Positions 1 to 36,275 of a stretch of DNA of 36,275 nucleotides are shown piece after piece. The stretch's first letter is position 1. The number at the start of each line of letters is the position of its first letter. The stretch is taken from contig JAJBBF010000025.1 of the NCBI GenBank assembly GCA_020532215.1, positions 1 through 36,275 on the forward strand, written 5' to 3'. The notes below the pieces were generated by a model, which worked only from the letters and a program-made list of their open reading frames with translations, made no database searches and was not told where the DNA came from. The position numbers were made by a program, and so were the translations under genes. The DNA is from Candidatus Cloacimonadota bacterium. GTDB taxonomy: Bacteria; Cloacimonadota; Cloacimonadia; Cloacimonadales; Cloacimonadaceae.

Positions 1-410
1 TCCAATTGCGCTTTTTCTAATTTCAAAGTTCCGATTTTCCAACTGCTCTTTCCAAAGCCTGTCCAAACGCCTCGCTAATTTGCAGTAATAGTGTCAGCAA
101 ACAGTCCAAAAACGTCCAAATAAGCGCTTGGACATTTCCAAAGCCAGTCCATCGTATCTCGCCACCATTCAAAGCCTTATCCCCACTTTCTCCTTGTGTC
201 ACAACTTGCAGCTTTGGGTGTCAGTTTATAGCAGCCGAGAAAGCCTGTTGAATGGCGGCCACAAAAGGCAGAAAGTCGACGACCGCCGCTGCTTGCCGGA
301 CCGCCGCGCGGAGCCAACGATGCCGCAGTGCGCAAGCCGCATTTTGTTTGGATTGGTTCTCCCGACGGCTTATACTATTTGCATGAAATAACATTCCAAG
401 GAGAAATCCC
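1..410. other. non-coding upstream region
   Basis: No convincing gene is seen. The first 150 bases are AT-richer and carry many TCCAAA words, including an imperfect 17-bp direct repeat (TTTCCAAAGCC, then T or A, then GTCCA) at 49-65 and 135-151. GTCCAA at 119-ish and TTGGAC at 128-ish form a short inverted repeat. The final 60 bases contain the probable promoter of the flavodiiron gene. The 87-codon open frame beginning with TTG at 128 has no ribosome site and no recognisable composition, so I do not call it. Confidence 0.5.
348..376 (+). promoter_or_regulatory. putative sigma70-type promoter of the flavodiiron gene
   Basis: TTGGAT (348-353) and TATACT (371-376) are separated by 17 bp, 34 bp ahead of the ATG at 411. 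The -10 matches the consensus at five of six positions; the -35 keeps only the TTG. The ribosome site AAGGAG follows at about 399-404. Confidence 0.4.
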
Positions 411-1580
411 ATGTACGCCAGACAGATAAAAAATGGCATTTACGCGGTCGGAATCCAGGATTGGGGACGCAGGTTGTTCGATTCTTTGATCCCGCTGCCC
501 GATGGTACCAGTTACAATTCATATTTGGTGCGGGGTTCAGATAAAACGGCCGTGATCGACACGGTCGATCCGGATTTTGCCGACGAGTTCGTGGAAAACC
601 TCAAGGGGTTGGATAAGCTCGATTACATCATCACGCTGCACTCCGAACAGGACCACTCCGGCAGCATTCCCCACCTGCTGAAACAGTTTCCAGGGGCGGA
701 GGTGATCTGCTCCGCCAAAGCCAAAGACCTGCTGATCGAGCATTTGCTGCTGGATCCCGCCCAGATCCGCACGGTGGCGGATGGCGAAACCATCTCTCTG
801 GGGGACAAGACCTTGCAATTCATCTACACCCCTTGGGTGCACTGGCCGGAGACCATGGTGGCCTATATGAAGGAGGAGAGGATCCTCTTCAGCTGCGATT
901 TTCTGGGCTCCCACTCCGCCGGCAGCGAGCTCTACGACAATGGCGACCCGGCTGTGATGGAAGCCGCGAAACGCTACTACGCGGAGATCATGATGCCCTT
1001 CCGCACCGCGATCCGCGGCAATCTGGCCAAGATCAGGGAACTGGAGATCGAAATCGTGGCCCCCAGCCACGGCCCTCTCTGGAACCATCCCGAAAGCATC
1101 ATTGCCGCATATGAGGACTGGGTTTCGCCCCGGGTGGAAAACAAGGTTGTGATCCCCTATATCTCCATGCACGGGAGCACCGCGAAGATGGTTGATTTCT
1201 TCAGCAAGGAGCTGATCAGGAACGGCGTGAAGGTGGAACTCTTCGACCTCACCGTAACCGATATCGGCAAACTGGCCATGGCCTTGGTGGATGCCGCCAC
1301 CATCGTGATCGGCAGCCCGACCGTGCATGTGGGGCCGCATCCCATCGTTGCCAACGCCGCCATACTGGCCAATGCCATCAAACCCAAAGCGCGCTTTGCA
1401 GCGATGATCGGTTCCTATGGCTGGGCCACCAAAGTGGTGGAAAACACCCTGGCCCTGCTGCCCAACCTCAAGGTGGAGGTGCTGGGTTCAGTGATCTGCA
1501 AAGGCGAGGCCAAAGAAACTGACCTGCAAGAACTTGAGGATCTGGCCAAACTGATCGCCGCCAAACACAAGGAGCTTTGA
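411..1580 (+). CDS. FprA-type flavodiiron protein (oxygen/NO reductase)
   Basis: This 389-aa protein has an N-terminal metallo-beta-lactamase-like diiron domain (about 1-245) followed by a flavodoxin domain (about 246-389). All six expected diiron ligands are visible: H77, E79 and D81 in the HSEQDH motif, H144 in PWVHWPE, D163 in SCDFLGSH, and H220 in PSHGPLW. The FMN phosphate loop is SMHGST (253-258). Family members reduce O2 to water or NO to N2O using electrons from rubredoxin or a flavin reductase, in the cytoplasm of anaerobes. There is no C-terminal rubredoxin or flavin-reductase extension, so partners must be encoded elsewhere. It stands alone, with its own promoter and a strong terminator. 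The family call is secure; O2 versus NO preference cannot be read from sequence. Confidence 0.95.
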   Translation: MYARQIKNGIYAVGIQDWGRRLFDSLIPLPDGTSYNSYLVRGSDKTAVIDTVDPDFADEFVENLKGLDKLDYIITLHSEQDHSGSIPHLLKQFPGAEVICSAKAKDLLIEHLLLDPAQIRTVADGETISLGDKTLQFIYTPWVHWPETMVAYMKEERILFSCDFLGSHSAGSELYDNGDPAVMEAAKRYYAEIMMPFRTAIRGNLAKIRELEIEIVAPSHGPLWNHPESIIAAYEDWVSPRVENKVVIPYISMHGSTAKMVDFFSKELIRNGVKVELFDLTVTDIGKLAMALVDAATIVIGSPTVHVGPHPIVANAAILANAIKPKARFAAMIGSYGWATKVVENTLALLPNLKVEVLGSVICKGEAKETDLQELEDLAKLIAAKHKEL

Positions 1581-1597
1581 GAAGCTTAGCCAAGCTG

Positions 1598-1633
1598 CAG
1601 CGGGGTCCGGATCCGGGCTCCGCTGTTTTTTTT
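1598..1633 (+). terminator. rho-independent terminator after the flavodiiron gene
   Basis: CAGCGG (1598-1603) pairs with CCGCTG (1620-1625), and the enclosed GTCCGGATCCGGG segment is itself nearly self-complementary, allowing G-U pairs. Eight T residues follow at 1626-1633. It begins 18 bp after the stop codon. Confidence 0.85.
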
Positions 1634-1845
1634 CTGGATCCGTTTCAGCGTTTGGCAGCGGTTTTCAAGCCTGTCTGCGCGAGATCTGCAGCCAAGCTTG
1701 AGTCTGGGCGGATATTTGTATTGACGGATTTGCGGAGTTTGGCAAAAAGGAAAAAAAGCTGTTTTTCTGCGCTTGGGCTCTTTCCCCTGGGGGAGCGGAC
1801 CCTGACCGGCGCAGCCAACCCAATTTGGGAAAAGGAGAAAGAAAC

Positions 1846-2721
1846 ATGTTGCAAGGTTCTTATGTAGCTTTGGTGACGCCTTTCAAAAATGGCGGGATCG
1901 ATTATTCCGCTTTGGAAGCCCTGCTGGAATTCCACATCGGCGCCGGCACCCACGGGATCCTGCTGTTGGGCACCACCGCGGAAACCGCCGCTTTGGCCTC
2001 GGACGAGAAGGAAGCCCTGCTGCTTTTTGCCCTGCAGAGGATCAACAAGCGCGTGCCGGTGATGATCGGCACGGGCACCAACAATTTCAACCAGACCCTG
2101 GCCGCCACCAAAAGAGCCAAAGAACTGGGGGCGGACCACGCCTTGGTGATCACGCCCTATTACATCAAACCCACCCAGGCCGGCATGCATGAATACTTCA
2201 AGGCCCTGGCAGCCAAAGTGGACGTCCCGATCGTGGTTTACAACGTTCCCGGCCGCACCGGGGTGAACCTGACCGCCGCCACGATGGTAAAACTGGCCCG
2301 GGAATGCCCCAATATCGTTGGGGTTAAAGAAGCCAGCGGCAACATCGCCCAGGCCACAGAGATCATCCGCGACGCCCCGGAATCCTTTTCCCTGATGAGC
2401 GGCGAGGACGCGCTCAATCTGCCGCTGCTGGCCATCGGGGCCAAAGGCTGCATTTCCGTTACGGCGAACGTGGCGCCCAAACTGATGAGCGAACACATGG
2501 CCAGCTGCCTGGCCGGCGATTTCGCGGCTGCGGCCAAGCAACACCGGCACCTGCAGAAACTCAATGGCGCGATGTTCATCGAAACCAACCCCATTCCCGC
2601 CAAAGAAGCGCTGCACATGATGGGCTTGATCGAGCTGGAATTCCGGCTGCCGATCTGCCCGCTGCAGGACACGAACCGCGAGACCCTGCGCGGAGTTTTA
2701 AGAGACTACAATTTAATCTGA
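1846..2721 (+). CDS. dapA: 4-hydroxy-tetrahydrodipicolinate synthase
   Basis: This 291-aa class I aldolase (TIM barrel) condenses pyruvate with aspartate semialdehyde, the first committed step of the diaminopimelate/lysine pathway. Visible motifs are GTTAE (42-46), the catalytic tyrosine in VYNVPGRTG (Y132) with R137 of the same loop, and the Schiff-base lysine K161 in GVKEASG. Length and residue numbering match E. coli DapA closely. I chose ATG 1846 because AAAGGAG (1831-1837) lies 8 bp upstream; an in-frame ATG 21 bp earlier lacks such a site. The next gene starts 16 bp downstream, so it probably heads the run that follows. The usual partners dapB and lysC are not in the window. Confidence 0.95.
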   Translation: MLQGSYVALVTPFKNGGIDYSALEALLEFHIGAGTHGILLLGTTAETAALASDEKEALLLFALQRINKRVPVMIGTGTNNFNQTLAATKRAKELGADHALVITPYYIKPTQAGMHEYFKALAAKVDVPIVVYNVPGRTGVNLTAATMVKLARECPNIVGVKEASGNIAQATEIIRDAPESFSLMSGEDALNLPLLAIGAKGCISVTANVAPKLMSEHMASCLAGDFAAAAKQHRHLQKLNGAMFIETNPIPAKEALHMMGLIELEFRLPICPLQDTNRETLRGVLRDYNLI

Positions 2722-2737
2722 TATTAGGAGTTCAACC

Positions 2738-5659
2738 ATGAAAAAGCAAGCTGTGAAGCACGGCTTTGCGCACATCGAAACCCGCGAGATCCCCGAGATC
2801 GCCGCCACCGCGCATTACTACGAGCACATGAAAAGCGGAGCGCGCCTGGTTCATCTGGCCAGCGAGGACAACAACAAGGTATTCTGCGCCACCTTCAAAA
2901 CCGTTCCCACCGACAACACCGGCTGCCCCCACATCCTGGAACACTCGGTGCTCAACGGCTCCAAAAATTTTCCCGCCAAATCCACTTTCATGGAGCTGAT
3001 CAAGGGCTCGCTGCACACCTTCATCAACGCCATGACGGATTCGGACATGACCATGTATCCCGTGGCCAGCACCAACGCCAAGGATTTTGTGAACCTCAGC
3101 CGGGTCTATCTGGACGCGGTGTTTTTCCCCAAGATCTATGAGCAGCCGAACATCCTTCACCAGGAAGGCTGGCATTATGAACTGACTGGCCCGGACGACG
3201 AACTCAAGCTCAGGGGTGTGGTCTATAACGAAATGCGCGGCGCGTTTTCCGCGCCAGACAGCATTATCGAACGCTACAACCAGCAGGCGCAGTTTCCGGA
3301 CAACACCTACGGCTGCGAATCCGGAGGCGACCCCAAGGAAATCCCGCAGCTCACATACGAAGACTTCATCGCCTTTCACAGCAAGCATTACCATCCCTCG
3401 AACTCGCACCTTTTCCTCTATGGAGACATGGATGCCGACGCCCTGATGGAGATCATGGACAAGGAATACCTTTCCCACTTCAGCAAAGACACCGAGGCTG
3501 TGACCATCCCGGCGCAAAAGCCCTTTGACAGGGTCAAAAAGCTGGAAGTGCAATACCCGGTGGAAGATGGCAAGGACATCACGGAGCAGTATCACCTGAG
3601 CCTGAACTTCACTTATGGGCAAAATCCCGATCTGAAGACAACCCAGGCCATAGCGGTGCTGATGAACATATTGATGCGAACTCCGGCCTCGCCGCTCAAG
3701 CAGGCCATCCTCAAATCCGGCCTGGCCAGGGATACCAGCTATTCCCTGCGCGAGGGCTTGCTGCAACCTACTTTCAGCATCATCTGCAAACAGGTGAAGC
3801 GGGAAAACATCGCCCCGTTGCTTGCCCTGATCCAAAAAGAACTGAAACGCCTGGTGAAAGAAGGCATCGACAAGAAGCTGGTCGAAGCCGTGATCAACCA
3901 CCGTGAATTTGCCCTGCGCGAAGGACAGGCGAGCTGGGGTCCCAAGGGACTCTATTATGCCTGGACCATGTATCCGCACTGGCTCCACGGCGGCGATCCG
4001 CTGGAGGCTTTGGGCTTTGAAGATTCGCTCAAAGAACTCCGCCGCGGCCTCAGCGAGCCCTATTACGAACAACTGATCCAGCAAGCCATGCTCAAAAACC
4101 ACCACTCCAGCCAGATCATCTATGTGCCCGTGCCCGGCCTCGCCAATCAGTGGGACAGCGATCTGAAGAGTGAACTGGCCGCAACTAAAAAGAAAATGAG
4201 CAAAAGCCAGATCGACAAGCTGGTGCAGTTCAACCAGGAATTTTCGGACTGGCAGAAAGAGGAGCCGAGCGCGGAAGACCTGGAAAAAATACCCATGCTC
4301 AGCCTCAAGGACATCAACCCCGAAGCCGAAAGCTATCCCACTGAGGTGGACAAATTCAGCGAATTCACACTGCTGAAGCACGAGCAGAACACCAACGGAA
4401 TTGTTTACCTCAGAGCTTACTTCGATCTCAGCCACGCCGAGGAAGAAGATCTGCCCTGGATCTCTCTCTATACCCAGCTTGTGGGCCAGGTGGACAGCCG
4501 CGATCACGGCTACGCTGAGCTTTCCAACGAGATCAACATCCACACCGGGGATATCAAGCTGGGGCTGATGCTCCGCAACAGCTACCAGGATCCCGACGAG
4601 GTTCTGCCGAAGCTGGTTTTGACCGGAAAGGCGGTGGCCGGCAAATCCGGCAAGCTGATGGAACTGGCGGCCGAAGTGGCGTTACGCCCGGTTTTTGCGG
4701 ACCGCGACAGGCTGAAGCTGCTGATCCGCGAAACCAAGTCCAAGCTGGAAACCATGCTCTTTTACACCGGCCACAACGTGGCTATCAACCGGATGCTGGC
4801 ACCTTTCAGCCAGGTCCATCGCTACAGCGACATGACCGGCGGCCTGGAATACTACCATTTCCTGAGCGATCTGGCCCAGAAGCTGGATACAGATATCGAC
4901 GCTATTGCTGCCGATCTGGATTGGGTGCGTGAGAACTTCTTCTCCCGCAAGAATTTGCTGATCAGCATCACCTCCGACGCAGACGGGATCGCGGAAGCTT
5001 TTCAGCAGCTGCGGCCCATTGTGGAGCAGATCTCCACCAGCGACTACGCCCCGGTGGAGCGGCACTTCCACGCCAGCGACCTCAACGAGGCGATCCTGGC
5101 CCCGGTGCAGGTCCAATACTGTGTGAAAGGCGGCAATTTCTTCCGCAAGGGCTATTCCTACTCCGGCAAACTGCGGGTGCTTAACAGCATACTCTCCAAC
5201 GAGTTCCTGCACCGCGAGATCCGCGAGAAGGGCGGCGCTTACGGCGCCTGGAGCGCCTTCTCCATCTACGGAAACATGTATTTCTGCTCATACCGCGATC
5301 CCAACTTGCAGGAAACCCTGGATACCTACGACAAGGTACCCCAATTCATCCGCTCTTTCGACTGCAGCCGCCGGGAAATGGAGAAATACATCATCGGCGA
5401 CATCTCCAGCCTGGATTATCCCCAAACCCCGGAAAGAAAAGGCGCCCTGGCCGATGACGATTATATCACCGGCTTCACCCAGGCAGACCGCCAGCAGATC
5501 CGCGAAGAAGTACTTTCCACCAGGATCGAGGATATGAGCGCTTACGCGGACATGGTGGAGGCCATCCTCGTGAAAAACCACTTCTGCGTATTCGGCAACG
5601 AAGCGAAGCTCAGGGAGGCGGAAAAGCTGTTTGACAGGCTCACGCCGGTCTTCAGCTGA
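2738..5659 (+). CDS. M16C insulinase-family metalloprotease (PreP-like)
   Basis: The 973-aa protein has the inverted zinc motif HILEH (H65, E68, H69) with the distal zinc ligand E165 in NEMRGAF, as in pitrilysin-type peptidases. Length and early motif position fit the M16C presequence-protease subgroup, in which two homologous halves form a chamber that degrades unfolded peptides. The middle (about 450-700) would be the M16C-associated domain. No signal peptide is seen, so a cytoplasmic oligopeptide-degrading role is likely. The ATG is preceded by AGGAG at about 2727. It follows dapA by 16 bp, and its stop lies 4 bp before the preferred rsgA start, suggesting co-transcription. The substrate is unknown. 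Confidence 0.9.
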   Translation: MKKQAVKHGFAHIETREIPEIAATAHYYEHMKSGARLVHLASEDNNKVFCATFKTVPTDNTGCPHILEHSVLNGSKNFPAKSTFMELIKGSLHTFINAMTDSDMTMYPVASTNAKDFVNLSRVYLDAVFFPKIYEQPNILHQEGWHYELTGPDDELKLRGVVYNEMRGAFSAPDSIIERYNQQAQFPDNTYGCESGGDPKEIPQLTYEDFIAFHSKHYHPSNSHLFLYGDMDADALMEIMDKEYLSHFSKDTEAVTIPAQKPFDRVKKLEVQYPVEDGKDITEQYHLSLNFTYGQNPDLKTTQAIAVLMNILMRTPASPLKQAILKSGLARDTSYSLREGLLQPTFSIICKQVKRENIAPLLALIQKELKRLVKEGIDKKLVEAVINHREFALREGQASWGPKGLYYAWTMYPHWLHGGDPLEALGFEDSLKELRRGLSEPYYEQLIQQAMLKNHHSSQIIYVPVPGLANQWDSDLKSELAATKKKMSKSQIDKLVQFNQEFSDWQKEEPSAEDLEKIPMLSLKDINPEAESYPTEVDKFSEFTLLKHEQNTNGIVYLRAYFDLSHAEEEDLPWISLYTQLVGQVDSRDHGYAELSNEINIHTGDIKLGLMLRNSYQDPDEVLPKLVLTGKAVAGKSGKLMELAAEVALRPVFADRDRLKLLIRETKSKLETMLFYTGHNVAINRMLAPFSQVHRYSDMTGGLEYYHFLSDLAQKLDTDIDAIAADLDWVRENFFSRKNLLISITSDADGIAEAFQQLRPIVEQISTSDYAPVERHFHASDLNEAILAPVQVQYCVKGGNFFRKGYSYSGKLRVLNSILSNEFLHREIREKGGAYGAWSAFSIYGNMYFCSYRDPNLQETLDTYDKVPQFIRSFDCSRREMEKYIIGDISSLDYPQTPERKGALADDDYITGFTQADRQQIREEVLSTRIEDMSAYADMVEAILVKNHFCVFGNEAKLREAEKLFDRLTPVFS

Positions 5660-5663
5660 GGCG

Positions 5664-6731
5664 ATGAAGCAAAAGGACAAGAAAAAACAGCGACCCCGGC
5701 AGGCCGAAAGGCTTAAAAACGTGCAAATGCCGGACCTCGACGCCTTGGACGACGTTCGTGAAAAAGCAGAGTACAAGACCCGGCGTACGGCTGAGAAGCA
5801 GCACCAGAAGAACAAACGGACCACGCTGCTGATCCCGGGCCGGATCCTGGAAGTGAAAAGCAACTACTGCTATTTGGTGGAAGCCGGGGACAAGCTGTAC
5901 GAAGCCACCCTTTCGGGGCGGCTGAAGCAGTTTTCCTACTCCAGCAAAGCCCTCTCCGCCGTGGGCGACCGGGTGGAGCTGGATATCTCCGGCGATCCCC
6001 ACTTCCGCATCGAAAATATCCTGCCCCGCGCCAACACCCTCTCCCGCTACGCCGAAGGCAACTTCCAAAAGGAGATCATCCTGGCCGCCAATATCGACCA
6101 GGTGATCATCACCGCATCCTGGCGCCAGCCGCTGATCAAGCCCGGCCTGATCGACCGCTATATTTGCATCGCCGCCTTGCAAAACACTTTCCCGGTGATC
6201 GTGGTCAACAAGATCGACCTCTGCGAAGACCGCGGGGAACTGCAAGAAACGATAGGCTATTACCGGGATTCGGGCTATGTGGCGCTCTGCACCTCAGTGG
6301 TCAGCGGCGAGGGGATGGAGGAACTGCGCGAGGTGCTGAAAGGCAAGGACAGCGTGTTTTCCGGGCAATCCGGCACGGGCAAGAGCTCGCTGATCAACTG
6401 GCTGGAACCCGGCCTGGAACTGCGCACCGCTGAGGTAAGCGATTACAACGACAAGGGCAAACACACCACCACGCAGGCGATCCTGCTGCCCTGGTCCTTT
6501 GGCGGCCATCTGCTGGATACCCCGGGCATCAAGACCGTGAACCTGCACCGCGAAGCCAAAGCCGAGATCCCCAGGGTGTTTCCGGGATTCGCGGATCTGG
6601 CCCCCAACTGCCGGTTCCGGGATTGCACCCACACGCATGAGGATGATTGCGCCGTCCTGGAGGCTCTGGAAGCCGATAAGATCCCGATCGGGCGGTACGA
6701 ATCGTATCTGAGAATAATGGAATCGCTGTAA
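5664..6731 (+). CDS. rsgA: ribosome small-subunit-dependent GTPase A
   Basis: This 355-aa protein is a circularly permuted GTPase that checks 30S subunit maturation. An OB-fold domain (about 55-125) precedes the GTPase, whose motifs occur in the permuted order G4 NKID (182-185), G5-like SVVSGEG (211-217), G1 GQSGTGKSS (234-242) and G3 DTPG (285-288). A zinc knuckle follows with C316, C321, H323 and C329. The first 50 residues are an unusual Lys/Arg/Gln-rich extension that may contact rRNA. I prefer ATG 5664; TTG at 5631, inside the protease gene, with AGGGAGG 12 bp upstream, is the alternative. The stop codon shares one base with the nadK ATG (TAATG), which implies coupled translation. Confidence 0.93.
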   Translation: MKQKDKKKQRPRQAERLKNVQMPDLDALDDVREKAEYKTRRTAEKQHQKNKRTTLLIPGRILEVKSNYCYLVEAGDKLYEATLSGRLKQFSYSSKALSAVGDRVELDISGDPHFRIENILPRANTLSRYAEGNFQKEIILAANIDQVIITASWRQPLIKPGLIDRYICIAALQNTFPVIVVNKIDLCEDRGELQETIGYYRDSGYVALCTSVVSGEGMEELREVLKGKDSVFSGQSGTGKSSLINWLEPGLELRTAEVSDYNDKGKHTTTQAILLPWSFGGHLLDTPGIKTVNLHREAKAEIPRVFPGFADLAPNCRFRDCTHTHEDDCAVLEALEADKIPIGRYESYLRIMESL

Positions 6732-7588
6732 TGAAAAATTTCGCTGTATTCATCAATCCCGCTTTTGTGGACAAAGCGGCAATCTTCAGGCTGCTGGAAG
6801 ATCTGGCGGCAGCCAACCGGATCCGCTTTTACGGTGTCCGCGATCAGCAGGCGCTGCTTCCGGCGGAGATCGAAGTCTTTGATCCAAAGGATCTTGCGCG
6901 CCCGGGCATAGACTGCATTCTGGTTTTCGGGGGCGACGGCACCATCCTGCGCGCCAAAGACCTGGCTTTGCAGACCAAGGCGCCGCTGCTGGGGATCAAT
7001 CTCGGTTATCTGGGTTTCCTTTCCGAAACCACGCTGGGCGAGCTGAAAACCTCCATCCGCGACCTGCTGAAGAAAAAATACCGGCTGCTGCCCCGGATGC
7101 TGATCAACACCCAGGTGCGCAGGCGCGGTGAGATCATCTTCCAAGGCCTGGCTTTGAACGACGCGGTGATCCACAAGACAGACACGCCCCGGCTGATCCA
7201 TGTGCGGATCTTCAGTGGCGGCCGCTTCGTCTTCGACACCCGCTGCGATGGAGTTGTGGCCAGCACCCCCACCGGGTCCACCGCCTATTCCCTTTCCGCC
7301 GGGGGCCCCATACTCGCGCCGGAACTGCGCGCCATCGTTCTCAGCCCGCTGAATCCGCATTTGCTCACCATCCGGCCAATGGTCTTTTTGGCCAAAGAAA
7401 AGATCCTGATGCGGGTGCACGGCCTGGAAAAACCGGCCTCGCTGCAGCTGGACGGCGTGAATGCCAGCCCGCTGGAGGAAAACGACGAGGTGCTGATCAC
7501 TGCAGCCAAACAGCAGGTGCAATTCATCAAGCTTTCCAACCGCACTTTCTACCAGATCCTCCGCCGCAAGATGCACCTGGGAAAATAG
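6731..7588 (+). CDS. nadK: NAD kinase
   Basis: The 285-aa protein phosphorylates NAD to NADP. The diagnostic GGDG loop is at 67-70 within VFGGDGTIL. The second signature, LND (142-144), replaces the more common LNE. The third conserved block is DGVVASTPTGSTAY (173-186). Length is normal for a bacterial NAD kinase. The start codon overlaps the rsgA stop by one base, and recN begins immediately after its TAG, so the three genes are almost certainly translated from one message. The nadK-recN pairing is common in bacteria. Confidence 0.94.
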   Translation: MKNFAVFINPAFVDKAAIFRLLEDLAAANRIRFYGVRDQQALLPAEIEVFDPKDLARPGIDCILVFGGDGTILRAKDLALQTKAPLLGINLGYLGFLSETTLGELKTSIRDLLKKKYRLLPRMLINTQVRRRGEIIFQGLALNDAVIHKTDTPRLIHVRIFSGGRFVFDTRCDGVVASTPTGSTAYSLSAGGPILAPELRAIVLSPLNPHLLTIRPMVFLAKEKILMRVHGLEKPASLQLDGVNASPLEENDEVLITAAKQQVQFIKLSNRTFYQILRRKMHLGK

Positions 7589-9286
7589 ATGCTCACCGAG
7601 ATCTACATCAGCAACTACCTCTTTGTGCCCCGGCAGCGGCTGAGTTTCGGGCCCGGAATGACCGTCCTGAGCGGCGAAACGGGGGCGGGCAAATCGATCC
7701 TGGTGGGCTCTGTGGCTCTCATTTTCGGCGATCCCTCGCCCGCTTTGGAAGCCTTCGATCCCGGGCAGCCCATCTATCTGGAGGCCAGTTTTGACCTCAC
7801 GGGGAACTCCGAAGTGCAGGACTGGCTGGCTTTGCAGGGTTATGAACCTGCAACCGAACTCACCCTGGCCCGGGAGGTAAGCGTTGCCGGGAAATCCAGC
7901 TATTTTCTGAACGGACGGCGGGTCGCCGCCGCGCTGCTGAAAGAGCTCAAGCCCCTGATGATCGATTTTCACCATCAGCGCGACCAGCAGCGCTTGCTCC
8001 AGGCTGCCTACCAGCTTCACCTGCTGGACCTTTATGCCCAAAACAGCGATCTGCTGGGCCGCTACGCCGAGCGCTACCGGAATCTGCGGGCGGAGCTGAA
8101 GGAACTGGCCAGCCTGAAGGAAAAAGCGGAGCAGGACCGCCAGCTGCGCGAACTCTATCAATACCAGTTCGAGGAATTGGCCAAAGCCTCGCTGCGGGAA
8201 GGCGAAGACGCGGAGCTGCAGCAGGAATTCGAGCTGCTCAGCCACGCGCAGGAGATCGCCGCAACGGCCACAGCCGCGTCTTTCGACCTCTATGAAAGCG
8301 AAAACAGCGTCCATGGCCGCCTGGCCGCGAGCCTGGCCAATGTGGGCAGGTTTTCCCACCTCAATCCACGCCTGGCGGAGATCGAACAGGGCTTGCGGGA
8401 ATCCCTGGAACTGATATCAGACAAAGCTTCGGCGCTCAGCGACCTCAGCCAGCAGGTGAACCAGGATCCCACGCGCCTGGAGGCCATCCGGGAACGCTTG
8501 GACGAGATCAACTCCCTGCTGCACAAGCATAAGGCGCAGAATATCGGCGATCTGCTGGAGCTCTTTGCCAGCCGCGAAGCCCAGATCAACTCCTATGCCG
8601 ATCTGGGGGAACGCATTGAAGCCCTGGAACAGGCGGTCGATAAAGGCTTTGGCGATTTGCGCGCCAGCGCGGATGAACTAAGCAAAAGCCGCCAGACAGC
8701 GGCCCTTAAGCTCGCGGAAGAGCTGCGGGCCAGCATCAGCCTGCTTTCCATCCCGGACGCCCGCTTCAAAATAAGTATTGACAAAAAAACAGACGGTAAA
8801 ATCATAATGCAAGAATATCTTGATTGCTGCACGGAACAGGGTCAGGATAGCTGCCAGTTCTTTTTCAGCGCGAACCGGGGCAGCCAGCTAAAGCCTCTCT
8901 CCGCAGTGGCTTCCGGCGGCGAGTTGTCCCGGATCCTGCTGGCCATCAAAAAGGTGCTGTCCGAGCGGATCGAGGCCAAGCTGATGATCCTGGACGAGAT
9001 CGACGCCGGCATCGGCGGCAAGACCGCCGAGTATGTGGCGCAGTTCATTTTCGCCCTGGCCAGGCGGCACCGGATACTCTGCATCACGCATTTGGCGCAG
9101 ATCGCCGCCATCGCGGACCAGCAGGTGGCGCTGCAAAAAGAAACAGGCAGGCAGAAAAATGTGATCCGGATGGTTCCGCTGGACGCGGAACAGAGACTTA
9201 CAGAACTTGCCCGGATGCTGGCGGGGGATGTTTCAAGCATCTCGCTGGAGCATGCCCGGGAATTGATAAGCAAATACAAGACATGA
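7589..9286 (+). CDS. recN: DNA repair protein RecN (SMC-like ATPase)
   Basis: The 565-aa protein acts in double-strand-break repair. The N-terminal ATPase half carries Walker A GETGAGKS (29-36). A long coiled-coil region follows (about 150-380, rich in Glu, Leu, Gln and Ala), and the C-terminal half has the ABC signature SGGELSRILLAIK and Walker B KLMILDEIDAGIGG at roughly 440-475. Domain order and length are typical of RecN. It starts directly after nadK with no gap. A DUF4349-like gene begins 4 bp after its stop, extending the operon. Confidence 0.95.
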   Translation: MLTEIYISNYLFVPRQRLSFGPGMTVLSGETGAGKSILVGSVALIFGDPSPALEAFDPGQPIYLEASFDLTGNSEVQDWLALQGYEPATELTLAREVSVAGKSSYFLNGRRVAAALLKELKPLMIDFHHQRDQQRLLQAAYQLHLLDLYAQNSDLLGRYAERYRNLRAELKELASLKEKAEQDRQLRELYQYQFEELAKASLREGEDAELQQEFELLSHAQEIAATATAASFDLYESENSVHGRLAASLANVGRFSHLNPRLAEIEQGLRESLELISDKASALSDLSQQVNQDPTRLEAIRERLDEINSLLHKHKAQNIGDLLELFASREAQINSYADLGERIEALEQAVDKGFGDLRASADELSKSRQTAALKLAEELRASISLLSIPDARFKISIDKKTDGKIIMQEYLDCCTEQGQDSCQFFFSANRGSQLKPLSAVASGGELSRILLAIKKVLSERIEAKLMILDEIDAGIGGKTAEYVAQFIFALARRHRILCITHLAQIAAIADQQVALQKETGRQKNVIRMVPLDAEQRLTELARMLAGDVSSISLEHARELISKYKT

Positions 9287-9290
9287 GGTT

Positions 9291-10217
9291 ATGATGTCCA
9301 AAACGACGAAACGGAGACTGCGGGCGGTGGCGATCTTTGTGATCTTTCTCGCCCTGGCCTGGGCTGGCTACGCGGCGCTGATGCAAAAGGAAAAAGGCCC
9401 CAATTACACGGCTATGTTCAAGGATTCCAGCAAACTGTTTTCTGACTATAAATCACTCAATAAAGCCCAGTTACGGGTCCGCAGCCTGAACATGAACAAC
9501 GCGCTGCTGGAGATGAACGGCATCATCAACACCTATGCCTTGGAAAAACCCCTGCTCAAAAAGCGGGAAAGCAGCTACGGAGCCTATGTTTTCAAGATCG
9601 AGGAAAACAAGCTGCCGGAGATATTCAAGAAGTTCGACGCCATGGGCACCATCGAAAACAACCAGGAGACCGTGGACTCGGCGCTGGTGGTGAAATCGCT
9701 GGTCACGGAAGAGGAAATACTGGCTTCCAAACGCAAGGAACTGGCCGATCTGGAAGCGGTGGGGCAGATCTATGGAAACATCGCCGACCGCAAGGAATAC
9801 CTGATCGGGCAGATCCGGGAGCAGGAAAACCGGGTCAGCGTGCTGCGCCAGGCGAACACCACCCTGCTCTATGTGCAGATGGTCCCCACCATGGGCGGCA
9901 GCAGCGTTTCCACCGTGCGCAAATTCATCTTCAATTTCGTGGGCGCCCTGGTGGTGCTGTTCGTGGCGATAATCCTGGCCTATTACGGCACCAAACTGAT
10001 CATGTATCTGCTATCCCTGATGGGAGTTAAAGGCTTCAGCGCCTCCGGCATGGGCGGCTCTTACCAATACGGCGGCTATGGCAACTACTCGAACCGCTAT
10101 TATTCCCGCTATGGTTCCAGCCGCAGCAAACGCAAGGTGAAACGGATCTACAAAGACAAGCCCGGAGCCGGCAAGGAAAGCGGCGAAGAAGCCAAACCCG
10201 ATGACAGCAACAAGTAA
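9291..10217 (+). CDS. DUF4349-like membrane protein with Gly/Tyr-rich tail
   Basis: The 308-aa protein has an N-terminal membrane anchor (about 10-30), an extracytoplasmic region with a predicted coiled coil (roughly 130-185: ELADLEAV, then REQENRVSVLRQ) and a second long membrane segment (about 215-245). This architecture resembles DUF4349 proteins, whose function is unknown. After the second helix comes a Gly/Tyr/Ser-rich stretch and then a strongly basic tail ending in Lys/Glu-rich residues. The family call is by resemblance, not secure. It starts 4 bp after recN with GAGG just upstream; ATG 9294 is an equally possible start. The NfeD-like gene follows 15 bp later, so the two may share an envelope role. 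Confidence 0.65.
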   Translation: MMSKTTKRRLRAVAIFVIFLALAWAGYAALMQKEKGPNYTAMFKDSSKLFSDYKSLNKAQLRVRSLNMNNALLEMNGIINTYALEKPLLKKRESSYGAYVFKIEENKLPEIFKKFDAMGTIENNQETVDSALVVKSLVTEEEILASKRKELADLEAVGQIYGNIADRKEYLIGQIREQENRVSVLRQANTTLLYVQMVPTMGGSSVSTVRKFIFNFVGALVVLFVAIILAYYGTKLIMYLLSLMGVKGFSASGMGGSYQYGGYGNYSNRYYSRYGSSRSKRKVKRIYKDKPGAGKESGEEAKPDDSNK

Positions 10218-10232
10218 AACCTGGGGGAACCA

Positions 10233-10679
10233 ATGATTGCCATACAACCCTGGCACGTATGGATAATTTTGGGGATCATTTTCGTGATCGTTGAGATCTT
10301 TGATCCCGCCTTTTTCTTTATCGCTCTGGGCATCGGCGCCATCGCCACGGGGCTGCTCAGCCTCCTGAATCCGGTTGGGGGAAGCATTCCGCTGCAGATA
10401 GTTATCTTCGCGATTCTCAGCTTTGTTACCTTCCTCTTCACCCGCAAACTGGGGAAAAGGGTGCTGCGCAACACCGGCGGGGAAACCAATGTTTTCGCCC
10501 TCAAGGGCAAAACCGGCAAAATCTCCAAGGCCATCCCCGCTGAGGGGAGGGGTTACGTGAAGATCGGCGGCGAAGAATGGGTGGCGGTTGCTGCCGACGC
10601 CAAAGCCATCGAAGCTGACGCCAAGGTTACAGTTCTGGAGATCGATGGCAACAAGCTGGTAGTGGAAAAAACAGAATAA
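10233..10679 (+). CDS. NfeD-like membrane protein (short form)
   Basis: This 148-aa protein has two or three N-terminal hydrophobic segments (about 8-75, with a characteristic FVIVEIFDPAFFF stretch) and a C-terminal beta-rich domain (about 90-148, GKTGKISKAI through EEWVAVAADAK) that matches the small OB-fold of NfeD proteins. It lacks the serine-protease half of long NfeD proteins. Short NfeD proteins usually work beside a stomatin/flotillin partner in membrane organisation, but no such partner is adjacent here. It is the last gene of the plus-strand run and faces the exonuclease gene across the long hairpin. Confidence 0.85.
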   Translation: MIAIQPWHVWIILGIIFVIVEIFDPAFFFIALGIGAIATGLLSLLNPVGGSIPLQIVIFAILSFVTFLFTRKLGKRVLRNTGGETNVFALKGKTGKISKAIPAEGRGYVKIGGEEWVAVAADAKAIEADAKVTVLEIDGNKLVVEKTE

Positions 10680-10779
10680 CCACAGCGCGCCCGCGCCGCT
10701 ACATACGAACTGGCGCCGCTGGTAGTACAGCTGCGCCAGGTTCCAAGGCCAGCCAACCAGGCTGATCCAACCCAATACG

Positions 10780-10868
10780 GCTCCTATTATCATTACGGGA
10801 TAAATACGGGATCAATACGGATGAAATCCGTATTGATCCCGTATTTATCCCGTAATGATGCTGGGAGC
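10780..10868. repeat. long near-perfect hairpin built of 11-bp units
   Basis: A perfect 34-bp arm (10789-10822) is followed by a 3-base loop GAA (10823-10825) and its exact complement (10826-10859). After a short mismatched bulge, five more pairs (GCTCC at 10780-10784 with GGAGC at 10864-10868) extend the stem. Each arm contains three related units, TACGGGATAAA, TACGGGATCAA and TACGGATGAAA, and one further CAATACGG lies just outside at 10773-10780. It sits between convergent genes and may act as a two-way transcription stop, although neither end has a T tract. It could instead be an interspersed palindromic repeat of this genome. Confidence 0.9.
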
Positions 10869-10879
10869 GAAAGAGGAAA

Positions 10880-12061
10880 TCAGCGACCGGAGATCCGGTC
10901 CAGTTTGTTTTGGAGGCGCAGCACCCTTTTTTCCAGTTCCCGGACCTGGCGTTCGCTGATCAAAGGCCGGTTCAGGTGCCAGCGCAGGAGTTTTTGGGCA
11001 AGCTCCAGGGCGTTGGGATATTCCCGGCGTTTTTCCAGCAGTTTCGCGTGTTCCAGCATTCCGCCGGGATGGTCGAGGCTGGAAGCCAGGGCAAAACAGC
11101 TTTCCGCGGCTTCCAGATCGCCCTCCTTTTTATTGATCAGCCCCAGTTCGCAGGCGATGTCTCCGGAAACATGATCCTGGGCGAGCAGGTCGGTAAGGAT
11201 GGCGCGGGCCGTTTCCGGGTTTTTCTGGCTGAGGTAGAGTTTGGCCAGGGCGTGGTAATCGATACGGTGGTCGAAGCCCTGGGCGGGGGGATAGCCAACG
11301 CTGTCGCAGATCAGGGCGAACAGCGCGGCGGTGTGCAGGATGTCGAACTGGTTGTGCACGAACACGCGGCGCATCAGCTCGGCCTCGCCGCTGATCAGAA
11401 ACTGGAAGTAGGTTTGGGGGATGAGGCCGCCCTCTATGTCCAGCTCTTTTTCCCGGATGTAGCCCAGGATGTAAAACTCGATGGTTTCCAAGGCGCAGGA
11501 GGGGATCTTGTTTTTCCAGAGGCGGCGGGCGAGGTGGAGCAGGTCGATGTGGATCTTGGAGCGCAGGTCCAGCCAGATGTGGTTGTACAGCAGGCGGGAT
11601 TCCAGGATGGGGATGTCGAAGGTTTTGCCGTTGAAGGTGATCAGCACGGTACGCTGCTCCAGCAGTTCGATCAGGCGGTCGAAAGAGCTCGCCTCGGCTT
11701 CGGGCTCAGGCAAAAAAAGCTGCTCGACCACATAGCGCCCTGCCTCAAAATAGCCCAGGCCGATCATGAAGGCGATGGTCTGGCCGCGCCCCAAGCCGGT
11801 TGTTTCGAGGTCCAGCACCAGAATGTCCTCCGGCCTGATCCGCTGCCCGGGATCGAGGCCCGCCCACTGCAAAAAGACCTCAGGTATCTCCTGGGGATAG
11901 AGCGGCAGCCCGTCAACCTCGGTGAAGCGGTCGTAGAAGGCGCGGGTGCAGAAATAGGGAAAATCCGCGTGGGCGGAAAAATCCCCTTCCAGCGTGGCGC
12001 GCAGAGTGTCGCGGATCAACTGGCGGAGTTCCAGGTTATAGTCTTCCCGTTCAATGTTCAC
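10880..12061 (-). CDS. YprB-like DEDDh exonuclease with TPR-like tail
   Basis: The 393-aa protein has an RNase H-like 3'-5' exonuclease domain (about 75-255). Its acidic metal ligands are visible: D84 and E86 in LDLETTG, D149 in FNGKTFDIP, and H236/D240 in HNQFD, the last giving the DEDDh pattern. The C-terminal 120 residues are helical with TPR-like repeats (LAKLYL, EAAESCFALA, ALELAQKLL). Bacillus YprB has the same nuclease-plus-TPR arrangement and unknown substrate. Cytoplasmic; whether the target is RNA or DNA is unknown. A terminator stands between this start codon and the upstream COX24-like gene, so it probably has separate or reduced expression. Confidence 0.85.
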   Translation of the reverse strand: MNIEREDYNLELRQLIRDTLRATLEGDFSAHADFPYFCTRAFYDRFTEVDGLPLYPQEIPEVFLQWAGLDPGQRIRPEDILVLDLETTGLGRGQTIAFMIGLGYFEAGRYVVEQLFLPEPEAEASSFDRLIELLEQRTVLITFNGKTFDIPILESRLLYNHIWLDLRSKIHIDLLHLARRLWKNKIPSCALETIEFYILGYIREKELDIEGGLIPQTYFQFLISGEAELMRRVFVHNQFDILHTAALFALICDSVGYPPAQGFDHRIDYHALAKLYLSQKNPETARAILTDLLAQDHVSGDIACELGLINKKEGDLEAAESCFALASSLDHPGGMLEHAKLLEKRREYPNALELAQKLLRWHLNRPLISERQVRELEKRVLRLQNKLDRISGR

Positions 12062-12070
12062 AGCAAAGCC

Positions 12071-12094
12071 AAAAAAGCCACCCCGAAGGGTGGC
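12071..12094 (-). terminator. rho-independent terminator with TTCG tetraloop
   Basis: Read on the minus strand, GCCACCC (12094-12088), loop TTCG and GGGTGGC (12083-12077) form a perfect 7-bp stem with an extra-stable tetraloop, followed by six T residues (12076-12071). It terminates the HU/COX24-like transcript 6 bp past the small gene's stop. Confidence 0.9.
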
Positions 12095-12100
12095 CGCAAT

Positions 12101-12190
12101 TTATTTCTTTTTATGGCGATTCTTGCGCAGGCGTTTTTTGCGTTTATGAGTGGCGATTTTATGTCTTTTTTTCTTCTTTCCGCAAGGCAT
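12101..12190 (-). CDS. 29-aa AURKAIP1/COX24-family ribosomal-type protein
   Basis: A 29-residue reading frame starts with MPCGKKKK and ends in NRHKKK; 18 of its residues are Lys, Arg or His and there are no acidic residues. Spacing and composition (KKKKRHKI, then KRKKRLRKN) match the small proteins annotated as AURKAIP1/COX24 domain in Bacteroidota, related to mycobacterial bS22 and mitochondrial mS38, which sit on the small ribosomal subunit. It is too short for most gene finders. It starts 11 bp after the HU stop codon, and a perfect terminator follows it, which supports a real, expressed gene. The ribosomal role is known for relatives and inferred here. Confidence 0.85.
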   Translation of the reverse strand: MPCGKKKKRHKIATHKRKKRLRKNRHKKK

Positions 12191-12201
12191 TTTGGCTCAC
12201 T

Positions 12202-12492
12202 CTACTCTTTGATGTTGAGGTCGATGACCGTGTTTTTGAATTCGCGGGAAAACTTGAAAGTGGGCACGGTCCGGGCGGGAACAGGTACTTTCTCTTCGGT
12301 CTTGGGGTTGCGGCCCATGCGGGGTTTGCGGGTTTTAAGGCGGAAGGTGCCAAAACCGCGGATTTCGATGTGATGGCCCTTGCCCAGGCTGTCCTTGATC
12401 GATTGCAGCAGGGAATCAACCACCACTGCAACATCCTTGCGGATGATGCCGGTATTCTCTGAGATCACTTTTACCAGATCTGCTTTTGTCAT
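12202..12492 (-). CDS. HU/IHF-family DNA-binding protein
   Basis: This 96-aa histone-like protein bends DNA and organises the nucleoid. It begins with the HU-type MTKADLVKVI helix, has the IRGFGTF turn (44-50) and the beta-arm motif GRNPKT with the intercalating proline (P63). The ribosome site AAAGGAG lies about 8 bp before the ATG. It is followed 11 bp later by the 29-aa ribosomal-type gene and the shared terminator, forming a two-gene operon. HU and IHF subunits cannot be told apart reliably from sequence alone; the length and the GRNP arm fit either. Confidence 0.95.
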   Translation of the reverse strand: MTKADLVKVISENTGIIRKDVAVVVDSLLQSIKDSLGKGHHIEIRGFGTFRLKTRKPRMGRNPKTEEKVPVPARTVPTFKFSREFKNTVIDLNIKE

Positions 12493-12964
12493 GTGTTTCT
12501 CCTTTATATTGTAAGCTTGGGATCGCTGATGCGCGGGTTATATATTCAATAAGATACTCAAAATTATAAGCTTAGGTTTGTGTCAAGAAAAAAAACGGAT
12601 AGCGGACGCAAACCCGGCCGCAGATACCGGGGATAGTGGTGCAGCAACGCAGTCTGAAGGCTGCGCGCAAGGGCCGGGGGTTGAGAAAAGGCTTCTTTCA
12701 AACGAGGGTGCAGCCGTTAGGCATTTCTCTCTTGGTAAGCGTGAGCCAGCGTGCCATTCCGGGATGGCGTCCGTGCCCCTGCGTGCCGGCGCACGCTTCC
12801 CTGAATGACGATCCGAGGCTTTTTGGTTCATAGTTCTGCAGTCATCTTGTTCCCCAAGCCACCCGGTTTAAATGAGAGCCCAAACAATGGGTATTGGAAT
12901 GAACCGCGGTCTTTCACATCAGGCTTTTGGTGCGGTTTTAGCGCCGGCTGAATCCGCGGCCGGG
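12493..12964. other. 472-bp intergenic region with palindromic element
   Basis: No gene is convincing. The left 100 bp is AT-rich and holds the HU promoter. The middle has a REP-like palindromic structure: CATTCCGGGA (12755-12764) is complementary at nine of ten positions to TCCCTGAATG (12798-12807), and it encloses the perfect stem GCGTGC-CGGC-GCACGC (12781-12796). The last 75 bp (about 12889-12961) resemble the 3' end and downstream flank of the MFS gene at 14504-14582. Confidence 0.6.
12563..12597 (-). promoter_or_regulatory. probable promoter region of the HU operon
   Basis: A perfect TATAAT (complement of 12563-12568) lies about 70 bp before the HU start. At the standard 17-bp distance only TTTTCT is found. 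A perfect TTGACA (complement of 12581-12586) is just 12 bp from the TATAAT, so the exact pairing is unclear. Confidence 0.35.
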
Positions 12965-14302
12965 TTACCAATCCCGCAATCCGGTGTAGGATCCTTCCAG
13001 GTCAGACAGGCTGAGGCAGCGGTATTCGATCCGGTGATCGGGAAACTGTTTGCGGATATTTTCCGCCTTTCGGATCAGCCGTTCCCTGCGCAGGTTCTTT
13101 TTTTGCAGCTTGATCTCGGCCAGGACCAGCAGTTTGGCGGCGGAGTTGATGGCCACGAGGTCGATCTGGTTGGTGAAGCCTTTTTCCCAGTAGGAGCCCA
13201 CCCGGTTGAAGTTCCCGCTTTGCAGGCAGATGTCCGCGAACAGCCGTTCCAGCCAGTAGCCGGCTAATTGGGGATATTGCTCGGTGAAGCGCTGTTTCAG
13301 ATAGGCGGTGTTGGAGCTTTCGATGGCGCTGCGGTAGCGGTGGAAATAGGCGAACCAGAAGGCCAGGAAGGGTTCGTTGAGCTTGTATTTCACCGAGCGG
13401 CTGCCTGGTTTGGCGTTGAAGGGGCGATACTGCGTAATGAGGCTGTAATCGTTTTCCAGCCGGGCCAGATGCCCACCCACGCCGCTTTCCAGCACAGATT
13501 CGATCTCCACCCGGGAGGTTTTGCCGGCAGCAATGAGTTCCAGGATGGAAAAATACACCGCGTGATCCCTGCCGAATTCTTCGATCAGGAGGTTTTTCCC
13601 CTCCTCGGCAAAGACCGAGTAATCGGAGAAGATCAGGTCCACCGCCCGGTCCCGGGTGAGGGCGTGGTTGTCCCTTAAAATCTCCAGATAGCGGGGGATC
13701 GCGCCGCTGAGAATGTAACAGGACAGCAGGTTGTCGGCCGAATAGGCCTGGTCTTCAGTCAGGATCTCGGCCAGGGTCGCGATGGGAAAGGCTTTGAGGT
13801 TGATCACCAGGTCCGCCCGGCCGTAGAGGGGCTGGCCGTGATCCAGAAAGATCCTGTGCATCATCGAATAGACAGAGCCGGAGACGATCAGATGCAGATG
13901 GCTGTTCTCTTTGCGGGAATCCCAAAGATTTTGGAACTCCGCCAAAAAAGCGGGACTGACTTGCGCGAGTTCCTGAAACTCATCGACCACCACAGTCAGT
14001 TCGCGCGTTTCCGTCCAATCGAAGAGCAGGTGAAAGAGGTCGATCAGCCGGGTGATCCTGCCCGGTATCCGGCGCTGGAAACTTTCCCTGATGTAACCGA
14101 TGAACTCCTCGCAGAGGATCTCCTCGCTCTTGCGGGAGATGAAGAAATAGAGGTTGTCGCGGTCCAGGCAAAACTGCCTGATCAGCCGGGTCTTGCCGAT
14201 CCTGCGCCTGCCGGTGATCACCGACAACCGGGATGAGCTTTGGAGCTGCGCGTGCACCTTTTGAAGGGCTTCGAGCTCATTGGCACGGTCGTAGAAACGC
14301 AT
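12965..14302 (-). CDS. AAA ATPase with DUF234-type nuclease-like C-terminus
   Basis: The 445-aa protein belongs to the STAND-like ATPase group common in archaea and scattered through anaerobic bacteria. Walker A is GRRRIGKT (31-38) and Walker B is LTVVVDEFQEL (102-112), with an SGS sensor (in HLIVSGS) further on. A winged-helix-like stretch (about 240-300) precedes the DUF234-type region (about 345-440), where NQIDLVAI and VLAEIK give a D...ExK pattern like PD-(D/E)XK nucleases. Function is unknown for the family; regulatory, defence and mobile-element roles have been proposed. The ATG directly abuts a 35-bp dyad, and there is only a weak GGTGG upstream. Related sequences flank the gene, which suggests it was inserted here. 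Confidence 0.85.
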   Translation of the reverse strand: MRFYDRANELEALQKVHAQLQSSSRLSVITGRRRIGKTRLIRQFCLDRDNLYFFISRKSEEILCEEFIGYIRESFQRRIPGRITRLIDLFHLLFDWTETRELTVVVDEFQELAQVSPAFLAEFQNLWDSRKENSHLHLIVSGSVYSMMHRIFLDHGQPLYGRADLVINLKAFPIATLAEILTEDQAYSADNLLSCYILSGAIPRYLEILRDNHALTRDRAVDLIFSDYSVFAEEGKNLLIEEFGRDHAVYFSILELIAAGKTSRVEIESVLESGVGGHLARLENDYSLITQYRPFNAKPGSRSVKYKLNEPFLAFWFAYFHRYRSAIESSNTAYLKQRFTEQYPQLAGYWLERLFADICLQSGNFNRVGSYWEKGFTNQIDLVAINSAAKLLVLAEIKLQKKNLRRERLIRKAENIRKQFPDHRIEYRCLSLSDLEGSYTGLRDW

Positions 14303-14337
14303 ATTGTAACCACCGTTACTGTAATGATGGTTACAAT
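14303..14337. promoter_or_regulatory. 35-bp dyad, probable operator of the ATPase gene
   Basis: ATTGTAACCA (14303-14312) is perfectly complementary to TGGTTACAAT (14328-14337), and the 15 bp between them continue the symmetry around base 14320 with a few mismatches. The dyad touches the ATPase start codon and covers its -10 box, so it is placed for repression of transcription. In RNA it could also hide the weak ribosome site. Confidence 0.6.
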
Positions 14338-14363
14338 AAACCTGACCCTGATGTATCTGTCAA
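14333..14363 (-). promoter_or_regulatory. putative promoter of the ATPase gene
   Basis: On the minus strand a perfect TTGACA (complement of 14358-14363) is followed after 19 bp by TATTGT (complement of 14333-14338), overlapping the dyad. An A-rich run lies just upstream of the -35. The leader would be only about 25 nt. Confidence 0.5.
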
Positions 14364-14534
14364 CCTCTTTTTTGGTAGGAGTTTAAAGAGGTATGCCTGG
14401 CAGCACGCCCCAAAAGTGTCGCCAGCAGTTCCAGAGCAAATTTTGGGAACAGGTGTTTGCGCTCGGCAAGCTGTCCAGTGAGACTTCGGAACAACCACTC
14501 TGTGGATATTGGAATCAACCCCGGGACAATCCCA

Positions 14535-15839
14535 TCAGGCTTTGGGCGGTGTTTCCGGCAATGGTTCAGGCGGATCCGCGGATGGGATCACGCTGACTGT
14601 ATGCTGCCATTTGCGGTAATCCCGCAAACTCACCAACGCGGCGGCAAGGAAAAATCCCGCTGCCACCACGAAGACCATGGTGAGGCTGAAAACTTTGAGC
14701 AGCACATATCCCAGCACTGGCGCGATCAAGCCGCGGATGCCGGTCATGGTAACGTGCACGCTCTGGTAGATGGAGGCGTCTTCATCCCCGGCGAAGAAGA
14801 TCGAGCCCATGTTCCAGGTGATGTTCACTCCGGCCATGGCGACTCCGAAAACCGTGTAGGCCGCAAACACGATCACCACAGGCAGCACAGCTTCGCCCTG
14901 CACCAGCGACGAAACCACAAAGAGCAGCGGAAAGACCATCAGCAATCCGAACGCCGCTGCCATGAAACGGAAAGGATGCATCCTGTCGTGGAGTTTGCCG
15001 ATGAAGGGAGACAGCAGCAGAAGGCCCAGCTGGGAAACAATCCCCTTGGCCAGGAAATTGGTGGTGTAGGTAAGCTGCAGCTTGTCCACCAGATAGATGG
15101 GGATGATAGGCTGCATCATGATGAAGCCCATGCCATAGATGGAAAAGCTGCGCTCGAAAGCCGCGAAAGGCTTGTTTTCACGCAGCAGTCTCAAAGTGCC
15201 GCCGATCGGCTCCAGCAATATCCGTTTCCAGTTCGTGGGCCGGCACTCGCGTTTCACCATGGGCTCCTGAATGCGGATCAGGGCCAGGACCGCCGCGCTG
15301 GCAAAGCCGAGAAGACCGGTGACCACCAGGATGAGGCGGAAACTATCTTCCCTCAGGTCGAGCAGACGGCCGGCGATGAAAGTGATGACCAGCGAAACCG
15401 CGATCCCCACGCTGTGAACGATCCCAAACACCCTGGCCCGGCGGCGGGGATTGATGTTGCGTTGATAGATGCTGTTCTGGGCGGGCACGATCAGCGAATT
15501 GGAGGAAAAGAGCAGGCCCAGCAGCACCAGATATTCGTTCATGCTCACCAGCCAGATCGCATAAACCAAAGTAAGCCGGCCGAAGATGCCGGCGATCAGG
15601 AAATAACGCTGTTTATGGCAACTGCGCTCAAACACCCGGGCCCACCAAACGGAGAAGAAATTCGCCACCGGCCAGATCATGGTCATCAGCATCAGCTGCC
15701 AATCCTTGGCGTGCAGAGCCTTGCGGGCGATGATGTCCTGCGTCTGGCTCAGGGAGAGGATAAAACCGTTGAACAGCGCCGCCACCACCAGCAGAATGGC
15801 GGTCCTTCGCTCAACCGGGTTCATGTTCTTCAAGCGCAT
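14535..15839 (-). CDS. major facilitator superfamily transporter
   Basis: The 434-aa protein has about twelve hydrophobic segments in two groups separated by a basic cytoplasmic loop near the middle (REC, RPTNWKR). The loop after the second segment contains WWARVFERSCHKQRY, and between helices 4 and 5 is IYQRNINPRRRARVFG, in the place of the MFS basic motifs. Substrate is not recognisable; a drug- or metabolite-efflux type is plausible. The soluble tail is Pro/Glu-rich (PPEPLPETPPKA). The start at 15839 has AGGA about 13 bp upstream; ATG 15821 is an alternative. It lies 129 bp after the small TM gene and may be co-transcribed with it. A sequence resembling its 3' end recurs at 12889-12961. 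Confidence 0.85.
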   Translation of the reverse strand: MRLKNMNPVERRTAILLVVAALFNGFILSLSQTQDIIARKALHAKDWQLMLMTMIWPVANFFSVWWARVFERSCHKQRYFLIAGIFGRLTLVYAIWLVSMNEYLVLLGLLFSSNSLIVPAQNSIYQRNINPRRRARVFGIVHSVGIAVSLVITFIAGRLLDLREDSFRLILVVTGLLGFASAAVLALIRIQEPMVKRECRPTNWKRILLEPIGGTLRLLRENKPFAAFERSFSIYGMGFIMMQPIIPIYLVDKLQLTYTTNFLAKGIVSQLGLLLLSPFIGKLHDRMHPFRFMAAAFGLLMVFPLLFVVSSLVQGEAVLPVVIVFAAYTVFGVAMAGVNITWNMGSIFFAGDEDASIYQSVHVTMTGIRGLIAPVLGYVLLKVFSLTMVFVVAAGFFLAAALVSLRDYRKWQHTVSVIPSADPPEPLPETPPKA

Positions 15840-15968
15840 GGGGGGATGTTTTTCCTGTTGAAAGTGTTGATTGGCGGCAACTTGCCGGCAAGGCGTTTTA
15901 TGTCAAGCGAGATCGAAACCCCGGCTCTCCTTCCCGAGGATCGGGGCTTGCCACTGGGCGGGTCCGGA

Positions 15969-16388
15969 TCAGTAATCCAGCAGCCCGCGCTGCCGGAGTT
16001 CGATGGTCACCCGGTTTGGCTGTTCGCCGTCTTTCAGAGGACGATAGAGCTTGTCGATGTATTTGCCCTGGAATTCCCGGGTTTGGGCTTCGATCCGGGT
16101 CCGGAAAAAGATGCTGGCGATCTCGATCCCGGCAGCGTCGAACACCTTTACCAGCAGATCGGCCTCCTCTGTCTTTTTGCCCTTGTTTTCGATCTCGTAG
16201 TTGACGCGGATGAAGTTGGTGTCATATTCATCGAAAGCCACGCTGTGGATCACGATGCGCTTGGCGCGGGCCTCGTTGGCAAGCCTCAGATAGACAATGC
16301 CGCCGATGGCAACCAGGATCACCAGCAGCAACAGCGAGCCTTTCAGGCGGTATTTCTTGGGATATTCCAGACGGTCGACAATGGGCAT
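15969..16388 (-). CDS. hypothetical single-TM protein with extracytoplasmic beta domain
   Basis: I do not recognise a named family. The 139-aa protein has a short basic N-terminus, one membrane helix (about 18-35, LLLLVILVAIGGIVYL) and a C-terminal beta-rich domain with FIRVNYEIENKGKKTEEADLLVKVFD. That domain resembles the FxLYD-type or other Ig-like extracytoplasmic domains that handle surface or secretion processes. The ribosome site AAAGGAGGAG is strong and the start clear. It follows the Wzi-like barrel gene by 12 bp, so it is very probably co-transcribed with it and the HTH protein. Confidence 0.75.
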   Translation of the reverse strand: MPIVDRLEYPKKYRLKGSLLLLVILVAIGGIVYLRLANEARAKRIVIHSVAFDEYDTNFIRVNYEIENKGKKTEEADLLVKVFDAAGIEIASIFFRTRIEAQTREFQGKYIDKLYRPLKDGEQPNRVTIELRQRGLLDY

Positions 16389-16400
16389 GAAGCTCCTCCT

Positions 16401-17927
16401 TTAGAAAGAGAACTGCCAGTTTCCGAACAACGCGTGGCTGGGAGCGGAACCGAACTGGGAGCGGTGCCCCAGCAGAAGAACGTGGTGGGCCATGACCCCG
16501 ATCCGCAGAGTGTTTTGCCAGACGGGAGTGACGCTCAGGTCGCCTTCAAGCCAGTAGGCCGGTGCGGTGTCGATGATATCGGAGGGAAACTCATCCCGGT
16601 AATTCAAACGCCAGTCGTTGCCCCGGCTGCCCTGCCAGGTGCAGGAAAACTGGCTGTCCCAGCGTGAATTCCAAGGCAGGGGAAAATTCAGTTCAACTGT
16701 TGCATCCAAAAGGTTTGATCCCTTGGCATAACCCAGCGGCCGGTTTTCCTGGGAATACATGGACACATTGGCGTAATGGGTGTAAGTCCAGGGCCGGACG
16801 GCGGTGAACTCCAACCCCAGGCGCGGTTTTTCCTTGTTGATGATCACCGGCGGATTCCAGGAAACACCGGTCTGGAAGGCGTATTTGTTGCCCCACCAAT
16901 TGCTCAGTAATTTCCGCAAGGTCAGTTCGTCGAGCAGCATCATTGCGTAGAGGGTGAGGTCATTTGCTGGCCTGAAATTGACTCCACCGTAGAGGTTGAG
17001 GTTGTCACGGTCGTTGATCCCGTATTTGCCAACCCGCCAGTAGTTGGCCGGCACGAGATAACTGAGGTCGAGGCGGTTGCCGTAGATCACGGTTTCGCCA
17101 TAATACAGATCCAGCGCGGCTTTGGGCTGCCAGGTGATCTGGTGGATGGCGGCGTATTTGGCAGGCAGGGCGCCGGCTACCAGCGTGTCCGCCCGCAGAG
17201 TGGTGTGCAGGAAGGAAAAACTGAACTGGCCGACCCTCTGCTCCAGCAGGGCGTAGTCGTATTCATTCACCCGGTCGGACAGCACCACCGAGCCGGAGAG
17301 TGAATTGCCGATCTGAAAGCGGCCCCGGCCCAGCGCGGCGCTGAAGTGTTCGTCACTGTAGCTGAGTTCGCCGTTGATATTGTCCACAAAGCTGCCGGTG
17401 TTAACGGTGGCGTTGCCTCCGTCGATCAGCGGTGAATTGGCGGCCGAGGCCAGGTCGCCGGAAAATTTGCCGTTCCAGAATACGGCCCGGGCGCGAAAGT
17501 TATCGTTAAAAATGGAATTAACCCGCAAGCCCAGAGAGGTCAGGCCGTAAGCGCCGGCCGGATCCCAACGCTGATCCCTGCCGGTGAAGATGTTCGCCTC
17601 CAGCGCGTAGCTGAGGCTGGAATCCTTATAAGCGTACTGCAGCAAGGCGCGCTGGCGCTCCCCGGGCAGGAAGATCTCCAGCGCGGAGGATTTGATCGCC
17701 TTCCAGCTTTCGAAGGGTACATGCGCCCCAGTACCCCAAGTAAGCGGAGTGTCCAGCCGGTAGGTTTCATTATCGGCCAGCTGGCTGGGAGTGAGTTGGC
17801 TGCGAATATCCGGGTAGAAAGCTGTGTTGGTGAAATTTGTTTGGGCCGGGCAGAGCGCCGCCGCAGCAACGAGAAACAGCAGCGGAACCAACCTGGGCAG
17901 CCAAGTTTGCCAGGCAGCTGGGATCAT
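16401..17927 (-). CDS. outer-membrane beta-barrel protein, Wzi/capsule-assembly-like
   Basis: The 508-aa protein has an N-terminal signal peptide (hydrophobic 12-27, likely cleavage after CPAQ) and then alternating amphipathic strands rich in Tyr, Trp and Phe. It ends in WQFSF, the terminal aromatic typical of outer-membrane barrels. The stretch ALGRGRFQIG followed by SGSVVLSDR, and the overall length, recall Wzi-family proteins that attach capsule to the surface. That assignment is by resemblance and only moderately certain. Its ATG overlaps the stop of the upstream HTH protein by four bases (ATGA), so the two are translationally coupled. Confidence 0.7.
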   Translation of the reverse strand: MIPAAWQTWLPRLVPLLFLVAAAALCPAQTNFTNTAFYPDIRSQLTPSQLADNETYRLDTPLTWGTGAHVPFESWKAIKSSALEIFLPGERQRALLQYAYKDSSLSYALEANIFTGRDQRWDPAGAYGLTSLGLRVNSIFNDNFRARAVFWNGKFSGDLASAANSPLIDGGNATVNTGSFVDNINGELSYSDEHFSAALGRGRFQIGNSLSGSVVLSDRVNEYDYALLEQRVGQFSFSFLHTTLRADTLVAGALPAKYAAIHQITWQPKAALDLYYGETVIYGNRLDLSYLVPANYWRVGKYGINDRDNLNLYGGVNFRPANDLTLYAMMLLDELTLRKLLSNWWGNKYAFQTGVSWNPPVIINKEKPRLGLEFTAVRPWTYTHYANVSMYSQENRPLGYAKGSNLLDATVELNFPLPWNSRWDSQFSCTWQGSRGNDWRLNYRDEFPSDIIDTAPAYWLEGDLSVTPVWQNTLRIGVMAHHVLLLGHRSQFGSAPSHALFGNWQFSF

Positions 17928-18916
17928 CTTGTGCCGCCCTTGAGATCAGCCACGATCTCCTCTACCTCGCGCACACCCAAACGCATCTCCCTAGCGATCT
18001 GGCTGGAAGACCAGCCCTGGCCCAAAAGCTTTTGCACCATGCGGCGCCGGGTCGCGGGGTCCAGCAGCAGGATATCGCCTTCCAAAGGGGTCACAGGATC
18101 AGGGGTTGGCGCTTGGACGGCTTCTTCTTGAGGCGGCCTGCGCACCAGAAATTTCAGGATCACGCCCAGGCCCAGCAAAGCGGCTCCGGCGAGGACCAGA
18201 TAGAGGGGCAGGCTGCCTTTTTCTGGCGCGAGCGGATTTTGGTCCGCAGCGGATGGAGCACCCTCAGACGGGCTGGCTGGCGCGAGGTCTGCCCCGGCTT
18301 GAGGAATGGGGTCCATTCCCGGAGTAACCGGCAGTTCCTGACCTGGATGAGGCAGAGTTTCAGCGGGGGAAGATTCCACAGCGGTTTCGGCAGGCGCGGC
18401 TCCACCACTGCGAGTTTGGAGCGGCTCCGGCCGACGGTGGATCACTTCCGGCTGGTTCACTTTTCGGGGCAGGGCCTGGGGCGGATCGAAGTTTTGGCCC
18501 GCCGGGGCGGGACTTCCAGCTGGTTTGGGAACCGAAGGAACAGGGATGGCGGCGTTGATCAAGACCGTAATGCGGCGGTTGTCAGAATTGGCCTGATGGG
18601 AAATGGCAAAACCATCCATGGTCTTGATGTCTATGATCGCGTAGCCCCCTACCATCTGGGCAGACACCGCATCGATCACCTGGCTGAGCCGGGGATAGCT
18701 GGGGCTTCCCTGCAAAGACTGCACATCCTGTATGGTGACCCGCACGCCATTGCCGCCGGGAAGTTCCTGAACCCTGTATTGAGCGGGATCGCTGAGCTCG
18801 ATGCTCACCGTGTTCGAAGTTGTGGACGTATCGGTAGAGCGCACCGACAGGACTCCGGTGGCAGCGCAGAGCAGCCAGGCGCCCAGAGCCAGTGACGTAA
18901 TGACAACTTTTTTCAC
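17924..18916 (-). CDS. membrane-anchored protein: AMIN-like periplasmic domain, TM, cytoplasmic HTH
   Basis: No named family is certain. The 330-aa protein has a signal sequence (1-24), a beta-rich periplasmic domain of about 100 residues (SIELSDPAQYRVQEL through ITVLINAA) that looks like an AMIN domain, a long Pro/Ala/Glu linker (about 125-215), one membrane helix (about 222-242) and a cytoplasmic end. That end has a helix-turn-helix (RRMVQKLLGQGWSSSQIA, then REVEEIV) like the C-terminal HTH of DUF6115 proteins. The start is GTG with GGGAGGAAAG upstream. The topology would place a peptidoglycan- or polymer-sensing domain outside and an HTH inside, coupled to the barrel gene. Signalling is inferred only. 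Confidence 0.7.
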   Translation of the reverse strand: MKKVVITSLALGAWLLCAATGVLSVRSTDTSTTSNTVSIELSDPAQYRVQELPGGNGVRVTIQDVQSLQGSPSYPRLSQVIDAVSAQMVGGYAIIDIKTMDGFAISHQANSDNRRITVLINAAIPVPSVPKPAGSPAPAGQNFDPPQALPRKVNQPEVIHRRPEPLQTRSGGAAPAETAVESSPAETLPHPGQELPVTPGMDPIPQAGADLAPASPSEGAPSAADQNPLAPEKGSLPLYLVLAGAALLGLGVILKFLVRRPPQEEAVQAPTPDPVTPLEGDILLLDPATRRRMVQKLLGQGWSSSQIAREMRLGVREVEEIVADLKGGTR

Positions 18917-19001
18917 CTTTCCTCCCCGCAGACAATTCCAAAAACCGTCTGCCCGGTAAATTCAGACAGCAAGATCCTGCTGCACGGCCCGGCCGCGCGC
19001 G

Positions 19002-19442
19002 TCATTCAATCGGTATGATCCTTTCCACCATGGCCTGGATGGTGAAGGCGATCCGCAGGATCCCGTTCACGTATTGCACCTTGGGATGCTCCTTGTCCAG
19101 GCTGAGATCGGGAAAAAAGATCCGGCGGTCGAACCTGCCGGTATCGATCTCCATGCTGTGGTAGGTGGTCTGGCTGTCCTCAGAGTGCAGTTCGCGCACG
19201 CCGCTGATGCGCAGATACTCGCTGCTGGCGGAGATGCTGATCTCGTCTTTGTCCACGCCGGCCAGCTCGACCAGCACCACCCACTGCGAGTCGGTCTGAT
19301 AGACATCGCATTTGGGATGCCAGAAATCGTCGATGGCGTCCTCGATGGCCAGCGGACTGTGGGTCAGCGAGGAAACCTCGCCCAGGATCTTCAGCATTTC
19401 GCGGCGGATGCCGTTCAGGTTCGATTGTATCTTTTCCTGCAT
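19002..19442 (-). CDS. Hsp20/alpha-crystallin small heat-shock protein
   Basis: This 146-aa ATP-independent chaperone holds unfolding proteins. The alpha-crystallin domain spans about 45-146, with VELAGVDKDEISIS in the early strands and NGILRIAF near the end, matching the conserved GxLxI-type motif. The N-terminal 40 residues are helical. There is no C-terminal IxI extension beyond IPIE, which may limit oligomer size. It begins 26 bp after the DUF4139 gene and is presumably co-transcribed with it. A second Hsp20 gene (26317-26754) of different sequence lies elsewhere in the window with its own promoter. Confidence 0.9.
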   Translation of the reverse strand: MQEKIQSNLNGIRREMLKILGEVSSLTHSPLAIEDAIDDFWHPKCDVYQTDSQWVVLVELAGVDKDEISISASSEYLRISGVRELHSEDSQTTYHSMEIDTGRFDRRIFFPDLSLDKEHPKVQYVNGILRIAFTIQAMVERIIPIE

Positions 19443-19468
19443 CTTCCATCCTCAGGATTTTGTTTTGA

Positions 19469-20812
19469 TCAGTATTCTGTTCTAACTGTGAAGTTGAGGA
19501 TCACCTCTTTGTCAGGTTGCACCGGGATCTCAAAGGTTGATTTCATGTTGGTGTCCTCGGTATGGTCAAAATTGCTCTCGATGATGCGGTCGTTTCCACC
19601 CAGCTGGTGCAGCACGTTGATCGTTTTGGCCTCGGCCGAATTGTTGCGCAGGGTGATCTGGATGGTGCGTTCACTGATCCTCTTGCCCAGGTCTTTCTGG
19701 TCCCTCACCAGGGTGGAGGCCACCAGGTCAAAAGCTGTTCCAGTGCTGATCTTCACTTCTTCGTTCTTGCTGGTGTGATCGATGCTGTCTTCGCCGATGA
19801 ACTCCAGATTGCCGTCGCTGTCTTTCTTGTAGACCTTGATGGTGCCCTTGGGCAGGGGTTTGCCGATGCCGTTTTCTTCGGTGTTCTTGAACTTGATCAC
19901 GCTGTTCACGCCGCCGCCCCAGGTGCTGTATTCGTAAGCCTGGTTGGCCTTTACGTTTTGCAGTGGATATAGTTCCAGCTGTTTGGTCTGGTTGTTGGCA
20001 AAGGAGACTTTCTGGTCCAGGGTATACATGTGGAAATCGTGGAAGGCCTTTTCCTCGAAGCTCGGTGCCGCCGCGTCCATGGCCATGCCCGCCATTTCGG
20101 GGTAGTAGTCCCTCTTGTATTGGTTGTAGCTGTCGTAAACCCGGTTCACGTCGCCGGCAATGAGTTTCAGGGTCACGTCGTCGAAGGCCTTGCCGCTTTG
20201 GTTGGTGATGGTCACCCAGGAGTTGAGGGCGAGGTTCTTTTCGTCCCAAACGCTGTTGTAGGTAACGTTCCAGCTCAGTCCGCCGGTCAGGTAGGTCATC
20301 TGGAGGGGGTGTTTGCCGGCTTTGTCCGCGATCAGGCTCCAGTGCAGAGTGGGCTTGGTGTAGAAATTGGAGGGCAGTTCCGCCAGTTTGATCACCTGGG
20401 TTTCGCCATCAGCCACCACGAAAAGCCGGCCGCTGCCTTTTTCCAGGATCCCGAAACTGCTGCCGTCGTAAAACTTGAGGGTGCCGATCACGCGTGAATC
20501 GTCCTTGGTGAGCAGTTCCACCTCGCGCTCGATGTATTTGGCGATGATCTGGTGTTTGCCTGCGAGGTCATATTCATAGTTCTGTTCCGCCACGCGCACC
20601 CCGCCGCCCAGCGAATGCACGATCACGGAGGGCGCTTCGATGCGGGAGGTGATGTTGTCAAAATTGTAGTCCTGACGCCCTTTTTCGAGCTCCAGCTCAA
20701 AATTGCTGCGCACCAGGGAAAGGTCATCGTTGTAGATGGTGATCCAGTCTTCCGCGCCGGCAAAGGCCGCCAGCAGAAGCAGGACCATGATAAGGCTGAC
20801 TTTGTAAAACAC
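19469..20812 (-). CDS. secreted DUF4139-domain protein
   Basis: The 447-aa protein has a signal peptide (hydrophobic 6-18, likely cut after AFAGA) and the two-part body of DUF4139 proteins. An N-terminal beta domain (WITIYNDDLSLVRSNFELEL) is followed by the core WNVTYNSVWD and WVTITNQSGKAFDDVTLKLIAGDV. Function is unknown in the family; it is likely periplasmic or surface-associated. Translation starts at GTG, chosen for the strong AGGAGG 6-8 bp upstream. It heads the minus-strand block and is divergent from ispG, with 147 bp between. The middle carries a Met/Ala-rich loop (MAGMAMDAAAPS). Confidence 0.85.
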   Translation of the reverse strand: MFYKVSLIMVLLLLAAFAGAEDWITIYNDDLSLVRSNFELELEKGRQDYNFDNITSRIEAPSVIVHSLGGGVRVAEQNYEYDLAGKHQIIAKYIEREVELLTKDDSRVIGTLKFYDGSSFGILEKGSGRLFVVADGETQVIKLAELPSNFYTKPTLHWSLIADKAGKHPLQMTYLTGGLSWNVTYNSVWDEKNLALNSWVTITNQSGKAFDDVTLKLIAGDVNRVYDSYNQYKRDYYPEMAGMAMDAAAPSFEEKAFHDFHMYTLDQKVSFANNQTKQLELYPLQNVKANQAYEYSTWGGGVNSVIKFKNTEENGIGKPLPKGTIKVYKKDSDGNLEFIGEDSIDHTSKNEEVKISTGTAFDLVASTLVRDQKDLGKRISERTIQITLRNNSAEAKTINVLHQLGGNDRIIESNFDHTEDTNMKSTFEIPVQPDKEVILNFTVRTEY

Positions 20813-20959
20813 TGTAACCTCCTGTGGGTATCAGTTTATTTCAAGTTTCATTGATAATATACTTCCAAACCAGGCAAAATCCCTGAACTTTTTGGTCAAG
20901 CATTATGTGAAGCCCGTGAATTAGATTGACAGAATTGCCGGCCAGCCTTGATTTGCCAC

Positions 20960-22027
20960 ATGGAAAACATCAAACGCAAAGCAACCCGGCAGATAAGATT
21001 GGGCAAGGTTCTCATCGGAGGCGGAGCGCCGGTTTCGATCCAAAGCATGCTCAGCGTGCCCACCCGGGCCGTGGATGCCGCGCTGGCCCAGATCGGGGCC
21101 CTGGAAAGATCCGGCTGTCAGATCATCCGCTTCGCCGTTACTGGAGAAGAGGACATCCGGGCGATCAAAAGCTTGAAAAAAGGCGCCGCTGTCCCCCTGA
21201 TCGCGGATATCCACTTTGACCACAAGCTGGCCCTGCAAGCCCTGGAAGCCGGGATTGACGGCCTGCGAATCAATCCTGGGAACATCGGCTCCCGCGCCAA
21301 GGTCGAGGCTGTGGTCAAAGCCGCTTCAGAAAGCGGCGTGCCCATCCGCATCGGCGTGAACAGCGGTTCTTTGCCCAAAGAACTTGTGGCCACCCATAGC
21401 GTGAGCGCGCAGGCTATGCTGGAAGCGGCTTTGCAGCACGTGCGCATCCTCGAGGACCTGAACTTTGACGCCATCAAGATCTCCGTGAAAGCCTCGCATC
21501 TGCCGCTGATGCTGGCCAGTTACCGGGCCCTGAGTGACGCTGTCGATTACCCTCTGCATCTGGGTATCACCGAATCCGGGACCTTGCTGGCCGGCAGCAT
21601 CAAATCCGCCATGGCCTTGGGAATCCTGCTCTCCGAAGGCATCGGCGACACCCTGCGCGTTTCCCTCACCGCCGATCCTGTGCAGGAAGTGCTGGTGGCC
21701 AAGCAGATATTGCGCAACCTGGAGCTGCGCAAGGGTTTGAACATCATTTCCTGCCCCACCTGCGGACGCACCCGGGTGGATCTGTTCAGCCTGGCCACCG
21801 AGGTGGAAAACGCCTTGCAGGATTACTCTGACCTTCCGCTCACCGTTGCCGTGATGGGTTGCGCGGTGAACGGCCCCGGGGAAGCGCGGGAAGCGGATTT
21901 CGGTATCGCCGGCGGTGATGGCGAGGGCCTGATCTTCGCGCGGGGCGAGATCGTGAAGAAAGTGCCGGAAAAGCAGCTGGTGGCTGAGCTTCTGCGCCTC
22001 ATCAAAGAACGGATCCCGGGTGGCTAA
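20960..22027 (+). CDS. ispG: (E)-4-hydroxy-3-methylbut-2-enyl-diphosphate synthase
   Basis: The 355-aa protein catalyses the penultimate step of the MEP isoprenoid pathway, reducing MEcPP to HMBPP with a [4Fe-4S] cluster. Cluster ligands are visible: C265 and C268 in CPTCGRT, C301 in GCAVNGPGE, and the fourth-ligand glutamate E308. The N-terminal TIM barrel includes ADIHFDHKLAL and RINPGNIG. Length fits the short two-domain bacterial form without the plant/Chlamydia insert. ATG 20960 is preferred over an in-frame TTG at 20948; neither has a strong ribosome site. The first transporter gene overlaps its stop, though the link between the two functions is probably just operon packing. Confidence 0.95.
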   Translation: MENIKRKATRQIRLGKVLIGGGAPVSIQSMLSVPTRAVDAALAQIGALERSGCQIIRFAVTGEEDIRAIKSLKKGAAVPLIADIHFDHKLALQALEAGIDGLRINPGNIGSRAKVEAVVKAASESGVPIRIGVNSGSLPKELVATHSVSAQAMLEAALQHVRILEDLNFDAIKISVKASHLPLMLASYRALSDAVDYPLHLGITESGTLLAGSIKSAMALGILLSEGIGDTLRVSLTADPVQEVLVAKQILRNLELRKGLNIISCPTCGRTRVDLFSLATEVENALQDYSDLPLTVAVMGCAVNGPGEAREADFGIAGGDGEGLIFARGEIVKKVPEKQLVAELLRLIKERIPGG

Positions 22028-22568
22028 GAACATCGCGTCCATATTCTGGACCTTTTTCAAGATCGGCGCCTTCACCATCGGAGGAGGCTACGCGATGATC
22101 CCTTATATCCACAGGGAAGTTGTGGAAAAACGGGAATGGATCTCCGACGAGGATTTTCTGGACGGACTGGCCGCCGCGCAATCCTGCCCGGGACCGATCG
22201 CGATCAACATCAGCGTCTATGTGGGCCTGCATTTGCGGGGCCGCCTGGGTATGGCGGCGGCGGTGCTGGGAACTGTTTTGCCCTCCACGCTGATCATCAT
22301 CCTCGTGGCCGAGCTCTTTGGCCATTATGCCGACCAACCGCTGGTGCGGAAGGCCTTTCACGCCCTCAAACCCGCCGTGGTGGCCCTGATCGCCGTTCCT
22401 CTGGTGCAGATGACCCGCGGGGCCAAACTAAACTTAAGCAATTTCTGGGTGCCGGTTCTGGCGATGGTTTTGGTGGGATTTTTCGGGGTCAGCCCCATCT
22501 GGCTGATCCTGGCCACGATCCTGTTTGCCGTGGCTCAGGGCCTCTGGCGCAGGGAGCGGCCGGAATGA
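22020..22568 (+). CDS. chromate-type (CHR) transporter, first half-size subunit
   Basis: The 182-aa protein is one CHR domain. The N-terminal FFKIGAFTIGGGYAMIPYI and the conserved AQSCPGPIAIN motif define the family, followed by hydrophobic segments. Short-chain CHR proteins work as pairs in place of one full-length ChrA, and the partner follows immediately. Such pairs are often called chromate exporters, but in anaerobes without chromate stress the natural anion is unknown. It begins with GTG, overlapping the ispG stop by 8 bp, and ends with an ATGA overlap with the next subunit. Confidence 0.9.
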   Translation: MAKNIASIFWTFFKIGAFTIGGGYAMIPYIHREVVEKREWISDEDFLDGLAAAQSCPGPIAINISVYVGLHLRGRLGMAAAVLGTVLPSTLIIILVAELFGHYADQPLVRKAFHALKPAVVALIAVPLVQMTRGAKLNLSNFWVPVLAMVLVGFFGVSPIWLILATILFAVAQGLWRRERPE

Positions 22569-23083
22569 CCTATCTCAGCCTGTTCTGGGCCTTCTTCAAG
22601 ATCGGCCTTTTCAGCTTCGGCGGCGGCTACGCGATCCTGGCCATGATCCAGCAGGAAGCAGTGGTCCGCTATGGCTGGCTCAGCCAGGGCGAATTTGCGG
22701 ACGTGGTGGCCATCTCACAAATGACTCCGGGTCCCATCGCCATCAACGCCGCCACTTTCATCGGTTACCGCCAGGGGGGAATTCCCGGTTCCCTGCTCTG
22801 CACCTTTGGCGTGATCCTGCCCTCGCTGGTCCTGATGCTGGCGATCACCCTCACCTATCTTAAACTCCGCCGGCAGCCCTGGTTCAAAAACATCTTCCAA
22901 AAACTCCGCTGGCTTACCCTGGGGTTGATCGGAGCCGCCATGGTGATAATTGCCCAAGGCGCTTTTACAGACTGGTTTTCCGTGCTTGTGTTCGCTCTCA
23001 GCCTGGCTGTTTATTGGCGGTTCAGGCCAAACCCCATCTACCTGATGCTGGGCGCGGCCGTTTTTGGGATCGCCTTCGGCTGA
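22565..23083 (+). CDS. chromate-type (CHR) transporter, second half-size subunit
   Basis: This 172-aa CHR domain begins FWAFFKIGLFSFGGGYAILAMI and has the matching motif ISQMTPGPIAIN, followed by four or five further hydrophobic segments. Its ATG overlaps the TGA of the first subunit (ATGA), so the two are translationally coupled and should form the heterodimeric transporter. The two halves of such pairs are thought to sit in the membrane in opposite orientations. It is the last gene of the ispG operon; no clear terminator follows. Confidence 0.9.
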   Translation: MTYLSLFWAFFKIGLFSFGGGYAILAMIQQEAVVRYGWLSQGEFADVVAISQMTPGPIAINAATFIGYRQGGIPGSLLCTFGVILPSLVLMLAITLTYLKLRRQPWFKNIFQKLRWLTLGLIGAAMVIIAQGAFTDWFSVLVFALSLAVYWRFRPNPIYLMLGAAVFGIAFG

Positions 23084-23497
23084 TCCGCAGCTGTAAAACA
23101 TTTCCAGACCAGGCTTTCAGCGTTTGTTTGATATCCATCTGCCTCCCTTTGGGCTGAAACCGCTGCGCCGCCATAGTCCCTTGATCGTTGGAAAGTGTTG
23201 CGCCCTCAGATTGCTCCTGAACGCCTTTTGGCCCGCCACTGGGAAACCCCCCGTCTGATCCCCGCACTTTCTGCGGCCATCATGCGGGAGGCGGAAATCC
23301 GGGCGCTCGGCGGGCCTCAAGGTTGAAACTGCAAGCGGCTCAAACAGTTGTGAAGAAATGTAAGGATTGAGCAGTGCTTTGCCCGGATATTTATCCTGCT
23401 TTGGAATAAAATGTGATTACATTATCAAAGGCATAATCGCGGCTGGCCGCAGAGGGCAGTTGCGCATAAAATTAGATACCACAAGGATACAAGATCT
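23084..23497. other. 414-bp intergenic region before the M6 protease
   Basis: No gene is supported. The first 250 bp are GC-rich and may be a degenerate remnant, since one minus-strand frame (23267 downwards) is open but matches nothing I know. The last 110 bp are AT-rich and probably hold the protease promoter: TTGGAA (23401-23406), 16 bp, then TATCAA (23423-23428) is the best pair. AAGGAT about 9 bp ahead of the ATG is the ribosome site. Confidence 0.4.
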
Positions 23498-26185
23498 ATG
23501 CACCGAATGAGGTTTATAACACTGCTCGCCGCTCTGCTGGCGCTGGGAGCTCTGGGCGCGGCGCCGCTCGTGAACACCCCTGTGCTGGTTCAGCAGCCGG
23601 ATGGAGCTGAGCTCAGCATCCTTGCCAGCGGCGACGAATTTCACAACTGGCTGCACGACAAAGAAAACTTCACGATAGTCCAGAACGATCAAGGCTACTA
23701 CGTTTACGCCCGGCAGGACGGGGAAAAAGTGGCAGCGACCGACTGGATCGTGGGGCGCGATCTGCCGCAGCACAAGGGTTTGCAGCCGGGCATCAACCTT
23801 TCCCGGGACCTGATCTCGGCCAAATACTCACGTTATGCCGGGATGAGGGATTACAGCAACGCCAAGTCTCCGCATACCGGGGATTTCAACAACCTGGTGG
23901 TCTTCATCAAATTCTCCGACGATCCGGATTTCACCAGCCCGCTCGGGGTCTATGAAGAGATCTTCAACAACCCGGCCGGGAATTCGATGAAGCGTTATTT
24001 CTGGGAGGCCTCCTACGGCCAGCTTAACGTCAATTCGACCTTCTACCCCGTTCCCGACGGCTCCACCATCCTCTGTTACACAGACATCTATCCCCGCGCC
24101 TATTTCAAGGCCCACAGCGCGGCGAATCCAAAAGGATACAACGGCGACGGCGAACGCACCGAAAGAGAGCATCAGCTGCTGCTGCGGGCTGTGAACGCGA
24201 TCGCGCCGGAAGTTCCGGCCGGCCTGGTGATAGACGGCGACGGCGACGGCTATGTGGACAACACCTGCTTCATCATCAAGGGATCCCCGGAAGGCTGGGC
24301 GGAATTGCTCTGGCCGCACCGCTGGGTTCTTTACACCGTGGACGCCATGATCCACGGGAAGCGGGTCTGGGACTTCAATTTCCAGATCGAAACCTCCACC
24401 CTTGGCTCCGGCGCGGGAGTGCTTTCCCACGAGATGTTCCACAGCCTGAGCGCTCCTGACCTCTACCGTTACAGCGACACAACCATCGATCCCGTCGGCA
24501 GGTGGGACATCATGTGCTCGGACCAGAACCCGCCCCAGCACATGAGCGTATGGATGAAGCACAAGTACGGCCAGTGGATCTCGGACATCCCGGAAATCAC
24601 CTCCTCCGGCACCTATACCCTGGCACCGGTGGCCTCCTCCGCCACTAACAACATCTGGCGCGTGCCCAGCTGGAAAAGCGGAGAGTACTATCTGCTGGAA
24701 TACCGCCGCCCCTCCACGAATTACGACCACAACATTCCCGGCGCCGGGCTGCTGGTCTACCGGCTGGATGTTTCCGAAAACGGCAACGCCCAGGGCCCGC
24801 CGGACGAGCTTTACATCTACCGCCCCAACGCCAACAATACCACCACCAACGGGTCGCTCAACTCGGCGGAATTTTCGCTGCAGGAAGGGCGCACCGCGAT
24901 GAACGAAGCTACTGTCCCAAGCGGATTCATGAGCAACAACAGCCCCGGCGGGCTCAACCTCTATGAGGTAGGCGAAGCCGGCGAGACCATCACTTTCAAG
25001 ATCAAGGTCTCAGATATTCAGCTCACCTATCCCCGCGGCGGCGAAACCTGGTTCTCCGGCAGTAACAAGACCATCACCTGGAAAGCCAAAAACCTCACGG
25101 GAACCGTGACCGTGGAGTACAGCACCGACGGCGGCGATAGTTGGTCCAGCCTGGCCACGGCGGCGCCCAACAACGGATCCTACAGCTGGAACAACCTCCC
25201 TCTGCTCGATTCCAGCCAGGTTTTCCTGCGCCTCACCCAAAACTCCAACGGACAGACGGACAGCAATATCTATCCGCTGGCAATAGTCAGCGAAATGCCT
25301 GTCCCGGCAGGGATCTGGCCGCCCGACGGGGCAACCGGGATTCCCACCAACCCCCTGCTGGACTGGACCGCCGTTCCCGGAGTGACCGGTTACCAGCTGC
25401 AGGTATCCGCCGACCCCGATTTCGGCAGCTTCGTGGTCAACGCCATCGACCATCCGGAGGATGAATACCAGCTGCATTCCCTGACGCCCTTCCAGACATA
25501 TCATTGGCGCGTGCGCAGCCTCTCCGACATCGGAGCGGGGGATTTTTCCCCGGCGAGGTGCTTCACCACTGGCAACACCACTGAACTTCCTGCGCCACCA
25601 GTGCTTACATCCCCGGCGCACCAGGCTGAGAATCAGGCCCTGGCCATCGAATTCGCCTGGACCGCCATGCCCCTGGCGGATAGCTATAACCTTCAGATCT
25701 CCCAAAGCGTTTGGTTCGAGGATCCGGATTTCGACCTCCAGAACCTGACAGCCGCCAGCCAGCTCGTATCCGGCCTGCTGCCAGGCCGCAGCTATTACTG
25801 GCGGGTTAGGGCCGCAAACGTTGCCGGGTATAGCAATTTCAGCCAGATCAGGCAATTCTCCACCCGCTATTCCACTGCCGCGGAAGACGAAACAATTCCG
25901 GAAGCGGTAAACCGGCTACACCAGAATCATCCCAATCCCTTCAATCCCTCCACCACCATCAGCCTGAGCGTTAAAGACCTCAGCCAGCCCGCCTCGTTGC
26001 AGATCTTCGACATCCGGGGAAGGCTGGTCCGCAGCCTCTTCGCCGGAATGCCTACAGGGCATCAGCTCCAGCTGGGTTGGGACGGCAAAGACGACAGGGG
26101 CCAGGCCTGCGCCAGCGGGATCTACCACTACAGGCTGCGCTCCGGCACCTATGTTGAAACCCGTAAGATGATACTCTTAAAATAA
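23498..26185 (+). CDS. secreted M6-family metalloprotease with C-terminal sorting-like domain
   Basis: The 895-aa protein starts with a signal peptide (about 1-22, cut near LGAAP). A propeptide-like region precedes the M6 (immune inhibitor A-like) catalytic domain, whose zinc motif is HEMFHSLSAPDLY (H311, E312, H315). After about residue 500 come an Ig-like domain (TYPRGGETWFSGSNKTITW) and two fibronectin-type repeats (LDWTAVPGVTGYQLQVS; FAWTAMPLADSYNLQIS). The last 90 residues (from about 806) contain HPNPFNPSTTI, DIRGRLVRSL and ASGIYHYRL. That is the FlgD-like/type-9 secretion tail seen on secreted proteins of FCB bacteria. It probably digests extracellular protein to supply amino acids. 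Its own terminator follows. Confidence 0.92.
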   Translation: MHRMRFITLLAALLALGALGAAPLVNTPVLVQQPDGAELSILASGDEFHNWLHDKENFTIVQNDQGYYVYARQDGEKVAATDWIVGRDLPQHKGLQPGINLSRDLISAKYSRYAGMRDYSNAKSPHTGDFNNLVVFIKFSDDPDFTSPLGVYEEIFNNPAGNSMKRYFWEASYGQLNVNSTFYPVPDGSTILCYTDIYPRAYFKAHSAANPKGYNGDGERTEREHQLLLRAVNAIAPEVPAGLVIDGDGDGYVDNTCFIIKGSPEGWAELLWPHRWVLYTVDAMIHGKRVWDFNFQIETSTLGSGAGVLSHEMFHSLSAPDLYRYSDTTIDPVGRWDIMCSDQNPPQHMSVWMKHKYGQWISDIPEITSSGTYTLAPVASSATNNIWRVPSWKSGEYYLLEYRRPSTNYDHNIPGAGLLVYRLDVSENGNAQGPPDELYIYRPNANNTTTNGSLNSAEFSLQEGRTAMNEATVPSGFMSNNSPGGLNLYEVGEAGETITFKIKVSDIQLTYPRGGETWFSGSNKTITWKAKNLTGTVTVEYSTDGGDSWSSLATAAPNNGSYSWNNLPLLDSSQVFLRLTQNSNGQTDSNIYPLAIVSEMPVPAGIWPPDGATGIPTNPLLDWTAVPGVTGYQLQVSADPDFGSFVVNAIDHPEDEYQLHSLTPFQTYHWRVRSLSDIGAGDFSPARCFTTGNTTELPAPPVLTSPAHQAENQALAIEFAWTAMPLADSYNLQISQSVWFEDPDFDLQNLTAASQLVSGLLPGRSYYWRVRAANVAGYSNFSQIRQFSTRYSTAAEDETIPEAVNRLHQNHPNPFNPSTTISLSVKDLSQPASLQIFDIRGRLVRSLFAGMPTGHQLQLGWDGKDDRGQACASGIYHYRLRSGTYVETRKMILLK

Positions 26186-26216
26186 CTTAGCTTGGCCACT
26201 CCGAGGCCATGCCGAT

Positions 26217-26254
26217 AAAATTAGCAGTTCATCCCTTGGACTGCTAATTTTTTT
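26217..26254 (+). terminator. rho-independent terminator after the M6 protease
   Basis: A 14-bp stem, AAAATTAGCAGTTC (26217-26230) with GGACTGCTAATTTT (26238-26251), contains one G-U pair and a 7-base loop. It is followed by T residues to 26254. The arms' own A and T runs make it able to act in both directions. Confidence 0.9.
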
Positions 26255-26255
26255 C

Positions 26256-26283
26256 TTGCTTTTTTGGGGCAGGGCTTTATAAT
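26256..26283 (+). promoter_or_regulatory. sigma70-type promoter of the second Hsp20 gene
   Basis: TTGCTT (26256-26261), a 16-bp spacer and a perfect TATAAT (26278-26283) lie 33 bp ahead of the Hsp20 ATG. The promoter starts right after the preceding terminator. No CIRCE-type inverted repeat is seen. Confidence 0.7.
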
Positions 26284-26316
26284 TGAATGTAGAGATTCAT
26301 TTAAAGGAGGTTCAAA

Positions 26317-26754
26317 ATGAAGATCGTACCTTATCGTAAAGGACAAGAACTGAGACCCATGGGCACCATGCTCAGCATTTTCGACGATTTCTTCAACCGC
26401 GCCTTCGAAGAGGATGCCGGAGACGATAATTTCCGCTCCATGGCGATGGACATCGTCGAGCATGACAAGGAATTCGAGATCCTGGCCAATCTGCCGGGAT
26501 TCAAGAAAGAGAACGTGAAGATCTCTGTGCACGACAACCAGTTGCTGATCGAGGCCAAATGCTCTGAAAACAAGGAAGAGACCAAGGGCACGGTGTACCG
26601 CTGCGAACGCTACAGCGGAAGCTACCGCCGCAACATGCTTCTGCCGGAAAACTCAGATCTGGCCAAGATCTCCGCCAAAATGGAAGATGGCGTGCTGCAG
26701 CTGATCATTCCCAAAAAGGAACCCTCTCCGCAGAAAGAGATCGTGATCGAATAA
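26317..26754 (+). CDS. Hsp20/alpha-crystallin small heat-shock protein
   Basis: The 145-aa protein is a standard bacterial small heat-shock protein. The N-terminal arm (1-42) includes MLSIFDDFFNRAF. The alpha-crystallin domain (about 43-135) has DKEFEILANLPGFKKENVKI, SGSYRRNMLLPEN and DGVLQLIIPK, the last being the conserved GxLxxxxPK motif. It ends IVIE, an IxI-like tail that could dock into neighbouring subunits. It has a very strong ribosome site (AAAGGAGG), a consensus-like promoter and a tight terminator, so it is a highly expressed single-gene unit. It is closer to the classical IbpA/Hsp18 type than the other Hsp20 at 19002-19442. Confidence 0.95.
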   Translation: MKIVPYRKGQELRPMGTMLSIFDDFFNRAFEEDAGDDNFRSMAMDIVEHDKEFEILANLPGFKKENVKISVHDNQLLIEAKCSENKEETKGTVYRCERYSGSYRRNMLLPENSDLAKISAKMEDGVLQLIIPKKEPSPQKEIVIE

Positions 26755-26771
26755 AAGAACGCCCATACACA

Positions 26772-26808
26772 AACAGGCGCGGAACCAAAGCTCCGCGCCT
26801 GTTTTTTT
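26772..26808 (+). terminator. rho-independent terminator after the second Hsp20 gene
   Basis: A 12-bp perfect stem, AACAGGCGCGGA (26772-26783) with TCCGCGCCTGTT (26792-26803), has an 8-base loop and seven T residues (26802-26808). It lies between convergent genes and may also stop transcription from the lipocalin gene, with a weaker tail on that strand. Confidence 0.9.
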
Positions 26809-26820
26809 GTTCTGAAAACC

Positions 26821-27365
26821 CTATTTGAAGCTGCCGGTGAACACCAGTTTGCCGGTGTCCCAGCCATTCGCGTCCAGCCAGGTTACGATCTCGTCGTAGA
26901 GGGCTCTGTCGATGGCTTTTTCGCGGGTGAGGATCCACAGGTATTCCCGCTTGGATTCGCCTACCACTGAATAGCTGTAGTTGGCCTGGTCCAGTTTAAC
27001 GATCCAGTAATCCGCCTTGATCGGCCAGAAGAACTGCACCTTCAGTTTGGAATTGCTGTCGTCCACAGGCCAGGCTGTGGCTTTGCGCTGGGCTTTGATT
27101 TGTATTCCCTCTTTGTCGGCATAGCAGGTGTTGACAACGTTGATCTTGCCCTTGCTGTTCAGCGAATACTCCGCGGTGACCAGTTCCCCGCAATCGGCTT
27201 TTTGAAAGCGAAAGGGGAAGAACGACTGCTGGTACCAGACGCCCAGATAGCGTTCCAGATCCACATTATCGACGGTTTGCACGGGATTTTCCGAGGCCTG
27301 GGCCTGGCAACTGACCCCAGACTCATGATGATCAGCAGGATCATGATGGTAAAGATCTGATTCAT
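26821..27365 (-). CDS. Blc-like lipocalin lipoprotein with apparent one-base frameshift
   Basis: The intact mature domain (about 150 aa, from 27282 down) carries the lipocalin signature LERYLGVWYQ, then strands with VVNTCYADKEG, ADYWIVKLD and YLWILTREK, typical of bacterial outer-membrane lipocalins that bind lipids. Its only start in that frame is a GTG without a ribosome site. A good start with AAGGAAG upstream (ATG 27365) encodes a hydrophobic leader (MNQIFTIMILLIIMSL) in another frame. Adding one G to the G4 run at 27315-27318 joins the two as SLGVSCQAQASENPVQ, giving a plausible lipobox cysteine. Either a sequencing or assembly error, a recent mutation, or a phase-variable tract; the first seems most likely. 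Confidence 0.8.
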
Positions 27366-27396
27366 GGTGCTTCCTTTGGGTTGATTATTTACCTAA

Positions 27397-27424
27397 ATAA
27401 TAAAGCCAGACCAGCCTTGTGCAA
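27397..27424 (-). promoter_or_regulatory. putative promoter of the lipocalin gene
   Basis: On the minus strand TTGCAC (complement of 27419-27424), a 16-bp spacer and TATTAT (complement of 27397-27402) lie 32 bp before ATG 27365. This supports 27365 rather than 27282 as the gene's true start. Confidence 0.5.
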
Positions 27425-27484
27425 GCACAAGATATCAATCCAACCCGGCTGTGTGCCTCTTTCTTGCCGGCATAGGCACCGGGA

Positions 27485-29146
27485 TCAGCGTAATAGCAGA
27501 ATCTTGGCTTCGGTCACTCCCGTTGGGGAGGACAGACGGCAGAAATATAGTCCCGGCGCGCATCCCTGGGTGTTCCAGACATAGGGGTTGCAATTACGCC
27601 TTACAAGCACTGATTCTACCTTTTGCCCGCGGATATTGAAGATCTCCAGGCTTGCCGCGGAGGCATCAGGCAACTCACAACTGATCCGAAGGTTTTGGCC
27701 AACCCGGCAGGGGTTGGGGCGAACCTGAAGCAGGGCAAGCGCTTGCTGTGTCTGGGCTGCATCCGCCACCCCGGTGCCCTGAACCGTCAATCCCGTAACA
27801 AAGATATCGGCTTCTCCGGAACTTGGCACTTGAGTTGGCCCGAAATCGGCGCTGGCGCGAAAGTATCCGCAGAGATTCAGTTGGCCGTCGCTTTCGGGTT
27901 TGACGGACTGCCCGGAATCCTGTAGCTGCCCGCCGGCGCGAACACTCCAAAGCCAGTTCCCTGCTGTATCCAGGGCAGCAATGAACACATCGGTCAAGCC
28001 TGCGCTGACCAGGTTTGTGGGGCCAAAATCGCCAGTTCCGGAAAAGTAGCCCGTCACGCAGCAATTTCCGGCTGGGTCGCAGCCGATGCCCCGACCTTCG
28101 TTGAAACCTGTTCCCCCAGCCCGTTTGGACCACAGCCAGTTGCCGTCCGGATCGAGCTTGCTGATGCAGATATCCTGCTCATCCAGGCAGGTGAGAGCGG
28201 TGGCGCCAAAAAGTATGGTGTGGCTGAACATTCCGGCCACATAGCAGTTGCCAGCTGCGTCAACGTCGATCTCCCTGCCGTAGGCGTAGCAGGGCCAGGT
28301 GCCGCCGGCCCGCCTGGTCCAGAGCCAGGCTCCGGCAGAGCTGAGTTTGGATACAAAGAGGCAGTCGCATTCGTTGGCTGTGAAGTTATCGGGTCCGAAA
28401 TCCGCCACATCGTCATAGAAAACTCCTGTAACGTAGCAATTTCCGTAGCTGTCGAGGGCGATCCCATTGCCGCTGTCGGGATCGGAGCCGCCGGCTCGGT
28501 TCGCCCACAGCCAGTTGCCGTCGCTGTCCAATTTGGCGATGAAAATATCACAGATCCAATCCGCTGGATTGATGGTCAGGCTGGTCTGGCCAAAATCCGC
28601 AGTATCACCGAAGCTGCCTGTCACAAAAGCGTTGCCGCTGTTATCCACGGCTATCCCCACCCCGTAATCTGCATCGGTTCCGCCGCCCCGGACAGCCCAA
28701 AGCCAGTTTCCCGCAGCATCCAGTTTGGCCACGAACACATCCTGCTGGCCTTCGCTGCTGAGGCTGTGCGTGCCAAAGGAGGCTTGGGTGTTAAAATTGC
28801 CCACAACATAGATATGGCCGGCATTATCCGTGGCGATCGAGTTGGCGTAGCAAGCTCCGCTGCCGGTGGCGCTCACCGCCCAGAGCCAGTTGCCCTGGGA
28901 ATCCAGCTTGGCCACGAATACAGTCTCATGGCCCGAGCTGAGGCCGTGGCTGCCAAAACTGGCCTGGCCGCTATAATCTCCTGTCACATAGATATTTCCC
29001 GCGTTGTCCCGGGCAATGCTGTAGGCGTGGTCAGAAGCGCTGCCTCCAGCACTTCGCGTCCACTGCCATTGCGGAGTTTGGGCATTCAGAATGGCAGCCC
29101 CGAGCAGCATCGCCAAGCTCCCTGAGATAAGTTTCATGGCGTTCAT
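27485..29146 (-). CDS. secreted seven-repeat beta-propeller protein with C-terminal sorting-like domain
   Basis: The 553-aa protein has a signal peptide (about 1-22, cut after LNAQ) and seven consecutive repeats of about 60 residues (about 25-450). Each contains variants of GNWLWAVRAGG, then D-x-AGN-x-YVTG-x-F, FG and DVFVAKLD. This is the SBBP-repeat pattern, and seven units would close one seven-bladed propeller. The final 80 residues (RPNPCRVGQNLRISCEL, SLEIFNIRGQKVESV, PGLYFCRL) match a FlgD-like/type-9 sorting tail, as on the M6 protease. Several blades contain Cys-rich loops (GNCYV, ECDCLFV). The protein is likely surface-exposed or released; ligand unknown. A strong AGGGAGG precedes the ATG. 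Confidence 0.85.
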   Translation of the reverse strand: MNAMKLISGSLAMLLGAAILNAQTPQWQWTRSAGGSASDHAYSIARDNAGNIYVTGDYSGQASFGSHGLSSGHETVFVAKLDSQGNWLWAVSATGSGACYANSIATDNAGHIYVVGNFNTQASFGTHSLSSEGQQDVFVAKLDAAGNWLWAVRGGGTDADYGVGIAVDNSGNAFVTGSFGDTADFGQTSLTINPADWICDIFIAKLDSDGNWLWANRAGGSDPDSGNGIALDSYGNCYVTGVFYDDVADFGPDNFTANECDCLFVSKLSSAGAWLWTRRAGGTWPCYAYGREIDVDAAGNCYVAGMFSHTILFGATALTCLDEQDICISKLDPDGNWLWSKRAGGTGFNEGRGIGCDPAGNCCVTGYFSGTGDFGPTNLVSAGLTDVFIAALDTAGNWLWSVRAGGQLQDSGQSVKPESDGQLNLCGYFRASADFGPTQVPSSGEADIFVTGLTVQGTGVADAAQTQQALALLQVRPNPCRVGQNLRISCELPDASAASLEIFNIRGQKVESVLVRRNCNPYVWNTQGCAPGLYFCRLSSPTGVTEAKILLLR

Positions 29147-29378
29147 CGTTCCTCCCTGGCTCAGAATATGTACAAGATCACTTTTTGAATCATATTGAAA
29201 TCAAGTCAAGTTATTTATTGTACACAAGAGCTTAGAACTATGCACCACACTCTTAATGATATCAATGGCGGCTTGCCAGAGGAGGTGCAAAACCACCATT
29301 TCCCGCCTTTTCCCTTGACGGATATGCCAAGCCCAAAAAACGTGAAAGCATAGAAATAATATAGCTTTGGAGATTTAC
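29147..29378. other. divergent promoter region, propeller gene and kamD
   Basis: The 232 bp between the divergent genes are AT-rich near both starts. No promoter pair is convincing on either strand. There is no B12 box, although kamD-kamE encode a cobalamin enzyme. Confidence 0.4.
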
Positions 29379-30935
29379 ATGCTCAAGCTGTCTCTTGCTG
29401 ACGCCGCCAAACAGCGGGCTCGCGACGCTGCCGCCAGGATCGCCGGCTCTTTTGCCTGGTTGTTCGATGAATACACCTCGCTAACCATTGAGCGCACGGT
29501 TTTGCGCCTCATGGGCATCGACGGCGCCCTGAAGGACGGAAAACCCCTGCCAAACGTGGTTGTGGACCAGTTGCGCGCCCAGCAGGCCCTGGCCAGAGGC
29601 GCTGCCATCCCCGTTGCCAACGCCATGCTGGCCAAAAACATAAGCGCCCAGTCTGTGGCGGATTCCGTCGGGCACGGCGAACTCGACCTCTCCGAATTGC
29701 CTAAGGCAGCGCCGGATGAGATATTCAAGATCTTGGACACACTTTCTGACCAAATGCTGGCTCACATCGCCAAACAGCGTTCAACCCGGGAGCAAATGTT
29801 TGCCCAGTACGGTCCCCGGCGCGTTCCGGCCATCTATGTGATCGTGGCCACCGGAAACATCTACGAGGATGTGGTTCAGGCCAGGGCCGCCGCCTCTGAA
29901 GGCGCGGACATCATCGCCGTGATCCGTTCCACCGCCCAATCGCTGTTGGACTACGTGCCTTTCGGAGCCACAACTGTAGGCTTCGGTGGCACTTACGCCA
30001 CCCAAGAAAACTTCCGGATCATGCGCGTCGCCCTGGACGAGATATCAGAGCAAGAGCAGCGTTACATCAGCCTCACCAACTACGCCTCCGGGCTCTGCAT
30101 GCCCGAAATCTCCGCCATGGGGGCGATCGAGCGGCTGGACCTCTTGCTCAACGACGCCATGTACGGCATCCTCTTCCGCGACATCAATCCCCGCCGCACC
30201 TTGCTGGACCAGTATTTCAGCCGGATGATCAATGCCTATGCCGGCATCGAGATCCAGACCGGAGAAGACAACTACCTCACCACCTCCGACGCCGTGGAAA
30301 AGGCCTACACCGTGACGGCCTCGCAGCTTCTCAACGAACAGTTCGCCCTGCTGAGCGGCATCAAACCTGAAAAGATGGGGCTCGGGCACGCCCACGAGAT
30401 CGATCCTGAGCTGCCCAACAGTTTTTCTTATGAACTTGCCCACGCTCTGCTTACCCGCGAACTCTTTCCCGAAGCTCCGGTTAAATACATGCCGCCCACC
30501 AAGTTCGCCAGCGGCAATATCTTCAAGACCCATCTCATGGACGCCATGTTCAATTTCATCGGCCAGCTTACCGGGCAGGGCGTGCAGTTGTTGGGCATGA
30601 TGACCGAGGCGATCCACACCCCGCATCTGGCGGACCGGTCTCTGGCAATCGAAAACGCGCAGTATATCTTCAAGGCTGTGCAAGATCTCGATGCCAGCCT
30701 CAGCCTGGCTCCAGACAGCTGGGTGAATCAGCGCGCCAATCAGGTTCTGAACGAGGCCGCGGAATTCCTGGAGGGCGTGGCCGCCGAAGGGCTCTTTGCC
30801 GCCATGGCGAGAGGCGAATTTGCCGACATCAAGCGTCCCGAAACCGGCGGCAAGGGACTGGACGGAGTATTCCGCAAGGACGAAGGCTATTTTAATCCCT
30901 TCCTGAACAAGCTGACCAAGGAGCTGGGACTATGA
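29379..30935 (+). CDS. kamD: lysine 5,6-aminomutase, alpha subunit
   Basis: This 518-aa subunit forms the TIM barrel of the AdoCbl- and PLP-dependent enzyme that moves the terminal amino group of D-lysine (or L-beta-lysine) from C6 to C5 in lysine fermentation. Recognition rests on overall similarity, size and pairing with a convincing beta subunit. Familiar stretches are RRVPAIYVIVATGNIYEDVV, ATTVGFGGTYATQENFRI and SYELAHALLTRELFPEAP. The start at ATG 29379 has GGAG 6 bp upstream; a TTG 12 bp earlier is rejected. Its stop overlaps the beta-subunit start (ATGA), so the subunits are made together. Other lysine-fermentation genes (kamA, kdd, kce, kal) are not in the window. Confidence 0.92.
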   Translation: MLKLSLADAAKQRARDAAARIAGSFAWLFDEYTSLTIERTVLRLMGIDGALKDGKPLPNVVVDQLRAQQALARGAAIPVANAMLAKNISAQSVADSVGHGELDLSELPKAAPDEIFKILDTLSDQMLAHIAKQRSTREQMFAQYGPRRVPAIYVIVATGNIYEDVVQARAAASEGADIIAVIRSTAQSLLDYVPFGATTVGFGGTYATQENFRIMRVALDEISEQEQRYISLTNYASGLCMPEISAMGAIERLDLLLNDAMYGILFRDINPRRTLLDQYFSRMINAYAGIEIQTGEDNYLTTSDAVEKAYTVTASQLLNEQFALLSGIKPEKMGLGHAHEIDPELPNSFSYELAHALLTRELFPEAPVKYMPPTKFASGNIFKTHLMDAMFNFIGQLTGQGVQLLGMMTEAIHTPHLADRSLAIENAQYIFKAVQDLDASLSLAPDSWVNQRANQVLNEAAEFLEGVAAEGLFAAMARGEFADIKRPETGGKGLDGVFRKDEGYFNPFLNKLTKELGL

Positions 30936-31678
30936 GCAAGAAAAACATGATTCGCCCCTATGGCGATACCTCCGGCGACGGCAAGATGCAGCTTTCCTTC
31001 TGTCTGCCAGTGCCTCCTGACGCCTGGGGCAAAGAGGCCGCGCGCCTGCTGCTGAAAAACATCGGCTATGACGAGATCGAGATTTGCGGAGTGCGCGACC
31101 TGCGTGAAGGTTACACCCATTTCATCGCCTACGCGGTAACTCCGGCTTTCGTGGATCCCTCCAACATCAAGGTAAAAGTGGTGGAAACCCCGGTGATGGA
31201 CATGGAGGCCACTGACGCCTACATCCAGGACAACATCGGCCGCGAGATCACGGTGGTGGGAGCTTGCATCGAAAGCGATGCCCACACCGTGGGGATCGAC
31301 GCCATCATGAACATGAAGGGCTACAACCACCGCTATGGCTTGGAACGCTACCAGGGCTTCAACGCCATCAATCTCGGCGCCCAGGTCCCATCCGAAGAGC
31401 TTTTGCGCCGCGCCCGCGAGGCCAATGCCGATGTGATCCTCGTTTCCCAGGTGGTCACCCAGAAAAACATCCACATCAAAAACCTCACCCGGCTCATCGA
31501 ACTGGCCGAGGCGGAACAGCTGAGAGACAAAATGCTCTTCATCTGCGGCGGCCCCAGGATCTCGCACGAACTGGCGATAGAGCTCGGTTATGATGCTGGA
31601 TTCGGCACAGGCACATATTCCACCGATGTGGCGTCTTACATTGCGATCACACTTGCTGGTCGGATCGTGAAAGGGTGA
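30932..31678 (+). CDS. kamE: lysine 5,6-aminomutase, beta subunit
   Basis: The 248-aa subunit carries the cobalamin-binding Rossmann domain. The base-off B12 motif DxHxxG is present as ESDAHTVGIDAIMNMKGYNH: H118 is the lower cobalt ligand and K129 the lysine that forms the internal aldimine with PLP. The 11-residue spacing equals that of His133 and Lys144 in the Clostridium sticklandii enzyme. The N-terminal domain precedes it. The final codons (VKG, stop) are made of the first octamers of the left inverted repeat of the adjacent cassette, so the last residues may have been rewritten by an insertion. Confidence 0.94.
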   Translation: MSKKNMIRPYGDTSGDGKMQLSFCLPVPPDAWGKEAARLLLKNIGYDEIEICGVRDLREGYTHFIAYAVTPAFVDPSNIKVKVVETPVMDMEATDAYIQDNIGREITVVGACIESDAHTVGIDAIMNMKGYNHRYGLERYQGFNAINLGAQVPSEELLRRAREANADVILVSQVVTQKNIHIKNLTRLIELAEAEQLRDKMLFICGGPRISHELAIELGYDAGFGTGTYSTDVASYIAITLAGRIVKG

Positions 31679-31697
31679 AAGGGTGAAAGGGTGTAAC
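31667..31697 (+). repeat. left terminal inverted repeat of the cassette
   Basis: Three perfect tandem copies of GTGAAAGG are followed by GTGTAAC. It overlaps the end of kamE, whose TGA is at 31676-31678. Confidence 0.9.
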
Positions 31698-31740
31698 ATT
31701 ATGCCGGATCTGGCGGCGAAGAACCCATAGAGGTAACAAC

Positions 31741-32103
31741 ATGTATTCATATAGGGATCTAGATGTTTACAAGATCAGCCTGGATTTGGTGCTGGATGTT
31801 TATTCTGAGACACAGAAGTTTCCCCAAAGCGAGATGTATGGATTGATATCCCAGATGCGCCGTTGCGCGGTCTCGATACCCTCCAACATCGCCGAGGGTT
31901 CTGGACGCCACAGCACCAAAGAATTTATCCAATTTCTTTACGTGTCCAATGCATCATTATCAGAGCTGGAAACACAGTTGGAGATATCCAAGCGGTTGGG
32001 GTATATTAATGATGTGGAACACATATCATGTGGGATCGGGCGTGTACGCGTTATGCTGAACAACCTGATCCGCGCGCTAAACGAAAAGAAGGACAAGCAA
32101 TAA
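31741..32103 (+). CDS. four-helix-bundle protein (23S rRNA intervening-sequence type)
   Basis: The 120-aa, all-helical protein begins YRDLDVYKISLDL and has the family's hallmark MRRCAVSIPSNIAEGSGR (about 40-57), then EFIQFLYVSNASLSELETQL. Homologues are encoded in 23S rRNA intervening sequences of Leptospira and Coxiella and as stand-alone genes in many bacteria. They form pentamers and resemble Avd of diversity-generating retroelements, and they bind nucleic acid in some cases. The precise function is unknown. The start has AGAGG 9 bp upstream. Here the gene is not in rRNA but is boxed in by octamer inverted repeats between two metabolic genes. Confidence 0.92.
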   Translation: MYSYRDLDVYKISLDLVLDVYSETQKFPQSEMYGLISQMRRCAVSIPSNIAEGSGRHSTKEFIQFLYVSNASLSELETQLEISKRLGYINDVEHISCGIGRVRVMLNNLIRALNEKKDKQ

Positions 32104-32238
32104 ATGACAATCAAAACATCGAACTTTTGTAATCCGGCTATGATTTCACCCTTTCACCCTTTCACCCCTTCACTTAAGCACCCTCTTCGCGCTTTGGTGT
32201 TACACCCTTTCACCCTTGCACCCTTTCACGAACAATGA
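32104..32238 (+). CDS. possible 44-codon bridging reading frame
   Basis: An ATG directly after the four-helix-bundle stop (TAAATG) opens a 44-codon frame that runs through both sets of TTTCACCC octamers and stops at 32236-32238. It overlaps the rseP ATG as ATGA. Because the octamer length is not a multiple of three, the product reads as varied Pro/His/Phe/Thr residues and resembles no protein I know. It could be chance, or a coupling device that carries ribosomes to rseP, which lacks a ribosome site. There is no independent evidence of expression. Confidence 0.2.
   Translation: MTIKTSNFCNPAMISPFHPFTPSLKHPLRALVLHPFTLAPFHEQ
32144..32173 (-). repeat. inner octamer block at the right end of the cassette
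   Basis: Three perfect TTTCACCC units (32144-32167) are followed by CTTCAC. This is a second, internal copy of the right end, in the same orientation as the terminal one and 25 bp away from it. Confidence 0.9.
32199..32229 (-). repeat. right terminal inverted repeat of the cassette
   Basis: GTTACACCC followed by CTTTCACCC, TTGCACCC and TTTCAC. Its complement differs from the left repeat at one base (GTGCAAGG instead of GTGAAAGG in the second unit). It ends 5 bp before the rseP ATG. Confidence 0.9.
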
Positions 32239-33521
32239 CTCTGCTCTACACCATACTCGCATTTGGGTTAATGATATTTATCCATGAGCTTGGCCATTTC
32301 CTGGCCGCCCGCTGGTTTGGGGTGGGGATTGAAAAATTCTCCATTGGTTTCGGAAAACCGATCAAAGAGTGGAAACGCGGTGGCGTCCTCTGGCGGATCG
32401 GCTGGATCCCGCTGGGGGGATACGTGAAGATGAAAGGCGAAAACACGGATGACCCCAACCAGGAAGCGGAGGATTCTTTTCTGCGCAAAGCCTGGTGGAA
32501 AAAGGCTTTGATCGGTTTCAGCGGCCCCTTTGCCAATCTGCTGCTGGGGCTGCTGCTGTTCATCTTTTCCTTCATCCTGCCCGTGCACATCCAGGACCAG
32601 TATCCGGTTCTTAGCCAGGTTGAAGGTTCCTGGACGCAGGTTTTCTCCCCGGGCGACAGCATAGTTAGCGTGAACGGAAAACCGGTGAAGGGTTTCAGCG
32701 AATTTCTGGAAAACCTGCTGGCACAGCCGGAAAATACGGTGCTCATCAGCCGCGCCGGTGAAACAAAGACAGCCATGATAGGCTCGGAAGACCTGGATTC
32801 TCTTCTGGCCAGCGTCTATCCAATTGCCGATACCCGCGTGGGCGAGGTGGTGCCCAAAACCGCTGCCTACCATGCCAAATTGCAGCCTGGAGACCGCATC
32901 ACGGCTGTTGATTCCGTGGTCGTTTTGGACTGGTACGTGATGCGGGAAATGATCGTCAACGCGCCCCGGGACGAGGTTTTGCTCACCATCGAGCGCGACG
33001 GCGCCAGCTTCACCAAAAGCCTCAAACTGGAATCCAGCCTCAATACCAACGGCACCCGCGCCATCGGGATCATGCAATACCAGCCTGTGCGTTACGACCG
33101 CCATTTCAACATCTTGGAAGCCGTGAAACTGGGGGCTTACAACACCGCGAATTTCATCGCCCTGAACTACCGGATGCTGGGCAAATTGCTGCGCAGCCCC
33201 GGCGAGATCAGGAAATCTGTTGGCGGCCCGGTGATGATCGCTTCGATGAGCCAGCAGATTGGCGCCCGCGGCTTTGGCAGCCTGATCCTCTTCTTTGGCA
33301 GCATCAGCCTGGTGCTGATGATCATGAATCTGCTGCCCATCCCCATCCTGGACGGCGGCCTGATCCTCTTTTCCATCATCGAAGGAATCATTCGCCGGCC
33401 GATCCCTCTCAGGGTCCAGTCCGCTCTCCAATCCATTGGCTTTGTATTACTTATGGCCTTGATGATACTGGCTTTATACTCTGATGTTTCCAGCGAGATT
33501 CTTCGCTTTATGAACCGGTAG
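32235..33521 (+). CDS. rseP: RIP metalloprotease (site-2 protease)
   Basis: The 428-aa inner-membrane zinc protease cuts transmembrane segments, for example of anti-sigma factors or signal-peptide remnants. The zinc motif HELGH is at 17-21 in the first membrane helix, with the conserved SGPFANLLLG motif (about 96-105). The third ligand aspartate is in NLLPIPILDGG near the last membrane helices. Two PDZ domains lie between (QVFSPGDSIVSVNGKPVKG; HAKLQPGDRITAVDSVVVLD), as in E. coli RseP. No ribosome site precedes the ATG, which is 5 bp from the cassette's right repeat, so translation may rely on coupling or be weak. tgt follows 6 bp downstream. Confidence 0.94.
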   Translation: MTLLYTILAFGLMIFIHELGHFLAARWFGVGIEKFSIGFGKPIKEWKRGGVLWRIGWIPLGGYVKMKGENTDDPNQEAEDSFLRKAWWKKALIGFSGPFANLLLGLLLFIFSFILPVHIQDQYPVLSQVEGSWTQVFSPGDSIVSVNGKPVKGFSEFLENLLAQPENTVLISRAGETKTAMIGSEDLDSLLASVYPIADTRVGEVVPKTAAYHAKLQPGDRITAVDSVVVLDWYVMREMIVNAPRDEVLLTIERDGASFTKSLKLESSLNTNGTRAIGIMQYQPVRYDRHFNILEAVKLGAYNTANFIALNYRMLGKLLRSPGEIRKSVGGPVMIASMSQQIGARGFGSLILFFGSISLVLMIMNLLPIPILDGGLILFSIIEGIIRRPIPLRVQSALQSIGFVLLMALMILALYSDVSSEILRFMNR

Positions 33522-33527
33522 GCCTGA

Positions 33528-34637
<1,110 letters not shown>

Positions 34638-34956
34638 ACCACGTCATCCCGGACTCCCAACCAGCTAACCCTGCAATAAGCGGGCGTTCCCAGAACTTTT
34701 ATTCGCGCCTGGCTGGAATCCAACCCAAACCGGGCTTCCTCCGGACTGTGGAATTTGTTCCACAGGATTAATTGAATAATGTTCACTTTTATCTTGACAA
34801 GGGCTTTTCCCATCTGTTAATTTGACTCCGTTATCTGTCTGCCATCAAGAGAAGGTGTTCAGACCAAATCTTCTCAGTGTGTTTAAAGGAGTGTTCGGAA
34901 CAACAGTCGGATGCCCCGTTGTGTTTTTTCTAACTCCGATCCCAGGAGGTATCGCC
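34638..34956. other. 319-bp intergenic region before a secreted-protein gene
   Basis: No gene is seen. CTGTGGAA and TTCCACAG (34746-34753 and 34758-34765) form a perfect 8-bp stem with a 4-base loop but without a T tract; it may be the tgt terminator or an operator. The right half is AT-rich and carries the probable promoter of the next gene. Confidence 0.5.
34794..34822 (+). promoter_or_regulatory. putative promoter of the secreted beta-sandwich gene
   Basis: A perfect TTGACA (34794-34799) is followed after 17 bp by TTAATT (34817-34822), a weak -10. The ribosome site AGGAGG lies at 34944-34949, 7 bp before the ATG, leaving a leader of about 130 nt. Confidence 0.4.
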
Positions 34957-36275
34957 ATGAAAAAAGCACTGATCTGCCTGGCGTTCTTGATGCTTTTGGC
35001 AGTTTCCCCTCTTTTCGCCCAACCCCTTGTTCCTCAGTTGATCTCTCCCATGCCCGGGCAGCCCGATCTGCCGCCCCTGGCTACGGAACTGACCTGGATG
35101 CAGCCGGACCATATTCCTGATTACTGGTTCCAGGTTTATCTCAGCCTCGATCCAGGATTTCCCGAGCCGCCGGTCTATGAGGGGCCGGCGCTGGAGTTTT
35201 TCAACGGTTTCGAATTCCATTTCCCTGCCCCGCCCCTGCTTCCACTGCAGTTGTATCATTGGAAGATCAGGGTCACGGACATGATGTCCATGCTGTCCAG
35301 CGAATCGGACATGTGGTTTTTCTTCACCGCCCCTCTGCCTTTGGAGCCTCCGCAGCTGATCTATCCTGGCGACCAAGCCACGGACATTCCAACCGATGGG
35401 ATCGACCTGGCCTTCCATCTGAATGATTACCAGTACCACGTTGACAGCTTTTTCGACATCTTTCTGGATATCGACCCCGATTTTCCCAATCCTGAGCAGT
35501 TCTCAGGCCATCTTGATCCGGACCGGATGGATTTTCACTACAATGTTCCCGCCCTGCAGAACGCCCAAACTTATTACTGGTATGTGCGTTACCATCACCC
35601 GGTGGAAAACTACGTCCTGGACTCTCAGGTATACAGCTTCCTTACCGGCACTTACATCGTTCCGAGTTCCACCATAAGCGTTACTTTGACCAACAACTCC
35701 AGCTACACCGGGACCTGGGCCTACGTCACCTGCACCGGGGCCTGCGCTCCCTGGACCAGGAAAATGACCTTCGGGACCACCTATAACTATCTGATCAACA
35801 ACGGATTGAATCCAATCGTCACACCCACTCTGCCTGTCGCCAGCCCTTCCTATTTCTTCAGCCCTTACCCCATTCAGTTCAATAACATCCAGAGTAACCA
35901 GACCGCCAATTTTACCCTGAACACGCTGCTACCCCCGCCAGTAGGGACCCCGGTGCCTATTGACCTTGCCTCCAATGTCTCCATCAACATAGGCTGCCTG
36001 AAATGGAATTTTGACCAATGGACCGGTTACGGTACTCCGGACGCCTTTGCCGTATATTTTCCCGCTTATGAACAAACGCCCTATGCCATCATACCCTACA
36101 CGGGGAAACGCACCGAGTATCTGGTCCCCATTCCCACCCTGGCTTACGGCCAGGATTACACCTGGAAGGTGGTGCCCTACAACACATATGGCGAAGCGGA
36201 AAACGTGGAGATCTGGACCTTCAGCACCCAATCCCAACCCGGCCCGCCAGTCCTGATCTCGCCCCCGAATGGGGA
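34957..36275 (+). CDS. large secreted Ig/fibronectin-like repeat protein (3' end outside the window)
   Basis: The frame is open to the window edge (439 codons seen). It begins with a signal peptide (MKKALICLAFLMLLAVSPLFA, cut after FAQ). At least three beta-sandwich repeats follow, each starting with a variant of PQLISPMPG, PQLIYPGDQA or PVLISPPNG and carrying a central Trp/Tyr motif (YHWKIRVTD; YYWYVRYHH; YTWKVVPYN), as in fibronectin-type domains. A segment near 230-310 has Thr/Asn-rich strands (TLTNNSSYTGTWAYVTCTG). It resembles the repeats on the M6 protease, so a similar C-terminal sorting domain may lie beyond the edge. Surface or extracellular role; function unknown. Confidence 0.85.
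   Translation, partial: MKKALICLAFLMLLAVSPLFAQPLVPQLISPMPGQPDLPPLATELTWMQPDHIPDYWFQVYLSLDPGFPEPPVYEGPALEFFNGFEFHFPAPPLLPLQLYHWKIRVTDMMSMLSSESDMWFFFTAPLPLEPPQLIYPGDQATDIPTDGIDLAFHLNDYQYHVDSFFDIFLDIDPDFPNPEQFSGHLDPDRMDFHYNVPALQNAQTYYWYVRYHHPVENYVLDSQVYSFLTGTYIVPSSTISVTLTNNSSYTGTWAYVTCTGACAPWTRKMTFGTTYNYLINNGLNPIVTPTLPVASPSYFFSPYPIQFNNIQSNQTANFTLNTLLPPPVGTPVPIDLASNVSINIGCLKWNFDQWTGYGTPDAFAVYFPAYEQTPYAIIPYTGKRTEYLVPIPTLAYGQDYTWKVVPYNTYGEAENVEIWTFSTQSQPGPPVLISPPNG

Follow-up and report, generated by a model that had tools for sequence, protein, structure and literature searches.

A four-helix-bundle IVP gene bounded by inverted tandem arrays looks like a small mobile element

Between the genes kamE and rseP of a Candidatus Cloacimonadota genome lies a cassette of a single gene, which encodes a protein of the type found in intervening sequences (IVSs) of 23S rRNA (IVP) and is enclosed by two short tandem arrays in inverted orientation. 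The stretch of DNA analysed, called the window below, covers 36,275 nucleotides of contig JAJBBF010000025.1. Together, the IVP gene and the word of its arrays look like a small mobile element, so far unrecognised. We consider it probable that the protein reads this word, much as RAYT proteins are paired with REP elements. Comparison of sequences brings out ends that share a word specific to each cassette, junctions that are occupied in some genomes and empty in others, cassettes that are homologous but differ in context, dispersal of the word, and sites between a stop and a start codon. The evidence for mobility is thus comparative throughout, and the functional steps proposed below are all inferred from sequence.

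Features of the window cassette and its two neighbours are collected in the table. The first-pass annotation had described ends that are inverted copies of each other at 30 of 31 bases, an extra octamer block a short way inside the right end, and kamE and rseP as neighbours; all of this is confirmed. When extended, the arms reach 34 nt each and are 97% complementary. A 19-mer of the array word, with up to three mismatches allowed, has six matches in the window, where 0.03 would be expected from shuffles. The IVP gene is the sole substantial ORF within the cassette, with no encoded transposase besides, and an Rfam search over the window gave no match.

Table. Coordinates of the window cassette and the adjacent genes (window positions)
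Feature	Position	Strand	Remarks
kamE (lysine 5,6-aminomutase beta), upstream neighbour	30932..31678	+	TGA stop codon (31676-31678) inside the 5' (left) array
5' array	31667..31697	+	GTGAAAGG x3 + GTGTAAC, i.e. four octamer-type units
Shine-Dalgarno-like GAGGT	31730..31734	+	6 nt upstream of the IVP ATG; read from the sequence
IVP gene	31741..32103	+	120 aa, four-helix bundle (PF05635 / TIGR02436)
Inner 3' array	32144..32173	-	GTGAAGGG GTGAAAGG GTGAAAGG GTGAAA on the minus strand; 25 nt inward of the outer right array
Outer 3' array	32199..32229	-	inverted copy of the 5' array, 30/31 bases
rseP (site-2 protease), downstream neighbour	32235..33521	+	ATG 5 nt past the 3' array

To our knowledge, the IVP family (PF05635/TIGR02436) has remained uncharacterised ever since it was described in 23S rRNA IVSs. 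The earlier assignment of the inner gene to the four-helix-bundle proteins of rRNA IVSs is borne out by profile matches to PF05635 (3.6e-35) and TIGR02436 (1.4e-34), with a weak one to Avd (3.4e-4). No match to an HUH/Y1 transposase (RAYT) was found for the window protein, which matches IVP families alone, and it contains no recognised recombinase or nuclease motif. Phage records searched at E 1e-5 contained no IVP. The predicted structure is a four-helix bundle (pLDDT 96.8) whose nearest neighbour is XCC0516 of Xanthomonas (2GSC, TM about 0.9), followed by BT_0352 (2RLD) and then by Avd (TM about 0.75). XCC0516, a solved relative, is a pentamer, and the literature describes the IVP family and Avd as both pentameric.

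The junctions around kamE, rseP and tgt were compared in 13 genomes of the genus. In five congeners there is no gap between kamE and rseP, so the cassette is not universal at this site; in three genomes the two genes lie about 90 nt apart without an IVP gene. An IVP cassette follows kamE in the genome of the window (G000) and in G003, G007 and G012, and a decayed one is found in G002. The rseP-tgt junction is occupied in G003, G005, G007 and G012; in G002 it holds a decayed cassette, and G000 has no cassette there. The words of the cassettes at these junctions differ (GTGAAAGG, AGATGAAC, GTGGAAGC, GAGAAAAA, GGGCAAAA and GGGGAAAA), and the two ends match within each. Several cassettes are simply inherited at the same junction, which counts against mobility, and in orthologous cassettes the two arrays change together. 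A tree of kamE, rseP and tgt places G003 with G002; the kamE cassettes instead pair G003 with G012 and G000 with G002, a mismatch that could reflect turnover, transfer or differential loss. At the empty kamE-rseP junction of another genome (G009; L146, about 740-775), the last kamE codons and the stop read GTGAAAGGGTGA, which amounts to 1.5 units of the window word. It may be either a pre-insertion target that resembles the word or a scar left by excision.

Array-bounded IVP genes are general. We assembled 149 distinct IVP genes of many phyla from relatives, a cross-phylum scan and further genomes, the sample consisting of draft and MAG genomes and one genome-wide protein scan. Each gene was scored by the ungapped inverted-repeat match between its 5' and 3' flanks, with 250 positions from the same loci as controls. 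A score of at least 15 is reached by 83 of the 149 genes and by none of the controls. Octamer- or heptamer-bounded IVP cassettes are thus very numerous in other genomes. Left and right ends of the same cassette pair at 14 or more in 61%, against 0.7% for left ends set against foreign right ends, and the inverted orientation beats the direct one in 78 of 87. Among IVP genes below the score, arrays confined to one side or degenerate arrays are frequent. Units are mostly 7 or 8 nt long (range 7-9), with about four at each end, and G exceeds C on the upstream strand of the arrays in 84 of 94.

Word and protein appear to go together. Periods 7 and 8 are clustered on the protein tree (built from few columns), with 10 changes against a shuffled mean of 24; none of 500 shuffles was as low. 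One motif common to all words was tried and came out weakly above within-unit shuffles (3.4 against 2.5-2.8 bits for period 7; 4.3 against 3.2-3.7 for period 8); thus, the words are mainly cassette-specific. None of the IVP loci examined contains 23S signature k-mers.

Replicons with and without the cassette can be paired outside the genus as well. Among conjugative plasmids of Nostocales, those of Trichormus and Scytonema have an IVP cassette directly past a stop codon, with the heptamers TCAGAAT/TCAGGAG/TCAGAAG; those of Tolypothrix and N. linckia, 97.8% identical to the carriers, are without it, and the counterpart on a Nostoc plasmid (C052) holds a decayed remnant. Downstream of traM, C052 and a second Nostoc replicon (C057) form a presence/absence pair in which about 45 bp are replaced. 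Further pairs are found at nrdB/nrdA, with a cassette antisense to the operon in N. edaphicum compared with Calothrix, and behind an integrase gene (Calothrix brevissima compared with Tolypothrix and N. carneum). Three cassettes, each in a context of its own, are homologous, with 79-83% identity across about 420 bp, and two copies lie 5 kb apart in one genome (G015), where the 429 bp shared at 96% consist of the gene and parts of the arrays.

In 65% of the 83 cassettes, no more than 20 nt separate the start of the 5' array from a same-strand ORF stop, against 7.6% of control positions, and a start codon often follows closely on the end of the 3' array. This bias towards stop-start junctions may arise from targeting, from selection against damage, or from both. 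A general target-site duplication was considered and rejected: one plasmid pair seemed to offer a candidate (a possible 8-bp duplication with one mismatch), and the outer edges of the 83 cassettes show no excess of direct repeats (mean 3.41 compared with 3.40 for foreign pairs, p 0.49).

The cognate word is also scattered through the genome that carries the cassette. In the draft assembly of G000 (1.95 Mb, 80% complete), GTGAAAGGGTGAAAGG with at most one mismatch has 62 matches, compared with 0 for the reversed control pattern. Besides the window cassette, about 15 sites spread over 11 other contigs carry the word, in an assembly with a single IVP gene. These sites are mostly solo arrays ending in GTG[T/A/G]AAC, some of them just past the stop of a gene, and several long perfect GTGAAAGG-type runs stand at contig ends, where the assembly broke. 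As an exact 16-mer, GTGAAAGG occurs 41 times in G000 and 0-3 times in each of 60 relatives. Three units of AGATKAAC match 20 times in G012 and 5 times in G003, genomes that both carry that cassette; G005 has 3 matches, and the other ten genomes of the genus, G000 included, have none; thus, the GTGAAAGG and AGATKAAC words segregate with their cassettes. The AGATGAAC word is dispersed in two congeners that carry its cassette. In G005, whose assembly is 89% complete, AGATGAAC arrays occur but no IVP matches them, which counts against the main reading. Empty junctions, the scattered word and the many IVP cassettes elsewhere together support the original suggestion of a free-standing IVS relative that spreads between genes.

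At the solo-array sites of G000 the flanks are mostly too diverged from those of congeners for a clean empty-site alignment, that on contig C23 excepted. There, a solo GTGAAAGG array in G000 corresponds in G003 (L322, C5 near 74100) to a GTGAAAGG-like array followed directly by an array of AGATGAAA, the word of G003's own cassette. On contigs C30, C34 and C150 of G000 (L034, L035, L042), some octamer arrays are flanked by a larger dispersed repeat, made up of a CAGCATTCCAATGCTG palindrome and GGAATCCAG-rich blocks.

Heptamer arrays of a similar kind have been reported before. Those of Xanthomonas (GGGAATC) and Nostoc (GGGGA(C/T)T) mostly consist of four heptamers and often lie just past stop codons; Xcc has 186 GGGAATC arrays, with four units preferred, and Xanthomonas has about 70-75 convergent inverted pairs (PMC4692102). 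G. metallireducens has 49 copies of four-heptamer elements (PMC2700814). In both studies the arrays were left unexplained and without a link to IVP, and in the open-access literature (preprints outside the scope) we found no paper connecting IVP genes with tandem arrays. There was no Xanthomonas among the 369 gammaproteobacteria scanned, and the nearest test is a genome (G435) whose repeats and proteins suggest kinship with Xanthomonas. Three units of GGGANTC have 22 matches there, 17 in Geobacter sp. AOG1 (G061) and 0 or 1 in 18 others, several of which have IVPs with other words. In G435 the IVP gene separates accB from accC, and each of its flanks has four GGGAATC-type heptamers; that of Geobacter sp. 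AOG1 is flanked by GGGACTC arrays. IVP cassettes are thus a candidate explanation for the arrays of Xanthomonas, Nostoc and Geobacter, a link drawn from these two genomes, which belong to unrelated proteobacteria. Many dispersed copies in the two genomes are inverted pairs round a short gene-less spacer, as in REPINs. The spacers of three gene-less inverted GGGAATC pairs in G435 (L299, L301, L304) share a hairpin-like core, CCCTCCCCTTCAAGGGGAGGG.

How might such an element work? Because protein, word and unit spacing co-vary, IVP may read the tandem units, plausibly with one subunit per unit; recognition of the octamer ends, proposed at first reading, stands to the extent that this co-variation implies it. 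IVP, acting on either DNA or RNA, would then mobilise the cassette that encodes it as well as the dispersed arrays, in the manner of RAYT proteins and REP/REPIN; the presence/absence data are most simply read in this way. Since the cassette ends are complementary, any transcript across them could fold to an extended stem like that of 23S rRNA IVSs. The IVS of Coxiella has tandem heptamers beside its ORF and a 28-bp stem (PMC4990558), so rRNA IVSs are probably elements of this kind that have settled in rRNA. We hold more tentatively, and would lean slightly against, the broader proposition that there is a widespread, unrecognised class of mobile elements whose pentameric four-helix-bundle protein would by itself recognise the tandem 7- or 8-nt units at its ends and drive the movement of both cassette and gene-less dispersed arrays, while protein, word and unit length evolve together, and that rRNA IVSs and the Xanthomonas, Nostoc and Geobacter arrays would be its products.

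Each known family that we considered shares something with the cassette. The 23S rRNA IVSs of Leptospira, Coxiella and Salmonella likewise contain an IVP/S23p ORF and have complementary, stem-forming ends, but they lie in an rRNA gene rather than between protein genes, whereas the cassettes have a cognate word dispersed genome-wide and cassette-specific words in many phyla. RAYT (TnpA-REP) genes are bounded by inverted copies of a short element, further copies of which are scattered through the genome singly or in inverted pairs (PMC3116915, PMC8266576), and both systems have an intergenic bias. RAYT, however, is an HUH/Y1 transposase and IVP a 120-aa four-helix bundle, and REP ends are single palindromes, in contrast to tandem units of 7-9 nt. 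DDE-type transposons and MITEs have terminal inverted repeats, as the scored cassettes do, together with a target-site duplication and an encoded transposase; the cassettes have no general target-site duplication, and that of the window encodes no transposase. Avd of diversity-generating retroelements (DGRs) has the fold of IVP, but DGRs need a reverse transcriptase partner. Thus the cassette departs from each family in a defining trait (location for IVSs, protein for RAYTs, reverse transcriptase for DGRs, transposase and target-site duplication for DDE elements), and in its working it is most like RAYT/REP.

An alternative that we rate as unlikely, but weightier than the others, places the element at the RNA level: the arrays would pair in the transcript, and RNase III would cut the stem, or IVP would bind this RNA, making an insertion tolerable in an operon or rRNA, with spread via RNA or host recombination and not through IVP acting on DNA. 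The window cassette RNA does fold to a stem of roughly 36 bp (z -5.7), and rRNA IVSs, which share this ORF, end in a 28-bp stem and are excised by RNase III, with the tandem heptamers of Coxiella beside the ORF. That the two arrays change in step in orthologous cassettes also speaks for it. This account sits poorly with cassettes that are antisense to their operon (nrd of N. edaphicum), with solo arrays, which are unable to form the stem, and with the absence of a reverse transcriptase from G435 and Geobacter sp. AOG1 despite their dispersed arrays, which leaves no obvious enzyme for an RNA intermediate. It is compatible with the main reading.

We find it improbable that IVP is an immobile local regulator, with the arrays as its operators and a regulon whose sites, the dispersed arrays, are maintained by selection. 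Such a regulon would account for the dispersal of the cognate word, and the heptamer elements of G. metallireducens were annotated as putative regulator binding sites; but whole cassettes are present or absent on plasmids 97.8% identical, homologous ones stand in unrelated contexts, and the arrays follow stop codons instead of lying at promoters. In Xanthomonas, moreover, array-adjacent genes have no common function (PMC4692102).

The first-pass annotation had also allowed for a helper in trans. As a reverse transcriptase, this helper is contradicted: RVT_1 is absent from G435, G061, G007, G019 and G022, all of which have IVP cassettes, and the first two also have dispersed arrays; thus, the element can do without a reverse transcriptase, and either some other helper in trans or IVP itself may carry out the chemistry. 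A DGR-like system of IVP and a reverse transcriptase in trans is very improbable for the same reason, despite the structural similarity to Avd (TM about 0.75) and the one RVT_1 of G000. We know of no tandem arrays described for DGRs. That the arrays are ordinary replication-slippage repeats, with IVP a chance passenger, is hardly credible: some genomes do abound in heptamer arrays (PMC4692102) and array lengths vary, but slippage would not produce 83 of 149 against 0 of 250, own-end pairing of 61% against 0.7%, the inverted orientation, or a period that tracks the protein clade.

An IVP that mobilises its cassette would give one testable account of the role of the family, the origin of 23S rRNA IVSs and the four-unit arrays near stop codons. 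If IVP binds its word, it would be a new repeat-reading protein, with a specificity legible from the DNA round its own gene. A CRISPR-linked 23S_rRNA_IVP has also been reported (PMC3936711, PMC10910872), in Pleurocapsa between cmr2 and cmr3. A plasmid of Picosynechococcus PCC 7003 has the same arrangement (L384 1489-1845), and on pAQ6 of PCC 7002 the two genes are adjacent without an IVP; here, this reads as one insertion of many. IVP thus likely recurs as CRISPR-linked because it inserts between cas genes, and the reports of a link to CRISPR or immunity may describe insertions in cas operons.

Elsewhere in the window (10792-10860), between two genes, there is a near-perfect hairpin of 11-nt words, ATTACGGGATAAATACGGGATCAATACGG and CCGTATTGATCCCGTATTTATCCCGTAAT on either side of a loop. 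Similar ATCAATACGG repeats occur near an array site of G000 (C112, L039) and in G003 (L337), apparently as members, with the hairpin, of another dispersed repeat family.
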